From Pseudonocardia autotrophica (lineage in GTDB: Bacteria; Actinomycetota; Actinomycetes; Mycobacteriales; Pseudonocardiaceae), in NCBI RefSeq assembly GCF_003945385.1, contig NZ_AP018920.1, positions 1,550,001 to 1,614,000 on the forward strand: 64,000 bases of DNA, given 5' to 3'. The notes beneath the pieces are model-generated. The model saw only the letters and a program-made list of their open reading frames with translations, made no database searches and was not told the DNA's origin. The position numbers and the translations under genes are program-made. Positions 1 to 64,000 of the stretch are shown piece by piece (the stretch's first letter is position 1; each line of letters begins with the position of its first letter).

Positions 1-1
1 C

Positions 2-124
2 TCGGCGGCCGGTTACGACATCGGCCGGTTCGTCGATCCGGACGGCACCGACCGCTTCCGTGAGGCGCTGCTCTCGATCGTCCGGAGCGGGGCGCAGGTT
101 CCGGTGCCGCAGCCCGGCACCTGA
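2..124 (+). CDS. 3' end of an unidentified gene
   Basis: Only the last 40 codons are inside the window, ending in TGA at 122-124. The visible peptide (SAAGYDIGRFVDPDGTDRF... ending PQPGT) gives no recognisable domain. It is convergent with the TctC gene that ends 15 bp away. Function cannot be assigned; the open frame and typical codon use are the only support. Confidence 0.5.
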   Translation, partial: SAAGYDIGRFVDPDGTDRFREALLSIVRSGAQVPVPQPGT

Positions 125-139
125 GGCGCCGCCCGGGGC

Positions 140-1138
140 TCACGGCGCGGTGAGCCCCATCCGGTCCAGCATCCCGGCCACCCGCTCGTCCTCGGCGCGC
201 AGGAAGTCCCCGAACGGCTCGCCGGGCAGCCAGACGTCCTGCCAGCCGTTGGCCCGCAGCACCTCCTGCCACTGCGGGGTCTCCCGTAACCGGGCGAACA
301 GCTCCACCAGTGCGGCTCGCGCGTCCGGGTCGAGCCCGGGCGGCGCGACGACGCCGCGCCAGTTGCTGAACTCGACGTCCACACCGGACTCGCGCAGGGT
401 CGGCACGGCCAGCCCGGGGACCCGCTCGTCGGCGGTCACGGCGAGCGCCCGCAGGGAGCCGGTGCCGATCTGGTCGGCGAACTCGCCGATCCCGGAGACC
501 CCGAACGCGACCTCCCCGGCGAGTACGCCGGCCAGCAGCGCCCCGCCGCCGTCGTGGCTGACGTAGTCGACCTGCTCCGGCGGGATGCCGGCGCCCTCGG
601 CCAGCAGCATCGTCGCCAGGTGGTCGGGGCCGCCGCCGGTCGAGCCGCCGCCGACCCGCAGCGCCGCCGGATCGGCGCGCCAGGTGTCGATCAGGTCGTG
701 CACGTCGCGCAACGGCGAGCCGGCCGCGACGACGACGATCTCGGACTCCTCGACGAGCCGGGCGATCGGCGTGGTGTCCGCCAGGGTCACCTGCGAGTCC
801 TGGGAGGCGACCGCACCGACCACGCCGAGCCCCATGCTCAGCAGCAACCGGTCGTTGCCGGTCTCGTTCACCAGCCGCCCCAGCCCGGCGACGCCACCGG
901 CACCGGGCAGGTTGAACACCTCCACCGGATCGGACAGCCCGGTGTCGGCCAGTGCCTTGGCGGTGCTGCGGGCGGTCACGTCGAACCCACCGCCCGGGAC
1001 GTTCGGGACGAGCATCCGCAGCCCGTGCGGTGCCCCGGGGCCGGGGGTGAACAGATCCCGCACGGCCGGGACGGCCGGTGCGACGGCGAGGCAGGCGAGC
1101 GCCACGACGAGTGCCGCGAGCCACCGTCTCCGGCCCAT
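140..1138 (-). CDS. tripartite tricarboxylate transporter substrate-binding protein (TctC/Bug family)
   Basis: 332 aa, the usual length of the family. An Arg-rich start followed by a hydrophobic stretch (residues 5-25) looks like a Sec signal or anchor. The mature part has Bug/TctC hallmarks: the early VPNVPGGGFDVTAR loop that binds the carboxylate ligand, then GAGGVAGL. The family binds citrate-like or other carboxylates outside the membrane for TctAB permeases. The TctAB genes are not in view and may lie left of the window. The gene is divergent from a CitA-type sensor kinase, which suggests the ligand or regulon is shared. Start is the ATG 83 bp from the kinase start. Confidence 0.88.
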   Translation of the reverse strand: MGRRRWLAALVVALACLAVAPAVPAVRDLFTPGPGAPHGLRMLVPNVPGGGFDVTARSTAKALADTGLSDPVEVFNLPGAGGVAGLGRLVNETGNDRLLLSMGLGVVGAVASQDSQVTLADTTPIARLVEESEIVVVAAGSPLRDVHDLIDTWRADPAALRVGGGSTGGGPDHLATMLLAEGAGIPPEQVDYVSHDGGGALLAGVLAGEVAFGVSGIGEFADQIGTGSLRALAVTADERVPGLAVPTLRESGVDVEFSNWRGVVAPPGLDPDARAALVELFARLRETPQWQEVLRANGWQDVWLPGEPFGDFLRAEDERVAGMLDRMGLTAP

Positions 1139-1220
1139 CGCACCCCCCGGTCCCGTCCGGCCCGCATTCTGCCGCGACGGTCGCTGCCCTCGCGAACGGG
1201 CGGCGCAATAGGCTCGGCGC

Positions 1221-2846
1221 ATGCGACGGCGCACCGGCGGGGCGGGCGGCCCGCTGGCACGCCAGTTCCTGGTGTGGCAGCTGGTCGTCGTCGCGCTGCT
1301 GCTCGGCGCGGTGGCCGCACTGGCCGCGGTGCAGTCGGCGGACTCGTTCTCCGAGACCCAGGGCCGCCGGATGCTGTCGGTCGCCGAGGACGTCGCGTCC
1401 GTCCCGACCGTGCGGTCGGCGTTGCAGACCGGCCGGCACGATCTGCTGCCGTCGTTCGCGCGCAGCGCGGAGAACCTGTCCGGGGCCGACCGGATCGAGA
1501 TCGTCGACGCCGACCTGGTGGTGCGGACCTCACCGGACCCGGCGCGCGAGCGCAGGCAGTTCGATCCCGGGGCCAGCACCGCGCCCGCCGGGCGTGCCTG
1601 GATCGGTGAGCAGGACGGCCGCACGGTCGTCGCGCAGGTTCCGGTGATCGGCGACGACGGCACCGTCGTCGGGCTGGTCTCGGCCGGGATCCGGGCGCCC
1701 GCACTGTGGTCGTACCTGGCCGGGGCCCGGGCCGAGTCGGTGACCCTGCTCGGGCTCGCACTGGGCATCGGCGTCGCGGGCTCGCTGCTGCTGGCCCGCC
1801 GGGTCCGGCGGCAGACACTCGGGCTGGAGCCGGACGAGATCGTCGAGCTGGTGCAGCGCCGGGAGGCGATGCTGCTCGGGATCAAGGAGGGCGTCGTCGG
1901 GCTGGACACGGCCGACCGGATCACCCTGCTCAACCCGGTCGCCCGGGAGCTGCTCGAGCTCCCGGCGGCCCGGCCCGGCGAGCACGTCGACGAACTGGGG
2001 CTCGACGACCGGCTCCGCGAGGTGCTCACCGGCGCGGCGGCCGGGGAGGACCAGCTGGTGCTGCGGGGGGCCCGCGCGCTGGTGCTCAACCGGATGCCGG
2101 TCCGCCTCGACGGCCGGGAGGTGGGCGCCGTGGTCACGCTGCGGGACCGGACCGAGCTCACCACGCTGCAGCACCGGCTGGACGCCTCGCACACCGTCAC
2201 CGACACGCTGCGGGCCCAGGCGCACGAGTTCTCGAACCGGCTGCACACCATCGCCGGGCTGACCGAGCTCGGCGAACACGACGAGGTGCGCCGGTTCGTG
2301 TCCGGGATCGTCGCGGCCTCGGAGGGCTGGCGCCGCGAGGTCTCGACCCGGGTCGGGGACCCGTCGACGGCGGCACTGCTGGTCGCGAAGAGCAGCCAGG
2401 CCGCCGAGCGGGGCGTGACGCTGGAGCTGGCCGCGGGCACCCGGCTCGCCCCGACCGACCCGGAGCGCGATCCGGACCTGTCCGCCGACCTGGTGACGGT
2501 GCTGGGCAACCTGATCGACAACGCGGTGGACGCGACCGCCTCGACGCCGCCGGGATCGGTGCGCCGGGTCGAGATCGGGCTGGCCGGCGGCGGCTCCGAG
2601 GCCGTGCGGGTCGAGGTCCGCGACTCCGGGCCCGGTGTCGCGACCGGGCTCGCCGAGGAGGTGTTCCGGGCCGGGTTCAGCACCAAGGCCGCGGAGATCG
2701 GCGGTCGCGGGCTCGGCCTGGCACTGGCCCGTCAGGCGTGCCTGCGGCGGGGTGGCACGATCGCCGTGCGCGACACCGGGCAGGGGCCGCCCGGTGCGGT
2801 GTTCGCGGCGCTGCTGCCGCTGCAGCCGATGGAGGTGCGGACGTGA
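1221..2846 (+). CDS. CitA/DcuS-type sensor histidine kinase
   Basis: 541 aa membrane kinase. TM1 is about residues 14-38, an extracytoplasmic PAS-like (sCache) sensor follows, and TM2 is about 172-194. A cytoplasmic PAS comes next, then the Spo0B-like phosphoacceptor AHEFSNRLH with His near residue 335, and a HATPase with NLIDNAVDA (N box) and GRGLGLALA (G box). This domain order is that of citrate/C4-dicarboxylate sensors. The last bases overlap the GTG of the regulator (GTGA), so translation is coupled. With the divergent TctC gene it probably senses a di- or tricarboxylate; the ligand is inferred. Confidence 0.93.
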   Translation: MRRRTGGAGGPLARQFLVWQLVVVALLLGAVAALAAVQSADSFSETQGRRMLSVAEDVASVPTVRSALQTGRHDLLPSFARSAENLSGADRIEIVDADLVVRTSPDPARERRQFDPGASTAPAGRAWIGEQDGRTVVAQVPVIGDDGTVVGLVSAGIRAPALWSYLAGARAESVTLLGLALGIGVAGSLLLARRVRRQTLGLEPDEIVELVQRREAMLLGIKEGVVGLDTADRITLLNPVARELLELPAARPGEHVDELGLDDRLREVLTGAAAGEDQLVLRGARALVLNRMPVRLDGREVGAVVTLRDRTELTTLQHRLDASHTVTDTLRAQAHEFSNRLHTIAGLTELGEHDEVRRFVSGIVAASEGWRREVSTRVGDPSTAALLVAKSSQAAERGVTLELAAGTRLAPTDPERDPDLSADLVTVLGNLIDNAVDATASTPPGSVRRVEIGLAGGGSEAVRVEVRDSGPGVATGLAEEVFRAGFSTKAAEIGGRGLGLALARQACLRRGGTIAVRDTGQGPPGAVFAALLPLQPMEVRT

Positions 2847-3529
2847 AGGTGCTCGTCGTCGACGACGACTTCATGGTCGCCAAGGTGCACTCCGGCTACG
2901 TGCAGCGGATCGAGGGCTGCACGGTCGTCGCGGTGGCGCACCGCGGCGAGGAGGCACTGGAGCTGGCCGCGCAGCTGCGTCCCGATCTGGTGCTGCTCGA
3001 CGTCTACCTGCCCGACATGTCCGGCATCGAGGTGCTGTCCCGGCTCCGCACCGGGATGCCGGACGACCCGTTCGTACTGGTCGTGACGGCGGCCGACGAT
3101 CCGGACACGGTCGCGGCCGCGCTGCACGGCGGAGCGCTGCACTATCTGGTGAAGCCGTTCGACTCGGCGGCGCTGGCTGCTCAGGTGCACCGGGCCTCCC
3201 GGATCCGGCGCGACCTGGACCGGGTCCGCGACCAGTCCGACATCGACCGGATCTTCGGCGGCGGGGCGGCGGTACCGGCCGGCGGGGCGGCCGGTGGCCG
3301 GGAGCGGATGCCGAAGGGCCTCACCACGCCGACCGCCGAGCTGGTGGCGCGCACCCTGCGCGAGCACGGCGACGACCTGTCGGCGTCGGAGTGCGCGGAG
3401 GCCGCCGAGCTGTCCCGGGTCAGCGCGCGCCGCTACCTGGAGCACTTCGTCTCCACCGGGGTGGTGACGGTGCGGCTGCGTTACGGGGGCACCGGGCGCC
3501 CGGAACGCCGCTACCGCTGGGTCGGCTGA
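2843..3529 (+). CDS. CitB/DcuR-type response regulator
   Basis: 228 aa. The N-terminal receiver has the acidic pocket VVDDDF, phosphoacceptor Asp at about residue 53 (LLLDVYLPD) and the conserved Lys in LVKPF. A C-terminal winged-helix/HTH (about 165-225, ASECAEAAELSRVSARRYLEHF) matches the CitB/DpiA family. GTG start chosen because it overlaps the kinase stop as GTGA. Likely activates the carboxylate transporter genes divergent from it. Its 3' end overlaps the convergent hydrolase gene by 19 bp. Confidence 0.93.
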   Translation: MKVLVVDDDFMVAKVHSGYVQRIEGCTVVAVAHRGEEALELAAQLRPDLVLLDVYLPDMSGIEVLSRLRTGMPDDPFVLVVTAADDPDTVAAALHGGALHYLVKPFDSAALAAQVHRASRIRRDLDRVRDQSDIDRIFGGGAAVPAGGAAGGRERMPKGLTTPTAELVARTLREHGDDLSASECAEAAELSRVSARRYLEHFVSTGVVTVRLRYGGTGRPERRYRWVG

Positions 3530-4584
3530 GAGGTCACCGGCTCCCCGGCCCCGGCCGCGTGATCCAGCAGCAGCGCGGCCAACGGCTCGTGCACGACGGC
3601 GGGCAGCAGGTGCCCCATGCCCTCGATCGTGACCGTCCGCGCGGCCCGGCCGATCCGCGCGGCCAGCGACCGCGCGTGCGGCGGCGGGTACACCGGGTCC
3701 TCGGGCGCCTCGACGACCAGGGTCGGCACCGTGATCGCGCCGAGCTCGGCGCCGCGGTCGAGCCCGACGGGATCGGCCTCGGCGGCGTGCGCGGTGGACG
3801 GCTCGATCCGGCCGGAGTGCGCCAGCACCGCCCGTTCCAGGGCGGCGTGCTCGGCCCGGTCGAACGGCAGCACGCCGCCGCACAGCCGGCGCCGGAACTC
3901 GACCCGCCAGGCCAGCTCGCCGCGCTCGTCGCGTGGGTCCTGCACCTCCTGCCGCATCCGCAGGACGTCGCGGGACGGACCGGGCAGCGCGGCGGCGGAC
4001 GGGCCGGGAACGGGCATCGCCGGATCGGCCGGATCGGCCGGGTCCGGGTCCGGGTCAGCCGTCGCCGGGGCAGCCGTTTCCAGCGCACTCGTGTCCGGAC
4101 CAGCCGGCTCCGGACCAGCTGTGTACGGACCAGCTGTGTACGGATCAGCTGTCTCCGGAGCAGCCGTTTCCGGCGCAGCCGTCTCCAGGGCCGTCGTAGC
4201 CAGCAACGCGGCGCTCACCAGCCGATCGGGGTGGTCGAGCGCGAGCAGCTGCACCAGCTCCCCGCCCAGCGCCGCACCGACGGCGTGCACCCGGTCGATC
4301 CCGCAGGCGTCCAGCACCCGCAACGCGTCGTCGGCGAGATCGGCGAGCCGGTACGGGTGCTCGTCGAACCGGTGCGCCGAGCGCCCGGTGTCGCGATGGT
4401 CGTAGCGGATCACCCGGTGCCGGGCGCGCAGCAGATCGACCAGCGGATCGGGCCAGCGGCCCAGGCCGGTCTCGTCGCCGCCGGCCACGAGCAGCATCGG
4501 TGCCGCGGGCGCCGCGCCCTCGACCGGCGGGAGGTCCTCGACCCACACGGTCACGCCGGGCTCGACCTCGACCTCGTGCTGCAC
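3511..4584 (-). CDS. alpha/beta-hydrolase fold protein lacking the nucleophile serine
   Basis: 357 aa, RdmC/aclacinomycin-methylesterase-like fold: strand-loop LLVAGGDETGLGRW, YDHRDTGRS, and C-terminal VVEAPEDPVYPP (acid) and GMGHLLP (His). The nucleophile elbow reads G103-A-A105-L-G107 where the family has G-x-S-x-G, so the catalytic Ser is Ala. Between about residues 128 and 190 is a low-complexity insert of five-residue units (ETAAP, YTAGP, PADPA) encoded by degenerate 15-bp repeats. The protein may be catalytically dead or use another mechanism. It could still bind a ligand. Confidence 0.8.
   Translation of the reverse strand: MQHEVEVEPGVTVWVEDLPPVEGAAPAAPMLLVAGGDETGLGRWPDPLVDLLRARHRVIRYDHRDTGRSAHRFDEHPYRLADLADDALRVLDACGIDRVHAVGAALGGELVQLLALDHPDRLVSAALLATTALETAAPETAAPETADPYTAGPYTAGPEPAGPDTSALETAAPATADPDPDPADPADPAMPVPGPSAAALPGPSRDVLRMRQEVQDPRDERGELAWRVEFRRRLCGGVLPFDRAEHAALERAVLAHSGRIEPSTAHAAEADPVGLDRGAELGAITVPTLVVEAPEDPVYPPPHARSLAARIGRAARTVTIEGMGHLLPAVVHEPLAALLLDHAAGAGEPVTSQPTQR
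4010..4200 (+). repeat. degenerate 15-bp tandem repeats inside the hydrolase gene
   Basis: About a dozen imperfect units of 15 bp (for example GGATCAGCTGTCTCC, GGACCAGCTGTGTAC). They encode Pro/Ala/Thr pentads in the minus-strand hydrolase without breaking the frame, so length variation would be tolerated. Confidence 0.75.
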
Positions 4585-4701
4585 GGCCGAAGCCTGTCAA
4601 ACACCACCGGTGCCCCGCGCGGGCGGGTCACCACCCCCGGACGCGCGACGACCCGGACCGCATGCTGCGGGCCGGGTCGTCGCGAGAGCGAGGGGTGCGG
4701 C

Positions 4702-5013
4702 TCAGCCGACCTTCTCGATCAGCGCAGCACGCTGACGCTCGCCGAGACCGGCGGCCCGACGCGACGCGTCGATACCGGCCTCCTCCATCACCTTCGAGAC
4801 CTTCGCCGGGCCCCAGCCCGGGACGCTCTTGAGCAGATCGGCGACCTTGGTCTTGCCGACGATCTGATCGGTCTTCGCGCGACCCAGAACCGCGGGGATG
4901 GTCTCCTCGCCACTGGCGATCTTGTCGCGGAGCTCCTTGCGGGCGGTGCGCGCGGCGGCCGCCTTCTTGAGTGCCTCGGCGCGCTGTTCCGGGGTCAGTG
5001 TGGGCAGAGCCAT
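4702..5013 (-). CDS. mihF: actinobacterial integration host factor (mIHF)
   Basis: 103 aa, almost the length of the mycobacterial protein. Begins MALPTLTPEQRAEALKKAA with a basic helix, then the H2TH-like region VADLLKSVPGWGPAKVSKVM that contacts DNA. This nucleoid-associated protein bends DNA and is essential in mycobacteria; in actinophage systems it assists integration. An excellent ribosome binding site (GAGGAGG) lies 8 nt before the ATG, which fixes the start. In many actinobacteria the gene precedes gmk; here the neighbours are unrelated. Confidence 0.95.
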   Translation of the reverse strand: MALPTLTPEQRAEALKKAAAARTARKELRDKIASGEETIPAVLGRAKTDQIVGKTKVADLLKSVPGWGPAKVSKVMEEAGIDASRRAAGLGERQRAALIEKVG

Positions 5014-5210
5014 CGCTGACGCCTCCTCTCGGTTCCACGCGCCCCGTTCCGGGGCGGATTGGTATCGCGGATCGCGGTACAGACTGGCAGAGACACCGTC
5101 ACGACCTGCGAGAACCCCCTCCACAGGGCGTGTCGGGCCTGGTCGGGCACTGCTCGTCGCAGCCGGGCGACCGTCTGTCGCACCGGATTGGTGAACTCTG
5201 TTGCCGCAGG

Positions 5211-5681
5211 TCAGCGGCATGAAAGCTCTCCCGGATCGCGGAGCCCGAGCGCGGAGCGCAGGCCGGCGACGTCCCAGAGCGTCCGCACCTCCTCGATCCG
5301 GCCCTGCCGCACCCGCACCAGCTGCACCGCGGTCACCTCGGCGGGCCTGCCGGTGGGGGGCGTGCCCGGCAGCAGCCAGGGCAGCTCGCGGTCGTGCACG
5401 AAGCCGAACCGGACCTCGTCGGCGATCCGGCGCACGTCCAGCGTGCGGGAGACGCGGGTACGCGCCCATCCGCCGGGCAGCGCCCCCGCCACGGCGTCGA
5501 GGTGGGCGAGCACCGGGGCCCGGCCGGTGCCGCCGGCACCGGTCGGCAGCTCGGTCCAGACGACGTCCTCGGCGAGCACCGCGGCCGCCGGGCCGGTGTC
5601 GCGTCGCTCGTGCAGTCCGGTGACGACGTCGTCCCAGGTCCGCGCGATGTCGCGCATGAGTGTCTGCATGGCCGGGGTCAC
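5211..5681 (-). CDS. SnoaL/NTF2-like domain protein
   Basis: 156 aa. Single cone-shaped NTF2-like domain: N-terminal helices, then VLAEDVVWTELPTG, HLDAVAGALPGGW and the C-terminal strands TAVQLVRVRQGRIEEVRTLWD. Such folds serve as polyketide cyclases, isomerases or ligand-binding proteins. No catalytic signature allows a specific call. Monocistronic, with 129 bp to the next gene. Confidence 0.75.
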   Translation of the reverse strand: MTPAMQTLMRDIARTWDDVVTGLHERRDTGPAAAVLAEDVVWTELPTGAGGTGRAPVLAHLDAVAGALPGGWARTRVSRTLDVRRIADEVRFGFVHDRELPWLLPGTPPTGRPAEVTAVQLVRVRQGRIEEVRTLWDVAGLRSALGLRDPGELSCR

Positions 5682-5810
5682 CCGGTCACGGTGCCACGGC
5701 GCACGGCCGCCGGGAACGCCCGGACGTGCAGGTCGTCCGTGCGTTCCCGGTGTGGGAGGGGGCCGGTCGCGGCCCAGGGCGGGCCGAGCCGGGGCGCCGC
5801 CCGGTGTGGA

Positions 5811-7238
5811 TCAGGCCGGGCGCCGCCCGGTGCCGGACGTGGCGTTCGGATCGATCTCGGGCCGGTGCTCGACGTTCTCGTGCGGGTGCGCCGAGTCGAC
5901 CGCGACATCCTGCGGGTCCAGCGAGCGGTCGTAGGAGGCGGTGACGCTGATCAGCCGGTGCCCGCGGTAACGGGCGTAGCGCAGCGACCGGACCCAGTTG
6001 AACAGGGTGCCGAGCCGGTTGCCCCAGCCGATCAGGAAGGCGACGTGCACGTAGCACCACATCAGGTACCCGAGCCAGCCGGTGAACTTGACGCCGCGGA
6101 CGTCCGCGACGGCCTCGCGGGCGCCGATGGTGGCCATCGACCCCTTGTCGAAGTAGCGGAACGGGGCCGGGGTGGTGTCGTCGCCCTTGACCCGGGCGGC
6201 GATCAACTTGCCGACGTAGGTGCCCTGCTGCATCGCGACCTGCGCGACGCCCGGCAGCCGGTCGATGGTCGAGACCATGTCGCCGACGGCGAAGACGTCG
6301 GTGCGCCCGGGCAGGCTGCAGTCCGGGTCGACCGACAGCCGGCCGGCCCGGTCGATCTCCGAGCCGGACGCCTTGGCGAGCAGCTCGGCCAGTGGGGAGG
6401 CCTGCACCCCGGCCGCCCACACCTTGGTGCGCGCGGTGATCCGCTCCTCGCCGTTCGGGCCCTTGACGGTGATGGAGTCGGCATCCATACCGGTCGCCAT
6501 CGTGTTCAGGCGGACCTCGATGCCCTTCTGCTCCAGGGTCTTCCGGGTGTACTTCTGCAGCTTCTTCGCGAACGGCGGCAGCACGGCGGGCGCGGCGTCG
6601 AGCAGGATGATTCGCGCCGAGCGGGTGTCGATCGCCCGGTACTCGCGGGGCAGCACGTGCCGGGCCAGCTCGGAGAGCTGACCGGCCAGCTCGACGCCGG
6701 TCGGGCCGGCGCCGACGACCACGAAGGTCATCCAGGCCTGCTGCTCGGCCTGGTCGCCGGCGACCTCGGCCAGCTCGTAGGCGCCGAGGATCCGCGAGCG
6801 CAGCAGCCGGGCGTCCTCGATGGTCTTCATGCCGGGGGCGTGCTCGGCCCACTCGGGGTGCCCGAAGTAGGCGTGCGTGGCGCCCGCGGCGACCACCAGG
6901 GTGTCGTAGGGCAGGTCGATGCGCTGACCGTCCGGGGCGGCCGCCTGTACGACCTTGGCCTCCAGGTCGATCTCACCGACCTCGGCGAGCAGGGTCCGCA
7001 CGTTGCGCTGCTTCTTGAGTACCCGGCGCAGCGCGGGGGCGATCAGGCCTGGGGACAGGATCCCGGTCGCGACCTGGTAGAGCAGCGGCTGGAAGAGATG
7101 GTGGTTGGTGCGGTCGACGATGGTGATGTCGACGTCGGCGCCCTTGAGTGCCTTGGCGGCCTGGACGCCGCCGAACCCACCGCCGACGATCACGACCTTG
7201 TGCCGGTCCTGTTGTCCGTCGTGCGCTGCCGTGCTCAC
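5811..7238 (-). CDS. ndh: type II NADH:quinone oxidoreductase (NDH-2)
   Basis: 475 aa. The FAD-binding Rossmann motif VVIVGGGFGGVQAAKAL is at the N-terminus, and the second dinucleotide motif VVVGAGPTGVELAGQL for NADH is near residue 180. The C-terminus carries a hydrophobic membrane-anchoring segment (WLGYLMWCYVHVAFLIGW). It passes electrons from NADH to the quinone pool without pumping protons. The GTG at 7238 gives the usual distance to the FAD motif; the open frame extends 59 codons upstream but with no coding character. Confidence 0.93.
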   Translation of the reverse strand: MSTAAHDGQQDRHKVVIVGGGFGGVQAAKALKGADVDITIVDRTNHHLFQPLLYQVATGILSPGLIAPALRRVLKKQRNVRTLLAEVGEIDLEAKVVQAAAPDGQRIDLPYDTLVVAAGATHAYFGHPEWAEHAPGMKTIEDARLLRSRILGAYELAEVAGDQAEQQAWMTFVVVGAGPTGVELAGQLSELARHVLPREYRAIDTRSARIILLDAAPAVLPPFAKKLQKYTRKTLEQKGIEVRLNTMATGMDADSITVKGPNGEERITARTKVWAAGVQASPLAELLAKASGSEIDRAGRLSVDPDCSLPGRTDVFAVGDMVSTIDRLPGVAQVAMQQGTYVGKLIAARVKGDDTTPAPFRYFDKGSMATIGAREAVADVRGVKFTGWLGYLMWCYVHVAFLIGWGNRLGTLFNWVRSLRYARYRGHRLISVTASYDRSLDPQDVAVDSAHPHENVEHRPEIDPNATSGTGRRPA

Positions 7239-7513
7239 TGGGTCCGCCCCCCGTAGGTCGTCTCCGGTGCGCGGGGTCTCCGCGCCGTGGTCCGCAGGCC
7301 GGGTGGCTCCTCCCGTCCCGAGCAGGGGCGGTCCTGGTGAGTCGACGGCGGTCGACAACGACGAGGGGCCGTCCGGCCAGTCCCCGACCGTACGAACACC
7401 GGCGCGACAGGGCAATTCGGGACGACCCGGAAACGCATTTCAGAGTCCGAACTCACACCTCGATCATGCACAAGCGACATGCGCTCCCAACCGGACGTGG
7501 CACCATCGACCGC

Positions 7514-9127
7514 ATGTGCGGGATCGTCGCCGCGTTCGGCGGGACAGCAGTGGGCAGACCGAAGGACACCGACAAGTACGAGCGGATGCTCGCCAGGGTG
7601 GCGCACCGCGGCCCCGACGACACCGGGATCCAGGTGGTCGGGAACTCCTGGCTCGGCCACCAGCGGCTGTCGATCATGGACGTCAGCGGTGGTCACCAGC
7701 CGATGTCCGACGCGGCCGAGACGGCCTGGATCGTCGGCAACGGTGAGATCTACAACCACGAGCGGATCAGCAAGGCGTTCCCGGACGGCACGGTGCGCAC
7801 CAAGTCCGACACCGAGGCCGCGTTGCACGCGGTGATGTGGGACGGGCAGGTCGCCGTCGCCTCGCTGAACGGAATGTTCGCCGTCGCGATGGGCCGCAAC
7901 GACGGATCGGCGCTGGTCGCCAGGGACCCGTTCGGGGTGAAGCCGCTCTACTGGGTGCCTCCGACCCAGCTCGCCGACGGCGCGGGCGACACGGTGCCCT
8001 ACACCGACCCGGACCCGCACGCGACCGTGCTGTTCGCCAGCGAGCTGCGGGCCTTCGACGAGTCCGACCGGCCCTACGTCGAGTCGTTCCCGCCCGGCTG
8101 CCTGTGGAGCCCGTCGTCCGGGCTCGTCCGGTTCGCCGAGTCGGTGCCGGTGGAGGTCCGCCCGGCCCGGCGCGCCATCCGGCCCGGCTGGGACGACGCC
8201 GACCTGTCCCGGGTCCGCGAGGCCGTCATCTCCGCGGTGCGCCGCCGGATGATGTCCGACGTCGGGGTGGGCGTGTTCCTCTCCGGCGGGCTGGACTCGG
8301 CGCTGGTCGCCGCGATCGCCGCGCAGGAGGCCCGGGCCCGTGGTGAGCAGCTGCCGACCTTCGCCGTCGGCACCGAGGACTCCGGCGACCTGATCGCGGC
8401 CCGCAAGGTCGCCGCGCACATCGGCTCGGACCACCACGAGATCCTGGTGACCCCGGAGGACATCGGACAGGCGCTCGACCACGCCGTCGAGGTCATCGAG
8501 CACTATGACCCGGCGCTGGTCCGCAGCGCGGTGCCGAACCTGATCCTGGCCCGCGAGGCGGCGAAGACGGTCAAGGTCGTGCTGACCGGGGAAGGCGCCG
8601 ACGAGCTGTTCGCCGGCTACGCCTACACCCACGGGCCCGAGTACGCCGACCCGGACACCCTGCAGGCCGAGCTCGTCCGGTCGCTGGAGCAGCTGCACCA
8701 TCTCAACCTGCAGCGCTGCGACCGCACCACGATGTACTTCGGGCTGGAGGCCCGCGAGCCGTTCCTGGACTCCGGGCTGGTCCGCGCCGCGCTGGCGCTG
8801 CCGCCGGAGTGGAAGCAGTGCCCGGACGGGCGCCCCGAGAAGGCGATCCTGCGCGAGGCGTTCGAGGGCTGGCTCCCCGAGGACCTGCTGTGGCGTGGCA
8901 AGGAGCAGTTCGGCGACGGCTCCGGGGCGGGCACCGTGCTCGCCGGCCTGGCCGCCCGGAAGGCGGAGGCGGCGCGGGAGTCGGGGGAGACCCGGAGCGT
9001 GCCCCACCATCCCGAACACTCCTGGCCGCTGCGCAGCGAGGAGGAGTTCCTCTACTACGAGATCTGGCAGTCGCACTTCGCGGGGATCCGCCCGGACCGG
9101 GTGCTGGGGGCCTTCGCCACCGCGTAG
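7514..9127 (+). CDS. asnB: asparagine synthase, glutamine-hydrolysing
   Basis: 537 aa. Starts MCGIVAAFGG, so processing exposes the Cys nucleophile of the class II glutaminase domain. HRGPDD and the NGEIYN loop follow. The synthetase domain has the PPi motif SGGLDSALV (about residue 257) and LTGEGADELFAGYAY. It makes Asn from Asp, Gln and ATP. This start is the only one consistent with the N-terminal Cys. No clear ribosome binding site is visible, so a leaderless or weakly initiated mRNA is possible. Convergent with the siderophore ATPase gene, with 1 bp between their stop codons. Confidence 0.95.
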   Translation: MCGIVAAFGGTAVGRPKDTDKYERMLARVAHRGPDDTGIQVVGNSWLGHQRLSIMDVSGGHQPMSDAAETAWIVGNGEIYNHERISKAFPDGTVRTKSDTEAALHAVMWDGQVAVASLNGMFAVAMGRNDGSALVARDPFGVKPLYWVPPTQLADGAGDTVPYTDPDPHATVLFASELRAFDESDRPYVESFPPGCLWSPSSGLVRFAESVPVEVRPARRAIRPGWDDADLSRVREAVISAVRRRMMSDVGVGVFLSGGLDSALVAAIAAQEARARGEQLPTFAVGTEDSGDLIAARKVAAHIGSDHHEILVTPEDIGQALDHAVEVIEHYDPALVRSAVPNLILAREAAKTVKVVLTGEGADELFAGYAYTHGPEYADPDTLQAELVRSLEQLHHLNLQRCDRTTMYFGLEAREPFLDSGLVRAALALPPEWKQCPDGRPEKAILREAFEGWLPEDLLWRGKEQFGDGSGAGTVLAGLAARKAEAARESGETRSVPHHPEHSWPLRSEEEFLYYEIWQSHFAGIRPDRVLGAFATA

Positions 9128-9128
9128 C

Positions 9129-10484
9129 TCAGTCGCGGGTCGCCCGGGCGGCCCCGGACAGCTCCTTCGAGCCGGGGATTCCCGCCGGGTCGGCCCAGTC
9201 CTCGGGGCGCCACGCCCCGGAGGTGCGCAGCGCTCGGCCGCAGTGCACGAACGTCTCCTCGACGTCGAGGACGATCGCCAGTTGCGGAGGATCCGGCCAC
9301 AGCCCGAGCACCTCGGGATCGCGCACCACCCGGCCGTGCCCGTTGACCCGCAGCACGTGGTCCAGCCGGGGCACGCAGAAGGTCAGCCCGACGCCGGGCC
9401 GGACGAGCAGGTTGCGCAGGCTGTCCAGCCGCCGGTTGCCCGGCCGCTCCGGCAGCGCGAGCTGCCGCCCGCCGTCCAGGATCCGCGCGCCGTCGGCCGC
9501 CGGGGTGCCGCGCGGGGTGACCGTGACCGACCCGGACGGACCGACCGTCCCCAGGAAGGTCAGCGTCGCGGCACCGATGAAGCGGGCCGCCACCTCGTCG
9601 ATCCGGGTGGCGGACTTGTCCAGCACCAGCGGGTGCGGCTCGGCGACCACCTCGCGCAGCTCGTCCTCGGTGCGCAGGCCCGGCCCGCCGTGGCCGGGTA
9701 CCGGGTGGTGCCGCCCGGCCGGGACCACCATCGGCGTCCCGGTCACCGGGTCCGGCACCACCTGCGACTCCATCGCGAACACCCGGCGGACGAGATCGAC
9801 GGTCATCGTGGTCGCCGGTGGGCCCTCGGCGACCACGGCGCCGTCCCGCATCGCGATCAGGTGGTCTGCGTAGCGGCAGGCCAGGTTGAGATCGTGCAGG
9901 ACGACGGCGACCGTCGTCCCCTCCGACCGGTTGCGGTCGACGAGCAGGTCCAGCACCTCGACGGCGTGCGTCATGTCGAGGAAGGTCGTCGGCTCGTCGA
10001 GCAGCAGCACCCCGGTGTCCTGGGCGAGGACCATCGCGATCCACACCCGTTGCCGTTGCCCACCGGACAGCTCGTCCACCGGGCGGGCGGCCAACTCCAG
10101 CACCCCGGTCGCGCGCATCGCGGCGGCGACGGCGTCGTCGTCGGTGCCGGCCCGCCCGCCGAACCAACCCTGGTGCGGGGAACGGCCGCGCTCGACGAGA
10201 TCGGCCACGGTGATCTCGTCCGGCGCGACCGGGGACTGCGGGAGCAGGCCCAGCCGGCGGGCCAGCTCGCGGCCGCCGATCTCGCGCAGATCGGTGCCGT
10301 CGAGGGCGACGTGCCCGGCGGCCGGGCCGATGATCCGGCCCAGGCCGCGCAGCAGGGTGGACTTGCCGCAGGCGTTCGGCCCGACGATCGCGGTGATCCG
10401 CCCGGGTGGCAGCCGGACGGTCAGACCGTCGACGACCACCCGGTCGTCGTAGCGCAGGACCAGGTCATCCGCGGTCAGGCTCAT
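9129..10484 (-). CDS. siderophore ABC transporter ATPase fused to a PPOX-type flavin domain
   Basis: 451 aa, roughly 190 aa longer than FepC/FecE ATPases. Residues 1-255 are a complete ABC ATPase: Walker A GPNACGKST (35-43), signature LSGGQ (139-143), Walker B VLLLDEP (159-165), and an H-loop in VLHDLN. After a short linker, residues 268-450 form a pyridoxamine-5'-phosphate-oxidase-like split barrel (ARFIGAATLTFLGTVGPSGSVTVTPRG; LRVNGHGRVVRDPE) like FMN-dependent PPOX proteins. ATG overlaps the stop of the permease gene upstream (ATGA). Inference: the flavin domain may reduce or sense the imported ferric siderophore. There is no frameshift between the domains. Confidence 0.88.
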   Translation of the reverse strand: MSLTADDLVLRYDDRVVVDGLTVRLPPGRITAIVGPNACGKSTLLRGLGRIIGPAAGHVALDGTDLREIGGRELARRLGLLPQSPVAPDEITVADLVERGRSPHQGWFGGRAGTDDDAVAAAMRATGVLELAARPVDELSGGQRQRVWIAMVLAQDTGVLLLDEPTTFLDMTHAVEVLDLLVDRNRSEGTTVAVVLHDLNLACRYADHLIAMRDGAVVAEGPPATTMTVDLVRRVFAMESQVVPDPVTGTPMVVPAGRHHPVPGHGGPGLRTEDELREVVAEPHPLVLDKSATRIDEVAARFIGAATLTFLGTVGPSGSVTVTPRGTPAADGARILDGGRQLALPERPGNRRLDSLRNLLVRPGVGLTFCVPRLDHVLRVNGHGRVVRDPEVLGLWPDPPQLAIVLDVEETFVHCGRALRTSGAWRPEDWADPAGIPGSKELSGAARATRD

Positions 10485-11689
10485 GTCGTTCCCCTCGTCC
10501 GGGCTCGGGCCAGCAGCAGGAGCAGATAGGGCGCGCCGATCGCGCCGGTGACCACACCGACCGGCAGCGCGACGTCGGCGACCAGGTAGCGGGCCACCAG
10601 GTCGGAGGCGAGTACCAGCAGCGCACCGATACCGGCGGCGTGCGGGAGCGAGCCGCGGCCCGGGCCGGCCGCCCTGGTCGCGAGCGGGCCGCAGACCAGC
10701 GCGACGAACGACACCGGCCCGGCCGCGGCGACGGCGGCGGCGACCAGCAGGACACCGACCGCGATCAGGGCGAGCCGGACCCGCCCGACCGGCAGCCCGA
10801 GCGCGGTGGCGGTGTCGTCCCCGAGCTCGAGCCGCGGCAGCGCCCGGGCCAGCACCAGCGCGGCGGGCACCAGCGCCGCGCAGGCCACGGTCAACGGGAC
10901 CGTCCGGGACCAGTCGGCCTGGTTGACGCTACCGGTCAGCCACACCAGGTTCTCCTGCGCACTGGTCAGCGACGCGCGGATCATCAGGAACGACACCACC
11001 GCCAGCAGGCCGCTGCCGATCCCGACACCGACCAGTACGAACCGGACACCGTGCAGGCCGTCGCGGTGGGTCAGGGCCAGGATCAGCGCGGTCGTCGCCA
11101 GCGCGCCCAGCACCGCCGCGACCGAGACGCCGGTCGCGGACAGCCCCAGCAGCACGGTGCCTGCCACGGCGGCGGCGCTCGCTCCGGCGCTGATCCCGAT
11201 GATGTCCGGGCTGGCGAGCCGGTTGCGCAGCAGCCGCTGGAACAACGCCCCGGCCAGCCCCAGCGCGGTGCCGACCAGGAGGGCGGTCAGTGCCCGCGGC
11301 AGCCGCAGCCGCAGCACGACGAGCTCGGTGCCCGGTGACGCCGATCCGGTCAGCGCGGCCAGCACGTCGAGCGGGGCGACCGGTCGCGCACCGACCGAGA
11401 GCGTCACGACGAACGCGATCACCACCGCCGCGGCGATCGCCGCCCCGGACACCAGTAGTCGGCGCCGGCGCCGGGCGCGCAGCCCGCGCAGGACGCCGGC
11501 GTCTTCCCGGCCGGTGCCGCCGGCATCGTGCGGCGGTGCGCCCCCCGGCCGGGCGAGAGGGGCGGCCTGCGGTGCATCCACCGGACGATCCGCCTGCGGT
11601 GCTTCCACCGGGCGACCCGCCTGCGGCGTGCTCACCGGGCGACCCGCCTGCGGTGCTTCCACCGGGCGACCTCCCTGCGGCGTGCTCAC
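10481..11689 (-). CDS. FecCD-family iron-siderophore permease, second subunit
   Basis: 402 aa. After an unusual 70-residue N-terminus comes a FecCD core with about nine or ten TM helices and the family signatures LRLPRALTALLVGTALGLAG, GISAGAS and the C-terminal GAPYLLLLLARAR. The N-terminus is built of nine-residue units (GRPVEAPQA, GRPVSTPQA) from a 27-bp tandem repeat. Start is the GTG overlapping the upstream permease stop (GTGA). A second in-frame GTG in the repeat at 11635 is an alternative. It forms the membrane channel with the other permease. Confidence 0.9.
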   Translation of the reverse strand: MSTPQGGRPVEAPQAGRPVSTPQAGRPVEAPQADRPVDAPQAAPLARPGGAPPHDAGGTGREDAGVLRGLRARRRRRLLVSGAAIAAAVVIAFVVTLSVGARPVAPLDVLAALTGSASPGTELVVLRLRLPRALTALLVGTALGLAGALFQRLLRNRLASPDIIGISAGASAAAVAGTVLLGLSATGVSVAAVLGALATTALILALTHRDGLHGVRFVLVGVGIGSGLLAVVSFLMIRASLTSAQENLVWLTGSVNQADWSRTVPLTVACAALVPAALVLARALPRLELGDDTATALGLPVGRVRLALIAVGVLLVAAAVAAAGPVSFVALVCGPLATRAAGPGRGSLPHAAGIGALLVLASDLVARYLVADVALPVGVVTGAIGAPYLLLLLARARTRGTT

Positions 11690-11700
11690 CGGACGACCCG
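11566..11700 (+). repeat. 27-bp tandem repeat across the permease gene junction
   Basis: Five adjacent 27-bp units at 11566, 11593, 11620, 11647 and 11674, plus a partial sixth. The unit core is CCTGCGG...CACCGGGCGACC. The last unit contains the stop of one permease and the GTG of the next; the unit at 11620 repeats that same GTG context in frame. Confidence 0.85.
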
Positions 11701-12726
11701 TCTGCGGCGCACCAGAGCCACGAACAGCGGAGCGCCGATCACCGCGGTGACCACCCCGGCCTGCACCTCGCCGGGCGGAATGACGACCCGCCCGAGCACG
11801 TCGGCGAGCAGCAGCAGCGCCGGGCCCGCCGGCAACGCCAGCGGGAGCAGGGTGCGGTGGTCGGGACCGGTCAGCCCGCGCAACAGGTGCGGCACGGCGA
11901 GCCCGACGAAGGCGATCGGCCCGGCCGCTGCCGTCGCCGCCCCGGCCAGCAGGACGAGCGCGATCCCGCAGACCAGCCGGTCGGCGCCCGGGCGGCGACC
12001 GAACGAGCGGGCGACGTCGTCGCCGAGCGCCAGCGCGTTGAGGCGCGGCCCGCAGGTCAGCGCGATGACGAGCCCGGCCACGATGAACGGGGCCGCCTGG
12101 GCTGCTATCGACAGGTCCCGGCCGGCGACCGAACCGACCTGCCAGAACCGGTAGTCGTCGAACAGGGCGGGATTGGTCAGCAGGAACACGGTGATCACCG
12201 AGCCGAGCCCGGCCGCGACCGCCGCCCCGGCCAGCGCCAGCGCGGCGGGGGACACGGTGCCACTGCGCCCGATCCCGGCGACCCCGCCGACGACGACCGC
12301 GGCCAGCGCTGCGCCGGCGAAGCCGAACCACACGTAGCCGGTCAGTGTCGACACCCCGAACAGGCCGATCGCGAGCACGACGGCGAGCGCGGCACCGCTG
12401 TTCAGTCCCAGCAGCCCGGGTTCGGCGATCGGGTTGCGCGTCATCCCCTGGGCGAGCACGCCCGCGACCCCGAGCGCAGCCCCGGCGAGTACGGCGAGCA
12501 CGGTGCGGGGCAGCCGCACATCGGTGACCACCAGGCTCTGCGGGGTCACCGGGCCGTCACCGAACAGGGCGTCGGCGACGACCGCCGGTGGGAGGTGCCC
12601 GGCGCCGACGAGCATGCTCGCCGCGACCGCCCCGGCCAGCAGCACCACGAGCAGCAGCGCGGTGCGCCGGACCCGGCCCCGGCGCCCCGGTACGGCCGCG
12701 GCCTGCGTGTCCCGCAGTGCGGTCAC
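11686..12726 (-). CDS. FecCD-family iron-siderophore permease, first subunit
   Basis: 346 aa, the typical length. N-terminal basic stretch, TM1 (LLLVVLLAGAVAASMLVG), then VRLPRTVLAVLAGAALGVAG, NPIAEPGLLGLNSGAAL and the EAA-like loop GLAVPHLLRGLTGPDHR that contacts the ATPase. About ten TM helices. GTG start overlaps the stop of the binding-protein gene (GTGA). Part of the four-gene iron uptake operon. Confidence 0.93.
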   Translation of the reverse strand: MTALRDTQAAAVPGRRGRVRRTALLLVVLLAGAVAASMLVGAGHLPPAVVADALFGDGPVTPQSLVVTDVRLPRTVLAVLAGAALGVAGVLAQGMTRNPIAEPGLLGLNSGAALAVVLAIGLFGVSTLTGYVWFGFAGAALAAVVVGGVAGIGRSGTVSPAALALAGAAVAAGLGSVITVFLLTNPALFDDYRFWQVGSVAGRDLSIAAQAAPFIVAGLVIALTCGPRLNALALGDDVARSFGRRPGADRLVCGIALVLLAGAATAAAGPIAFVGLAVPHLLRGLTGPDHRTLLPLALPAGPALLLLADVLGRVVIPPGEVQAGVVTAVIGAPLFVALVRRRRVVR

Positions 12727-13721
12727 GGAGCCGCGGTCGCCGCATCTGCGAGGCGGGGCACGGTCCGCTCGAGCGCGTAGGTCCACCCCTGCACCGAGGC
12801 GGCCGAGAAGGCCTGCGACACGTCCCGGTCGGACAGCAGCACCCCGCGTCCGGCGGAGACCGACGGGACCGCCTGCCACAGCGGGTCGTTCTCGATCTCG
12901 GTGGCGTCCTTGCCGATCGGCTGCATCACGGTGACGTCCGCGTCGAGCAGGTTCATCCGCTCCCGCGAGATCGGCGTGGAGAAGCCCTCGGTGGGCAGCG
13001 CGGCGATCTGCGGTGCGAGGGCCATGCCGAGCTCCTCCAGGAAGGTGACCCGGCCGGAGCCCGCGGTGTAGGCGGCGTACTCACCGAGGGTGTTGCGTGC
13101 GCCCGACACGACGGTGGCGCCGGCCAGCTGCGGGTGCTGGGCACGGGCGTCGGCGAACCGCTGCTCCAGGTCGTCCTGCAGCTGCCCGGCCTGCTCGGCC
13201 CGGCCGAGGGCGGCACCGACCGTCCGGAGCTGGTCGCGCCAGGTGGTCAGGTAGTTCTCGCCGCCGGCCGGGATCCCGACGACCGGCACCCCGAGCTGGT
13301 TCAGCCGGTCGTAGCGGTCCCGGGTGCCGGCGGCTCTGGTGTCGAGGATCAGATCCGGCTCCAGCGCGGCGACCGCCTCCAGATCGACCTCGAGGGTCCC
13401 CAGCACGGTCGGCGGAGTCGTGTAGTTCTGCGGCACCCACGGCCCGAGGCCGTCGTCGCCGATGGCGAGCCAGTCGGCCGCGCCGACCGGCTCGACGCCC
13501 AGCGCGAGCGCGGTCTCGGCGTCGCTCCAGCCCAGCGCGACCACCCGCTGTGGCTGCTCGGGGATCGTCACGTCGCCGAACGCGGTGGGCACGGTGACCG
13601 GGAAGGCGCCGTCGGCGGCGGCCGGTCCGGTCCCGTCCGCGGCGGGACCGGAGCCGCAGCCGGCGACGAGGGCGAGGGCGGCGGTGAGGGCGGCGAGTGC
13701 GGGGAGCAACCGACGGGGCAC
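12723..13721 (-). CDS. siderophore-binding lipoprotein (FepB/FecB-type)
   Basis: 332 aa. Signal peptide with lipobox LVAGC, so Cys22 is lipidated and the protein sits on the outer face of the membrane. The mature part shows the class III binding-protein fold: RVVALGWSDAETALALG, LEPDLILDTRAAG, and the C-terminal lobe with DVTVMQPIG. Captures ferric siderophore and hands it to the FecCD permeases encoded downstream, with which it overlaps by 4 bp. Preceded by an iron box, so probably induced under iron starvation. Confidence 0.93.
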   Translation of the reverse strand: MPRRLLPALAALTAALALVAGCGSGPAADGTGPAAADGAFPVTVPTAFGDVTIPEQPQRVVALGWSDAETALALGVEPVGAADWLAIGDDGLGPWVPQNYTTPPTVLGTLEVDLEAVAALEPDLILDTRAAGTRDRYDRLNQLGVPVVGIPAGGENYLTTWRDQLRTVGAALGRAEQAGQLQDDLEQRFADARAQHPQLAGATVVSGARNTLGEYAAYTAGSGRVTFLEELGMALAPQIAALPTEGFSTPISRERMNLLDADVTVMQPIGKDATEIENDPLWQAVPSVSAGRGVLLSDRDVSQAFSAASVQGWTYALERTVPRLADAATAAP

Positions 13722-13742
13722 GATGGACAGCCTTTCTACAGG

Positions 13743-13761
13743 TCAGGTTGCGTTCACCTAA
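13743..13761 (-). promoter_or_regulatory. IdeR/DmdR-type iron box
   Basis: The minus strand reads TTAGGTGAACGCAACCTGA, 13 of 19 positions matching the actinobacterial IdeR/DmdR consensus with both conserved half sites (TTAGGT and ACCT). It lies 22 bp before the binding-protein ATG, where a bound repressor would block transcription when iron is plentiful. Confidence 0.78.
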
Positions 13762-13877
13762 TCAATCTCGCGACGGAGACGCCAGAGCGGGTGACGACCA
13801 CCTCGATCCGGGCATCCGGAGCGGATCCGGCCGGCAGCCCTCGGTCCGCGCCGCGCGGACCGTCGGCACCGGGTGGC

Positions 13878-16800
13878 TCAGCCCGGGATGTCGGCCTGCC
13901 CGGCGGGGACGTCGGCGGCGCCGACCGCGGCGCAGGCGTCCTCGACCGACTGGGGCGCGGCCGAGGCCGGCTCCTCTTCCTCCGCGTCGGGCTCGGCGGT
14001 CCGCTCCGACGACGTGGCGGGAGACTCGGTCGTGGGGCTCGGCTCCGTCGTCGGAGCGGCGAGCGCCGGGTCCGGGGCGGGCGGCGGGTCCGCGATCGCG
14101 TCCCGGACGACCTCACGCATGTAGTCGATGTCCGGGTCGGCGGTGACGAAGAAGCCGGTCGAGGAGTTCGGATCCGGCAGCGACGGATCGAACGCGACGC
14201 TCTCCAGCCGGAACCCCTCGTCGGCGAGCACGGCGAGCGCCGGGAGCACCTGCTGGGGCATGTCGGTGGCGACGTTGTCCCGGGTGACCGCGGCGATGCT
14301 CTGGAAGCGGCCGATCAGCTCGGTCGCGCTGGTCTCGCTGATCACCGCCTGGATCAGGCAGCGCTGCCGCCCCATCCGCTGATAGTCGGTGCCGTCCCGG
14401 CGGGAGCGCGCGAACCAGAGCGCGTCCTCGCCGTTCAGGGTCTGCACGCCGGACTGGATGTAGCGGTCCGGCGTGGTGTAGCGGCCGAACGCGGTGACCC
14501 CGCCGACCGGGACCGGTTCCGGGCCGACGTTGACCGTGACCCCGCCGACCGCGTCGATCATGGCCGAGAACCCGGCCATGTTGACCTCGAGGTAGTAGTC
14601 GATCGGCAGGCCGGTCATGTACGAGACCGTCGACTGCAGCAGGTTGATGCCGGGGAAACGGGTCGGGCCCTGCGGCGCGATCTGCGGGTGCTGCTCGCCG
14701 TAGGCGTAGACGCCGTTGAGCAGGTAGTCCCCGGCCGAGCCGGACGGGTCGTTGAACCCGTTCGGGAACTCCTCCGCGGCCGGGCTGCCCGGCGGGAACT
14801 CGGCCCGCTGGATGTTGCGGGGCAGGCTGAACAGCGTCGTCCGGCCGGATCGGGTGTCGATGCTGGCGAGCATCATCGTGTCGGTACGGGTGCCCGCACG
14901 ATCGTCGCCGGCGTCGCTGCCGAGCAGCAGCACGTTCAGCCGGGGTTTCCCGAGCGCCTCGGCGGCGGACGTCCCGCCGCCCTGGAACAGCGAGTTGAGC
15001 AGCCCGCGCTGGGAGTTGAGCAGCTCGACGCCGTAGCCGAAGGGCACCGCCACGGTCAGGCACATCAGCGCGGCGGTCGCGGTACCGAGTGCCTTCTGTC
15101 CGGGCGCCATGCCGCGCGGCCGGGCCAGCGCGTAGGTGCGGGCGACCTGTGCGATCCAGCCGATCCCGCCGAGCACCAGCAGCCCCGCGATGACGGTGAG
15201 CGTGGTGGTGGACAGCAGGTTCTGCAGCAGGGTGGAGCGGCGGGCGAGCAGCACCAGCAGGGCCAGCGAGACGACGATCGCGACGAGGGTGCCGAGGATC
15301 AGCCCGCCGGTGCGCCGGCGGCGCAGCGCGAGATGGCCGGAGCCGGGCACCACGGCGGAGGCAGCGGTGAGCCCGAGGGCGGCGCCCAGGGTTTCCCGCG
15401 CGGTGTCCAGCGGGCGCCTGCGGGCCTCCGTGCCGGAGCGTTCACCGGGGCGCGGGGAGTCGCCGGATCGGGCGCTGTCGCCGCCCGGGCTGCTGCCGCC
15501 GTGGGTCTCGGTGCCCGGGCGGGCCGGGCCGCGATTGCGCGAGGCGGCCGCCGCGGCACCGATCGCCGCGGCACCGGCGGCCGCTCCGGCGCCGGCCGCG
15601 GCCGGGCCGGCCGGACCGTCCGTGGCGTCGGCGGGTGCCGCCGGACCGCGCGGCGGACGTGCCGGGGGGCGCCGGCCGGGCCGGTCCGCTCCGGGATCGG
15701 CGTCCGGATGGGTCGGGGGACCGGGACGACGCGTCGTCGGGGCGCCGGGCCGGACCGGGGCGCCGTCGGGCCGGCCCCGGGCCGGTGTGCCGTCCGGGCG
15801 CGCCGCGGGTGGTGCACCCGGCGGGCCGGCGGAGGGTGAACCCGCCGCGACGGCGGAGGGTGATCCCGGAGCGACGGGCGGAGCCGGGCGGTCGCGCGGC
15901 GGCGCCGGTGACCCGGGGCGGCCGGCCGGGCCGGGCCCACCGTCGCCGGTGGGTGGTTCGGGCCGGGCATCGGCATCGCGGGTGCGGCGCCGCGGCACGA
16001 CCGGCAGCTCCCCGCTCAGGCGGGCGGCGCGGTCCCGTTCCGCGGGCGGTGCGTCGGGTTCGGCGGCGCGGTACCGGCGGCGCTCGGCGGCCGTGTCCGG
16101 GCGACCGGGTACGGCCGTCGCGGCGACGGTCTCGCCGATGCCGCGGCGGGTCGCCCGGATCGAGCGGATGTCGGTGGGCCTCGAGTCGCTGTGCCCGCTC
16201 CGGCCGGGTGGGGGCTCGGGGCGCGCGTTGCGCTCGCGCCAGGCGGCAGCACGTTCGGCCGCGGCGGCGGCCTCGCGCTCGCGGCGGCGCAGCCACGGCC
16301 CGTCCTGCTCGGCGGGGGCGCCACCCCGGGCAGCCGGCCCGGCCGGGCCGGGGCGACCATCGCCACCCGGCGGCGGACCGGCCGGACGTTGTTCGGGCCC
16401 GGTGCCGGCGGGGGGTCGCCCGTGCGGGCCGGTCGGCGGCCGCTCGGAGCCACCGGTGGGGCCACGACCGCCCGGCCCGGGACCCGCCGGACCGCCGGGG
16501 GCACGGCCGCTCGGTCCGGAGCCGGGTACGCCGCCACCGGACGGGCCGGGCCCCGAGGGGCCGGTGGGTCCGCCGTCCGGTCGCTGGTGCTGCCCGCCGC
16601 GGGTGGGCGGCGGGGTCGGCGGCCCGGGCCGGCCGACGTGCGGCGGGCCGGAGTACCGACCGCCCGCCGGGCCGGGTTGCTGATCGGGGGACTGCTGCCT
16701 GCCGGGCGGCGCCCCGGGATCACGCGGATCGCCGCCGTCCGGCGGTGCGGGGCGCTCGTGGCGGGCGTCGGGCCGCAGGTGCGGGCGGTCGTCGCGACGG

Positions 16801-16907
16801 CCGGGGCGCCTGGGGTCCCGTGGCGGGCCGGAGCGGGACGGGTCCTGCCCGCGGGGGTCCTCGCGCGGTGGTTCGGCCACCCGGGCACCCCTTTCGCTGG
16901 TCGGCAC
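13878..16907 (-). CDS. LytR-CpsA-Psr (LCP) family protein with very long disordered N-terminus
   Basis: 1009 aa; typical LCP proteins are 300-500 aa. Residues 1 to about 500 are Pro/Gly/Arg-rich and low complexity (cytoplasmic, probably disordered). Residues about 505-640 hold three or four TM helices. The LCP domain follows from about 660: LNVLLLGSDAGDDRAGTRTD, SLPRNIQ, and an Arg-rich ARSRRDGTDYQRMGRQ motif that binds the polyprenyl pyrophosphate. A Thr/Glu-rich tail ends it. LCP enzymes attach arabinogalactan or teichoic-type polymers to peptidoglycan. GTG 16880 has a better ribosome binding site (AAAGGGG) than GTG 16907 and would remove nine residues. Confidence 0.88.
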   Translation of the reverse strand: MPTSERGARVAEPPREDPRGQDPSRSGPPRDPRRPGRRDDRPHLRPDARHERPAPPDGGDPRDPGAPPGRQQSPDQQPGPAGGRYSGPPHVGRPGPPTPPPTRGGQHQRPDGGPTGPSGPGPSGGGVPGSGPSGRAPGGPAGPGPGGRGPTGGSERPPTGPHGRPPAGTGPEQRPAGPPPGGDGRPGPAGPAARGGAPAEQDGPWLRRREREAAAAAERAAAWRERNARPEPPPGRSGHSDSRPTDIRSIRATRRGIGETVAATAVPGRPDTAAERRRYRAAEPDAPPAERDRAARLSGELPVVPRRRTRDADARPEPPTGDGGPGPAGRPGSPAPPRDRPAPPVAPGSPSAVAAGSPSAGPPGAPPAARPDGTPARGRPDGAPVRPGAPTTRRPGPPTHPDADPGADRPGRRPPARPPRGPAAPADATDGPAGPAAAGAGAAAGAAAIGAAAAASRNRGPARPGTETHGGSSPGGDSARSGDSPRPGERSGTEARRRPLDTARETLGAALGLTAASAVVPGSGHLALRRRRTGGLILGTLVAIVVSLALLVLLARRSTLLQNLLSTTTLTVIAGLLVLGGIGWIAQVARTYALARPRGMAPGQKALGTATAALMCLTVAVPFGYGVELLNSQRGLLNSLFQGGGTSAAEALGKPRLNVLLLGSDAGDDRAGTRTDTMMLASIDTRSGRTTLFSLPRNIQRAEFPPGSPAAEEFPNGFNDPSGSAGDYLLNGVYAYGEQHPQIAPQGPTRFPGINLLQSTVSYMTGLPIDYYLEVNMAGFSAMIDAVGGVTVNVGPEPVPVGGVTAFGRYTTPDRYIQSGVQTLNGEDALWFARSRRDGTDYQRMGRQRCLIQAVISETSATELIGRFQSIAAVTRDNVATDMPQQVLPALAVLADEGFRLESVAFDPSLPDPNSSTGFFVTADPDIDYMREVVRDAIADPPPAPDPALAAPTTEPSPTTESPATSSERTAEPDAEEEEPASAAPQSVEDACAAVGAADVPAGQADIPG

Positions 16908-17080
16908 GGTCGGGCCCGCCGTGCCGGGCGTCGGGGCCCCGGCACGGGTGTCTGCCCCGAGCGGCGCGCTCCGGCGCCCGGGTCACCCGAGAGTACTTGC
17001 CGTGATCACGATCTCGGTGCCCGGCCACCCACCCCTGTGGGTGTTCCGGGGGAGGTCACGGGAGGGTCCGGACATACCCG

Positions 17081-18079
17081 TCACTGGTAGGACACGAAGA
17101 CCGGCGACTCGGGGCGGACGTCGTAGGTCTGGCGCGGGGTGAACGTCGGCGAGTCCTCGTCGAGGAAGTTCTTCCACCCCCACCAGAGCCCCTCCGGCCC
17201 GGGCGCGGCGTGCAGCGTGTTCCAGGTCTCGATCTTCTCCTGCGGGGTGCCGAAGCCGTCTGCGTGCAGCACGGTGGCGAGCTCCGGGTGCGAGGTCACG
17301 ACCTCGGCCCGGTCGGAGATCATCGGAACCTGGAACTGGTGCAGCAGGAACACCTTCTGCGGCAGGTTCCGCTCGCGGACCAGGCCGGCCAGCCACTCCG
17401 ACGTCGCGTTGATCTCCGCCGCGCTCACCGAGCCGACCTGGGCGCCGTGCCGCTGCTGGTCGGTCAGCCGCCATTCGGGATCGAGCGCGAGCCCGACGTG
17501 CGGCTGGGCCAGCAGCTCGGTGTAGAGCTGCGCCTGGGTGCGGAAGTCGGCGCGCCCCGGCTGCAGGTCCAGGACGACGTAGACCCCGGCCCGTCCGGCC
17601 TCCTCCACCCACGGGCGCAGGTCCTCGACGCTCATCTCGGCCGAGTAGTCGCCGTCCGGCCCGGGGGCGGTGTCGGCGACGGTGGCGATGATCTCGAAGG
17701 CCGGTACCACCGGCTCGTCGACCAGCGGCTGGAAGTCGGCCGCGAGGTCCTTTGCCCTGGCGATCGAGGCGGCGAGGTCCTGCTCACCGAGCACGCCCAT
17801 CGCCGGCGTCCCGGGATGGCCGTACAGGGCCACCATCCGGCGCTGCGGGAACAGCTCGGTTCCACCGCCGGGCAGCTCGGGCACCGGAGGCTCGGCGCTG
17901 GTCGGCGCGGCCTCGGGGGCGGGAGGCGGCGCCGCCTCCGCGTCGGTGGCCGGATCGGGGCTGCATCCCACGGCCAGTGCGCAGATCGCGACGAGCGCGG
18001 CGAGCAGAACGAGCGGCCGGGCGCGCCGGCTAGGTCGGTGACGGACGGTTGACGGCTGAGTAACCCCGGAGTTGGACAC
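17081..18079 (-). CDS. secreted lipoprotein, TIM-barrel-like, unknown function
   Basis: 332 aa. Basic start, hydrophobic core and lipobox LAVGC give a lipidated Cys39. A Pro/Ala-rich linker follows, then a folded domain with barrel-like strands (RRMVALYGHPGTPAMGVLG, VYVVLDLQPGRADF, VGLALDPEWRL, KVFLLHQFQVPMI, HADGFGTPQEKIETWN). The acidic strand ends resemble glycosidase-like barrels, but no catalytic pair can be assigned. Lies between the LCP gene and a LytTR regulator, so a cell-envelope role is plausible. Confidence 0.8.
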   Translation of the reverse strand: MSNSGVTQPSTVRHRPSRRARPLVLLAALVAICALAVGCSPDPATDAEAAPPPAPEAAPTSAEPPVPELPGGGTELFPQRRMVALYGHPGTPAMGVLGEQDLAASIARAKDLAADFQPLVDEPVVPAFEIIATVADTAPGPDGDYSAEMSVEDLRPWVEEAGRAGVYVVLDLQPGRADFRTQAQLYTELLAQPHVGLALDPEWRLTDQQRHGAQVGSVSAAEINATSEWLAGLVRERNLPQKVFLLHQFQVPMISDRAEVVTSHPELATVLHADGFGTPQEKIETWNTLHAAPGPEGLWWGWKNFLDEDSPTFTPRQTYDVRPESPVFVSYQ

Positions 18080-18146
18080 CGGTCACCAGGCTAGGTGAGC
18101 GGGGTCCGGGTGGCAGTGCGGAGCGTGCCCGGCGTGTCGGTCGGCG

Positions 18147-19226
18147 TCAGCGGGGGAGGATGGGGCCGTCCGGGCCGTCGTCGGGCCCGCGCTGCGGCCG
18201 CGGCGGGCGTCCGCGCAGGATCCGCTTGAGGCCCGCGGTGTGCCGCCGGCTGACCGGCAGTTCGACCGCGCCCGGGCCGTTGCCGAGCCGCACGACGTAG
18301 CCGGAGCCCGACATCCGCAGCTCGGTGATCAGCGCCAGTGCCACCAGGTAGGCCCGGTGGATCCGGACGAACCCGGCCTCGCCCCACCGGTCCTCCAGTA
18401 CCGAGACCGGGATCCGGACCAGGTGGCTGCCGTCGTTGGTGTGCAGCCGGGCGTAGTCGCCCTGCGCCTCGACGAACCGGATCGACGAGCGCGGGACGAG
18501 CTTCGTGGTGCCGGCCAGCTCGACCGGGACCACCTCGTCGTCGGAGGTGGCGGCCGCGGGGACACCCCGGCGGGCGGCCGGCGCCTGCGGGCCACCGGGA
18601 TGGGCGGCCGGTCCGGCCGGCCCCGGTCCGCCGGTCTCGGCGCGGCGTGCGGCGTGCAGTGCGACCGTCCGGTCGAGGGACCCGGCGAGGCGCTCGCTGC
18701 GCAGCGGCTTGAGCAGGTAGTCGACGGCGCCGACCTCGTAGGCGTCGACGGCGCGATCGTCGTGCGCGGTGACGAAGACGACGGGCGGTGGATCGGCCAT
18801 CGCGTTGAGCACCCTGGCGAGCTCCAGGCCGTCCAGGCCGGGCATCCGGATGTCGAGGAACACGACGTCGACGCCGGGCTTGGAGGCGTCGGCCTGGGAG
18901 CCGTGCAGGATGCGCAGGGCCTCGGTCGCGTCCGGCGCGGTGAGGACGGTGTCGACCCGCGGGTCCTCGCCGAGCAGGTGGGCGAGCTCCAGCAGGGCCG
19001 GTTCCTCGTCGTCCACCGCCAGGACGGTCAGCAGCGCACCGCCGGGGGACGGTTGGTGCGGCGGCGGTTCGGGGGCTCGCGCCTGCCCGGGCAGACCGAT
19101 CGGCCGGTGGTTGCTCGCTCCGTATCCGGGCGGCGGACCGTAGCCGGGCGGCATGCCGTACCCGGCCGAGCCGGAGACGACCGGCGTCGCACCGGAAGCG
19201 TGCCCACCCCGCGCGTGGCTGTACAC
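18147..19226 (-). CDS. LytTR-family response regulator
   Basis: 359 aa. A Gly/Pro/Tyr-rich N-terminal tail of about 65 residues, then a receiver domain (VLAVDDEEPALLELAHLL, phospho-Asp in VVFLDIRMPG, VTAHDDRAVDAYEVGAVDYLLKP), a linker, and a C-terminal LytTR DNA-binding domain (VRIHRAYLVAL, LPVSRRHTAGLKRIL). A strong AAGGAGGAG ribosome binding site lies just before GTG 19226, which fixes this start. The cognate kinase is not adjacent. LytTR regulators often control cell-wall or secreted-product genes. Confidence 0.9.
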   Translation of the reverse strand: MYSHARGGHASGATPVVSGSAGYGMPPGYGPPPGYGASNHRPIGLPGQARAPEPPPHQPSPGGALLTVLAVDDEEPALLELAHLLGEDPRVDTVLTAPDATEALRILHGSQADASKPGVDVVFLDIRMPGLDGLELARVLNAMADPPPVVFVTAHDDRAVDAYEVGAVDYLLKPLRSERLAGSLDRTVALHAARRAETGGPGPAGPAAHPGGPQAPAARRGVPAAATSDDEVVPVELAGTTKLVPRSSIRFVEAQGDYARLHTNDGSHLVRIPVSVLEDRWGEAGFVRIHRAYLVALALITELRMSGSGYVVRLGNGPGAVELPVSRRHTAGLKRILRGRPPRPQRGPDDGPDGPILPR

Positions 19227-19645
19227 GGCTCCTCCTTGCCGCGGGCCTGTCGCCCGCTGACCGGTGACTGCGGGCACACCGTATCGAGGCCGCGGAGAGT
19301 CACCGAAGGCCGGTCCTCCGCGCGCGTCGCCACGATCTGGTGTAGGCCGTCCGGGGGGGCGTCGTCGCGAGGGGTGAGCCGGCCCTGCGGCGAAACGGTG
19401 GACACCGGGCGCCCGGCCCGCCCCGGTGGTGTCGTCGCTGGTCGGGCGGACGGTCCGATCCTCGCCGATCGGACGGGGTCGCGGCCGGTCGTATTGTGGC
19501 ACTCGGTGCCGAAACGCTACGGTGCGCTGCGGTCCGACACGGATGACCGTGCGCACCGGCGCGACCGTCGGTGACGCGCCGTACGCGGACCGTGCTGGGC
19601 ACGCGAACCGCGCCGGCGACACCGGGACACTGCGAAGGGGCAGCG
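19227..19645. other. divergent intergenic region
   Basis: 419 bp between the LytTR regulator and the MftD-like gene. No coding frame is convincing. It holds two inverted repeats, one of 8-bp arms (listed separately) and one short (GGCACTCGGTGCC at 19498-19510), so it probably carries both promoters. Confidence 0.6.
19453..19474. promoter_or_regulatory. 22-bp inverted repeat, candidate operator
   Basis: Perfect 8-bp arms GTCCGATC and GATCGGAC around a 6-bp spacer, in the region between divergent genes. No T-run follows, so an operator is more likely than a terminator. The binding protein is unknown. Confidence 0.5.
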
Positions 19646-20863
19646 ATGGCGAGCACCAAGGACTGGTTCGAGACGGTCGCGGAGGCGCAGCGCCGGGCGC
19701 GCAAGCGGCTCCCGAAGTCCGTCTACTACGCACTGGTGGCCGGGGCGGAACAGGGCATCACGCTCTCCGACAACGTCGCCGCCTTCGACGAGCTGGGCTT
19801 CCGCCCGCACATCGCCGACCTGCCACCGCAGCGCGACCAGAAGACCACCGTGCTGGGCCAGGAGATCGACCTCCCGGTGGTCATCTCGCCGACCGGGGTG
19901 CAGGCCGTCGACCCGGAGGGCGAGGTCGCCGTCGCCCGCGCGGCCGCGAGCTCCAACATCCAGAACCCGCTGAACCCGGACCAGACGGTGACGACGGCGA
20001 TGGGCCTGTCGTCGTTCGCGTCGCGCTCGGTCGAGGACGTCTGCGCGGTCAACGACAAGGTGTTCTTCCAGGTCTACTGGGCCGGGTCCAAGGAGGACAT
20101 CCTGGCTCGCGCGGAGCGGGCCAGGGCGGCCGGCGCGAAGGCGCTGATCGTGACCCTGGACTGGACCTTCGCCACCCGCCGGGACTGGGGCAGCCCGCCC
20201 ATCCCGGAGAAGGTCGACGTGCGGGCGGCGCTGCAGTTCGCCCCGGAGATGATCACCAAGCCGCGCTACCTGCTGGAGTGGGCGAAGTCGGGCCGGATCC
20301 CGGACCTGAAGGCGCCGAACATGGCGCCTCCCGGCGGCGGCGACGCGCCCACCTTCTTCGGCGCGTACGGCGTCTGGTGGACCACCCCGCTCCCGACCTG
20401 GGACGACATCGCCTGGCTGCGCGAGCAGTGGGGCGGCCCGTTCATGATCAAGGGGATCATGCACCCGGACGACGCCCGCCGGGCCGTCGACGCCGGTGCG
20501 ACCGCGATCTCGGTGTCCAACCACGGCGGGAACAACCTGGACGGGACCCCGGCGGCGATCCGGGCACTGCCCGCGGTGGTCGACGCGGTCGGGGACCAGA
20601 TCGAGGTCCTGATGGACGGCGGCGTGCGCCGCGGCGCCGACGTGGTCAAGGCACTGGCGCTCGGCGCCCGGGCCTGCCTGATCGGCCGCGCATACCTGTG
20701 GGGGATGGCCGCCCAGGGCGAGCGCGGCGTCACGAACGTGCTGTCGATCCTCTACAAGGGCATCGACGAGGCACTGCTCGGGCTGGGGAAGAAGTCCATC
20801 CACGAACTGACCCGCGACGACCTGATCGTCCCGGAGGGCTTCACCCGCTCCGCGAAGCACTGA
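19646..20863 (+). CDS. MftD-like FMN-dependent alpha-hydroxy-acid dehydrogenase family protein
   Basis: 405 aa. Strongly resembles MftD (pre-mycofactocin synthase; LldD1 of mycobacteria): RARKRLPKSVYYALVAGAEQG, LPVVISPTGVQAVDPEGEVA, AMGLSSFASRSVEDV, FFQVYW, the active-site-type SNHGGNNLDGTPAAIRALP and the FMN phosphate loop DGGVRRGADVVKALALGARA. In the mycofactocin pathway MftD deaminates AHDP to the redox-active PMFT. None of mftA, mftB, mftC, mftE or mftF is nearby, so it may be a stray pathway gene or a paralogue. ATG has GAAGGGG 6 nt upstream. Confidence 0.85.
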   Translation: MASTKDWFETVAEAQRRARKRLPKSVYYALVAGAEQGITLSDNVAAFDELGFRPHIADLPPQRDQKTTVLGQEIDLPVVISPTGVQAVDPEGEVAVARAAASSNIQNPLNPDQTVTTAMGLSSFASRSVEDVCAVNDKVFFQVYWAGSKEDILARAERARAAGAKALIVTLDWTFATRRDWGSPPIPEKVDVRAALQFAPEMITKPRYLLEWAKSGRIPDLKAPNMAPPGGGDAPTFFGAYGVWWTTPLPTWDDIAWLREQWGGPFMIKGIMHPDDARRAVDAGATAISVSNHGGNNLDGTPAAIRALPAVVDAVGDQIEVLMDGGVRRGADVVKALALGARACLIGRAYLWGMAAQGERGVTNVLSILYKGIDEALLGLGKKSIHELTRDDLIVPEGFTRSAKH

Positions 20864-20904
20864 GTCCGCTCCGCGAAGCACCGAGTCCGCACCGGGGACC
20901 CGGC

Positions 20905-21219
20905 TCAGCCGCCCGCCATCGCCCCGACGACGAGCAACGGTTCGTCGCCCCGGGCGACGGCGGGCGGCAGCGCGGTCCCGGCCGGTGCGTGCGAGAAGTC
21001 CTCCTCGCAGGCGAAGTAGCGGAGATAGGGCCTGCGCCGCCCGGTGCCGCGGTCGCGGACGGCGCCGCACAGCGCCGGATGCCGCTGCTCGAGCGCGTCG
21101 AGCACCGCCCCGAGGCCGACCGGCGGCCCGGTGACCCGGACGGTGACCTCGCCGTCGATCCGGGCCAGCCTGCGCAGCTGGGCGGGCAGCAGCACGCGGA
21201 CGGTGCAGGTCGTGCTCAC
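20905..21219 (-). CDS. MoaD/ThiS-like small ubiquitin-fold protein
   Basis: 104 aa. Beta-grasp protein: [42 protein letters not shown], and the diagnostic C-terminus ...LVVGAMAGG ending in Gly-Gly, the site adenylated and thiocarboxylated in sulfur-carrier proteins. Starts at GTG overlapping the stop of the beta-propeller gene (GTGA), so the two are translationally coupled. No MoaE or ThiG partner is adjacent, so its acceptor is unknown. Confidence 0.82.
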
Positions 21220-22340
21220 GGTGCCGACCCCACCGTCTGCACCTCCACCGACAGCACGGCGGGCAGGTCGCGGACGATCGGGGCCCAGCTGTCACCGCCG
21301 TCCGGTGAGGCGTACACCTGACCGCCGGTGGTGCCGACGTAGAGCCCGCAGTCGTCGAGCCGGTCGACGGCCATCGCGTCCCGCAGCACGTCGACGTAGC
21401 AGTGCTCCTGCGGCAGGCCCCTGGTCAGCGGCTCCCACTCGCCGCCGCCGGTCCGGCTGCGGTAGACGCGCAGCCGCCCGTCCGGTGGGTAGTGCTCGGC
21501 GTCGCTGGTGATCGGGACGACGTAGACACTCTCCGGGTCGTGCGCGTGCACGTCGACGACGAAGCCGAAGTCGCTGGGCAGGCCGTCGCCGATGTCGTAC
21601 CAGGAGTCGCCGCCGTCGTCGGAGCGCATGACGTCCCAGTGCTTCTGCATGTACACGGTGTCCGGCCGGTCCGGGTGCCGGGCGAGCTTGTGCACGCAGT
21701 GCCCGACCTCGGCGTCCGGATCGGGGATGCCCTCGCTGACCAGGCCACGGTTGGCCGCCCGCCAGCTCGTCCCGCCGTCGGCGGTCCGGAAGACCCCCGC
21801 CGCGGAGATCGCGACCAGCAGCGCGTCGTCGTCGCGCGGGTCCGGGCAGATGGTGTGCAGGCACATCCCGCCCGCGCCCGGCTGCCACCGTGGACCGGAG
21901 CCGTGCTCGCGCAGCCCGCGGACCTCGGCCCAGCTGTCGCCGCCGTCGACGGAACGGAACAGCGCCGCGTCCTCCACACCGGCCAGCAGCGTGTCCGGGT
22001 CGGACGGCGACGGCGCCAGCTTCCACACCCGGGTGAACTCCCAGGGGTGCGGCGTGCCGTCGAAGCTCTGGTGGGTCCCGGGGACACCGGCGTAGGAGAA
22101 GTCGTTGCCAGCCGCCTCCCAGGTGCGGCCACCGTCGTCGGAGCGCTGCAGCTGCTGGCCGAACCAGCCCATCGACAGCGCCGCCCACAGTCGGTCGGGA
22201 TCCGACGGCGAGCCCGTGACGTGATAGGCCTCCCAGCCGCCGAACAAGGGGCCGGTGACCTCCCAGTCCCGCCGTGTCCCGTCGGCCGTCAGCACGAACA
22301 CGCCCTTGCGTGTGCCGACCAGTACCCGTACCCCGCTCAT
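21216..22340 (-). CDS. BNR/sialidase-like beta-propeller protein
   Basis: 374 aa. Repeated Asp-box units typical of sialidase-fold propellers: [54 protein letters not shown]. No signal peptide is present, so it is cytoplasmic, unlike true sialidases, and the Arg triad is not evident. ATG 22340 has AGGAG 5 nt upstream; GTG 22346 is an alternative. Coupled to the MoaD-like gene, implying a joint role that is not characterised. Confidence 0.85.
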
Positions 22341-22421
22341 GTCCACTCCTCGCGCCGATGACGCAGTGGTGACCGGACGGCGCGACCGGACTCATCGGTG
22401 CGGTGTCGGGTCGGCGCGGTG

Positions 22422-23315
22422 TCACATGGGGAAGCCGACCTTGGTGAGTTCCTCCGCCCGCTCCCACAGCGCGCGCTGCACCCGGCGGTCGTGCGAGGCT
22501 GCCGAGGAGCCGACCGGACGCGGGTTGCCGCGGCCCTCGGCGAACCCGTCCGGCCCGATGTAGGCACCGCCGGGCAGGTCGGTGACGGTCGCCGCGAACA
22601 GCGTGGGCAGCGCGCCCGCCGCCGCAGGCTGGGCGACCACCCTGGTCGCGAGGCCGACCACGGTGTCCTGGAACGACTCGGTTCGGCCCTGCAGGTTCGT
22701 GGATGCGAAGCCGGGGTGCGCCGCGGTCGACCGCAGCCGGGAGCCGGCCGCGACGAACCGGTGCTCCAGTTCGTAGGCGAACATCAGACAGGCCAGCTTC
22801 GACTGGCAGTAGGCGGCCCAGCGCTCGTAGCGGCGGCGCTCGAAGTTCAGGTCGTCGAGGTCGATCCGGCCGAGCCGGTGCATCTGGCTGGACAGGGTGA
22901 CCACCCGGTCGGTGATCCGGTCGGCCAGCAGGCCGGTGAGCGCGAAGTGGCCGAGGAAGTTCACCGCCAGCTGCATCTCGAAGCCGTCGGTGGTACGCGC
23001 CCGGGGGAGCGCCATCACCCCGGCGTTGTTCACCAGCACGTCCACCGGCCCGTCGATGCTCGCCGCGCACTCGCGGACCGAGGTGAGATCGGCCAGGTCC
23101 AGCCGGTGCACGCTCGCGGCGCCGCCGAGCTCGCGGGCGATCTCCTCGCCCGCGGTGGTGTCGCGCACGGCGAGCACGACCCGGGCGCCGGCCCGGACCA
23201 GCGCACGGGCCGTCTCCAGGCCGAGCCCGCTGGTCGCGCCGGTGACGACCGCCGTGCGCCCGTGCTGCGGCGGGATGTCGCCGGTCGTCCAGGGAGCGGG
23301 TGAGGACCAGAACAC
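22422..23315 (-). CDS. short-chain dehydrogenase/reductase
   Basis: 297 aa SDR. Cofactor motif TGATSGLGLE (about 26-35), structural NNAGVM, and active-site Ser plus YCQSK (Tyr-x3-Lys). Similar to retinol dehydrogenase/protochlorophyllide-reductase-like SDRs that take NADP(H). Substrate not predictable. 10 bp downstream of the PepSY gene stop region, same strand. Confidence 0.9.
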   Translation of the reverse strand: MFWSSPAPWTTGDIPPQHGRTAVVTGATSGLGLETARALVRAGARVVLAVRDTTAGEEIARELGGAASVHRLDLADLTSVRECAASIDGPVDVLVNNAGVMALPRARTTDGFEMQLAVNFLGHFALTGLLADRITDRVVTLSSQMHRLGRIDLDDLNFERRRYERWAAYCQSKLACLMFAYELEHRFVAAGSRLRSTAAHPGFASTNLQGRTESFQDTVVGLATRVVAQPAAAGALPTLFAATVTDLPGGAYIGPDGFAEGRGNPRPVGSSAASHDRRVQRALWERAEELTKVGFPM

Positions 23316-23325
23316 GGGGGGCTCC

Positions 23326-24759
23326 TTACGGGGGTGGGCGTGTCCCGGGGTCTACCCGTTCGGCTGCCGCGCCACCCGCATCGACCCGGTCCGGCCCGGC
23401 CGGTTCACCCCGGCGGGCGGCGAGCGCGGCGTCCAGCAGCAGGAAGAGGACCAGCGAGATGCCGAGCACCGGCATGGCCAGGCCGATCCCGACCGCGACC
23501 GCCGCGAGCAGCGCCACCGACGCCGGTGACGGGCGCTCCCGGGAGCCCGGCGGGCCCGCGTACCGGCGGCCGCCGGGCAGGGTGGGGCGGCGCAGCCACC
23601 ACATCCGGTACCCCCACACGACCAGCACGATCAGTGCCGACGCCAGCGCGGCCAGCGCAATCTGATTGGCGACGCCGAACAGCAGCCCCATGTGCGCGTC
23701 GACGCCCCAGCGGGCCAGCTTCGCCGCGACCGGCCAGTCGTCGAACGCGAGCCGGTCGACGATCGTGCCGGTCGCCGGGTCGACGGCGACCGAGTCCATC
23801 CCGGTGGGCCAGCTGCGCACGGTCCCGATCACCGACCACGCCTCGCCCGGATCGCCGGGCAGCACCTCCACCGGGCCGGTCAGCCCGTCCGCGCGGGCCG
23901 CGTCCAGGACGCGCTCGGTGTCGGCACCGACGGCGTCCCCGGTGACGGGTGCTCCGGCCGAGCCGGCGAGCGGGGTGCCGCTGACCGACGGGGTCGTCCA
24001 GTCCAGGGCGGTCCGCAGCGAGGACACGTTCGAGCCCGCGAACTGCGACCAGGTCAGACCGGTCGCGGCCAGGAACAGGAACCCGACCGACGCCCAGACG
24101 CCGACCGCCCCGTGCCAGGACCGGATCCGGGAGCGGGCGGAGCCACCGGTCCGGGGCAGCAGCCGCTCGCGGCGGGCGCGTACCCGGCGGGTCAGCTGCA
24201 CGAGAAGACCGGACACGGTCAGCACCGCGAGCCACGACGCGGCGAGCTCGGAGTACACCTGGCCGGGCGGGCCGAGCAGCAGCGACCGGTGCAGGTTGTC
24301 GATCACCGCGCGGACCGGGAGCCACTCGGAGTAGGTGTCCAGGGTGGCCCGCACCTCGGCGGTGTACGGGTCGACGAAGACGGTCCGGTCGTAGCTGGGT
24401 GCGAGATCGGCGTCGAACGACACCCGGGTGGTGACGCCCGGCTCGGGCGAGGGCCGCACCTCGGTGACGGGCAGTCCCGGCTGGGTCGCGACGGCGGCGG
24501 CGACCTGCTCGCCCACCGGCAGCTCGGGCCCGCTGACCGGGGCGTACAGCGCGTCGGCGTGTGCCCAGCGCTCGATCTGCGGGGTCAGCGTGTAGAGCAG
24601 CCCGGTGATCGCGGCGACCAGCAGGAACGGGCCCACCACGAGGCCCGCGTAGAAGTGGATACGGGTGATCAGCGGCCGGAGCCCGCGGAAGATGCCGGCC
24701 GGCGCCCCGGGGGCGGGCGGTTCGGGACGGGCCCGTGGGGCGGTGGGGGTGGCGGTCAC
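23326..24759 (-). CDS. PepSY-associated transmembrane protein (PiuB-like)
   Basis: 477 aa. First TM segment RIHFYAGLVVGPFLLVAAITGLLYTL is the PepSY-TM signature with HFYAG. PepSY-type extracytoplasmic segments follow, and further TMs with WHGAVGVWASVGFLFLAATGLTW and ARWGVDAHMGLLFGVANQ carry His residues suited to haem or metal. Family members occur in iron or copper handling. GTG overlaps the stop of the DUF5134 gene (GTGA). The region 3' of the last TM is a hydrophilic tail. Confidence 0.87.
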   Translation of the reverse strand: MTATPTAPRARPEPPAPGAPAGIFRGLRPLITRIHFYAGLVVGPFLLVAAITGLLYTLTPQIERWAHADALYAPVSGPELPVGEQVAAAVATQPGLPVTEVRPSPEPGVTTRVSFDADLAPSYDRTVFVDPYTAEVRATLDTYSEWLPVRAVIDNLHRSLLLGPPGQVYSELAASWLAVLTVSGLLVQLTRRVRARRERLLPRTGGSARSRIRSWHGAVGVWASVGFLFLAATGLTWSQFAGSNVSSLRTALDWTTPSVSGTPLAGSAGAPVTGDAVGADTERVLDAARADGLTGPVEVLPGDPGEAWSVIGTVRSWPTGMDSVAVDPATGTIVDRLAFDDWPVAAKLARWGVDAHMGLLFGVANQIALAALASALIVLVVWGYRMWWLRRPTLPGGRRYAGPPGSRERPSPASVALLAAVAVGIGLAMPVLGISLVLFLLLDAALAARRGEPAGPDRVDAGGAAAERVDPGTRPPP

Positions 24760-25724
24760 CAGCCGGCCACCATCGCCACGAGCATCAGGACCATGCCGAC
24801 GCTCATCAGGGCGTGGCATCCGGCGTCGGTGCGCGGGCCGAACACCGGCGGTCGCGGTGCGGCCGGGGCGGGACGATCGGCGACCGCGACGGTGCCGGCG
24901 GTGGACCCGGTGGACCCGGTGGACCCGGTGGACCCGGTGGACCCGGTGGACCCGGTGGACACAGTGGATACTGCGGACGCGTTGGACACGGCGGAGGCGG
25001 TGGACGCGGGGGTCGAGCCGGTGGCCGTGGGGGTGCCACCGGCGGTGCGGACCCCGGGCGCCTCGCCGGGCGGCGACGCAGGCGCAGCCGTGGCGAGGGC
25101 GCCCGCGGCGGGGGAGTCACAGCCGCAGTCCGCCGGATCCAGCGGGGCACCGGGGAAGTCCTCGTCCGCGGCGTGCCCGCGGGTGTCGGCGACGAGCGCC
25201 CGGACGGCCCAGAACCCGGCCACGGCCAGCAGCACCGCGCACAGCCCGACGGTCACCGCGACGGCCCAACCGGCCTGACCGGCGGCGTGTGCCGCATGGT
25301 CGCCGCCGGCGTCGTGACCGGCGTGACCGGAGTGGCCGCCGCCGCCCGTGGGCGCCGCGACCGGGGCGGGCATGATCAGCGGCATCGCGGCGAGCATCCA
25401 CACCATCGCGGCCGCCATCAGCGCGTGCGCCGAGCCGCCGGTGCAGCCGTGCAGCCGGTAGCGCCTGCGGCGCAGGGCATCGACGGCGAAGAACACCGCG
25501 AACCCGCCGAAGAGCAGGATCTGGAACCACAGGCCGGTGGCGCCGTACCAGGTCCAGGTCATCACGACCATCGCCGCGCTCATCAGCAGATGGGCCAGCT
25601 CGGAGGTGCGCCGCCCGGGCGGTGCGGACTCGGCGACGGCACCCGACCAGCGCAGCAGCGCATAGCCGCCGGTCAGTACGAACAGCGCGGTCAGGGTGAG
25701 CGCCACGGGCAGGGACGCGATCAC
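24756..25724 (-). CDS. DUF5134-like membrane protein with His-rich loop
   Basis: 322 aa. Six or so TM helices with Met/His in membranes (HLLMSAAMVVMTW, HALMAAAMVWMLAAMPLIM, HALMSVGMVLMLVAMV). A cytoplasmic or external loop is His-rich (GHSGHAGHDAGGDHAAHAAG), suggesting metal binding, followed by a Cys pair (DCGCDS) and a Ser-Thr-Gly repeat tract. First gene after the SigC-like gene on the same strand. By its Met/His content, copper handling is my inference. Confidence 0.8.
   Translation of the reverse strand: MIASLPVALTLTALFVLTGGYALLRWSGAVAESAPPGRRTSELAHLLMSAAMVVMTWTWYGATGLWFQILLFGGFAVFFAVDALRRRRYRLHGCTGGSAHALMAAAMVWMLAAMPLIMPAPVAAPTGGGGHSGHAGHDAGGDHAAHAAGQAGWAVAVTVGLCAVLLAVAGFWAVRALVADTRGHAADEDFPGAPLDPADCGCDSPAAGALATAAPASPPGEAPGVRTAGGTPTATGSTPASTASAVSNASAVSTVSTGSTGSTGSTGSTGSTGSTAGTVAVADRPAPAAPRPPVFGPRTDAGCHALMSVGMVLMLVAMVAGW
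24901..24963 (+). repeat. 9-bp tandem repeat in DUF5134 gene
   Basis: Six perfect copies of GTGGACCCG (24901-24954) and then degenerate copies. It encodes a Ser-Thr-Gly tract on the minus strand. In-frame, so copy-number change would only alter linker length. Confidence 0.9.
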
Positions 25725-26027
25725 GGGACCTCCTGGGGGAGCGGCGGGTCCGACGGGGGCACGTATCGGTTGGTCGTCGCCGTCACCCGGCGGGTTCCCG
25801 GTGCGACCGGCGTCACGCCGACGGCGTAGCCGACGGGCGGGACAGAACGGTCGGCGCGGGCCGGGTGGCCGACGCCGGATCGAGCGGCCGGCGTGGTGCG
25901 GAGCGGTCGGCGCGACACCCGGTAGCCGGTGGCATCGAGCCGCCCGGCGCGGGATCGATCGGCGGGCGCGGGACGCGGCCGCATCCGGGCCCCGGCCCGG
26001 TGGCGGGCCCCGGGATCGGGACCTGGA
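25725..26027. other. intergenic region without a visible gene
   Basis: 303 bp between the SigC-like gene and the DUF5134 gene. No convincing reading frame. Contains loosely repeated GGTCGGCGCG/CGGTAGCC motifs; the promoter of the DUF5134-PepSY pair is probably here. Confidence 0.5.
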
Positions 26028-26615
26028 TCAGCGCGGTGCGGTCCGGAGTGCCCGTCCGTGGCCGGGAGAGGTGTCCGCACCGAGCGCACGGACCAGATCC
26101 TCCCGGGCCCTGGCGACCCGGGACCGGATGGTGCCGACCGGGCAGCAGCAGACCTCGGCGGCCTCGGCGTAACCGAGATCCAGGATCTGGGTGAGCACGA
26201 ACGCCTCGCGCCGGTCCGGGGCGAGATCGTCGATCAGCGCCCGCAGCACGACCGCCTCCTGCGCCCCGCTGCGCGGCAGCGTGCGCTCCATCGTCTCCAG
26301 CGCGTCGTCACCGAGATCGCGGATCCGCGGCCGGCGCACCGCGGTGCGGACGGCGTCGACGGCGACCCGCCGGGCGATCGACAGCAGCCAGGTGCGCGCG
26401 CTGGACCGGCCCTCGAAGGTGGACAGCGTCCGCAGCGCCCGCAGGAAGGTCTCCTGGGTGAGGTCCTCCGCGTCGGCGCGGCCGTTGAGGTGCACCAGGA
26501 ACCGGTACACGTCCGCCTGGGTGGCCCGGACGAACGCCGTCAGCGCGGCCTGGTCACCGGCCCCGGCAGCCAGCGACCACGCCGTCACGGTGGCATCGTC
26601 GTGGCGTTCGGGCAC
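26028..26615 (-). CDS. sigC: ECF sigma factor, SigC-like
   Basis: 195 aa. Sigma2 region ALTAFVRATQADVYRFLVHL...DLTQETFLRALRTL, linker with SSARTWLLSIARRVAVDAVR, sigma4 region REAFVLTQILDLGYAEAAEVCCCPVGTIRSRVARARE. Closely resembles mycobacterial SigC, which lacks a dedicated anti-sigma gene next to it, as here. In M. tuberculosis SigC has been linked to copper acquisition. The GTG at 26615 gives the expected length; GTG 26588 is possible. Likely transcribes the neighbouring DUF5134/PepSY genes (inference). Confidence 0.88.
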   Translation of the reverse strand: MPERHDDATVTAWSLAAGAGDQAALTAFVRATQADVYRFLVHLNGRADAEDLTQETFLRALRTLSTFEGRSSARTWLLSIARRVAVDAVRTAVRRPRIRDLGDDALETMERTLPRSGAQEAVVLRALIDDLAPDRREAFVLTQILDLGYAEAAEVCCCPVGTIRSRVARAREDLVRALGADTSPGHGRALRTAPR

Positions 26616-26762
26616 CCCGTCACGGTAGTACGCGGGGCGGTGGACGCAACGGCCGCCACCCGCCGTTCCGCAGGTCGGGAACACGTTGCGTGACGAACCA
26701 TGACTGTCCGGACAACGGCGTACCGCCGTTCCGCGCAGCGGACTACGACTACCGTCGCAGCC

Positions 26763-27467
26763 GTGACCGACGTCTGGGTGAGCTGGTCCGGTGGAAAGGA
26801 CGCGGCGACCGCGCTCGCCGCCGCACGCGGGAACGGACTGCGGGTGACCGGGCTGCTCAGCACGACCGCGCGCCGGGACGAGCCCGGCGACGCGACCGCC
26901 GAGATCCCGGTGCACGGCGTGCCGCACGAGCTGATCGTGGCCCAGGCGGCGGCGATCGGGCTGCCGCTGCACACCGTCGAGCTGCCGACACCCTGCCCGG
27001 ACGGCGAGTACACCGCGCGGATGCGGGCGGCACTCGGTGCGGCCCACACGGCCGGGGTGTCCCGGCTGGTCTGCGGCGACCTGGCACTCGCCGACGTCCG
27101 CGCGTTCCGCGAGGGGGTTCTGGCGGGCACCGGCATCGCCGGGGAGTTCCCGCTGTGGGGCGCCGGCACGGCGGAGCTGGCCCGGCGGATGCTCGCGGAC
27201 GGCCTGCAGGCGGTCGTCGTCGCCGTCGATCCGGCTCGGGTGCCCGCCGCGCTCGCCGGGCGGGCGTTCGACGCCGCGTTCCTCGACGAGCTGCCCGCCG
27301 GTACCGATCCGTGCGGGGAGAACGGCGAGTTCCACACGTTCGTCACGCGCGGGCCCGGGTTCGGGCACGCGGTGCCGGTCACGGTCACCGGCACCGTCGA
27401 GCGCGACGGCCACGTGCAGGCCGTGCTCGTCCCGGCGGCTCGGACCGGGGTCGGCGCGCTCCCATGA
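26763..27467 (+). CDS. DUF71/Dph6-type ATP pyrophosphatase
   Basis: 234 aa. PP-loop SWSGGKDAA at residues 7-15 (family SGGKDS), later VSRLVCGDLALADVRAFREG, and GENGEFHTFV matching the CGENGEFHT motif of the diphthine-ammonia ligase family. Bacteria lack diphthamide, so the substrate is unknown; an amidation or tRNA/cofactor step is possible. GTG 26763 fits the family N-terminus. ATG 26700 would add a 21-residue tail without conservation. Divergent from sigC. Confidence 0.82.
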   Translation: MTDVWVSWSGGKDAATALAAARGNGLRVTGLLSTTARRDEPGDATAEIPVHGVPHELIVAQAAAIGLPLHTVELPTPCPDGEYTARMRAALGAAHTAGVSRLVCGDLALADVRAFREGVLAGTGIAGEFPLWGAGTAELARRMLADGLQAVVVAVDPARVPAALAGRAFDAAFLDELPAGTDPCGENGEFHTFVTRGPGFGHAVPVTVTGTVERDGHVQAVLVPAARTGVGALP

Positions 27468-27766
27468 TCCGCGTTCCGGGAGTGCTGGAGCCGCAATGTG
27501 CACCCGGCACTCCCAGGACGCGGATCAAGCTCGGCCCGCGCAGCCGACTCGGCCCGCTAAGCCGGCCTTGCCCGCGCAGCCGGTTCGGCCCGCGCAGCCG
27601 GTTCGCCCGACGCAGCCAGCTTGGCCGGGCCGGCCCGGCCCGGCCCGGCCCGGCCCACCGGCCCGCCCGCCCGCCCGCCGGCCCGGGCCGTCCAGCGCTG
27701 TCCGGCCGGCTCAGCCGGCGCGACTCAGCCGGCGCGACTCAGCCGGCGCGACTCAGCCGGCGCGAC
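27468..27766. repeat. low-complexity, repeat-rich intergenic DNA
   Basis: Almost the whole 299-bp gap is simple: CCGCGCAGCCGGTTCGG-like imperfect units (27530-27620), GGCCC runs (27625-27690), then the 14-bp tandem array listed separately. No gene is seen. Confidence 0.7.
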
Positions 27767-27774
27767 TCAGCCGG
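27719..27774. repeat. 14-bp tandem repeat overlapping aminotransferase stop
   Basis: Four perfect copies of CGCGACTCAGCCGG at 27719, 27733, 27747 and 27761, with a partial copy before. The stop codon (TGA, minus strand) of the DegT aminotransferase is in the last copy. Confidence 0.9.
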
Positions 27775-28921
27775 CGATGCGCCGGGCGAGCAGCCGGAAG
27801 GCGGGGGTCGGCAGCTCCGGCGCGAGATCGACCGCGCAGGTGCGGGCCAGGATCTCCAGGGTCCGCGGGCAGGCGTCCGGGCCGTGGTCGATCTCGGCGT
27901 CCACGGCGGCGTACGGGTCCAGCGCCGGGTGCAGCGGGTTACGGGCCTGCAGCGAGCGCCAGTTCGTGTACACGTGCCTGCCGGTGTCGATCAGCCGGTG
28001 CACGCCCCGGTTCGCGCCGAACCGGGTGGCGGCGTCCGGCGAGTCGAACTCCAGCGCCAGCCCGGCGGCGTGCGCCGGATCGTGGTGCTGGACCGGGCGC
28101 AGGTCCCGGCCGACCCGCGACGCCAGCGACTCCAGCACGATCCCGCGGTGCTTGCGGCGCCGGGCCAGCTGCGCGTCCAGACCGGCCAGCTGCGGGCGCA
28201 GCACGGCCGCGGACAGCTCGGGCATCCGCAGGTTCACCCCGACGATCAGGTCTGCGTCGGCTCCGGCGAATCCGGCCCGCTCGTAGCTGCCGACGTCGTG
28301 GTACATCGAGGCCCGCTCGAACAGCCGCGGGTCGTTGGTCACCAGCGCGCCGCCCTCGCCGGAGCGGATGTTCTTGTGCTGGTTGAAGCTGAAGCAGCCG
28401 GCGTGCCCGATCGACCCGGCCCGGCGCCCCCGGTAGGTGACGCCGATCGCCTGGCAGGCGTCCTCCACGACCAGCAGGTCGTGCGCGGCGGCCACCTCCA
28501 TGATCGCGTCCATGTCGGCGACGTGGTTGAGCATGTGCACGGGCAGCACGGCGCGGCTGCGTGGGGTGATCCGGTCCTTGAGATCGGCCGGGTCCATCGT
28601 CAGCGACCCGTCGACCTCCACCAGCACCGGCACCGCGCCGACGGCGAGTGCCGCCGCCGCCGTGGACACCCAGGTGTAGGCGGGCACCAGCACCTCGTCG
28701 CCGGGGCCGATCCCGGCGCCGACGAGTGCCGCCACCAGCGCGCTGGTCCCGCTGTTCACGGCCAGTGCATGTCGTGTCCCGACCAGCTGCGCGAGCTCCC
28801 GTTCGAACCGGCCGACCTCGGAGCGGTCCCCGCCGGTGAACCGGCCGAGCTCACCCCGTCCCAGCACCCGGACGGTCGCAGCCATACCCCGCGCGCTCGT
28901 CGCCATCGCGGCGAGTCCCAT
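27767..28921 (-). CDS. DegT/DnrJ/EryC1/StrS-family PLP aminotransferase
   Basis: 384 aa. Motifs: GTRHALAVNSGTSALVAAL, PAYTWVSTAAAAL, VVEDACQAIGVTYRGRRAGSIG and the PLP-lysine segment SFNQHKNIRSGEGG. Such enzymes transaminate keto-sugars or cyclitol ketones for glycosides and cell-surface sugars. AGGAGG lies 9 nt before ATG 28921. Divergent from a GMC oxidoreductase 153 bp away, which could supply the ketone substrate (inference). Confidence 0.92.
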   Translation of the reverse strand: MGLAAMATSARGMAATVRVLGRGELGRFTGGDRSEVGRFERELAQLVGTRHALAVNSGTSALVAALVGAGIGPGDEVLVPAYTWVSTAAAALAVGAVPVLVEVDGSLTMDPADLKDRITPRSRAVLPVHMLNHVADMDAIMEVAAAHDLLVVEDACQAIGVTYRGRRAGSIGHAGCFSFNQHKNIRSGEGGALVTNDPRLFERASMYHDVGSYERAGFAGADADLIVGVNLRMPELSAAVLRPQLAGLDAQLARRRKHRGIVLESLASRVGRDLRPVQHHDPAHAAGLALEFDSPDAATRFGANRGVHRLIDTGRHVYTNWRSLQARNPLHPALDPYAAVDAEIDHGPDACPRTLEILARTCAVDLAPELPTPAFRLLARRIAG

Positions 28922-29074
28922 ACTTGTCCTCCTGGACCGGTGGTGCCGGACGAACCCGGCGGAACCGGACACGACGGTACCGACCGTTGCGCCGGCGTCG
29001 GCGCCCGTCCCCGGAGACGCCGGATGACGGGGCCCCGCCGGTCCGCCGACACGACCTGAGAGGACCCGCGCCGC

Positions 29075-30724
29075 ATGCTCATCGACACCAGGCGAGCGCT
29101 CCCCGGATCCTGGTTCGAGGCCGAGGTCTGCGTGATCGGGAGCGGCCCGGCCGGCGCCGCTGCCGCCGCCGAGCTGGCCGACCGCGGACTGCGGGTGGTC
29201 GTCCTGGAGGGGGGCGGTCCGGGGATGGGCCGCACCGCCCGGGACACCTACCGCGGGATCCCCGGGCACGGCGCACACGACCCGGTCGACGCCGTCCGGC
29301 AGAAGCGGCTCGGCGGCACCTCGATCGTCTGGGGCGGACGTTGCGCCCCGCTCGACGACATCGACTTCACCGAGCGCGAGTGGCTGCCCGGCACCACCTG
29401 GCCGATCACCCACGACGAACTCCGCACGTGGTACCCGGTCGCGCAGCGGCACCTGGACGCCGGCGCCTGCGTGTACTCGGCGGCCGGATCCGGGTTCCCG
29501 CTGACGCCGTCCGGGGTGTCGTCGGAGACGCTGAGCTGGGACGACCTGTGGCGCTGGAGCCCGCCGACCTCGTTCGCGCCGCGGGTCGAGGCGATGGCCA
29601 AGGCCGGCCGGATCCGGCTGTTCCTGCACGCCACGGTGACCCGCCTGGAGCGCGATCCGGTGTCCGGCGCGGCGACCGAGGCCGTCGTCGTCCCGCGGCC
29701 CGGGCTGGAGGTGCGGGTCCGGGCGAAGCAGTTCGTGGTCGCGGCCGGTGGGCTGGAGTCCACCCGGATCCTGCTGGCCTCCGACGGCTACGGCGGGACC
29801 GGTCTCGGTGCCGGGATCGGCGACGAGCACGGCCAGGTCGGGACGCACTACATGACGCACCCGGTCGGCGAGGTCGGCCGGCTGCGGCTCACCCGGGCCG
29901 GGCGTGAGCTCGGGCTGGGCTACCTGCCCACCGACGACGGCGTGTACGCCCGCCGGATGCTCGCGCTCTCCGGTCGGGCGCAGGCCGATCACCGGCTCGG
30001 CAACCTCAAGGCCGCGCTCTGGTTCGCCGACCCGAAGGACCCCGACCACGGCGACGCGCTGCTGTCGACGTTCGCGTTGACCTACTGGGGGATGGGCAAG
30101 CTCCGGACCGGTTTCAAGGCGGCCGGCACGCACGCCCAGTACTCGCGGACGACCGGGATCGGGCGGCACGTCCGCAACGTGACCGCCGATCCGCTGCGGG
30201 TCGCCCGGTTCGCCCGGGGCTGGGCCCGGCCGCGGATCACCGGGGAGCGGCGGCTGCCGTCGTTCATGCCGCTGGACTCCGGGCACTGCCGGCTGCGGTT
30301 CGACGCCGAGCAGACCCCGGACCCGGCGAACCGGGTCACCCTGGACCGCGACCGGGACGCGCTCGGCCAGCACCGGCTGCGGGTGGACTACCGGGTCTCG
30401 GCGTCGGACCGGGACGCGATCGCGACCTCGCTCGGCCTGATCGGCAAGGAGCTGGAGCGGACCGGTCTGGCGTTCGTGGACATGTCCGACGTGGAGCGGG
30501 TGCACGACATGGACATGACCGACGGCACGCATCAGATGGGCCTGCTGCGGATGTCGGACTCGCCGCGGTCCGGGGTCGTCGACGCCGAGTGCCGGGTGCA
30601 CGGCACGCCGAACGTGCACATCGCCTCCAGCGCGGTGTTCCCGTCCGCCGGGGCGGTCGGCCCGACACTCGCGCTGGTGGCGCTGGCCTGCCGGACCGCG
30701 GACCTGATCGCCCGGGAGTCCTGA
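29075..30724 (+). CDS. GMC-family FAD oxidoreductase
   Basis: 549 aa. N-terminal FAD motif VCVIGSGPAGAAAAAELADRG, the RLGGTSIVWGGRC loop that holds the flavin, FVVAAGGLESTRILLAS, and C-terminal HQMGLLRM with FPSAGAVGPTLALVALACR. GMC enzymes oxidise alcohols, including sugars and cyclitols. Paired divergently with the DegT aminotransferase, compatible with oxidation followed by transamination of one substrate. Confidence 0.9.
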   Translation: MLIDTRRALPGSWFEAEVCVIGSGPAGAAAAAELADRGLRVVVLEGGGPGMGRTARDTYRGIPGHGAHDPVDAVRQKRLGGTSIVWGGRCAPLDDIDFTEREWLPGTTWPITHDELRTWYPVAQRHLDAGACVYSAAGSGFPLTPSGVSSETLSWDDLWRWSPPTSFAPRVEAMAKAGRIRLFLHATVTRLERDPVSGAATEAVVVPRPGLEVRVRAKQFVVAAGGLESTRILLASDGYGGTGLGAGIGDEHGQVGTHYMTHPVGEVGRLRLTRAGRELGLGYLPTDDGVYARRMLALSGRAQADHRLGNLKAALWFADPKDPDHGDALLSTFALTYWGMGKLRTGFKAAGTHAQYSRTTGIGRHVRNVTADPLRVARFARGWARPRITGERRLPSFMPLDSGHCRLRFDAEQTPDPANRVTLDRDRDALGQHRLRVDYRVSASDRDAIATSLGLIGKELERTGLAFVDMSDVERVHDMDMTDGTHQMGLLRMSDSPRSGVVDAECRVHGTPNVHIASSAVFPSAGAVGPTLALVALACRTADLIARES

Positions 30725-30733
30725 CCAGCCCGG

Positions 30734-31867
30734 TCAGCTCTGCAGCAGGGTGACCCCGGTCCCGGTGGTGCCGTCGAGGACGGCCCACAGGGCGTCCAGC
30801 GGGAGCGGGCGGTTCCGGGTGTGGGTGATCACGGCGTGGCAGGGCGTCGGCACGAACGGGAACGCCGAGGACAGCCCGGCGACCGTCTCGCAGAGCCTGC
30901 GAGCCACGACGGCGAGCGACCGGACGTCGAGCCCGGGCAGGACCAGCAGGAACTCCTCCCGGCCGATCCGCACCGCGCGCCCGGACGCCCCGGAGTGTGC
31001 GCTGAGCAGTCGGGCGACCCCGCGCAGCACGGCGGTCTCGGCCCGGAAACCGTGCCTGCGGTTGACCGTGCCGAGGCCCTGCACCCGCAGCAGCGCCAGA
31101 CCCAGCGGGAGCGTGCCGGCGGCGGATCCGGCCGTCCAGCGGTCCAGGAACGCCCGGGTCGGCAGCCCGCTGCGCGGGTCCCGCTCGGCACCGGGCTCCA
31201 GCTCGTCGAGCCGGGTCTCGGCCAGGTCGGCGCGCCTGCGCTCCTCGGACAGGTGGCGGGCGAGTCGGTCGGCGGCGGCGTCGTGGCGGTGGTCGGTGGA
31301 GGTGCCGGGGATCGGGAGTACCCGGGACAGCACCTCGTCCAGCGCGCCGGTCCGGCGGGCGCCGAGCCGTGGTCCGAGCTGGTGGCGCAGCCGCAGCAGC
31401 TCGGCGTGCGCGTCGGCGTGCCGGAACGACCAGCGGGCGGAGAAGAGCCTGCCACGTTCGAGCGACCTGGCCGAGCCGTCGACCGACTCCATGTCGTGTG
31501 CCACGACGGTCGCGCCGGACCGGGGGGTCAGCACCGTGACGCTCCACTCGCGGGCCGCGGCCTCCGCGTCGGTGAGCCGGACGTAGCCCAGCTCCGCCGG
31601 GAGCTCCACCGGTGCGGTCCCGGCGATGGCGACCGCGGCACCGTCACCGCAGGCCTGCGCGATCCGCGTCCACGTCGGCAGCTGCGGGGTCAGATAGCCG
31701 GCGCGCTGGAACAGCCCGACGACGACGATCGGCCGGTCCCGGGCCGCGGCGAGGGCGAAGTCCTCCACCGCGCGGGACAGCGCGATCAGCAGTGGTTTGG
31801 TGACGGTGCGTGATCGCTGTTCGGCGACGTCGGGCGCGGTGCCGGATCCTGGCTCGGCATCGTGCAC
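30734..31867 (-). CDS. DICT-domain sensor with degenerate GGDEF domain
   Basis: 377 aa. Residues about 25-190 match the DICT sensory domain (RAVEDFALAAARDRPIVVVGLFQRAGYL; RWSFRHADAHAELLRLRHQ). Residues about 215-375 are a GGDEF fold: LPTRAFLDRW, ALLRVQGLGTVNRRHGF, and active site IGREEFLLVL. The first motif pair is G-R instead of G-G, and the metal-binding Asp region is poor, so cyclase activity is doubtful. GTG has GGAG 5 nt upstream. Confidence 0.8.
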   Translation of the reverse strand: MHDAEPGSGTAPDVAEQRSRTVTKPLLIALSRAVEDFALAAARDRPIVVVGLFQRAGYLTPQLPTWTRIAQACGDGAAVAIAGTAPVELPAELGYVRLTDAEAAAREWSVTVLTPRSGATVVAHDMESVDGSARSLERGRLFSARWSFRHADAHAELLRLRHQLGPRLGARRTGALDEVLSRVLPIPGTSTDHRHDAAADRLARHLSEERRRADLAETRLDELEPGAERDPRSGLPTRAFLDRWTAGSAAGTLPLGLALLRVQGLGTVNRRHGFRAETAVLRGVARLLSAHSGASGRAVRIGREEFLLVLPGLDVRSLAVVARRLCETVAGLSSAFPFVPTPCHAVITHTRNRPLPLDALWAVLDGTTGTGVTLLQS

Positions 31868-32109
31868 TCGACTCCTTCATCCCCACGCAGTAACGCCTGT
31901 GATCATTGTCCACGGAATGTGCCCGTTGCGCGAGTTCCCGGGGGTGCACTCGGGTGATCGGAGCGGGGCCACGGCCGCGGGGCAGCGCCGCGACGACGCC
32001 GCCACCGAGCGTGAGCAGAACCGTGCGACGAGCAGCGCCGTGCCGGCCGCGGGCGTGAACGATGCCGCCGCGCCGGGCCCGGACCCCTCCGCGGCCGGAG
32101 CAGCCGGGG

Positions 32110-33294
32110 TCATCGGCCGATCGCGGCGAGCCGCCCGGCGAGTGTCCCGGCCGCGTCGGCGTCCACCCGGCCGACGCTGACCCGCAGCATCCGCCGGTCC
32201 TCGGGCAGGAAGGCGGTGCCCGGGATGACGAGCGTGTCGTGTTCGAGCAGCAGCTCACGCACCACGTCGGCGCTGGGGCGGTCGGTGAACGGATGGCGCA
32301 CCCAGGCGAAGAACCCGCCGGAGGACACCACCTCGAACCCGCCCGGCCGCGGCGCGAGTGCCTTGATGAGCCACTCCCGGCGCCGGGCGATCTCGGCCAC
32401 CCGCTCGGCCCGCCAGGCACCGGCCCGGGTCAGACCGGTCAGGGTCGCCTCCTGCCCGGCCCGCGGGGCGCAGATCGCGATGCAGTCCAGCACCTTGAGC
32501 ACCTCGCGGTTCAGCTCCGGCGCGCCGACGACGGCGCCGACCCGGTAGCCGGGGATCGCCAGGTCCTTCGAGAACGAGTGCAGGCTGACCACGGTGGAGC
32601 GCCATTGCGGATCGGCGAACAGCGGATGTGCCGGCGCGTCGGTGTCCCGGAACGACCGGTAGGTCTCGTCCAGGACGAGTGCGATGTCGTGCCGCCGGGC
32701 CAGCTCCGCGAACGCGACGATCTCGGTGGGCGGGATCGTGACCCCGCTCGGGTTGCCGGGGGTGACCAGGACGATCGCCCGGGTGCGCGGGGTGATCAGC
32801 GCCTCGGCGTCGGCGGCCCGCGGGATCAGCTCCGCGTCCGGTTCCAGGTACACCGGGTGCACGCCCTGCAACCGGACCCACATGTCGTGGTTGAAGTAGT
32901 ACGGCAGCGGCATGACCAGCTCGTCACCCGGACCGGCCAGTGCCGAGACGACGGTGGTGAAGGCCTGGTTGCACCCTGCCGTGATCACGACGTCGGACGG
33001 GTCGATCCCGCCCGCGTAGGCCTGGCTCAGCTCGTCGGCGACGGCCCGGCGCAGTGGCGGCAGGCCGGGGACCGGTGCATAGCCGGCGCCTGCCGGGTCC
33101 CGTGCGACCTCCACGACCCGCTCGACGACCTCCGGGGCCGGCGGGTACGGCGGCGCCGCCTGGGACAGGTCGAGCAGCGGTCGCCGGCCGTCGTGCAGGG
33201 CGAGCAGCGCCTGCGCGGCGCCGATCGGGGAGTCGATCCCACCGGTCGTCGTCGGGTCGAGTCGCACGCGGGCCGCCGTCCCTTCCGTCGTCAC
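32110..33294 (-). CDS. class I/II PLP aminotransferase
   Basis: 394 aa aspartate-aminotransferase-fold enzyme: YAPVPGLPPLRRAVADEL, ITAGCNQAFTTVVSALAGPGD, VTPGNPSGVTIPP, VLDETYRSFRD and the Schiff-base segment SFSKDLAIPGYRVG, then the C-terminal Arg region RRMLRVSVGR. Substrate amino acid not predictable. GTG start just before MTTEGTAARVRLD; the open frame does not offer a better one. Confidence 0.9.
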   Translation of the reverse strand: MTTEGTAARVRLDPTTTGGIDSPIGAAQALLALHDGRRPLLDLSQAAPPYPPAPEVVERVVEVARDPAGAGYAPVPGLPPLRRAVADELSQAYAGGIDPSDVVITAGCNQAFTTVVSALAGPGDELVMPLPYYFNHDMWVRLQGVHPVYLEPDAELIPRAADAEALITPRTRAIVLVTPGNPSGVTIPPTEIVAFAELARRHDIALVLDETYRSFRDTDAPAHPLFADPQWRSTVVSLHSFSKDLAIPGYRVGAVVGAPELNREVLKVLDCIAICAPRAGQEATLTGLTRAGAWRAERVAEIARRREWLIKALAPRPGGFEVVSSGGFFAWVRHPFTDRPSADVVRELLLEHDTLVIPGTAFLPEDRRMLRVSVGRVDADAAGTLAGRLAAIGR

Positions 33295-33800
33295 CGGGCG
33301 TCCGTCCCGGAGCCCCGGGCAGTCTAGTGCCCCGCCGCAGAACGTTCAGGGCCGAACTCGGCTGCCGGCCGCCCGCTCGCGGCGTTGCCGGACGAGCCGG
33401 GTACCTCCCGGTACCGGGCCCGTCCGGCGCCGTGCGGGCGAACGCCTGGATCCACCGATTCCGGCCCCGACGTCCTGCGACGAGGCGCTGGAGGCCACCC
33501 GGCCGGAGATCACGGAGCTGCGGGTCGGCGGCCCGGCCGCGCGCAGGGTCGCCGACGTCGCCGGCCGCTGAAGCTTCGGGAATCTCCGACGGTGCTCCCG
33601 GTGGTGGCGCGAGGGCGGCGTCGCTGCTCGACGGGTCGCCCGCCGGGGCCCGGGGCACACGGACCCCGGCCGGAGCGGCCCGCGACCGCGCCCCCGGCTC
33701 GGGTCCGCCCGGCCCGGACGAACCCGGCCCGAACGGATCCGGACCGGGCGAAGCCGGGCCGGACGAACCCGAGCCGGAGGAACCCGGCCCGCCCCCGGCG
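33295..33800. other. 506-bp region, possible gene remnant and low-complexity DNA
   Basis: No intact gene is convincing. A plus-strand frame ending in TGA at 33569-33571 reads SCDEALEATRPEITELRVGG... with protein-like composition but no usable start, so it may be a 3' gene remnant. From 33700 to 33800 the DNA is made of CCCGGCCCGGACGAA-like imperfect units. Confidence 0.4.
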
Positions 33801-34136
33801 TCAGCCGGCCTTGACGGCGAGCACCGGGACCGGGGCCTGCAGGAGCAGCCGCTGCGACACGCTGCCGAGCACCGCCTTGCTCACCGGGCTGCGCCTGCGC
33901 AGCCCGATCACCAGGCGCTGCACGTCGCCGCGCCGGTCGATCTCGTCGAGCACCGCGTCGACCGGGTCCCGGTCGTCCGGGCCGTCGCGCTCGATCACCG
34001 CAACGTCATCGCCGATCGGGTCGAGGGACAGGTTCAGCACCACCAGCTCGGTGCCGAGCAGGGCTGCCTCGGCCTTGCCCGCCTGCAGGGCGGCCGCTCC
34101 CTCGGGGCCGGCAGGTACCGCCACCAGAACGCTCAT
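33801..34136 (-). CDS. UspA-type universal stress protein, short
   Basis: 111 aa against about 140 for the family. N-terminal MSVLVAVPAGPEGAAAL and the C-terminal nucleotide-binding signature GLRRRSPVSKAVLGSVSQRLLLQAPVPVLAVK are present. The middle helix region is compressed. The G-x2-G-x9-G(S/T) loop is only partly kept (GLRRRSP...GSVSQ), so ATP binding is uncertain. Ends next to the sugar porter, 28 bp apart on the same strand. Confidence 0.85.
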   Translation of the reverse strand: MSVLVAVPAGPEGAAALQAGKAEAALLGTELVVLNLSLDPIGDDVAVIERDGPDDRDPVDAVLDEIDRRGDVQRLVIGLRRRSPVSKAVLGSVSQRLLLQAPVPVLAVKAG

Positions 34137-34164
34137 GTCGTCGTCCTTCCGTTCCTGGGGTGGA

Positions 34165-35580
34165 TCATGAGTAGCGCTGACGGAAGTCGCCCTCGAGCTC
34201 CTCGAGGGAGCGTCCGCGGGTCTCCGGGACCATCGTGTAGACGAACACCAGGGCCGCGAGGCCCAGCACCACGAAGATGAAGAACGTCGAGGCGATCCCC
34301 ATGCTCTCCACGACCGGCGGGAACGCCAGCGCGACCAGTGCGTTGGCCAGCCACAGCGCCAGCACGCTGATCCCGATGGCCATGCTGCGGATCTTCAGCG
34401 GGAAGATCTCGGACAGGATCAGCCAGGTCAGCGGGCCGAGCGTGCCCTGCATGCAGAACACGAACAGCACGACGAACACCAGGATGAAGTAGGCCTTCAT
34501 CTGCCCGTCCGGGAGCAGGTAGGCGGACAGCCCGACGAGGAGGTGCATCGTGGTCGTCAGTGCGAAGCCGGCCAGCAGCATCGTCCGGCGGTTGATCCGG
34601 TTGATGATCAGGATGCCGACGGTGATGCCGAGCAGGCTGAACAGTCCGTTGAGGGTGTTGGCGATGATCGCCGAGTCCGCCGAGAAGCCGGCCTGGCCGA
34701 GCAGCTGGGTCCCGTAGTACATGACCGAGTTGATCCCGGAGAACTGCTGGAAGATCCCCAGCAGCGCCCCGATCAGGATCAGCTTGCGGATCCAGCGCAC
34801 GCTCAGGTCGGTGGCTCCACCGGTGCGGCTCTTCTGCTCCTCGGCGGCGAGCCGGTGCACGTCGGCCATCTCGGCCTCGGCCCGCTCCGGGCTCCGCACC
34901 TGGCCCAGCACGGCGAGCGCATCGTCGGTCCGGCCCTGTGCGACCAGCCAGCGCGGGCTCTCCGGCATCCGGAGCATCCCGATGAACAGTGCGATCGCCG
35001 GCAGCACCGCGATCAGGAGCATGACCCGCCAGATCGCGTCGACGTGACCCCACAGGTTGTAGATGATCGCGTTGACCACGAACGCGGCGAACTGACCGGA
35101 AATGATCATTACTTCGTTCCGGGTGACCAGCGCGCCCCGCCGCTCGGCGGGGGAGATCTCGGCCAGGTAGACCGGCACGGTCGCGGAGGCGCCACCGACG
35201 GCGAGGCCGAGTACGAACCGGAAGACCGAGAGGATCTCCCAGTTCGGCGCGAGGACACAGCCGATCGTGCCGATCATGAACACGATCGCCAGCAGCAGGA
35301 TGTTGTGCCGCCGGCCGTACCGGTCGGAGAGGGCGCCGCCGATGAAGGCACCCGCGGCCGCACCGAAGATCAGGATGCTGACGACGAAGCCTTCGGTGAA
35401 CGAGGTCAGCGAGAGATCGCGGGTCAGCGGCTCCAGCGCGCCGTTGATCACTCCCGTGTCGTAACCGAACAGCAGGCCACCGAAGGTGGCGATGACGGTG
35501 ATCAGGCCGAGGCGGCGCGAATGCGGCCCTCTCGTATCCGGCGGCAGCTCGGTCGCACCGGCACCGGCGTGTAGCGACAT
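34165..35580 (-). CDS. MFS sugar porter
   Basis: 471 aa, 12 TM. Sugar-porter motifs: GGLLFGYDTGVINGAL in TM1, DRYGRR between TM2 and 3, PESPRWLV after TM6, FQQFSGINSVMYYG in TM7 and PETRGRSLEELE at the C-terminus. Inositol/xylose-type H+ symporters share these. The promoter and operator-like repeat upstream are listed separately. A UspA gene follows on the same strand. Confidence 0.92.
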   Translation of the reverse strand: MSLHAGAGATELPPDTRGPHSRRLGLITVIATFGGLLFGYDTGVINGALEPLTRDLSLTSFTEGFVVSILIFGAAAGAFIGGALSDRYGRRHNILLLAIVFMIGTIGCVLAPNWEILSVFRFVLGLAVGGASATVPVYLAEISPAERRGALVTRNEVMIISGQFAAFVVNAIIYNLWGHVDAIWRVMLLIAVLPAIALFIGMLRMPESPRWLVAQGRTDDALAVLGQVRSPERAEAEMADVHRLAAEEQKSRTGGATDLSVRWIRKLILIGALLGIFQQFSGINSVMYYGTQLLGQAGFSADSAIIANTLNGLFSLLGITVGILIINRINRRTMLLAGFALTTTMHLLVGLSAYLLPDGQMKAYFILVFVVLFVFCMQGTLGPLTWLILSEIFPLKIRSMAIGISVLALWLANALVALAFPPVVESMGIASTFFIFVVLGLAALVFVYTMVPETRGRSLEELEGDFRQRYS

Positions 35581-35664
35581 GACGGTTCTCCTCGTCGAGG
35601 CGGCCGTGTTCCGGCGTTGCCGGACACCGGACGGTGGCCGCGAACCGCGTAACGCCCGGTGTGT

Positions 35665-35680
35665 TCGTCAATGGTGACGA
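35665..35680. promoter_or_regulatory. operator-like inverted repeat before sugar porter
   Basis: TCGTCA-ATGG-TGACGA, perfect 6-bp arms, directly downstream of the putative -10 box of the minus-strand promoter. Position suits a repressor-type operator. Confidence 0.5.
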
Positions 35681-35681
35681 A

Positions 35682-35710
35682 ACGGTAGGGCCGCCGTGCG
35701 CCGTCGTCAA
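35682..35710 (-). promoter_or_regulatory. sigma-70-type promoter of the sugar porter
   Basis: On the minus strand TTGACG (-35, 35705-35710), a 17-bp spacer, then TACCGT (-10, 35682-35687). Spacing is ideal; about 95 nt of leader would precede the ATG at 35580. Confidence 0.55.
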
Positions 35711-36071
35711 GATTTTGTTCAGACATATAGTCAAAAAAATCAGACGTAGTGGTGGATACGCCACGATCGCATGACACGGGCGTTGGTTCGAACGGGCGTA
35801 CAGATGGTCCGTATGCGCGGGTTGTGTTGCGCCGGGTGGGCACGCTCGGCACATTGCCGATCAGGCGGGTGGATCCGTGGTGCCGTCCGAGGTCGACGGG
35901 GCGCCGGCCGGCACGGTGACCGTTCGACCCGGTGCACCTCCGGGATCACCTCGGCCGCGGCCGGGTGGATCAGGACGTCACCGTGCTCCTGGGCGACCGG
36001 GCCCTCGTCCGCCCGGGCGGGGTGCGGCGTCACCACCGCGAGCGGACGGCGGTTGCCGACCGAGGGCGATA

Positions 36072-37616
36072 TCAGTCCGATCGGGTCGCCGCCCCCGTCC
36101 GGCCGACGTCGCCGACCGGTGCGGCCGACGAGGACGGGATCGTCCGCCACGCGACGACCGCGGCGGCCAGCGTGACTGCTGCCGCGATCAACGAGGTCGT
36201 CTGCATCGCGACGGTGAACGCGGCCCGGGCTCCGTCGAGGACCGGCGATCCGGGGTCCAGCGGGTGTGTACCCGCGGCGAGTGAGTCGGTGACCGCGGCC
36301 CGGTGTTCGGCGGAGAGGTCCGCGGGCAGGTCCAGCCAGCCGCGGTACACCAGCGACACCACCGACCCCAGGACGGCGACGCCCATCGCCACGCCCAGTT
36401 CCAGCGCCGTCTCCGAGATCGCGGAGGCCGCACCGGCCCGGCGGGGCGGAACCGAGGACACCACCGCGTCGGTGGTCAGCGTCTGGGCCAGCCCGACGCC
36501 GAGACCGAGCGGTATCAGGGCGAGTGCGAGCCAGAGGTAGCTGCTGAATCCCTCGGCCACGGCCACCGCGGCCAGTCCGGCGGACACCAGCAGCAGGCTC
36601 GTCGCGATCGCCCGGCCCAGGCCGAGCCGCCGCGACAACCAGCCGACGACCGCGACGACGGCGACGGCCGACAACGTCGTCGGCAGTTCCCCGAGGCCCG
36701 CCTGCAACGGGCTGAACCCACGGACGAGCTGCAGGTACTGGGAGAAGAAGAACAGCGTCCCGATCAGCGCGAAGACCGCCATGAACCCGGCGAACACCGC
36801 CCCGCTGAAGGCGGGACGCGCGAACAGCGACACGTCGATCAGCGGCACCGTCAGCCGGCGCTGGCGGCGGACGAACACCACGCCCATCACGGCACCGGCG
36901 AGCAGTGCCGCGAGGCCGAGGACGTCGACACCCGCGGATACCGTGTGCTTGATCGCCCAGACGACCGGCACGATCGCGGTCATCGACAGCAACGCCGACA
37001 CCGGGTCGAAGGGGCCCGGCGCGGGATCGCGGGACTCCGGGAGCAGCCAGGCACCGAAGACGATCAGCAACACCATGATCGGCACGTTGATCAGGAACAC
37101 CGCTCCCCAGGAGAAGTGCTCCAGGAGCGCACCGCCGACCAGTGGCCCGACCGCCGCGCCACCGCTCGCCGCGGCGGCCCACACCGCGATCGCCCTGGTC
37201 CGCTCCGCCGGATCGGTGAAGATCGTGCGGATCAGCGACAGCGTCGAGGGCATCAGCGTCGCCGCGGCGACGCCGAGCAGTAGCCGGGCGGCGATCAGCA
37301 TCGTGGGGCTGGTCGACAGCGCCGCGAACAGCGACGCGGCACCGAACGCGGCAGCCCCGAGCAGCAGCAGCCGCTTGCGGCCGACCCGGTCGGCCAGCGA
37401 GCCCGCCACGATCAGCAGACCAGCCAGTGCCAGCGAGTAGACGTCGCCGATCCAGAGGATCTCGTTCGCCGTCGGCGCGAGATCCGCGGTGAGGGACGGA
37501 ACGGCGAGGTAGAGCACGGTGTTGTCGACCGCCAGCACCAGCACGGCGAGCGACAGCACGGCCAGGGCCGCCCACCGGCGGGGCGGCGAGAGCGCGTCGG
37601 CGGCAACGGACGTCAT
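36072..37616 (-). CDS. DHA2-family (EmrB/QacA) drug efflux transporter
   Basis: 514 aa, 14 TM predicted. Motifs: VDNTVLYLAVPSLTADL (TM1), ADRVGRKRLLLLG (motif A), RLLLGVAAATLMPSTLSLI, and the antiporter motif GPLVGGALLEHFSWGAVFLINVP. Proton-driven export of drugs or dyes. Divergent from a TetR gene with the operator between them, so substrate-induced derepression is expected. Confidence 0.93.
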   Translation of the reverse strand: MTSVAADALSPPRRWAALAVLSLAVLVLAVDNTVLYLAVPSLTADLAPTANEILWIGDVYSLALAGLLIVAGSLADRVGRKRLLLLGAAAFGAASLFAALSTSPTMLIAARLLLGVAAATLMPSTLSLIRTIFTDPAERTRAIAVWAAAASGGAAVGPLVGGALLEHFSWGAVFLINVPIMVLLIVFGAWLLPESRDPAPGPFDPVSALLSMTAIVPVVWAIKHTVSAGVDVLGLAALLAGAVMGVVFVRRQRRLTVPLIDVSLFARPAFSGAVFAGFMAVFALIGTLFFFSQYLQLVRGFSPLQAGLGELPTTLSAVAVVAVVGWLSRRLGLGRAIATSLLLVSAGLAAVAVAEGFSSYLWLALALIPLGLGVGLAQTLTTDAVVSSVPPRRAGAASAISETALELGVAMGVAVLGSVVSLVYRGWLDLPADLSAEHRAAVTDSLAAGTHPLDPGSPVLDGARAAFTVAMQTTSLIAAAVTLAAAVVAWRTIPSSSAAPVGDVGRTGAATRSD

Positions 37617-37619
37617 GCT

Positions 37620-37649
37620 GAAACTATACCGACTAGTCGGTGAAGTTTC
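37620..37649. promoter_or_regulatory. TetR operator: nested palindrome
   Basis: Core ACCGACTAGTCGGT (37628-37641) is a perfect 14-bp palindrome. It is flanked symmetrically by GAAACT (37620-37625) and AGTTTC (37644-37649). It starts 3 bp from the exporter ATG and lies 44 bp before the TetR ATG, ideal for controlling both genes. Confidence 0.85.
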
Positions 37650-37693
37650 GACGTGGTTGTCGCCTCACCCGCCCGGGGGGAGAGGATGCATCC

Positions 37694-38281
37694 ATGGGTC
37701 GCACGACCGGACGGTCCCCGGAGGACACCCGCAGGCTGGTGCTGCAGGCGGCCGGCGCCGCCATCCGCCGGCACGGTGTCGGCGCGACCCTCGATCTCAT
37801 CGCCCGCGAGGCCGGGGTCTCCAAGGGCGGACTCGTCTACCACTTCGCGAGTAAGGAGGCGCTGCTCGTCGCACTCGCCCAGGGGGAACTCGACGCGTTC
37901 GACGACGCCGTCCGTGCGCACCTCGAGGGAGCCGACGGCACGCCGGGCCGGCTCGTGCGGGCCTACGTGCGGGCGAGTCTGGCGCCCGTCGACGAGGGTG
38001 AGGCGCTCGCCCGGTTCACGCTGATCGCGCAGCTCCTCGCGGTGCCGGCGGTACTCGACCTCGCCCGCGCCGACGACCGTCGCTGGCAGGCCGCGCTGAG
38101 TGCCGACGGGGTGCCGGAGGCCGCCCGGACCCTCGTGCTCGCCGCCGCCGACGGTATCGGCGGCCGGCCGTTGTGGGCCGCGGACCTGTTGCCGCCGGTG
38201 CGGGAGCGGCTGGAGGCCGATCTGCTGGAGATGGTCGACGCGGCCCTCGGTTCGGATACCGCGACGGCTGCTCGGGACTGA
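37694..38281 (+). CDS. TetR-family transcriptional repressor
   Basis: 195 aa. N-terminal HTH: TRRLVLQAAGAAIRRHGVGATLDLIAREAGVSKGGLVYHFASKEALL is the classic TetR DNA-binding domain. The C-terminal ligand domain has the TetR_C_33-like LAPVDEGEALARFTLIAQL. Represses the divergent DHA2 exporter by inference from the operator. ATG 37694 sets the expected short arm before the HTH. Confidence 0.92.
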   Translation: MGRTTGRSPEDTRRLVLQAAGAAIRRHGVGATLDLIAREAGVSKGGLVYHFASKEALLVALAQGELDAFDDAVRAHLEGADGTPGRLVRAYVRASLAPVDEGEALARFTLIAQLLAVPAVLDLARADDRRWQAALSADGVPEAARTLVLAAADGIGGRPLWAADLLPPVRERLEADLLEMVDAALGSDTATAARD

Positions 38282-38857
38282 CGACCGCTCGGCGATGCCG
38301 GGCCGTGTGCGCGGGCCCGGCCGTTGATCATCCCGGCGAGGTGGGGCTCCGGTGCTCGGCCTCGCCTTCGTGGACCTCGACCCGGTTGCGTCCGGCTCGC
38401 TTCGCGACGTAGAGCGCCTCGTCGGCCCGGGCCAGCAGATCGGGCAACGCCGCAGCGCCCGGTGAGCACCAGGAGACCCCGATCGACACGCTCAGCCCGC
38501 GCAGCGGCTGGGAGCCCGAGTCACCGGACACCTGCACCTCCAGTGCCCGGACCCGGCGTCGGATCCGCTCAGCGGCGTCGCGTGCCGCGGCGACGCACGA
38601 CGGAGGACGTCCCCGCAGGCCGCCGAGGAAGACCAGGAACTCCTCGCCGCCGAACCGTCCGGCGACGTCGCGGTCACGGATTTCGGCGGTCACCGCGGCG
38701 CCGACAGCGCGCAGCACCTCGTCACCCGCGAGATGCCCGTGCTCGTCATTGACCCTCTTGAAATGGTCGAGATCCAGCACCAGAACCGCGGACGACGTCA
38801 CATCACGGCGTGCCAGATCGAGCTCGCGTTCGACTCGGCTCATCCATGTGTCACAGT

Positions 38858-39796
38858 GAACGCTTTCCAACTTGATCTCAGCGAGCCTGGATCAGGACCA
38901 TCACGGCCTGGACCAGTGCGGTTGCTCGCTTCGGGCAGCTGCGGATCTTGCGGAGCACCTGCCACGACTTGAGCTGGGCGTTGGCTCGTTCTCCGGGACC
39001 GCGCTGGCGTGCGTGCGCGACGTTGACCTGCTTCTGCGCCTGCGACAGCGGTCGGTAGCGGCCGGTGTCTGGGTCGAGGCGGCGACGACGCTGTGGGACC
39101 CGGATCGCCGGACCGCCGCCTTGGTAGGCGGTGTCGGCGACGACCTGGATCGCGTGCTCGGACAGGGCGTCGATCAGACCGTGTTCGCGGGCTGCGCCCA
39201 TGTCGTGGCGGGCACCGGGCAGCGCGGGTGATGCCCACACCAGTCGACCGGCCGGGTCGGCGAGGACCTGCACGTTCACGCCGTGGCGCTTGTGTTTCCC
39301 GGAGTAGAACGCCCGGTCGTAGCCCGATCCCATGCCGACCCGGTCGATCGCCAGCAGCGTGCCGTCGAGGATCACGAACGCCTTACGTCGGGCCACGCCG
39401 AGCGCCTCGTCCAGCGATGGTGCCGCCGCGGCGAGGACGTCGACGCCTTCGCGGACGTAGCGGAACACCGTCGTGGTGCCGATCCCGAAGCCGCAGGCCA
39501 GAGCGGTGTAGGTCTCGCCCTTGTTCAGGTACGCGAGCACCAGCAGGGCCTGTTGCCCGGGCGGGAGTCGGCGCCACCTACTGCCGAGGTTCTTGCGGTG
39601 TCGGCGTAGTGCGTCGGAGAGGGTGTGCAGGGCGCGGTTGGACACGGGCATCGACGAGGGGTAGACAAGCACCCTGAAGCTCCTGGTTGGGACGGGTTGA
39701 TCTAGGCAATCACCCATCTACCAGGAGCTTCACCTACTTCAGTGACACCACGCCGCAGGCCGACCGACCTCATGATCACCAGGTTGGAAAACGTTC
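38858..39796. mobile_element. IS5-family insertion sequence, 939 bp
   Basis: Ends are inverted repeats: left GAACGCTTTCCAACTTGA, right (inward) GAACGTTTTCCAACCTGG, 15 of 18 matching. Flanked by the 3-bp direct repeat AGT (38855-38857 and 39797-39799). Encodes one DDE transposase. Inserted in the GGDEF domain of the diguanylate cyclase gene. Confidence 0.88.
38878..39672 (-). CDS. IS5-family transposase (DDE_Tnp_4 type)
   Basis: 264 aa. N-terminal helix-turn-helix (LLVLAYLNKGETYTALACGFGIGTTTVFRYVREG). DDE core: FVILDGTLLAIDR (first Asp), GKHKRHGVNVQVLADPAGRLVW, VVADTAYQGGG (second Asp) and a Glu in RQRGPGERANAQLKSW. GTG 39672 has AGGAG 7 nt upstream; the frame is open for 15 more codons. Appears intact. 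Confidence 0.9.
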   Translation of the reverse strand: MLVYPSSMPVSNRALHTLSDALRRHRKNLGSRWRRLPPGQQALLVLAYLNKGETYTALACGFGIGTTTVFRYVREGVDVLAAAAPSLDEALGVARRKAFVILDGTLLAIDRVGMGSGYDRAFYSGKHKRHGVNVQVLADPAGRLVWASPALPGARHDMGAAREHGLIDALSEHAIQVVADTAYQGGGPAIRVPQRRRRLDPDTGRYRPLSQAQKQVNVAHARQRGPGERANAQLKSWQVLRKIRSCPKRATALVQAVMVLIQAR

Positions 39797-40633
39797 AGTT
39801 GAGCAGGCCTGTCTTCGTGTCGGTCTGGACCCGTTCCTTCAGCTCGCGGACCAGCGTCGTGCGTTCGAGGACCAGGAGCACGACGAACACCAGCGGGATC
39901 ACGAATCCGGCCGAGGGCAGAATCGCCGCGGCGACGATGGCTCCGAGGCTGAGCGTCGCCAGCTCCAGTTCGAGATCGCCCCCGCGCAGGATGGCCATGA
40001 AACGGCTTCCGGGCTGCGACAGCCGAATCGCCAGAACGACCAGTATCGTGTTCGTCGCCGCGTACACGACGACGCAGGCGACGATCACCGCAGCGCCGAA
40101 TGTCGAAGCGTAGTTGCCGTCCAGCCCGGTGGCCCAGCGGACGGCGCTGACCGCACCCATCGCCAAGACGACCGTCGCTCCGGAATAGCCCTCGCGGTAG
40201 GACGGGACACCTGAGGGCCGACAAACCCGCCAGTAGAGGTGCGAGTAGCTGATGATCAGCAGGCCGATCGCCAGCGGCAACGGTAACGCGAGGGCCGCCG
40301 CGAATGTCCACACGGAGCTGAGATCGCAGTACCGGGTTTCGGCGACGGTGCGGCGCACGCGCTCGGCGTGCAGCGACAACTCGACATGAACAATGAACGA
40401 CACGGTGAGGGCCGCCGCCACGATCAGCTCGCCACCCGTCGCAGGGGTGAGCACGAGGCCGGCGATCGATGCGGCAACGACGACCAGCGCCAAAAGATCA
40501 ACAATGAGGACGAGTGCTCGAACCCGGCGGGGTACACCCCACAGGGTCCACGCCTTCACCGGGTCGCCCAGGACGCCGTCGGCGTTGCGCGACCTGAGTC
40601 ACCGCAATGCTCGGACAAGGGCCACCCTTTGAT

Positions 40634-42067
40634 GGCTCATCCCAATCGGGGGTGTAGGAGTTGGGGTCTGAAGCCGCCGGTCTCGAGCAGGCTTCGGGCG
40701 ATGTAGTTGGTCAGGTTGCGGAACCCGAGTGCGGAGCCGCGCAGGTGTTCGAGCCGTCCGTTGAGCGCCTCGGTCGGCCCGTTGCTGGTGCCGGGTCGTT
40801 CGAAGTAGGCGAGCACGTCGGCGGCTCGCTTCTTCAGGGTCCGGCCCAGGGTGGTGAGCTCGGTGAGCACCTTGGGGACGCCGGCGCTGAGGTCGGTGAT
40901 CAGCTTCTCCATGAGCTCGCGGCCACGTTGCCGGTCCTCGTGGCGATAGGCGGCGATCATGCGCTGGTAGACACCCCAGGTCGCCTCGACCTCGACGTGA
41001 GCGTCATCAACGAACAGCGCGCGTAGCCTGTCGCTCTGCTTGTCGGTGAGCAGGTCCGCGCCGGTGTGCAGCGTGCGCCGCGACTTGTAGAGCGGGTCGT
41101 CCCTGAACCCACGGTGCCCGTGGATCGCGAGTTGGACCCGGCGCCGGCACCTGTCGAGGGCGTCACCGGCCAGGCGCACGACGTGGAAGGGATCCATCAC
41201 CGTGACCGCGTCCGGGATCTCCTCCGCAGCGGCGGTCTTGAACCCGGTGAAGCCGTCCATCGCGACCACCTCGACCGCGTCACGGAAGGCGTCGTCGCGG
41301 TCGGCGAGCCAGGTCTTGAACGCCGCCTTCGACCGGCCCTCGACCATGTCCAGCAGCCTTGCTGGGCCGGCGCCATCGCGGACCGGGGTGAGGTCGATGA
41401 TCACGGTGACGTACTTGTCGCCACGCCTGGTGTGGCGCCAGACGTGCTCATCGACGCCAATGACCTTCACGCCCTCGAACCGCGTGGGGTCGTTGATCAG
41501 CAGCCGATTGCCTTCGGCCAGGACCGCGTTGTTGGCGGTGTCCCACGCGACCCCGAGTCCCTCGGCGACACGGGCGACGGTGAGGTGTGCGACCACGATC
41601 CCTTCCAGCGCCCACCGCAACCCGGTGCGCGAGAGCTTCGCGCGTGGCTCCGCCGCGGCGCTGGTGTCTTGGCGCCACACGTGTCCGCAGTCGGCACAGC
41701 GGTAGCGGCGCACTACAACTTCCAGCACGGTCGGTCGCCAGCCCAGCGGCTCGTGGGCCAACCGCCGGATCACGGTGTCACGAGCAGCGCCTTCGCTGCC
41801 GCACCGTCGGCAAGACTGATCTGGTTCCACCACGCGGCACGCGAGGACCGCACGATCCGGTTCAAGTCGTTGCCCGGTCACGCTCAGACCGAGGCCGTCG
41901 AGTCGAGCGAAGGCGGTCAGGTCAGGGCGGCCGAAGCCGGCCGGCGGGGTAGCGTCGGACACGTCGAGGTCTTTCGGATGGATGGCGTAGGAACCTCCAT
42001 CGTCGGGAGACCTCGACGTCTATCTGCGGACCGACGCGCCGACCTACACCCTCATCTGGGAAGAGCC
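40634..42067. mobile_element. ISL3-family insertion sequence, 1434 bp
   Basis: Terminal inverted repeats of about 25 bp: left GGCTCATCCCAATCGGGGGT, right (inward) GGCTCTTCCCAGATGAGGGT, both followed by GTAGG. Perfect 8-bp target duplication CCTTTGAT at 40626-40633 and 42068-42075, the size expected for ISL3. The transposase stop lies inside the left repeat. Confidence 0.93.
40637..41962 (-). CDS. ISL3-family transposase
   Basis: 441 aa. N-terminal zinc ribbon (CRRCG...CADCG), a HTH (LTVARVAEGLGVAWDTANNAV), then the DDE domain: VIGVDEHVWRH, VVAMDGFTGFKTAAAEEIPDAVTVMDPFHVVRLA, and the Glu in SNGPTEALNGRLEHLRGSALGF. Full length and uninterrupted, so potentially active. Starts at GTG. Confidence 0.93.
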   Translation of the reverse strand: MSDATPPAGFGRPDLTAFARLDGLGLSVTGQRLEPDRAVLACRVVEPDQSCRRCGSEGAARDTVIRRLAHEPLGWRPTVLEVVVRRYRCADCGHVWRQDTSAAAEPRAKLSRTGLRWALEGIVVAHLTVARVAEGLGVAWDTANNAVLAEGNRLLINDPTRFEGVKVIGVDEHVWRHTRRGDKYVTVIIDLTPVRDGAGPARLLDMVEGRSKAAFKTWLADRDDAFRDAVEVVAMDGFTGFKTAAAEEIPDAVTVMDPFHVVRLAGDALDRCRRRVQLAIHGHRGFRDDPLYKSRRTLHTGADLLTDKQSDRLRALFVDDAHVEVEATWGVYQRMIAAYRHEDRQRGRELMEKLITDLSAGVPKVLTELTTLGRTLKKRAADVLAYFERPGTSNGPTEALNGRLEHLRGSALGFRNLTNYIARSLLETGGFRPQLLHPRLG

Positions 42068-42161
42068 CCTTTGATCGACTTCTTCTGCATCGAGCATACG
42101 TGTCTGCCCAGGTCAATCCGCCGTTCCCCCGTCAGAGTGGTGACCGCGAACCGCCGGCACC

Positions 42162-42185
42162 GATCATGACCGCACAATCATGATC
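42162..42185. promoter_or_regulatory. 24-bp perfect inverted repeat
   Basis: Arms GATCATGA and TCATGATC, 8 of 8, around an 8-bp spacer. About 300 bp upstream of the first MRNWHW gene. Candidate operator. Confidence 0.5.
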
Positions 42186-42236
42186 AACATGGTCGATGAC
42201 GTGGGGGTTCACACTGCCCTACCCTCCAGGTAGAGA

Positions 42237-42262
42237 TGTCACGGAGTGCATGCGTCGTGACA
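42237..42262. promoter_or_regulatory. 26-bp inverted repeat upstream of the mini-gene array
   Basis: Arms TGTCACG and CGTGACA, 7 of 7, with a 12-bp spacer, 227 bp before the first mini-gene. Candidate regulator binding site. Confidence 0.45.
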
Positions 42263-42488
42263 CCTCGAGTGATCGGGGCTCCGTGGGATCTGAACGTCAC
42301 GAACTGTTGCCTGCGGCCGCCGCTGTCTCTGCCGGTGCACGTTCGCGTGGGCGGAGTCTGTACACGAAATCCGGAAGGGGCGTCGTCGGTAACCATCCTG
42401 CGGTGATCACGATGGAAGCCCGAAGCGGTTTCGCGTGGCGATCCGCTACGTTCCGAACATGCAGACCACTCGAACGAGGAGGAATGCG

Positions 42489-42509
42489 ATGCGTAACCGG
42501 CACTGGTGA
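42489..42509 (+). CDS. mini-gene 1, peptide MRNRHW
   Basis: ATG start, ribosome binding site AGGAGG at 42477-42482, 6 nt before ATG. Trp4 is Arg (CGG for TGG), so it is a variant copy at the array edge. Confidence 0.65.
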   Translation: MRNRHW

Positions 42510-42557
42510 GTGCAGACGCCACCTGCACCGGCGATCACATATGACAGGGAGGTTGAC

Positions 42558-42578
42558 GTGCGTAACTGGCACTGGTGA
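42558..42578 (+). CDS. mini-gene 2, peptide MRNWHW
   Basis: GTG start, binding site AGGGAGG at 42546-42552. Codons CGT AAC TGG CAC TGG, then TGA. Type A spacer. Confidence 0.75.
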   Translation: MRNWHW

Positions 42579-42627
42579 GTACCGGCAGTCCTGCACATCC
42601 GCGACCACACGCTACGAGGAGGCCGAC

Positions 42628-42648
42628 GTGCGCAACTGGCACTGGTGA
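42628..42648 (+). CDS. mini-gene 3, peptide MRNWHW
   Basis: GTG start, binding site GAGGAGG at 42616-42622. Synonymous change CGC for Arg2. Type A spacer with CTACGAGGAGG. Confidence 0.75.
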   Translation: MRNWHW

Positions 42649-42698
42649 CACCGCAGATGGAAGCCGATCCCGCTACACGAGCCCGAGAGGACGACACA

Positions 42699-42719
42699 AT
42701 GCGCAACTGGCACTGGTGA
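42699..42719 (+). CDS. mini-gene 4, peptide MRNWHW
   Basis: ATG start, binding site AGAGGA at 42686-42691. Arg2 by CGC. Type B spacer (CCGCTACACGAGCCCG). Confidence 0.75.
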   Translation: MRNWHW

Positions 42720-42768
42720 ATCCCTGCCGAAACTCATTCCCGGAAGCGCACACCGTAGGGAGGTCGAC

Positions 42769-42789
42769 GTGCGTAACTGGCGCTGGTGA
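42769..42789 (+). CDS. mini-gene 5, peptide MRNWRW
   Basis: GTG start, binding site AGGGAGG at 42757-42763. His5 is Arg (CGC for CAC), a single transition; the other codons are as in the consensus. Confidence 0.68.
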   Translation: MRNWRW

Positions 42790-42838
42790 CATCGGCAACC
42801 GGAACCGTTCCCGCTACACGAGCCCGGAGGACAGCGTA

Positions 42839-42859
42839 ATGCGTAACTGGCACTGGTGA
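42839..42859 (+). CDS. mini-gene 6, peptide MRNWHW
   Basis: ATG start, binding site CGGAGGA at 42825-42831. Consensus codons with CGT. Type B spacer. Confidence 0.75.
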   Translation: MRNWHW

Positions 42860-42907
42860 ATTCCGATGGCCCTCACATCTGCGACTACACGCTACGAGGA
42901 GGTCGAC

Positions 42908-42928
42908 GTGCGCAACTGGCACTGGTGA
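42908..42928 (+). CDS. mini-gene 7, peptide MRNWHW
   Basis: GTG start, binding site GAGGAGG at 42896-42902. Arg2 by CGC. Type A spacer nearly matching that of mini-gene 3. Confidence 0.75.
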   Translation: MRNWHW

Positions 42929-42977
42929 CACCGCCGACAAGGCCGATCCCGCTACACGAATCCGGAAGGACAGCCCA

Positions 42978-42998
42978 CTGCGTAACTGGCACCGGTGA
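42978..42998 (+). CDS. mini-gene 8, degenerate (CTG start, RNWHR)
   Basis: The start position is CTG instead of ATG or GTG, and Trp6 is Arg (CGG). Binding site GGAAGGA remains. Probably a decaying copy next to the 24-bp tandem repeat. Confidence 0.5.
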   Translation: MRNWHR

Positions 42999-43020
42999 AC
43001 AGAGTGGTCGGCCACCCGGC

Positions 43021-43116
43021 ACGGCAGTGTCGAGCAACAACCGAACGGCAGTGTCGAGCAACAACCGAACGGCAGTGTCGAGCAACAACCGAACGGCAGA
43101 GTCGAGCAACAACCGA
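43021..43116. repeat. 24-bp tandem repeat inside the mini-gene array
   Basis: Four adjacent copies of 24 bp (core CGGCAGTGTCGAGCAACAAC) at 43021, 43045, 43069 and 43093, three identical and the fourth with one change, then a partial copy. It separates mini-gene 8 from mini-gene 9 and accounts for most of the enlarged 202-bp gap. Confidence 0.92.
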
Positions 43117-43179
43117 ACGGCAGCACGGCAGTGGCTCCGCGCCGACCGCACACCGACCGTCGGAACGAAGGAGAAGAAC

Positions 43180-43200
43180 ATGCGTAACTGGCACTGGTGA
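43180..43200 (+). CDS. mini-gene 9, peptide MRNWHW
   Basis: ATG start with AAGGAG at 43168-43173, 6 nt before. Consensus peptide preserved although its upstream sequence is unrelated to the other spacers. This supports selection on the peptide. Confidence 0.78.
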   Translation: MRNWHW

Positions 43201-43369
43201 CAGGCAAGGTCTTTCACATGACGGGAAGTGAGCGATCCGCGCCTCATCGCAGAGAATCTGGGCATGTCCTGACCTCTGCGGGGAGGGGCGCGGCGCTCGC
43301 ACCCGGTCCGGGCCGGGATCGGGTGGCCGCGACGCGACGGCGCACCGGCTCGTGTCGATCGCGGCGTCA

Positions 43370-43570
43370 CCGGCCCAGCGGATTCGACGCCGACGTCACC
43401 CGGCGATGTCGGTGCCCTGTGCCCGCTCCAACGCCCTGTCGGTCGGCATGATGGTCGTCGGTCGCCGGTGGGAGGACACGACCGTGCTGGCGGCCTCGCA
43501 CGCGTTCGAGCAGACCGGCGTCTACGGCGACGTCGTCACCGGGACCCCGGTGACCGCGGCGAGCCGAGCC
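43370..43570 (+). pseudogene. amidase-signature enzyme, C-terminal remnant
   Basis: Frame 3 reads GFDADVT, then after a frameshift near 43400 HPAMSVPCARSNALSVGMMVVGRRWEDTTVLAASHAFEQ. This is the C-terminal motif region of amidases (TGHPAMSVPCG; GVMLVGRRFEDATVLR). The rest of the enzyme is absent. The 170 bp before it (43201-43369) show nothing recognisable. Confidence 0.75.
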
Positions 43571-43647
43571 GGGCCGGCACCGTCCGGTGGGTGTGCGTGC
43601 CACCCGGCTGTACCGCCGAGCCAGGCCGGCCGGGTGGCGCGCTCTCG

Positions 43648-43902
43648 GTCACGGGTACCGGTGTCGACGCGGCACCCGACGGTGCCGCTTCCGACCGGTA
43701 CGCCGCACGGATCCTGCTCGCCGTGCACACGGCCGTCGGGATCGGGCGGATCCGCAGGCTGAATCTGTGCGCGAACGACGACTGCCGGTGGGCGTTCTGG
43801 GACGCGTCCCGGCCCGGGACGGGCCGATGGTGCTCGATGCAGGTGTGCGGCGGGCAGCACAAGGCTCGGGAGTACCGCAGGCGGAATCGGACGACATCGT
43901 GA
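43648..43902 (+). pseudogene. CGNR zinc-finger regulator, C-terminal remnant
   Basis: Reads ILLAVHTAVGIGRIRRLNLCANDDCRWAFWDASRPGTGRWCSMQVCGGQHKAREYRRR. Matches the CGNR zinc-finger end of ABATE-domain regulators (C-x4-C, then WCSMxxCGN), but CGNR is CGGQ here. The N-terminal ABATE domain is missing. Stop overlaps the GTG of the next remnant. Confidence 0.75.
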
Positions 43903-44290
43903 GCACGGCCGGGTCCCGCGTCCTGTGGGGCACGGCAGCGGTGGTGGCATCCTGCGCGGCGATCCAGCTGTCCGCTGCCGCGACCGCGCCGCCGGCGACG
44001 CGCTCGCGCTGTAGACCCTGTCGAGCCGAGCCGTGGGCCGCGGCGGCGCCGACCTCCTGGCCCCCTGAGCGTCGCCGGGTCGGCGGTGCTGCTGAGCCCG
44101 TTCTCCCCGGTGGCGCCGCCGTCCCCGGCCGGCGCGAGCGTGTGGATCCTGCTGATCTCGGGGTGATCGGGGTCGCCGGGGCGTTCTGGCCGGACTTCTG
44201 CGCGCTACGCCTCATCGGCAGTCACGCGGTCAGCGCGCTCTTCTCCCTCGATCCGGCGATCGGCGGGGGCCGGCGCGCGGATCGCCCGCT
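43899..44290 (+). pseudogene. EamA/RhtA-type exporter remnant
   Basis: Begins GTG with VSTAGSRVLWGTAAVVASCAAIQLSAA, then loses frame near 43980. Later pieces match the family end: LAPLSVAGSAVLLSPFSP and AFWPDFCALRLIGSHAVSALFSLDPAI (RhtA: LDLRALRRI...GVLLSLDPAIAA). Several frameshifts and internal deletions make it non-functional. Confidence 0.72.
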
Positions 44291-45957
44291 CAGCGGCGAC
44301 CGTCATCGGGGCCGTCGGCGTAGATCCGGCGGTGCAGCCGGCGCACCAGCCCGCGGTAGAGGCCGCCGGTGATCCCGTCGGCTGCCAGCGCGGCACGGGC
44401 GGCGTTGGCTCCGGGGCCACCGTGTACCGCCCCGCCCGGGTGCGCCGAGGCCCCGGCCAGGAACAGGCGGTCGACCGGCGTGTCCGCCCGGCCCAATCCC
44501 GGCACCGGACGGAAGAACAGCTGCTGGTGCACGGCCTGCGTGCCGCCGCCGATCGCGCCGTCGACGAGGCTGGGATCGCGGGCCTGCAGGTCGGCCGGGC
44601 CGCTCACCGCCCGGGCGCGGATCAGGTCACGGAAACCGGGTGCGTTGCGCTCCACGGTGTCCTCGATGCGGCGGGCGTAACCGAGCACCTCGTCCCGCGT
44701 CCAGCCGAGCCCCCGCGGGATGTGCGTGTAGGCCCATGCGGACTCGGTCCCGGGCGGGGAGCGGGTGGGGTCCGCGGTCGTCATCTGACCGAGGAGCAGG
44801 AACCGGTCCTCCGGCACCCGGCCGGCACCGAGATCGGCGGTGTAGCGGCGCATCCCGTCGAGGTCCGCGCCGAGGTGCACGGTGCCGGCCCCGGCGACCT
44901 CACCGGCCGTCCACGGAATCGGGCCCGACAGCGCCCAGTCCAGCTTGACGGTCGAGAAGTCCCAGCTGAAGCGGTCCAGGTCGGTCACGAACCGTGGCGG
45001 CAGGTGCTCCTCCCCGACCAGGTCGCGGTAGAGCACCGGGGCGGCGACGGCGGCCAGCACCGCCCGCCGCGCGGTGATCGGCCCACCCTGCTCGTCACGG
45101 ACGCCCACGGCGCGGCCGCCCCGCACCAGCACCTCGCGTACCCCCCGCCCGCAGCTCACCCGTCCGCCACGGTGGACGAGCCGGTCCATCAGCGCGGCCG
45201 TGATCATCCCCGCCCCGCCCTCGGGCACCGGGAACCCGACGTCCTGGCCCAGCATCGAGAGCAGCCATCCGAACGCCGCGCTGCCCGCGATGTCCGGCCC
45301 GAGATCGGTGTGCAGGGCGTTGCCGAACAACAGCAACCGTGCGCCGTCCCCGCCGAACCGCTCCTCGGCGAAGGCACGGACGGGCTGCATCAGAGTGCGG
45401 GCCAGGCGCATCCCGTCGGCGACGCCGAGCGTGCGCGTAAGCCGGGCCCCGGCCCGGACGGGTGGGAACGGCCGCAGCACGGTCTCGAGCAGGTCCGGCC
45501 CGATCCGCGACCACTCCCGGGCCATCGCGCTCCAGGTCCGGCCGTCGCCGGGCGCGAACGCGTCCAGCCGGGCCGCGGTCCGCTCGACATCGCGGTGCAG
45601 CACCACGCTGCGGTCGTCCGGCGTGACGTGGGCGAGCACCGCGGGCGCGTGCCGCCAGCGCAGGCCGTGCGCGCCGAGGTCGAGCTCGCGCAGCACCGGC
45701 GAGGCCGCGCCGAGCGGATAGAAGGCACTGGCCAGGTCGTTCACGAACCCGGCCTCGGTGATCTCGGCGCTGCGTACGGCACCGCCCGGTTCGGGCGCCG
45801 CCTCCAGCACCAGCACGTCCCAGCCCGCGTCGGCGAGCAGGTTCGCCGCGACCAGCCCGTTGTGCCCGGCGCCGATCACGACGACGTCGGCGTACTCGGC
45901 ACCCTGCCCGGGATGAGCGACCACGTCGGAGGAGGTACCCGTTTCGGCACCGTCCAC
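44290..45957 (-). CDS. phytoene-desaturase-like FAD oxidoreductase
   Basis: 555 aa. N-terminal FAD motif DVVVIGAGHNGLVAANLLADAGWDVLVLEAAPEPGGAVRS and the C-terminal FAD-contact segment DRLFLAGASAHPGGAVHGGPGANAARAAL. Belongs to the CrtI/PYROXD2-like group; substrate unknown because no carotenoid genes are adjacent. In many actinobacteria such a gene follows an SRPBCC gene; here the partner upstream is truncated. Start could be internal (GTG in SSDVVAHPG). Confidence 0.9.
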   Translation of the reverse strand: MDGAETGTSSDVVAHPGQGAEYADVVVIGAGHNGLVAANLLADAGWDVLVLEAAPEPGGAVRSAEITEAGFVNDLASAFYPLGAASPVLRELDLGAHGLRWRHAPAVLAHVTPDDRSVVLHRDVERTAARLDAFAPGDGRTWSAMAREWSRIGPDLLETVLRPFPPVRAGARLTRTLGVADGMRLARTLMQPVRAFAEERFGGDGARLLLFGNALHTDLGPDIAGSAAFGWLLSMLGQDVGFPVPEGGAGMITAALMDRLVHRGGRVSCGRGVREVLVRGGRAVGVRDEQGGPITARRAVLAAVAAPVLYRDLVGEEHLPPRFVTDLDRFSWDFSTVKLDWALSGPIPWTAGEVAGAGTVHLGADLDGMRRYTADLGAGRVPEDRFLLLGQMTTADPTRSPPGTESAWAYTHIPRGLGWTRDEVLGYARRIEDTVERNAPGFRDLIRARAVSGPADLQARDPSLVDGAIGGGTQAVHQQLFFRPVPGLGRADTPVDRLFLAGASAHPGGAVHGGPGANAARAALAADGITGGLYRGLVRRLHRRIYADGPDDGRR

Positions 45958-46300
45958 ACCGGCCGCCGGCGGGATTCACCCACGCTGGGGGTCACCCCGT
46001 CCGGTCGGCTGCGCGGGACCGGTTCGAGACCACCGCGGACAGCCCGCGCGATCGACTCCACGTTGCGGGGATGCAGGCCGATGTCCTGCAGCGGCCCCGG
46101 TACCAGCGCGCCGGCGACGGCGTTCTCGGTCAGCGTGACGGTCGTTCCAGCCGTCGAGGGCGACGGGTCGAGCAGTACTCGGGCCTCACCGGTGGGCCGG
46201 GCGCGTGTGCGCAGCACGATCCGCTGGTCCCAGGATCGCGTGGGCGAACGAACCCTCCGCGCCCGCGAGCTCCGCCGGGAGGCAACCCGCGTGCTCGGAC
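45876..46300 (-). pseudogene. SRPBCC-family protein, C-terminal remnant
   Basis: Minus strand reads SWDQRIVLRTRARPTGEARVLLDPSPSTAGTTVTLTENAVAGALVPGPLQDIGLHPRNVESIARAV, the C-terminal half of a polyketide-cyclase/dehydrase-like SRPBCC protein. The N-terminal half is gone at about 46280-46300, where the ANTAR gene begins on the other strand. Its 3' end runs into the oxidoreductase start. Confidence 0.75.
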
Positions 46301-46307
46301 TCGCCCG

Positions 46308-46751
46308 ATGAGCGCCGGCGCGACCGCAGAGGCCCTCGTCTCGGATCAGCCGGGTCAGCATGTTGATCACCTGTGCCTGGATGGAGACGTCGAGAGTGCG
46401 CTGGCCGGGACGCTCAGGCCGGAGCCGAAGCCCGAGCCGGACCTGGCGCTGGGCCAGGCGCTGGCGGACGTGGCGACGATCGCGATCCTGTCCGAGCGCG
46501 AGATCCACCGCAGCGAGGTGGTCATCGGGCAGCTGCAGCACGCCCTGCAGAGCCGGGTGATCATCGAGCTGGCCGAGGGCATCGTCGCCAACCGGCTCGA
46601 TGTGGACATGGCGACCGCGTTCGAGATGCTGCGCACGCACTCCCGGCGGAACAACGAGCGCCTGAGCACGGTGGCCGGTCAGATCGTCGAGGGTCGCCGC
46701 GACCTGTCCATCCTGGCGCCGGAGTCCGGGCACGGTCGCGCAGGGGCGTGA
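46308..46751 (+). pseudogene. ANTAR-domain gene lacking its GAF sensor
   Basis: The frame from ATG 46308 gives 147 aa. Residues about 50-130 are the end of a GAF helix (DLALGQALADVATIAILSEREI) and an ANTAR RNA-binding domain (LQHALQSRVIIELAEGIVANRLDVDMATAFEMLRTHSRRNNERLSTVAGQIVEGR). GAF-ANTAR antiterminators are about 230-250 aa, so the sensor half is deleted. An ANTAR-only protein could still be made. Its truncation abuts the SRPBCC truncation. Confidence 0.75.
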
Positions 46752-46796
46752 CCAGCGTGGTCAAGAGGGCGCCGGCGGAGCGGCGCCCGGCCGCGA

Positions 46797-47939
46797 TCAG
46801 GCTCGGTAGCGGCGCACCAGCGGGCACTGGAACGGGTCGCGCTCGGCGAGGCCGACGGCGTTGAGGTAGCGCACGACGATCCCGTAGGAGCGGATCAGGC
46901 TCGTCTCGGTGTAGGGGATGCCGTGCTCGGCGCAGTAGGCCCGGACCAGCGGCGCGGCCCGGGCGAGGTTCGGCCGCGGCATGCTGGGGAACAGGTGGTG
47001 CTCGATCTGCCGGTTCAGTCCGCCCATCATGAACTCGACCAGCCGGCCGCCGGAGATGTTGCGGGACATCACGACCTGACGGTGCAGGAAGTCCACCTCC
47101 ATCGTGGCCGGCACGATGGGCATCCCCTTGTGGTTCGGTGCGAACGAGCCACCGAGCAGCACCCCGAACACCGCCAGGTGCAGACCGGCTGCCGCGGCGG
47201 CCTTGCCGACCGGCAGCAACGACAGCAGCAGCGCCGCGTACCCGCCGAGGCGGATCGCGATGAACGTCAGCTCCAGCCACCGATGGGTGCGTGTCCTGTC
47301 CCGCAGCAGCGTCTGCACACTGACGACGTGCAGGGCCACCCCCTCCAGGGTGAGCAGCGGGAAGAACGCCCATCCCTGACGGCGGGTGAGCCACGCCGCG
47401 AGGCCGGTACGGGGTGCGGCGGCGGCCGGGGTGAAAGCCAGCACGCCCGGCCCGATGTCGGGATCGCGTTCCTCCTGGTTGGGGCTGCGGTGGTGGGCGT
47501 TGTGCTTGCCCATCCACCAGGTGTAGCTCAGCCCGGTGAACAGGCCGGCCACCACCCGAGCGGACCACACGTTGGCCCGTGCCGAGTTGAACACCTGGCG
47601 GTGCGCGAGGTCGTGGCCCAGGAAGCCGAACTGGGTACTGACGACCCCGAGTACAGCCGCCGGGACCAGCTGCCACCACGAGTCCCCGATGAGCACCACC
47701 GATGCCATCACCGCCACGAACGCGGCGATCGTGGCGGCCGCCCGGATCCCGTAGTAGCCGTGACGACGCCGCAGCAGCCCGTGCTCGTCGACGGCGTGGA
47801 CCAGCGCGACGTAGCCGTTGACGTGGCGTTGCTGCGCCGGGCGGTCCTCGGGGATCGGAGGCTCGGCGCCGGTGCCGGGTGACCGACCTGTGTCCACGGC
47901 CGGTGTCGAGGCGCTCGGGGTCGGTCCGGGACTGGTCAC
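46797..47939 (-). CDS. membrane fatty-acid desaturase
   Basis: 380 aa. The three His boxes of the di-iron centre are visible: HDLAH (about 115), HNAHH (about 150) and QIEHH (about 315), between four TM helices. This spacing is that of front-end/delta acyl-lipid desaturases. The second box sits in WWMGKHNAHHRSPNQEERDPDI. GTG 47939 with an upstream AAAGGGA is preferred over GTG 47966. Introduces double bonds into membrane lipids. Confidence 0.92.
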   Translation of the reverse strand: MTSPGPTPSASTPAVDTGRSPGTGAEPPIPEDRPAQQRHVNGYVALVHAVDEHGLLRRRHGYYGIRAAATIAAFVAVMASVVLIGDSWWQLVPAAVLGVVSTQFGFLGHDLAHRQVFNSARANVWSARVVAGLFTGLSYTWWMGKHNAHHRSPNQEERDPDIGPGVLAFTPAAAAPRTGLAAWLTRRQGWAFFPLLTLEGVALHVVSVQTLLRDRTRTHRWLELTFIAIRLGGYAALLLSLLPVGKAAAAAGLHLAVFGVLLGGSFAPNHKGMPIVPATMEVDFLHRQVVMSRNISGGRLVEFMMGGLNRQIEHHLFPSMPRPNLARAAPLVRAYCAEHGIPYTETSLIRSYGIVVRYLNAVGLAERDPFQCPLVRRYRA

Positions 47940-48054
47940 GCCGGGGTCCCTTTCAGGTCGGGGCACGGGTGAGTGCTCATTATCCAGGTAGCGGCCGGTG
48001 CGCGGACCGATCCGCAGCGGACACCCGTGGATCCCGGTTCGGCGTCGAGCACGA

Positions 48055-48600
48055 TCACGAGCGGGTCTTCTCCCACGGGGCGTCGAGGAGCTGGGCCGGG
48101 TCGGCGGCGTCGGACCCGGTGCCCCGAAGGGGTACCGCGGGGGCCGCGTCCAGGGCGGTCAGCACGGCTGCGACGCCGAGATGGCGGGCCGAGTGATCGG
48201 CGGGCCGGATCAGAGTGCTGGGCCGGTGCAGGCGCGGGGAAATCCCGGCAAGGGCGTAGACGTGTTCGCCGGCGGGTGGGTGTGGCCAGCTGTGTGAGCC
48301 CGTGTGCGCTGCAGAAACTCAGTCCGGCCAGGTCGACTACCACGGGCCCGGGGGTGTGCTCCAGTGCCGTGCCGGCGTGTTCGCCGCGGCATCCTGGGTG
48401 TTCGCGTCGAGCTCTCCGGTCATCGACAGGACGGTGATCGGTGGCCCCGGCCCGGCCAGGGAATTCAGACGGCACGACAGCCGGGACCCGCCGCCCGCGG
48501 GACGCCGGAGGGCGCAGGCGCAGCAGGGGTGGACGGCATCGGAGACCTCTTCCAGCAGACAGTGGACTCGGTCGCCGGGGGCATGAGCGAACGTTGTCAT
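48055..48600 (-). pseudogene. STAS-domain (anti-anti-sigma-like) gene, frameshifted
   Basis: Three reading-frame pieces join into one STAS protein: MTTFAHAPGDRV...ITVLSMTGELDANTQD, then VVVDLAGLSFCSAHGLTQLA, then HVYALAGISPRLHRPSTLIRPADHSARHLGVAAVLTALDAAP. At least two frameshifts (near 48345 and 48270) break it. The phosphorylatable Ser region DLAGLSFCSAHG is still readable. An intact STAS gene lies 270 bp downstream on the other strand. Confidence 0.75.
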
Positions 48601-48871
48601 CGAGGCTACGCGTCGGCCGGGGGTGTCAACAAACGTCTCCGGCCGCGGGCGGGGCCGGGACCTCGCCCGGTGGCCGGTCTCCGAACGTGCTGTCTCCTGG
48701 GCCCGGCCGTCGGATGCACTGTCTCCGGATACCCCGTTGTGGCTACGCCCCGTGAACACGCGCGCGACGTATTCTTCGCGCGCCGTGCGCGGTCGCAATA
48801 TCGTGTGGAAATCGGTACTGTGCGAACTGCCAGTTGCCTCGGACCCGGTGACCTACCCAAGAGATGAGCAG

Positions 48872-49459
48872 GTGAGGTCCAGCATCGTGGTCGATCCCAG
48901 GCATCAGGAGATTCCTGTTCCACCGCGCGGCGAACTGACGGCCGCTGATTTCGGCATGGGGCGTCCCGGTTCGGGCCGTCCCGGCGCCGACACCGGTTTC
49001 GCGATCGTCGGCGGCGACACGGACGGATTCGAGTGCATGCTCGACACGGTGCCGATCGACCGGCGAACCCCGGGCACGATCGTCGTACTGCGGATGACCG
49101 GCAAGATCGACTCGGGTACCCAGCGCGAGATGCAGTCGTCGCTGTGTGCCGGATTGCGCGCCCGGCCCCGTCACCTGCTGATCGATCTGTCGGGGGTCAC
49201 GTTCTGCGGGGTGCGCGCGTTCGGCCTGCTCGAGCAGGGCGTCCGCATCGCCGCCGAGGGCCGGATCGGCTACGCGCTGTGCGGGTGCTCCCCGCATCCG
49301 GAACGTGTCGCCATGACCCTGTGGGGCAGCGCCGGGCCGGGCAGGCACCGCAGTGTCGCCGCAGCCGTCGCCACGATCCGGGCAGCCCGTGCGCTGCAGG
49401 ATCGATCGACGAGCAGCGCGATGGAGGGCAGTTCCGGGGGCCGGCCCCCGACAATGTGA
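48872..49459 (+). CDS. STAS-domain anti-anti-sigma-factor-like protein
   Basis: 195 aa. Residues about 60-175 form the STAS fold: VVLRMTGKIDSGTQREMQSSL, HLLIDLSGVTFCGVRAFGLLEQG, IGYALCGCSPHPERVAMTLWG. The Ser/Thr before the conserved helix (GVTFCGVRA) is the usual phosphorylation area. Probably binds an RsbW-type kinase encoded elsewhere. GTG 48872 is chosen by domain distance; the frame is open much further upstream. Confidence 0.78.
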   Translation: MRSSIVVDPRHQEIPVPPRGELTAADFGMGRPGSGRPGADTGFAIVGGDTDGFECMLDTVPIDRRTPGTIVVLRMTGKIDSGTQREMQSSLCAGLRARPRHLLIDLSGVTFCGVRAFGLLEQGVRIAAEGRIGYALCGCSPHPERVAMTLWGSAGPGRHRSVAAAVATIRAARALQDRSTSSAMEGSSGGRPPTM

Positions 49460-49568
49460 CACACCTATGTCATCGGCGAGGCGGCATCGATGATGTCGCC
49501 ACACCGCTGAAGCGAAAAAGAAGATCGGGTTTCGTTCATGCTCCGGCGACCCGAGAAGGAGTTTGTCG

Positions 49569-49844
49569 ATGCCTCGTTATCACGTCACCGTCGGAATTCT
49601 CGAATGTTCTATCAGCGAAGCCGATCTCGGCGGGATTCAGCAGGACCCGCCCGGCTGGCTGATCACCGAGCGTAGCCGATGGCGTTCGGGTGTCCGACTC
49701 GATCTGGAAGGCCGCGCGAACGACCCGAGTGCCGCCGAGCGCGGTGCCCGGGCCGAGGTCGCTGTCTGGCTCGGCCGGCAGGGGATCGACGGTGACGTGG
49801 CGGTGTCCCGCACTCGGCGCGAGCTCGCCGATCACGATCACTGA
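49569..49844 (+). CDS. small conserved-type hypothetical protein
   Basis: 91 aa, MPRYHVTVGILECSISEADLGG... no domain recognised. GAAGGAG 8 nt before ATG and normal codon use support expression. Could be a partner of the preceding STAS protein (109 bp apart, same strand), but nothing in the sequence proves it. Confidence 0.6.
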   Translation: MPRYHVTVGILECSISEADLGGIQQDPPGWLITERSRWRSGVRLDLEGRANDPSAAERGARAEVAVWLGRQGIDGDVAVSRTRRELADHDH

Positions 49845-50593
49845 GGTGCGGGGAGGGGAGTCGCGGTGGCCACGAGCTGCTCGTCCCCATTGCCGGGGAG
49901 CTCAACGGCGTCGTCGCCGTGACCGCGATCCCGCTGTCGGCGGCCGTCAGGACACCGGTGACGTCGGGCGGCCGATCTACCCGGGTATCGCAGGCATGGT
50001 GCGGTCGGCGCGTCCGGAGGGGACGACGCTCTCCCACGCCTCGGCGAGTGTCGGCAGCATCGGACAGCGTCCCCGTCGACTGCACGAAGGGGGATCGCAG
50101 ATGTTTCAGAAAGGCTCCGCCGACCCCGAACCGGGGCCGGACGCCAACGCGACTCCGCGTCGCGCAGCGGCGATCACCAGATCCTGGGAACACGGCCGGT
50201 TGAGCTCGATCCAGAGGCTGAGACCTCCGGTTGGGGTTGAGAAACGCCGGGCCTGAGGACGGTGCCGGATGAGCCCGATCAAGTGATCCCGGCGTCCTGA
50301 TCTCGCACAACGACTCGTCGGCGATGGAGACCGTCTGGGACCTCGCCGGCACGTCGGCGACGACGGCCCGTTGCTCATCGGCGACGACGATCCCGGTCGG
50401 CCTCGCGGTGCTGTACGACGCTCTCGACCAGACTGTTTGCCATGAACTGGCGAAGGAGCGGTGTACCTGACGCCGCAACTGTCTGTAGGCGATAAGTGTG
50501 TCCGAGGACCGAGTTGAACCATAACCCCACCGTCGTGCACCGCGCTGACCTGCAGCTTCGTGAGGTCGGCACGAGGTGAGTAACACGAAGGTG
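49845..50593. other. 749-bp region without an intact gene
   Basis: No reliable gene. A minus-strand frame about 50230-50480 (TGIVVADEQRAVVADVPARSQTVSIADESL) has protein-like composition and may be a degraded gene, but it carries no identifiable domain. GC content dips locally near 50450-50560. Confidence 0.4.
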
Positions 50594-51022
50594 TCAGGAT
50601 GGTTGTCGGTCGGTGCCACAGGTGTCGAAGACCCGAACACCGGTGCGGGTGACGCTGGCGAGCCAGGGCGCAGGCTGCTCGATCACGAGGCTCTCGATGT
50701 CGTCCCAGTACCGCAGCCACAGCCGAAGCTGGGAGAACAGGTCGAGGCTGCCGCCACTGGTGAGGAAGCAGGCGCGGACGCCGTGATCGAGCAGGGTCTG
50801 GCGTTCGAGGGGTCGGCTGCGGATGCGTTTGTCGCGGGTGAGGACCACGAGGCCGGCTCGTCCGACGATCGGCAGCCATGCGGTGTCGGCGGCGCCGGCA
50901 GGGACAGGCCCATCGGGTGCTCCGGGCCAGGTGATGTCGCCCCGGACGTAGGCGAGTGCCTTGGCGACTCCGAGGCTGTTCTCGTCGACGAACCAGCGCG
51001 AGGACTGTGGGGCTGCGGGCAC
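50594..51022 (-). CDS. PIN-like domain toxin, VapC45-like
   Basis: 142 aa. Acidic residues of a PIN-like nuclease are placed as expected: FVDENS at the start, GAADTAWLPIVGRAGLVVLTRDKRIR in the middle. Presumably cleaves RNA when unchecked. GTG 51022 lies 5 bp after the antitoxin stop; ATG 51070 would overlap it by 44 bp. Size and partner match the VapBC45-type pair of M. tuberculosis (Rv2018-Rv2019). Confidence 0.78.
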   Translation of the reverse strand: MPAAPQSSRWFVDENSLGVAKALAYVRGDITWPGAPDGPVPAGAADTAWLPIVGRAGLVVLTRDKRIRSRPLERQTLLDHGVRACFLTSGGSLDLFSQLRLWLRYWDDIESLVIEQPAPWLASVTRTGVRVFDTCGTDRQPS

Positions 51023-51026
51023 GTGG

Positions 51027-51713
51027 TCAGGCGACGCGGTCGTGCTCGTATCGAACCGCGGCGTCGACATCGTTTACGCCGATGTCGTATACCTCTGCGA
51101 CCCGTTCGCGGGATTCGCCGGCGGCGACGAGTTCGGCGACCGTCTCGGTGCGGGCACCGCTGGTCAGGGTGGGTTCACCGAAGCCGTGGTCGGGGTCGAG
51201 GACGACGGGGACGCCGCGACCGAGGGGAAAGAGGCGGCGGGCGTCGCGGGTGCCGTCGTCGTCGAAGTCGACCTTCTCCAGGAACGCCTCCGCGGCGTCG
51301 GTGAGCTGCAGCGTGCCGTCGCGGCCGAGGACGACGATGTTGAGAGAAGGGTCGAGCCCGACCTGCTTCTGCACCTTGAGTGCGAGGCTTCGGCCCGACG
51401 TGTAGGGCTTGAGGGTCGCGAGCGGGTAGCGGACGCCGAGTTCCTCGCGCAGGATCGCGATGGCCGGGCGGAGGTACTGGAGGGTGACCTGCTTGGCGCG
51501 GTACTCGCGCAGGTAGCCGGCTTCGACGAACTCGCCCCAAGTCACGATGTCGTCGCCGGTGGATTCCTCCCGGATGACCGGGGCGTAGGTGGTGCCGGAG
51601 CGCTGGTAGCCGTCGATCCAGCGGCGCAGCGCGTCGGTGCGCAGGCCGAGCAGGCGCGCGGCCTGGCTCATGCCGTAGACCCGGCGCTCCAGCGGCAGCA
51701 CGGACGGAGTCAT
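51027..51713 (-). CDS. DUF433-containing antitoxin, VapB45-like
   Basis: 228 aa, much larger than ordinary VapB. N-terminal HTH ([25 protein letters not shown]), a central helical part, and C-terminal DUF433 ([50 protein letters not shown]). It should bind the toxin and autorepress its own promoter. ATG 51713 gives a start just before the HTH. Immediately precedes the toxin gene. Confidence 0.82.
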
Positions 51714-51910
51714 GTCGACAGTGTGCCCTGATCGACACGCCGGCCACCAGCGGACTTCGGTCGCGGACGTTCTGGCTACCGTTGAGGGGTGATCGGGTGC
51801 GAGTGCATCGAGTTCGCGGCGATGGATCAGCGGCTGGGTGCCTGCGAGCTCGGCGCGTTGCGCGGTCTGTTGACATGGGCGCACGTCGAGCGGCCTGGGT
51901 ACGCCAGGCC

Positions 51911-54325
51911 GTGACAGGCCCACCATCCTCCTCACCCGAGGCTGAATTGGCGGCGCTGCGGGCGGAGAACGCGCGGCTGCGACGGCTGCTGGACTTGACG
52001 CCCGAGCAGGCTCGCCCGCCTGCTGCCGCGCAGACGGGACTGTTTCTCGATCGCCCCGGTCCGGTGACCGCGTCGTCGTCCGGGCCGGACAAGGTGCAGT
52101 TCTTCCGCACGCTGTTCGCCGCCCGCACCGACGTGTACGCGATCCGGTGGGACAACGCGCGGACGGGCCGTTCGGGGTGGTCGCCTGTGGTCGAAGGCGG
52201 GTGGCGCAAGGGCACCAACCGGCCGTACCTGCGCCTGACGGACCGGGTGGTCGAGGCGCATCTGAAAGGCGAGGTCCACCTCGGGCTGTATCCGTTGCTC
52301 GCTGGCGACACCTGTCACTGGCTCGCGGCGGACTTCGACGGCCCGTCCGCGATGCTCGACGCGCTGGCCTATCTCAAGGCAGCTCGGGTGGTCGGGGTTC
52401 CGGCCGCGTTGGAGGTGTCCCGGTCGGGGATCGGTGCGCACGTCTGGATCTTTTTCACCGGCCCGGTGCCCGCCGCGACCGCACGGGCGCTGGGTTCCGG
52501 CCTGCTGCGGGAGGCGATCGCGCTGCGGGGCCGGATGAACCTGACCGCCTACGACCGCCTGTTCCCGTCGCAGGACGTGCTCCCGGCATCGGGTGGGATC
52601 GGCAACCTGATCGCGGCACCGCTGCAGGGCCGATCACGCAGACACGGAGCGACTGTCTTCCTGGACCTGGCGACCCTGGAGCCGCAGGCCGACCAGTGGT
52701 CCTATTTGGCGACTTTGCACCGGCTGTCACCACGTGAGGTGGCGCGCCTCGCCGGGCAGGTCGCCCCGCCGAAGGTTGGTGTCGCCGTCACCAGGCTCGT
52801 GCCGGCCACGGCGTCGGGCATCCAACCTCGCCCGGCGCAGGTGGTGCGCGTGCAACTCGCCGCAGGCGCCTCGGTCGACATGTCCGCGCTGACCCCGGCG
52901 TTGCTCGCGACGCTCAAGCATGCGGCGTCGATGCCGAACCCGGCCTTCTACGACCGGCAGCGTCGCCGGTTCTCGACCTGGGGCGTCCCGAGGTTCCTGC
53001 ACTCGTTCGACGAGACTCTCGACGGCCGGCTGGTGCTTCCACGCGGGCTGGCGGGTCTGCTGGCGAGCGCCGTGGCGGAGGCCGGCAGCGCGCTGGAGAT
53101 CGACGACCGGCGCGCGGACGGCACGCCGCAGCAGTTCGATTTCACTGCGACGTTGCGGGACGACCAGACCGACGCCGTCGCCGACCTCGCCGATCACGAC
53201 CACGGGGTGCTGGTCGCGGCGCCCGGGGTAGGTAAGACCGTGATCGCGTGCGCGCTGATCGCCCGGCACGCCACCTCGACGCTGGTGCTGGTCGACCGCA
53301 AGACCCTCGCTGATCAGTGGCGGGCGCGGCTGGCCGAGCACCTCGGCGTCGTCGCGGGCCAGCTCGGTGGCGGCCGCACGAAGCTGCGCGGCACGGTCGA
53401 TGTGGTGACCCTCCAGACCCTCGCTCGGCGCGACGACCTGCCGACGCTGACCGCCGGTTACGGCTTCGTCGTGGTCGACGAATGTCATCACCTTCCGGCC
53501 GCGGCGTTCGACAACGCCGTGCGCCAGATCCCGGCCCGGCGCTGGCTCGGGCTGACCGCGACCCCGTACCGGCGCGACGAGCTCGACGACCTGATCGCGC
53601 TGCAACTCGGCCCGGTCCGACACACCATGCGCGCCCCGGAGCCGGGCACCCTCGCCGCCGCGGCCGGTGGCGCACCGGACCGATCCCTCACCGTCCATCT
53701 GACCGACTTCGTCTACCGCGGCGAGGCAGATCCGTCGGCTCCGGGCGGGATCGCCGATGTCTACCGCGACCTCGTCGCCGACGACGCCCGCAATCAGCAG
53801 GTGCTCACCGACGTCCAGGCCGCGCTCGCTCGCGGGCGCAACTGCCTGGTCCTGACCCAGTGGACCGCGCATGTCGCGCTGCTCGCCGGCCTGTTGCGGG
53901 CGGCCGGGCACGAACCAGTGGTGCTGCGTGGCGGGATGGGAGCCGGTCAGCGCCGCGATGCCCTGGAGCAGCTCCAGCCCAGCGACGGGCCGCTGCTGGT
54001 GGTCGCGACGGGCCCGTACGTCGGTGAGGGTTTCGACTGCCCTGCTCTCGACACGCTGTTCTTGGTGGCACCGATCGCGTTCAAGGGTCGGCTCGTGCAG
54101 TACGTCGGCCGGGTGCTGCGCGCAGCACCCGGCAAGCACGTAGTCGAGGTGCACGACTACCACGACATCCAGACCGGAGTCCTCGCGTCCTCCCTGCGCA
54201 AGCGCGCGCCCGGCTACCGGAGCCTGGGCTTTCCCGACCCGAGCACGACGCAGCACGTCCCACCGCGACGGTCCCCTCTCTGCCAAGATCACCTGAGACA
54301 GGTTGAAGTCAGCGGTTCACAGTAG
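51911..54325 (+). CDS. TOTE-type primase-helicase (AEP primase plus SF2 helicase)
   Basis: 804 aa. Short coiled-coil start ([22 protein letters not shown]), then an archaeo-eukaryotic primase-like domain ([26 protein letters not shown]), then an SF2 helicase: Walker [12 protein letters not shown] box VVDECHH, motif III LTATPYR, motif [10 protein letters not shown]. This architecture is that of TOTE conflict systems, proposed to target invasive DNA. The IS3 element begins at 54274, so about the last 17 codons are IS sequence; the original end was within a few residues. Start is GTG 51911. Confidence 0.85.
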
Positions 54326-54346
54326 AGGGCGTGATCGGAGATCCTG

Positions 54347-54823
54347 GTGCTCGTGTCATCGGAGGAGCGTCGCGGTGCGGGGGCCGGCAGCAGCGGGTCG
54401 ACGGCGTCGTCGTCGGGTCCGCGGTCGGCTGGTGGTCCGTCGCCGCGTCCGTCGCGTAGGTCGTTCAGCGCGGAATACAAGCTGGCGATCGTCGCGGAGT
54501 ATGAGAACGCGCCGAACGGTGAGAAGGGCGCGGTCCTGCGCCGGGAGGGCCTGTATTCGTCGCACGTGATCGAGTGGACCCGGGCCCGGGACGTCGGCGC
54601 GCTGGAGGGCGTAGCCGATTCGAGGCGGTCGGCGAAACGTCCGAAGCGGTCGGCGGAGGCGGCCGAGTTGGAACGGCTCCGGGCCCGGAACGCGAAACTC
54701 GAATCCGACCTGACGAAGACGCGGACCGCGTTGGACATCATGGGAAAAGCGCACGCGCTCTTGGAGCAGCTGTCCGAGAGCGCGGACGACCAGGAACCAC
54801 CGGCGCCGCGGAAGCGGCGTTGA
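54347..54823 (+). CDS. IS3-family transposase OrfA (copy 1)
   Basis: 158 aa. Ser/Gly-rich start, then HTH (FSAEYKLAIVAEYENAPNGEKGAVLRREGLYSSHVIEW) and a leucine-zipper-like helix (ELERLRARNAKLESDLTKTR). Slippery heptamer GGGAAAA at 54742-54748 sits in the correct frame (G GGA AAA) for -1 slippage onto orfB. GTG with GGAG upstream. Confidence 0.9.
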   Translation: MLVSSEERRGAGAGSSGSTASSSGPRSAGGPSPRPSRRSFSAEYKLAIVAEYENAPNGEKGAVLRREGLYSSHVIEWTRARDVGALEGVADSRRSAKRPKRSAEAAELERLRARNAKLESDLTKTRTALDIMGKAHALLEQLSESADDQEPPAPRKRR

Positions 54824-55830
54824 ACGGCGCGTTCACCGAGTTGCGCGCCGCTGAGGTGTCGATCAAGGCGGCGTGCGCGTTGACCGGTCGGTCGCGGGCC
54901 ACGCACTACCGCCGCGCCGACCCGGCGGGGGTGACGCTCGGGCCGCTGCACGGCCCGCACCGTGCGCGCCGGCTCCCGCCCTCGACGATCACCGACGACG
55001 AGCGTGCCGCCGTGCTCGCGCTGCTGAACTCCGAGGACTACCGGGATCTGGCCATTCCGCAGGTGTGGGCCCGGGAGCTCGACGAGGGCCGGTGGTGGTG
55101 CTCGCAGTCGAGCATGTACCGGATCGCCCGCGCAGCGGGTCAGAACCGGGAACGGCGCGCCCAGGCCACGCATCCGCCGCGGGTGCGCCCGGAGCTGGTC
55201 GCTCATGGCCCGAGCGAGGTGTGGTCGTGGGACATCACCGCGCTGAAGGGCCCGCGGAAGGGCGAGTGGTACAAGCTGTATGTGGTGCTCGACATCTTCT
55301 CCCGCTACGTAGTCGGATGGCTCGCCGCGAACGCTGAGGATGCCGTCGTGGCGAAGGATTTCCTCGCCGACGCAGTCGCCCGCAACCACGTCATCCCGCA
55401 GACGATTCATGCCGACCGGGGCGGGTCGATGACCTCGAAACCGGTATCGGAGCTGATGGTCGATCTCGGTATCTGCCGGTCACATTCCCGGCCGCAGTGC
55501 TCGAATGACAACCCGTTCTCCGAGGCGCAGTTCAAGACGCTGAAGTACGTGCCGGACTTCCCGGACCGGTTCGGCTCGCTCGCTGATGCCCGCGCGTTCT
55601 GCGAGCGGTTCTTCGAGCACTACAACCACGAGCATCGGCACTCCGGCATCGGCATGCACACCCCGGCGTCGATCCACTTCGACACCGCGACCGAGGTCCG
55701 GGCTCAGCGTCAGACCGTCCTCGACCGCGCACACGCCCAGTATCCCGAGCGATTCAGTCGCCGGCCCAGCCCGCCGCGCCTGCCCGAGCAGGCGTGGATC
55801 AATCAACCCGTCCTACAGCCAACTCAGTAA
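54820..55830 (+). CDS. IS3-family transposase OrfB (copy 1)
   Basis: 336 aa from TTG; normally read as the OrfAB fusion after frameshifting. HTH_21-like region (VSIKAACALTGRSRATHYRR), then the rve core: VWSWDITALKGPRKGEWYKLYVVLDIFSRYVVGW (first Asp), HADRGGSMTSKPVSELMVDLGI (second Asp), and Glu in NDNPFSEAQFKTLKY. Complete. Confidence 0.92.
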   Translation: MNGAFTELRAAEVSIKAACALTGRSRATHYRRADPAGVTLGPLHGPHRARRLPPSTITDDERAAVLALLNSEDYRDLAIPQVWARELDEGRWWCSQSSMYRIARAAGQNRERRAQATHPPRVRPELVAHGPSEVWSWDITALKGPRKGEWYKLYVVLDIFSRYVVGWLAANAEDAVVAKDFLADAVARNHVIPQTIHADRGGSMTSKPVSELMVDLGICRSHSRPQCSNDNPFSEAQFKTLKYVPDFPDRFGSLADARAFCERFFEHYNHEHRHSGIGMHTPASIHFDTATEVRAQRQTVLDRAHAQYPERFSRRPSPPRLPEQAWINQPVLQPTQ

Positions 55831-57051
55831 GATCAACTGTCTCAGTTGACTTGACAGCTACCGGTCGGGCCGAGCCGGTCCCGGCTTGTAGCTCTGATGG
55901 TGGGATGGAATCTCTGTTCGAGATCGATCATCGGGATGTTCTTCAAGGGTGGGCGGAAGCCCCCGGTCGGGATCGGCGTCGACGCGACGCGCAGCCCGAG
56001 ATGGCCGTCACCGGGTTGCGGTTCGCGTTCTACGGACGGACGTCGACGGCGGAGTTCCAGGATCCGGTGACGTCGCGTGCGTGGCAGCGGGAGATGGCCG
56101 AGTCGGTCATCGCCGGGCATGGCGTGATCGCTGGCGAGTTCTTCGACGTCGGATGCTCACGTCGGGTGCCGTGGATGCGGCGGCCGCGGGCGGCGGCGTT
56201 GCTGGAGGAGACGCAAGGAATGGCCTGTGGTTTCGATGCCGTCGTGGTCGGGGAGTTCGAGCGGGCGTTCACCGATCGCCAGTTCCATGAGGTCGCCGCA
56301 CTGCTGGTCGCACAAGGCGTGGCGGTGTGGCTGCCCGAGACGGGCGGGCCGGTGGATCTCACCGACCCGGACCACCGGGTGTTGATGCAGGTACTCGCTG
56401 CGCAGTCGCAGCGCGAGGTAGTGCGGTCGCGGCACCGGACGTTGGCGGCGATGACCGCTCAGACGGTTGAGCAGGGCCGGTTCCTCGGGGTTCGGCCGCC
56501 CTACGGGTACCGACTGGTGGACGCCGGACCCCATCCGAATCGGGCGCACGCGGCCTGGGGGCGGCGTCAACAGCAGCTGGATCCGGATCCGCTGACCGCG
56601 CGGCACGTACGGTGGATCTTCGCCGAGCGGCTCGCCGGTCGCAGCGTGGCTCGGATAGCTCGCAGGCTGAACGAACAAGGTGTGCCCTGCCCGTCGGCCG
56701 CGGATCCCGGACGGAATCGCCACCGCAGCGGGCAGATGTGGAACCTGCGGTCGGTGGCGGTGATTCTGGCGAACCCGCGCTACACGGGCAGGGAGGTCTG
56801 GCGTCGCCACCAGTGCGCGACACCGGGCGGGGGACGACGGGTGATCCCAGGCGAGTGGGCGATCTCCGCGGCGTTGGCGCACCCGGCGTTGGTGGCCGAG
56901 GCGGACTTCGTGGCCGTCCAGCAGATCCGGGCCGCACGCGTAGCCGACGACGGCGTCATCCGCCGGTATGAGCTCGCCGGGCTGATCCGGTGCAGGCCTT
57001 GCGGTCGGCTCATGGACGCCCTGAGCTTCCCCCGGTTCGCCGGAGTGCGGG

Positions 57052-57954
57052 TTACCTGTCGGCGTCGCGCTGGGTGCGACGATAGTCGTCTTCGTACTCG
57101 TCGGGTGAGAGCCCGCCGAGGCGGGCCTGGATCCGGCGCGGGTTGTACCAGCCGTCGAGGTAGCGGATCAGGGCGTGCTCGGCGTCGCGGCGGGTTGTGA
57201 AGGTGGTGCCGGGCCAGTAGAGCAGCTCGATCTTGAGGGTGGACCACAGGTTCTCGGCGAGGGCGTTGTCGTAGCTGTCCCCTGTGGACCCGGTCGACGG
57301 GGCGACACCGGCGTCGACCAGGCGCTGGGTGAGTCGCAGCGCCGTGTACTGGGCTCCCTTGTCGCTGTGAAAGATCAACTGGCCGGGGCGCAGGTCCCGC
57401 GAGCGCAGGGCGTGGTTGAGCGCGGTGAGGACCAGCGCGGTCGTCGCACGGGGGTCGGTGGCCCAGCCGACGACCCGGTTGGAGAACGCGTCACGCACCG
57501 AGGCCAGCCACAACACGCCCTCGCCGGTGACGATCCGGGTCAGGTCGGCCACCCAGACGCGGTTCGGCGCGGTCGCGGTGAAGTCGCGTTCGAGCAGGTC
57601 CGGCGCCGGCCGGTGGGCGGGGTTCTGCCGGGTCGAGCCGCCCTTCCAGCCGCGGCGCAGGTGGGCGCCCTGTAGGCCGTGCTCGCGCATGATCCGCTCG
57701 ACGCGCTTGCGGCCGACGTGCACGCCCTGGCGGCGCAGCTCGAGCCAGACCCGCGGGGAGCCGTAGGTGGTGGCGAACTCGCTGATCGAGCGGATCTTCA
57801 CGATTTGCTCGAGCAGGACGGCGTCGTCGAGCTGCCGCTGCGATGGTGACGCGCGGCGGGCGCGCCAGTCGTAGTAGGTCGAGGCCGCGATGTTCAGGAC
57901 CCGTAGTACGAGACCGACGGGGAAGTCATGGGCGTCGACGAAGCTCATGACCAC
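57052..57954 (-). CDS. IS3-family transposase OrfB
   Basis: 300 aa. HTH_21 region (YDWRARRASPSQRQLDDAVL; TYGSPRVWLELRRQG), then rve core: NRVWVADLTRIVTGEG (first Asp), LIFHSDKGAQYTALRL (second Asp), SYDNALAENLWSTLKIELL (Glu). Ends TFTTRRDAEHALIRYLDGWYNPRR. Overlaps orfA by 10 bp in the -1 frame. Confidence 0.92.
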   Translation of the reverse strand: MVMSFVDAHDFPVGLVLRVLNIAASTYYDWRARRASPSQRQLDDAVLLEQIVKIRSISEFATTYGSPRVWLELRRQGVHVGRKRVERIMREHGLQGAHLRRGWKGGSTRQNPAHRPAPDLLERDFTATAPNRVWVADLTRIVTGEGVLWLASVRDAFSNRVVGWATDPRATTALVLTALNHALRSRDLRPGQLIFHSDKGAQYTALRLTQRLVDAGVAPSTGSTGDSYDNALAENLWSTLKIELLYWPGTTFTTRRDAEHALIRYLDGWYNPRRIQARLGGLSPDEYEDDYRRTQRDADR

Positions 57955-58256
57955 CTCCGGGTCGGGCCGATCTCGCTGGCGAAATAGGCGCTCGCCGCGC
58001 GCAGGACCTCGTTGACCCGCCGCAGCTCGGCGTTCTCCTTCGCCAACCGCCGGTTCTCGGCGAGCATGTCGGTCGACGGCCGATCATCGCGCTCGCCCTT
58101 GTCGGCCTCCGCTTGGCGGACCCAGTTGCGCAGGGCCTCGTGATGCACCCCGAGCTGCTGCGCGAGCCCGCGGAACGTCGGGCGGGGGTCGGACTCCCGA
58201 TACAGCCGGACCGCTCGTTCGCGCAGCTCATCGGGGTACTTCTTCGGTGCGGGCAC
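57945..58256 (-). CDS. IS3-family transposase OrfA
   Basis: 103 aa HTH_Tnp_1 protein: KKYPDELRERAVRLYRES, FRGLAQQLGVHHEALRNWVRQAEAD, and the C-terminal zipper ENRRLAKENAELRRVNEVLR. Supplies DNA recognition in the fused transposase. Intact. Confidence 0.92.
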   Translation of the reverse strand: MPAPKKYPDELRERAVRLYRESDPRPTFRGLAQQLGVHHEALRNWVRQAEADKGERDDRPSTDMLAENRRLAKENAELRRVNEVLRAASAYFASEIGPTRRWS

Positions 58257-58716
58257 CAGTGCCTTCCTTCCTGGTTCTCAAGATCGAACCAGTGTTCAGA
58301 CACTCCGGCAAAGCGGGGGAACCTCACCCACTGGGTCAACGGCCGCGCCGGCTACCGCTGCCGTCACGGTCACAACAGTGCCCGGCCCGCGCCCCCGGGC
58401 CGACCGAAGAACCTCTACGTCCGCGAGGATCACCTGCTGGAAGAGTTCACCCAGCGCCAACTGGTCGACGGAGCCACGCACGCTTCGAGCGCAGTGACTG
58501 CGGTGGCGCTCCTACGGTCGCGCAGCATGGTGATAGTGCACGAGCGCACCGGATGGAGGGTGGCTGTCCGCGATGAACTCTGACCGAGCCCGGTACTCCG
58601 CGCGAGGCAACCAGCCAGTCATGGGGTAATACTGTGTCCGAGGGACATGATCACCCCAGAGTTGCACCCCTGCGGCAGACAGGGGTTCATGTGCACGACG
58701 ATAGCGCGACCCGCAT

Positions 58717-59034
58717 TCAGGCGATGGCGGTGATGTCGCCGTCGTCGAAGTAGATGGCCTGGTGCAGGCGGCCGCCGAGGGCGAGGGCGTAGCGGGCGAG
58801 GACGTCCTGTCCAGAGACCTTGCCGCGTTCGATCTGGGAGATGCGGCCCTTGGTGACGCCCATGCGGTCGGCGACCTGCTGCTGGGTCAGACCGCGAGCA
58901 CGTCGGATCTCGGCAAGGCGGTGGCCGACGACCTCGGCGAGCATCTGGCGCTTGCCGGCGTCGACGGCGGCCTCACCGCCGGCCCGCTCGACGTGGGCGG
59001 CGCGGATGTCGTTCCAGGCCACGTGGCTGCTCAT
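58717..59034 (-). CDS. XRE-family antitoxin (HigA-like)
   Basis: 105 aa. HTH: LAEIRRARGLTQQQVADRMGVTKGRISQIERGKV at about 45-78. Binds and silences the toxin encoded just upstream; ATG overlaps the toxin stop (ATGA). The toxin-first order is that of higBA modules. Confidence 0.9.
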   Translation of the reverse strand: MSSHVAWNDIRAAHVERAGGEAAVDAGKRQMLAEVVGHRLAEIRRARGLTQQQVADRMGVTKGRISQIERGKVSGQDVLARYALALGGRLHQAIYFDDGDITAIA

Positions 59035-59393
59035 GACTCTCCCTCCTCGTGGGCTCGTTCCTTCAGATAGCGCTCGTATCGGTACTCGGCCAGCGGTATC
59101 GCTTCGGTGTACCAGGTCTTCCACCGTCCGGCCTTGTCCCCGGCGACGAGCAGGATCGTGGATCGCCACGGGTCGAAGGCGAACAGGATCCGCACGCTGC
59201 CGGGGCGGAGTTCCTTGAGGTTGGCGACGGTGGATCCGTGGATGGTGTCGACCAGCGGGCGTCCGAGGCCGGGTCCGGTGTCGGCGAGGGTGTCGATGGC
59301 CTGCACGACCCGGCTGTGGCTGGCGGGGTCGAGTGTGTCGAGCCAGTCGCGTACCTCGTTGGCGATGTACACCTCCCACTGCTCGTGGACCAC
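59031..59393 (-). CDS. RelE/HigB-type toxin (Gp49-like)
   Basis: 120 aa. Core VANLKELRPGSVRILFAFDPWRSTILLVAGDKAGRWKTWYTEAIPLAEYRY matches Gp49-like HigB toxins, which cut ribosome-bound mRNA. GTG 59393 lies 7 nt from a TATACT -10 box, suggesting a leaderless message; TTG 59399 is the alternative start. Confidence 0.88.
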   Translation of the reverse strand: MVHEQWEVYIANEVRDWLDTLDPASHSRVVQAIDTLADTGPGLGRPLVDTIHGSTVANLKELRPGSVRILFAFDPWRSTILLVAGDKAGRWKTWYTEAIPLAEYRYERYLKERAHEEGES

Positions 59394-59399
59394 GACCAA

Positions 59400-59419
59400 A
59401 GTATAGCGATTGGTATACT
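59400..59419 (-). promoter_or_regulatory. promoter/operator of the higBA-like pair
   Basis: Minus-strand TATACT (59400-59405) as -10, and an inverted repeat GTATA-N8-TATAC (59401-59418) over it. The antitoxin's HTH would be expected to bind here and autorepress. Confidence 0.55.
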
Positions 59420-59492
59420 CAGCTGCCAGTCACGACTGCGACATGTGCCGGGGTCCGCGCCTAGCTCGGACGTCTGCCTGTTGTCGCCCGCA

Positions 59493-60362
59493 TCAGAGCC
59501 AGCCGGCTGGCGTTCGGTTGCTGACCGGCCCCGCAGTCCGCCGGACGCTGCTCCGCGTCAGCCGTAGGCGGCCTGACCCCTCCTGGCACATCGCATCCGG
59601 TGATCCATCGGCCGGCCACTCCATCGGTTGCGCCACGGGGGGCGGGCGGCGAGGTCCAGCGGCGTTCGCCCCGGCTACGACGAATGGCAGCACGTGCGGC
59701 AGGCACGGGCGCGACGAGCACTGTCTGGCGTGCAGGACGGCATACCTCCACAGGACGACGTCAACGACCGAGATCGGTTCGCTCAGCCAGGACCCGATCT
59801 CGGAGCATAGGTCAGCGGCGGAGGCGCGACGGCAGGCACGTGCGAGCCGGACGAGGTGCCGATCCGCCTTCGCGACGGGCGTGCCGAGGTTCTTCGCCAG
59901 GTGCGCCCATGTGACCGGGCCGATGAACGGCAGCCGCAGCAGGAAGGTCTTCGGATCGTCCTGGAGCTGGTGGCGGAGTTCGCAGCGGGTGAGTGCCGCG
60001 ACGGTGGCGGCGATCGACCGTATGGCGGTGATCTTGCCGGGGTGGCGGAACACCGTGAGCGCGCGTGCCGCCGCGCGCTCGTCACCGGCTATCTCGTGCG
60101 GGTCCCAGTGGTGCAACGTCTCGCCGAGCCGACCAAACAGGCTTCGGATGACCTGTTCGCGCATGCCGGTCGACAGCACGACCCACGCTGCCTCCCGGGT
60201 GAAGGAAATGTGGTCGATAGCGGCGACGCGAGCGTTGCGTTGGTCGGCGATCTCATCGAGGTGGCCCGCTCGAACGACCTCCTTTTTGGCAACGACGTAG
60301 GCGCTGACCAGGTCGTGCGTGGCGAGGATGCGGTCCTGTGGCACGCACACAGCCTCTCGCAT
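59493..60362 (-). CDS. HhH-type DNA-glycosylase-like protein, unknown role
   Basis: 289 aa. The helix-hairpin-helix-like part reads LRLPFIGPVTWAHLAKNLGTPVAKADRHLVRLARAC, resembling the GPD-superfamily DNA-binding hairpin with a following Asp. The N-terminus (HLDEIADQRNARVAAIDHISFTREAAWVVLSTGMREQVI) is helical. The C-terminal 65 residues are Pro/Arg-rich and may be non-native read-through. Possibly a defence-associated nuclease or glycosylase. Confidence 0.65.
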   Translation of the reverse strand: MREAVCVPQDRILATHDLVSAYVVAKKEVVRAGHLDEIADQRNARVAAIDHISFTREAAWVVLSTGMREQVIRSLFGRLGETLHHWDPHEIAGDERAAARALTVFRHPGKITAIRSIAATVAALTRCELRHQLQDDPKTFLLRLPFIGPVTWAHLAKNLGTPVAKADRHLVRLARACRRASAADLCSEIGSWLSEPISVVDVVLWRYAVLHARQCSSRPCLPHVLPFVVAGANAAGPRRPPPVAQPMEWPADGSPDAMCQEGSGRLRLTRSSVRRTAGPVSNRTPAGWL

Positions 60363-60389
60363 AGTCGGCCTTCGTCACCGCAGACTCGC

Positions 60390-60965
60390 TCACTCGACTT
60401 CGCGCAGCCGCCGGTCGAGCCGCCGGCGGGCCCGCCTGACGGTCAGCCCGGGATGTGCGGAGAGCAGCTTGCTCAGCTCGACCTTGCGCAGGTGTCGCGC
60501 CTTTAGCCCGGCGAACCGGGCCTCTGGTATCGGTGGGACGAGCCCCATCACGTGGTCGTACCGCTCTCGCAGCCGACCCTGGGCGGTTGTCCAGCTGGCG
60601 TCGCCATCGGGTGCGGCGCTCCGGTACTCGGACTTGAGGTCGGCCAGGAGCCGTACCGCAGCGTCGTGGCGTCGAGCCGTCCCGCGTCGGTCGGTGACGA
60701 GCTCGCTGAGGGTGCCGCAGAACACGACGACGGAGAATGCGCCGAGCCAGGTTGACGTGGTCGCTTGCAGCCCGAGCAGCTGCAGGGGTGTGTCGTCGCC
60801 GGCGAACGCGAGCGCGGTACCGATCGCAGAGGCGCAGAGCAGGGTGACGGTAGTGATGGTGGCAACGCGGTTGGCACGATCGCGTAGCGCGGCGTGTATC
60901 GATACGGCCTGGTCCACGAGCCGTTGCTGTCTCGTCACCTCGTCCGGAACGGGAACGGTCGCCAT
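60390..60965 (-). CDS. SLATT-like two-TM membrane protein
   Basis: 191 aa. Amphipathic start helix, two TM helices (about 32-54 TITTVTLLCASAIGTALAFA and 70-90 WLGAFSVVVFCGTLSELV) and a long helical soluble tail rich in Arg/Leu. This is the plan of SLATT effectors, which are thought to permeabilise the membrane when triggered by nucleotide signals. 4 bp downstream of a truncated CD-NTase-like gene, a typical CBASS partnership. Confidence 0.65.
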   Translation of the reverse strand: MATVPVPDEVTRQQRLVDQAVSIHAALRDRANRVATITTVTLLCASAIGTALAFAGDDTPLQLLGLQATTSTWLGAFSVVVFCGTLSELVTDRRGTARRHDAAVRLLADLKSEYRSAAPDGDASWTTAQGRLRERYDHVMGLVPPIPEARFAGLKARHLRKVELSKLLSAHPGLTVRRARRRLDRRLREVE

Positions 60966-60969
60966 GCCG

Positions 60970-61425
60970 CTACTCGCCTTCGAACGCGCGCCGGTACTCC
61001 TGCTCGGTGCGAGCGGAGCTCAGCGTCGTCGCTATGGCGTTCAGCGATGCGGCGATCGCGCGCCGAGCAGCCGACCCGGGCGCTCCGAGGTGGTCGTCGA
61101 TGTGCACGGTCTGGCCGGTGATGTCGCCTGTGGGCCGCAGGACCGCTTCGGCGGCGTGCCGGAGCACATGGTGCAGCATCGAGGCCCTGTTGAGGGGGCC
61201 GTCGTACCTCTTGAACGCGTCGATGGCCAACGCTTCGACGTGGTAGCCGGACAGCCGCCGGTCCTGCGGGAACTTGTCGATCAGGGCCTTCGCGAGTTTG
61301 ATCGCGGGAACGACGCCGTGGCCCCGCGTTCCGCAGCTGATGGGCGGATCTGGACACACGCCGCGGTATTCTCCCAGGTCAGCGAGCGGGAGCAGGTCCG
61401 GAAGCGGCGAAAATACTGGACACAC
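60970..61425 (-). pseudogene. CD-NTase-like nucleotidyltransferase, C-terminal remnant
   Basis: The open frame encodes 151 aa. Residues about 38-150 (VVPAIKLAKALIDKFPQDRRLSGYHVEALAIDAFKRYDGP...TGQTVHIDDHLGAPGSAARRAIAASLNAIATTL) match the C-terminal OAS1-like domain of nucleotidyltransferases found beside SLATT genes. The catalytic N-terminal half (GS and DxD motifs) is missing; the DNA next to it is the start of an IS1634-type element. Expression of a useful enzyme is not possible. Confidence 0.65.
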
Positions 61426-61604
61426 GTTCGATCGGTGTTCGAACTGTTGAGCTGCTGGAACTCATGTAACGTCTGGACACGTGCACGTACGAGTGTCGAC
61501 ACGGCGAAACAAGGACGGCACCGCGGTGCGGCCCTCTCTGCCAAGATCACCTGAGACAGGTTGAAGTCAGCGGTTCACAGTAGAGGGCGTGATCGGAGAT
61601 CCTG

Positions 61605-62081
61605 GTGCTCGTGTCATCGGAGGAGCGTCGCGGTGCGGGGGCCGGCAGCAGCGGGTCGACGGCGTCGTCGTCGGGTCCGCGGTCGGCTGGTGGTCCGTCG
61701 CCGCGTCCGTCGCGTAGGTCGTTCAGCGCGGAATACAAGCTGGCGATCGTCGCGGAGTATGAGAACGCGCCGAACGGTGAGAAGGGCGCGGTCCTGCGCC
61801 GGGAGGGCCTGTATTCGTCGCACGTGATCGAGTGGACCCGGGCCCGGGACGTCGGCGCGCTGGAGGGCGTAGCCGATTCGAGGCGGTCGGCGAAACGTCC
61901 GAAGCGGTCGGCGGAGGCGGCCGAGTTGGAACGGCTCCGGGCCCGGAACGCGAAACTCGAATCCGACCTGACGAAGACGCGGACCGCGTTGGACATCATG
62001 GGAAAAGCGCACGCGCTCTTGGAGCAGCTGTCCGAGAGCGCGGACGACCAGGAACCACCGGCGCCGCGGAAGCGGCGTTGA
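61605..62081 (+). CDS. IS3-family transposase OrfA (copy 2)
   Basis: 158 aa, identical to OrfA of copy 1; slippery GGGAAAA at 62000-62006 in the same phase. Confidence 0.9.
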   Translation: MLVSSEERRGAGAGSSGSTASSSGPRSAGGPSPRPSRRSFSAEYKLAIVAEYENAPNGEKGAVLRREGLYSSHVIEWTRARDVGALEGVADSRRSAKRPKRSAEAAELERLRARNAKLESDLTKTRTALDIMGKAHALLEQLSESADDQEPPAPRKRR

Positions 62082-63088
62082 ACGGCGCGTTCACCGAGTT
62101 GCGCGCCGCTGAGGTGTCGATCAAGGCGGCGTGCGCGTTGACCGGTCGGTCGCGGGCCACGCACTACCGCCGCGCCGACCCGGCGGGGGTGACGCTCGGG
62201 CCGCTGCACGGCCCGCACCGTGCGCGCCGGCTCCCGCCCTCGACGATCACCGACGACGAGCGTGCCGCCGTGCTCGCGCTGCTGAACTCCGAGGACTACC
62301 GGGATCTGGCCATTCCGCAGGTGTGGGCCCGGGAGCTCGACGAGGGCCGGTGGTGGTGCTCGCAGTCGAGCATGTACCGGATCGCCCGCGCAGCGGGTCA
62401 GAACCGGGAACGGCGCGCCCAGGCCACGCATCCGCCGCGGGTGCGCCCGGAGCTGGTCGCTCATGGCCCGAGCGAGGTGTGGTCGTGGGACATCACCGCG
62501 CTGAAGGGCCCGCGGAAGGGCGAGTGGTACAAGCTGTATGTGGTGCTCGACATCTTCTCCCGCTACGTAGTCGGATGGCTCGCCGCGAACGCTGAGGATG
62601 CCGTCGTGGCGAAGGATTTCCTCGCCGACGCAGTCGCCCGCAACCACGTCATCCCGCAGACGATTCATGCCGACCGGGGCGGGTCGATGACCTCGAAACC
62701 GGTATCGGAGCTGATGGTCGATCTCGGTATCTGCCGGTCACATTCCCGGCCGCAGTGCTCGAATGACAACCCGTTCTCCGAGGCGCAGTTCAAGACGCTG
62801 AAGTACGTGCCGGACTTCCCGGACCGGTTCGGCTCGCTCGCTGATGCCCGCGCGTTCTGCGAGCGGTTCTTCGAGCACTACAACCACGAGCATCGGCACT
62901 CCGGCATCGGCATGCACACCCCGGCGTCGATCCACTTCGACACCGCGACCGAGGTCCGGGCTCAGCGTCAGACCGTCCTCGACCGCGCACACGCCCAGTA
63001 TCCCGAGCGATTCAGTCGCCGGCCCAGCCCGCCGCGCCTGCCCGAGCAGGCGTGGATCAATCAACCCGTCCTACAGCCAACTCAGTAA
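62078..63088 (+). CDS. IS3-family transposase OrfB (copy 2)
   Basis: 336 aa, identical to OrfB of copy 1 with the same DDE residues; expected to be expressed as OrfAB by -1 frameshifting. Confidence 0.92.
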   Translation: MNGAFTELRAAEVSIKAACALTGRSRATHYRRADPAGVTLGPLHGPHRARRLPPSTITDDERAAVLALLNSEDYRDLAIPQVWARELDEGRWWCSQSSMYRIARAAGQNRERRAQATHPPRVRPELVAHGPSEVWSWDITALKGPRKGEWYKLYVVLDIFSRYVVGWLAANAEDAVVAKDFLADAVARNHVIPQTIHADRGGSMTSKPVSELMVDLGICRSHSRPQCSNDNPFSEAQFKTLKYVPDFPDRFGSLADARAFCERFFEHYNHEHRHSGIGMHTPASIHFDTATEVRAQRQTVLDRAHAQYPERFSRRPSPPRLPEQAWINQPVLQPTQ

Positions 63089-63753
63089 GATCAACTGTCT
63101 CAGTTGACTTGACAGCTACCGCGGTACCTGCAGCTGACCCACAACGAGTGGGACCCGACCACGAAGACCTCGCGGCCCAAGGTGCTGCACAGCTTCGGCC
63201 GGGAGGACCAACTCGACCGCGACGCGATCAAGCGCCTGGTCGCGTCGCTGACGAGGCTGCTCGACCCGGCCACCGCTCTGACCGGCTCGCAGGCGCCCGG
63301 GGCGGCGGGGCTGGCGTTCACCTCCTCGCGCCCGGTCGGCGGCACCCTGGTCCTCGACGCGTTGTGGCGCCGCCTCGGGATCGACACCGTCATGACCCGG
63401 CTGCTCACCGGGCGCAAGCGCGACCCGCGCACCGAGCGGGTGCTGTTCGCGCTGGTGGCGAACCGGGCGCTGGCGCCGGGTTCGAAGCTGGCCGCCGCGG
63501 GCTGGGTGAACCGCCGCGCGCACATCGACGGCCTGGCCGAGACCTCCGACGACGCCTGCTACCGGGCGATGGACTGGCTCCTCGACATCGCCCCCGATCT
63601 GGAACGGGAGGTGTTCTGGCAGGTCGCGACCCTGCTCGATCACGAGGTCGACCTGCTGTTCTTCGACACCACCTCCACCTACTTCCAGACCGACGAGCCC
63701 GACGACCCGCTCGCCCGTGACGTCCGCGGGCGCCCGGTCCCCGACCAGGACCC

Positions 63754-63832
<79 letters not shown>

Positions 63833-64000
63833 GACACCGGCGGCGGGGTGGGGTTCCGGACTTACGGCAAGTCGAAGGACTCCCGTGACGACCTGCCCCA
63901 GGTCGTGATCGGCATGGCCGTCACCCGCGCCGGGATCCCGGTGCGGGTGTGGTGCTGGCCGGGCAACACCACCGACTCGGCGCTGATCCGCCAGGCCCGC

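Follow-up and report, generated by a model that had tools for sequence, protein, structure and literature searches.

Short tandem peptide genes facing a membrane diguanylate cyclase in Pseudonocardia and other Actinomycetes: a likely undescribed peptide signalling system

An array of hexapeptide mini-genes in Pseudonocardia autotrophica

The window, a stretch of 64,000 nucleotides of Pseudonocardia autotrophica DNA, contained nine 21-nt frames on the + strand, spanning positions 42489-43200. Six of them had the form (M/V)RNWHW-TGA: units 2 (42558..42578), 3 (42628..42648), and 7 (42908..42928) began with GTG, and units 4 (42699..42719), 6 (42839..42859), and 9 (43180..43200) with ATG. The three deviants were unit 1 (42489..42509, ATG, MRNRHW), unit 5 (42769..42789, GTG, MRNWRW), and unit 8 (42978..42998, CTG, RNWHR), the last of which is probably dead. 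Successive units were spaced 69-71 nt apart, with 202 nt ahead of unit 9. A pattern scan found a purine-rich Shine-Dalgarno sequence 5-8 nt upstream of eight of the nine units; unit 8, with its CTG start, lay outside that scan and was preceded by GGAAGGA. These results bore out an earlier note on this DNA, which had described nine 21-bp frames with ribosome binding sites, six of them keeping the peptide MRNWHW, and had called the sequence upstream of the ninth unrelated. That frame is preceded by a tandem repeat, a 24-bp unit repeated 4.3 times at 43021-43123, between mini-genes 8 and 9 and outside the mini-gene periodicity.

The MRNWHW core pattern had six matches in the 7.5-Mb genome, all in this array, and the reversed control had none, which excludes a chance occurrence. 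Rfam and tRNA scans of the window found nothing, nor did promoter and terminator scans of the array. Just 3' of the array, an open frame on the + strand (43468-43902) ends in a CGNR zinc finger (PF11706).

On the other side of the array were the remains of a membrane diguanylate cyclase gene, encoded on the - strand. An ISL3-family insertion (40634..42067), with a transposase at 40637-41962 on the - strand and 25-nt imperfect terminal inverted repeats at 40634-40658 and 42043-42067, lies between the start of the cyclase and the array. The membrane sensor part of the cyclase (39795..40559, -), recognized by homology and predicted from a model and fold comparison to resemble an ECF S-component, ends at an inserted transposase gene (38878..39717, -; PF13359/PF13613), for which a search for terminal repeats found none. 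Beyond it is the separated GGDEF catalytic part (38328..38870, -), with GGEEF and RxxD motifs; this fragment carries RFGGEEF, though the gene is split. The cyclase was missed in the earlier note because it lies outside the coordinates given there and is split by the transposase gene. A TetR regulator (37640..38281, +) and a DHA2-type MFS efflux gene (36072..37616, -) follow on the far side of the cyclase. The order MFS, TetR, cyclase, array was the same in Pseudonocardia sp. CNS-139, and the DHA2-type gene may be a substitute exporter.

Homologs of the cyclase belong to the GGDEF proteins: that of P. nigra matched PF00990 with an E value of 3.7e-36, and GGEEF was invariant across 52 aligned homologs. 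The match of the sensor to MASE9 was 17.2 bits, under the Pfam cut-off of 24.3. The membrane half was modelled alone because fold searches with the full-length protein gave GGDEF domains among the matches listed, and it was predicted to fold like a vitamin-binding ECF S-component, with matches to RibU, ThiT, and BtuM at about 7-13% identity in the best 12 matches. Like MASE-type membrane GGDEF cyclases (PF00990), the protein has GGEEF, RxxD, and an N-terminal multi-helix membrane sensor, but its sensor models as S-component-like and its gene faces peptide mini-genes. The fold predicted for the membrane half resembles that of the ECF S-components, from which the protein differs in that this domain is fused to GGDEF rather than working with an ECF ATPase module.

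Distribution of the mini-genes and their neighbours

The exact MRNWHW pattern was found in 3 of 62 Pseudonocardia genomes. In a collection of 84,980 species it occurred in 15 stretches, of which two were arrays and the other 13 were singletons from other phyla. The array of P. nigra DSM 104088 had six readable units and an assembly gap, and that of CNS-139 had four units. Both encoded MRNWHW, but with different Arg codons and with spacers unrelated to those of the window array, and each lay a short way upstream of a membrane GGDEF gene that runs divergently from it. A phage or mobile origin of the arrays was considered and rejected, as viral contigs gave one singleton and no array.

A search with the P. 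nigra cyclase gave matches in 61 of the 62 Pseudonocardia genomes. Thirty of these loci were fetched: 21 had strict mini-genes, in tandem or single, two had 7-residue forms, and seven had none. All 116 strict units of these loci were divergent from and upstream of the cyclase. The peptides included MRNWHW, MRNWTW, MRNWGW, MRNWNW, MRNKSW, MRNKNW, MRNRSW, and MRNRHW, among others, and the longest array, of MRNKSW, had up to 21 units with SNKSW counted in. A pattern combining a Shine-Dalgarno sequence with the frame was present in 41 of the 62 Pseudonocardia genomes (reversed control 2), and in 38 of 297 genomes of the Pseudonocardiaceae, from 10 of 46 genera (control 4). Outside Pseudonocardia, 19 loci were drawn from 21 pattern-positive genomes of the family, two of which (G078 and G129) gave no locus. 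The mini-gene was single copy at these loci, encoding MRNREW, MRNRDW, MRNKDW, MRNKEW, or one of three other peptides, and the cyclase was divergent beside it in 16 of the 19.

The strict NxxW-stop pattern found few matches outside the Pseudonocardiaceae, one isolated match in each of 6 of 393 genomes of the class, which look like chance; arrays there carry other peptides and were reached only through homology of the cyclase. Cyclase homologs were found in 42 of 246 class genomes, and none was found in 295 other genomes sampled from the phylum (Jiangella query, E 1e-12). One family, taken to be Jiangellaceae from how the proteins closest to those of one member are named, had arrays of MRDNTWT, MRDNNWN, MRGNSWD, MRANSWD, MRDVNWT, and MRDNTWS in the divergent upstream regions. 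A second, taken to be Streptosporangiaceae on the same basis, had a single divergent MLRGVTWI/T upstream, and further families had MRSVQWA, MSSTQWG, MRDVHWG, and MRGWKWS. In the divergent upstream kilobase of 30 loci there were 89 Trp mini-frames with ribosome sites, a number that includes nested starts and a few unrelated frames, versus 0, 0, and 1 in three control stretches. At L169 (G559), in the Jiangellaceae-like family, the divergent upstream region has a doubled peptide, MRDTNWVLRDTNWSW, in repeated units.

The mini-genes encode peptides of 6-8 residues in frames of 21-27 bp, without a leader, mostly of the form M-R-x-x-x-W with 0-1 further residue. The shared rule is Arg2 and a Trp at codon 6 (codon 7 in MLRGVTW); the exceptions are MSSTQWG, MRNWGF, and a small number of 7-residue forms. 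Mini-genes were present at 46 of 59 cyclase loci, including loci outside the Pseudonocardiaceae; these are the best match per genome, so other paralogs are uncounted. In 36 mini-gene loci of 14-20 kb, the cyclase was the upstream divergent neighbour in 33, including the displaced cyclase of the window, and the three others were L151, L154, and L161. A single MRNRGW mini-gene with no cyclase found nearby is present at L154 (P. nigra, G022:C6) and at L161 (G091:C13). L161 retains an MFS gene that ends a few bases from the mini-gene.

The earlier note had compared the array to biarylitide-type precursors cross-linked by a P450, and had read it as encoding a cross-linked Trp/His peptide or signal. 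According to PMC13417212, biarylitides (bytA/bytO) derive from a precursor of five residues, MxYxY/H, in which positions 3 and 5 are aromatic, and the precursor mini-genes occur in up to six copies in Lysinibacillus. The likeness holds insofar as the biarylitide gene, too, is a mini-gene that itself encodes the short peptide (5 residues), is multicopy in some strains, and belongs mainly to Actinomycetota (PMC13417212). Biarylitide precursor genes are closely coupled to a P450 that makes the cross-link, and the likeness ends with the enzyme and the aromatic residues. A scan for the P450 haem motif had zero matches in the window, in agreement with the note's own remark that no P450 is visible there, and none in the 36 loci; in a PF00067 search of nine genomes, the nearest P450 among the matches listed was about 21 kb from an array (G035). 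MRNWHW has Asn3 and His5, and most variants carry one aromatic residue. The homologous peptides MRNKSW, MRNRAW, MRNREW, MRDNTWT, and MRGNSWD lack His and have just one aromatic residue, which rules out both an aromatic-aromatic and a Trp-His link in them. The gene found almost constantly beside the mini-genes is that of a diguanylate cyclase, where the note had suggested looking for P450s. The P450 parallel therefore fails and the cross-link is unsupported, with the idea of a signal surviving, and the array is very unlikely to encode RiPP precursors that a P450 encoded elsewhere, or some other enzyme, would cross-link.

On the downstream side, the next gene faced the array in 26 of the 36 loci and was co-directional in 10, as determined with a simple codon-position gene finder that replaced a first six-frame neighbour clustering, which was too noisy in DNA of 73% GC. 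Two of the ten, L136 and L159, had a convergent MFS gene nearer by tblastn. This orientation bears on whether the mini-frames are a ribosome device, sensing charged tRNA or stalling ribosomes in the manner of a leader peptide or attenuator. Such a device would suit the very short frames, the strong ribosome sites, the Trp near the end, and the near-uniform TGA stop described below. However, because the next gene downstream mostly runs towards the array, a conserved target for control in cis is missing, and a leader or attenuator was rejected on the basis of the few co-directional genes. Residues 4-5 also differ between paralogs and the codons change synonymously, and a ribosome device of any kind is improbable.

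Selection on the peptides and pairing with the cyclase

Counts of units were reduced to distinct 75-bp contexts, leaving 237. Information across these units was concentrated in the ribosome site and in the frame itself, start and stop codons included, with little on either flank. Within the frames, Arg2 was encoded by CGC (169), CGT (46), or CGG (8), Ser5 by AGC (60), TCC (28), or TCG (1), and Ala codons likewise varied synonymously; the start codons were GTG (122), ATG (112), and TTG (3). Stops were TGA in 235 units, TAA in 2, and TAG in 0; TAG was permitted by the unit scan, though not by the pattern through which many of the loci had been found. Such uniformity is beyond ready explanation.

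Codons 3 and 6 were fixed in the scan, as was the middle base of codon 2, which leaves only codons 4-5 for a fair synonymous count. Neighbouring units had 42 synonymous differences at these codons (31 of them AGC/TCC) and 3 nonsynonymous ones, all 3 in the window array. The claim of the earlier note that selection acts on a peptide is supported by this ratio, by the unconserved spacers, and by the synonymous variation, and the sequences strongly support both translation of the mini-genes and selection on the peptides. One might instead suppose that the repeated motif is a protein site on DNA or RNA and that its coding is incidental, given how strongly the DNA of codon 3 and of TGG-TGA is conserved across the Pseudonocardiaceae. 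That conservation is in part due to the fixed codons 3 and 6 of the scan, and a site of this kind does not account for two-base Ser swaps (AGC/TCC), Arg changes (CGC/AGG), or changing starts, for other families that mostly keep the Trp-6 rule with different DNA, or for conservation that stops at start and stop. Such a site is therefore scarcely credible as the explanation.

Two of the nine units in the window array deviated from their array majority at codons 4-5, whereas the 23 other arrays compared had 0 deviants among their 177 units (Fisher p 0.002). In the G046 array, which is outside that set, one of the 10 listed units deviated (MRNRTW, the majority being MRNRAW), and with it added the comparison was 2 of 9 with 1 of 187 (p 0.006). 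The coding of the window array thus appears to be drifting and in decay. Among the part of the cyclases inspected for damage, that of the window is the one noted as split by a transposase gene; at L151 the cyclase is 2.7 kb off and the array shows no drift.

The relationship between peptide and cyclase was analyzed on a tree of 56 rows, made up of 55 fetched cyclase loci and the sensor piece from the window; duplicate loci from one genome region, a portion of the MRNREW loci, and loci with a cut-off cyclase were left out. The peptide types took 19 changes on this tree, where the minimum is 17 and shuffles averaged 43.1. Peptide type thus tracked the cyclase phylogeny, with most clades having a peptide to themselves. 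The seven cyclases without mini-genes formed one clade, and RNWHW, RNWTW, RNKSW, RNKNW, and RNKDW required two origins each. Eleven genomes had two or three mini-gene loci, among them the P. nigra MRNRGW locus without a cyclase, and no peptide was repeated between loci of a genome. In G058, MRNKSW was found on two contigs, at contig ends, which is probably one array cut by the assembly. In the genome of the window, cyclases were associated with MRNWHW at the window and with MRNWNW, MRNRGW, and MRNWGF at three other loci, and no mini-gene was found at a fifth.

Both an adjacent gene and co-segregation with the peptide, as expected of a cognate receptor, were therefore seen, though linkage alone could give co-variation. 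An apparent tracking of peptide residue 4 by positions in the cyclase was dropped, as the W-type cyclases are one clade and the tracking is not independent evidence. The divergent pairing, which is conserved in several families, supports a functional link between array and cyclase, and the apparent drift of the array where the cyclase is broken lends this link weaker support.

Export gene and proposed signalling role

An EntS-like MFS efflux gene (PF07690; TIGR00900-like under cut-off) was the other frequent neighbour. Of the 36 loci, 20 had it convergent downstream, 2 had it co-directional, and 3 had it nearby; the other 11 lacked it. At the 59 cyclase loci, examined with short flanks, it was present in 23 of 46 with mini-genes versus 1 of 13 without (p 0.009). 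The sole case among the 13 was L169, which bears the doubled peptide array. An efflux gene beside multicopy arrays of private peptide variants could point to a secreted antimicrobial peptide, with the MFS protein as immunity or export gene and the cyclase as a linked regulator. The near-constant partner is the cyclase, however, and not the MFS gene, and 6-8 residues is tiny next to bacteriocins; we regard an antimicrobial role as most unlikely.

The reading preferred here is that MRNWHW is a leaderless peptide that would act as the dedicated ligand of the divergent membrane diguanylate cyclase and switch c-di-GMP synthesis, to which we assign a probability of about 0.5. We infer the ligand role, the export by MFS, and the action between cells. 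The peptide would leave the cell through the MFS pump, gather outside, and bind the S-component-like membrane domain of the cyclase. In this self-signalling loop the copy number of the array may set the dose, and residues 4-5 of the peptide may set the channel. In the genome of the window the cyclase is split by the transposase gene and displaced by the ISL3 element, and the array is apparently decaying.

Alternatively, the peptide might act inside the cell, with its dose again set by copy number, and bind the cyclase on its cytoplasmic side or while that protein is being inserted into the membrane, without being exported. This would fit the lack of a leader, the near-constant pairing with the cyclase, and the 23 of the 46 short-flank mini-gene loci where no MFS gene was seen. 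It fits less well with the enrichment of the efflux gene beside mini-gene loci and with the predicted S-component-like fold, since S-component proteins bind their ligand from outside. Intracellular action is unlikely, though it deserves some weight.

The external ligand reading has parallels in known systems. In Rap-Phr / RRNPP and Agr, short peptides with variable specificity residues each adjoin their own receptor gene, and the peptides are cut from longer leader-bearing precursors. The mini-gene peptides are similarly short, with variable residues and an adjoining candidate receptor gene. They differ in that the mini-gene is the whole mature-size peptide, 6-8 residues in every case, with no leader or processed precursor, and in that the receptor would be a membrane GGDEF enzyme. 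It is likely that the layout of mini-gene, cyclase, and efflux gene marks an undescribed peptide signalling system; the literature searched, with subscription papers and most preprints outside its scope, listed neither these peptides nor any mini-genes next to a cyclase. In its broadest form, which we advance tentatively, leaderless Trp peptides of 6-8 residues, encoded by genes of 21-27 bp usually in tandem and exported by MFS pumps, would each be read by a private S-component-like cyclase, forming separate c-di-GMP channels and a new type of signalling in Actinomycetes.

If so, many actinobacterial membrane cyclases annotated only as GGDEF proteins would each acquire a ligand whose sequence is spelled out in the adjacent DNA. 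The signal genes would be among the smallest conceivable, and would have escaped notice because frames of 21 bp are passed over by gene finders. Each peptide-cyclase pair is predicted individually, so that synthetic peptides offer a direct test of the idea. Should the peptides prove not to be ligands, conserved genes of 6-8 codons in up to 21 tandem copies would still be unexpected. At several loci (L138, L142, L143, L146, and L147), two to four paralogous membrane cyclases are encoded in tandem beside one array.
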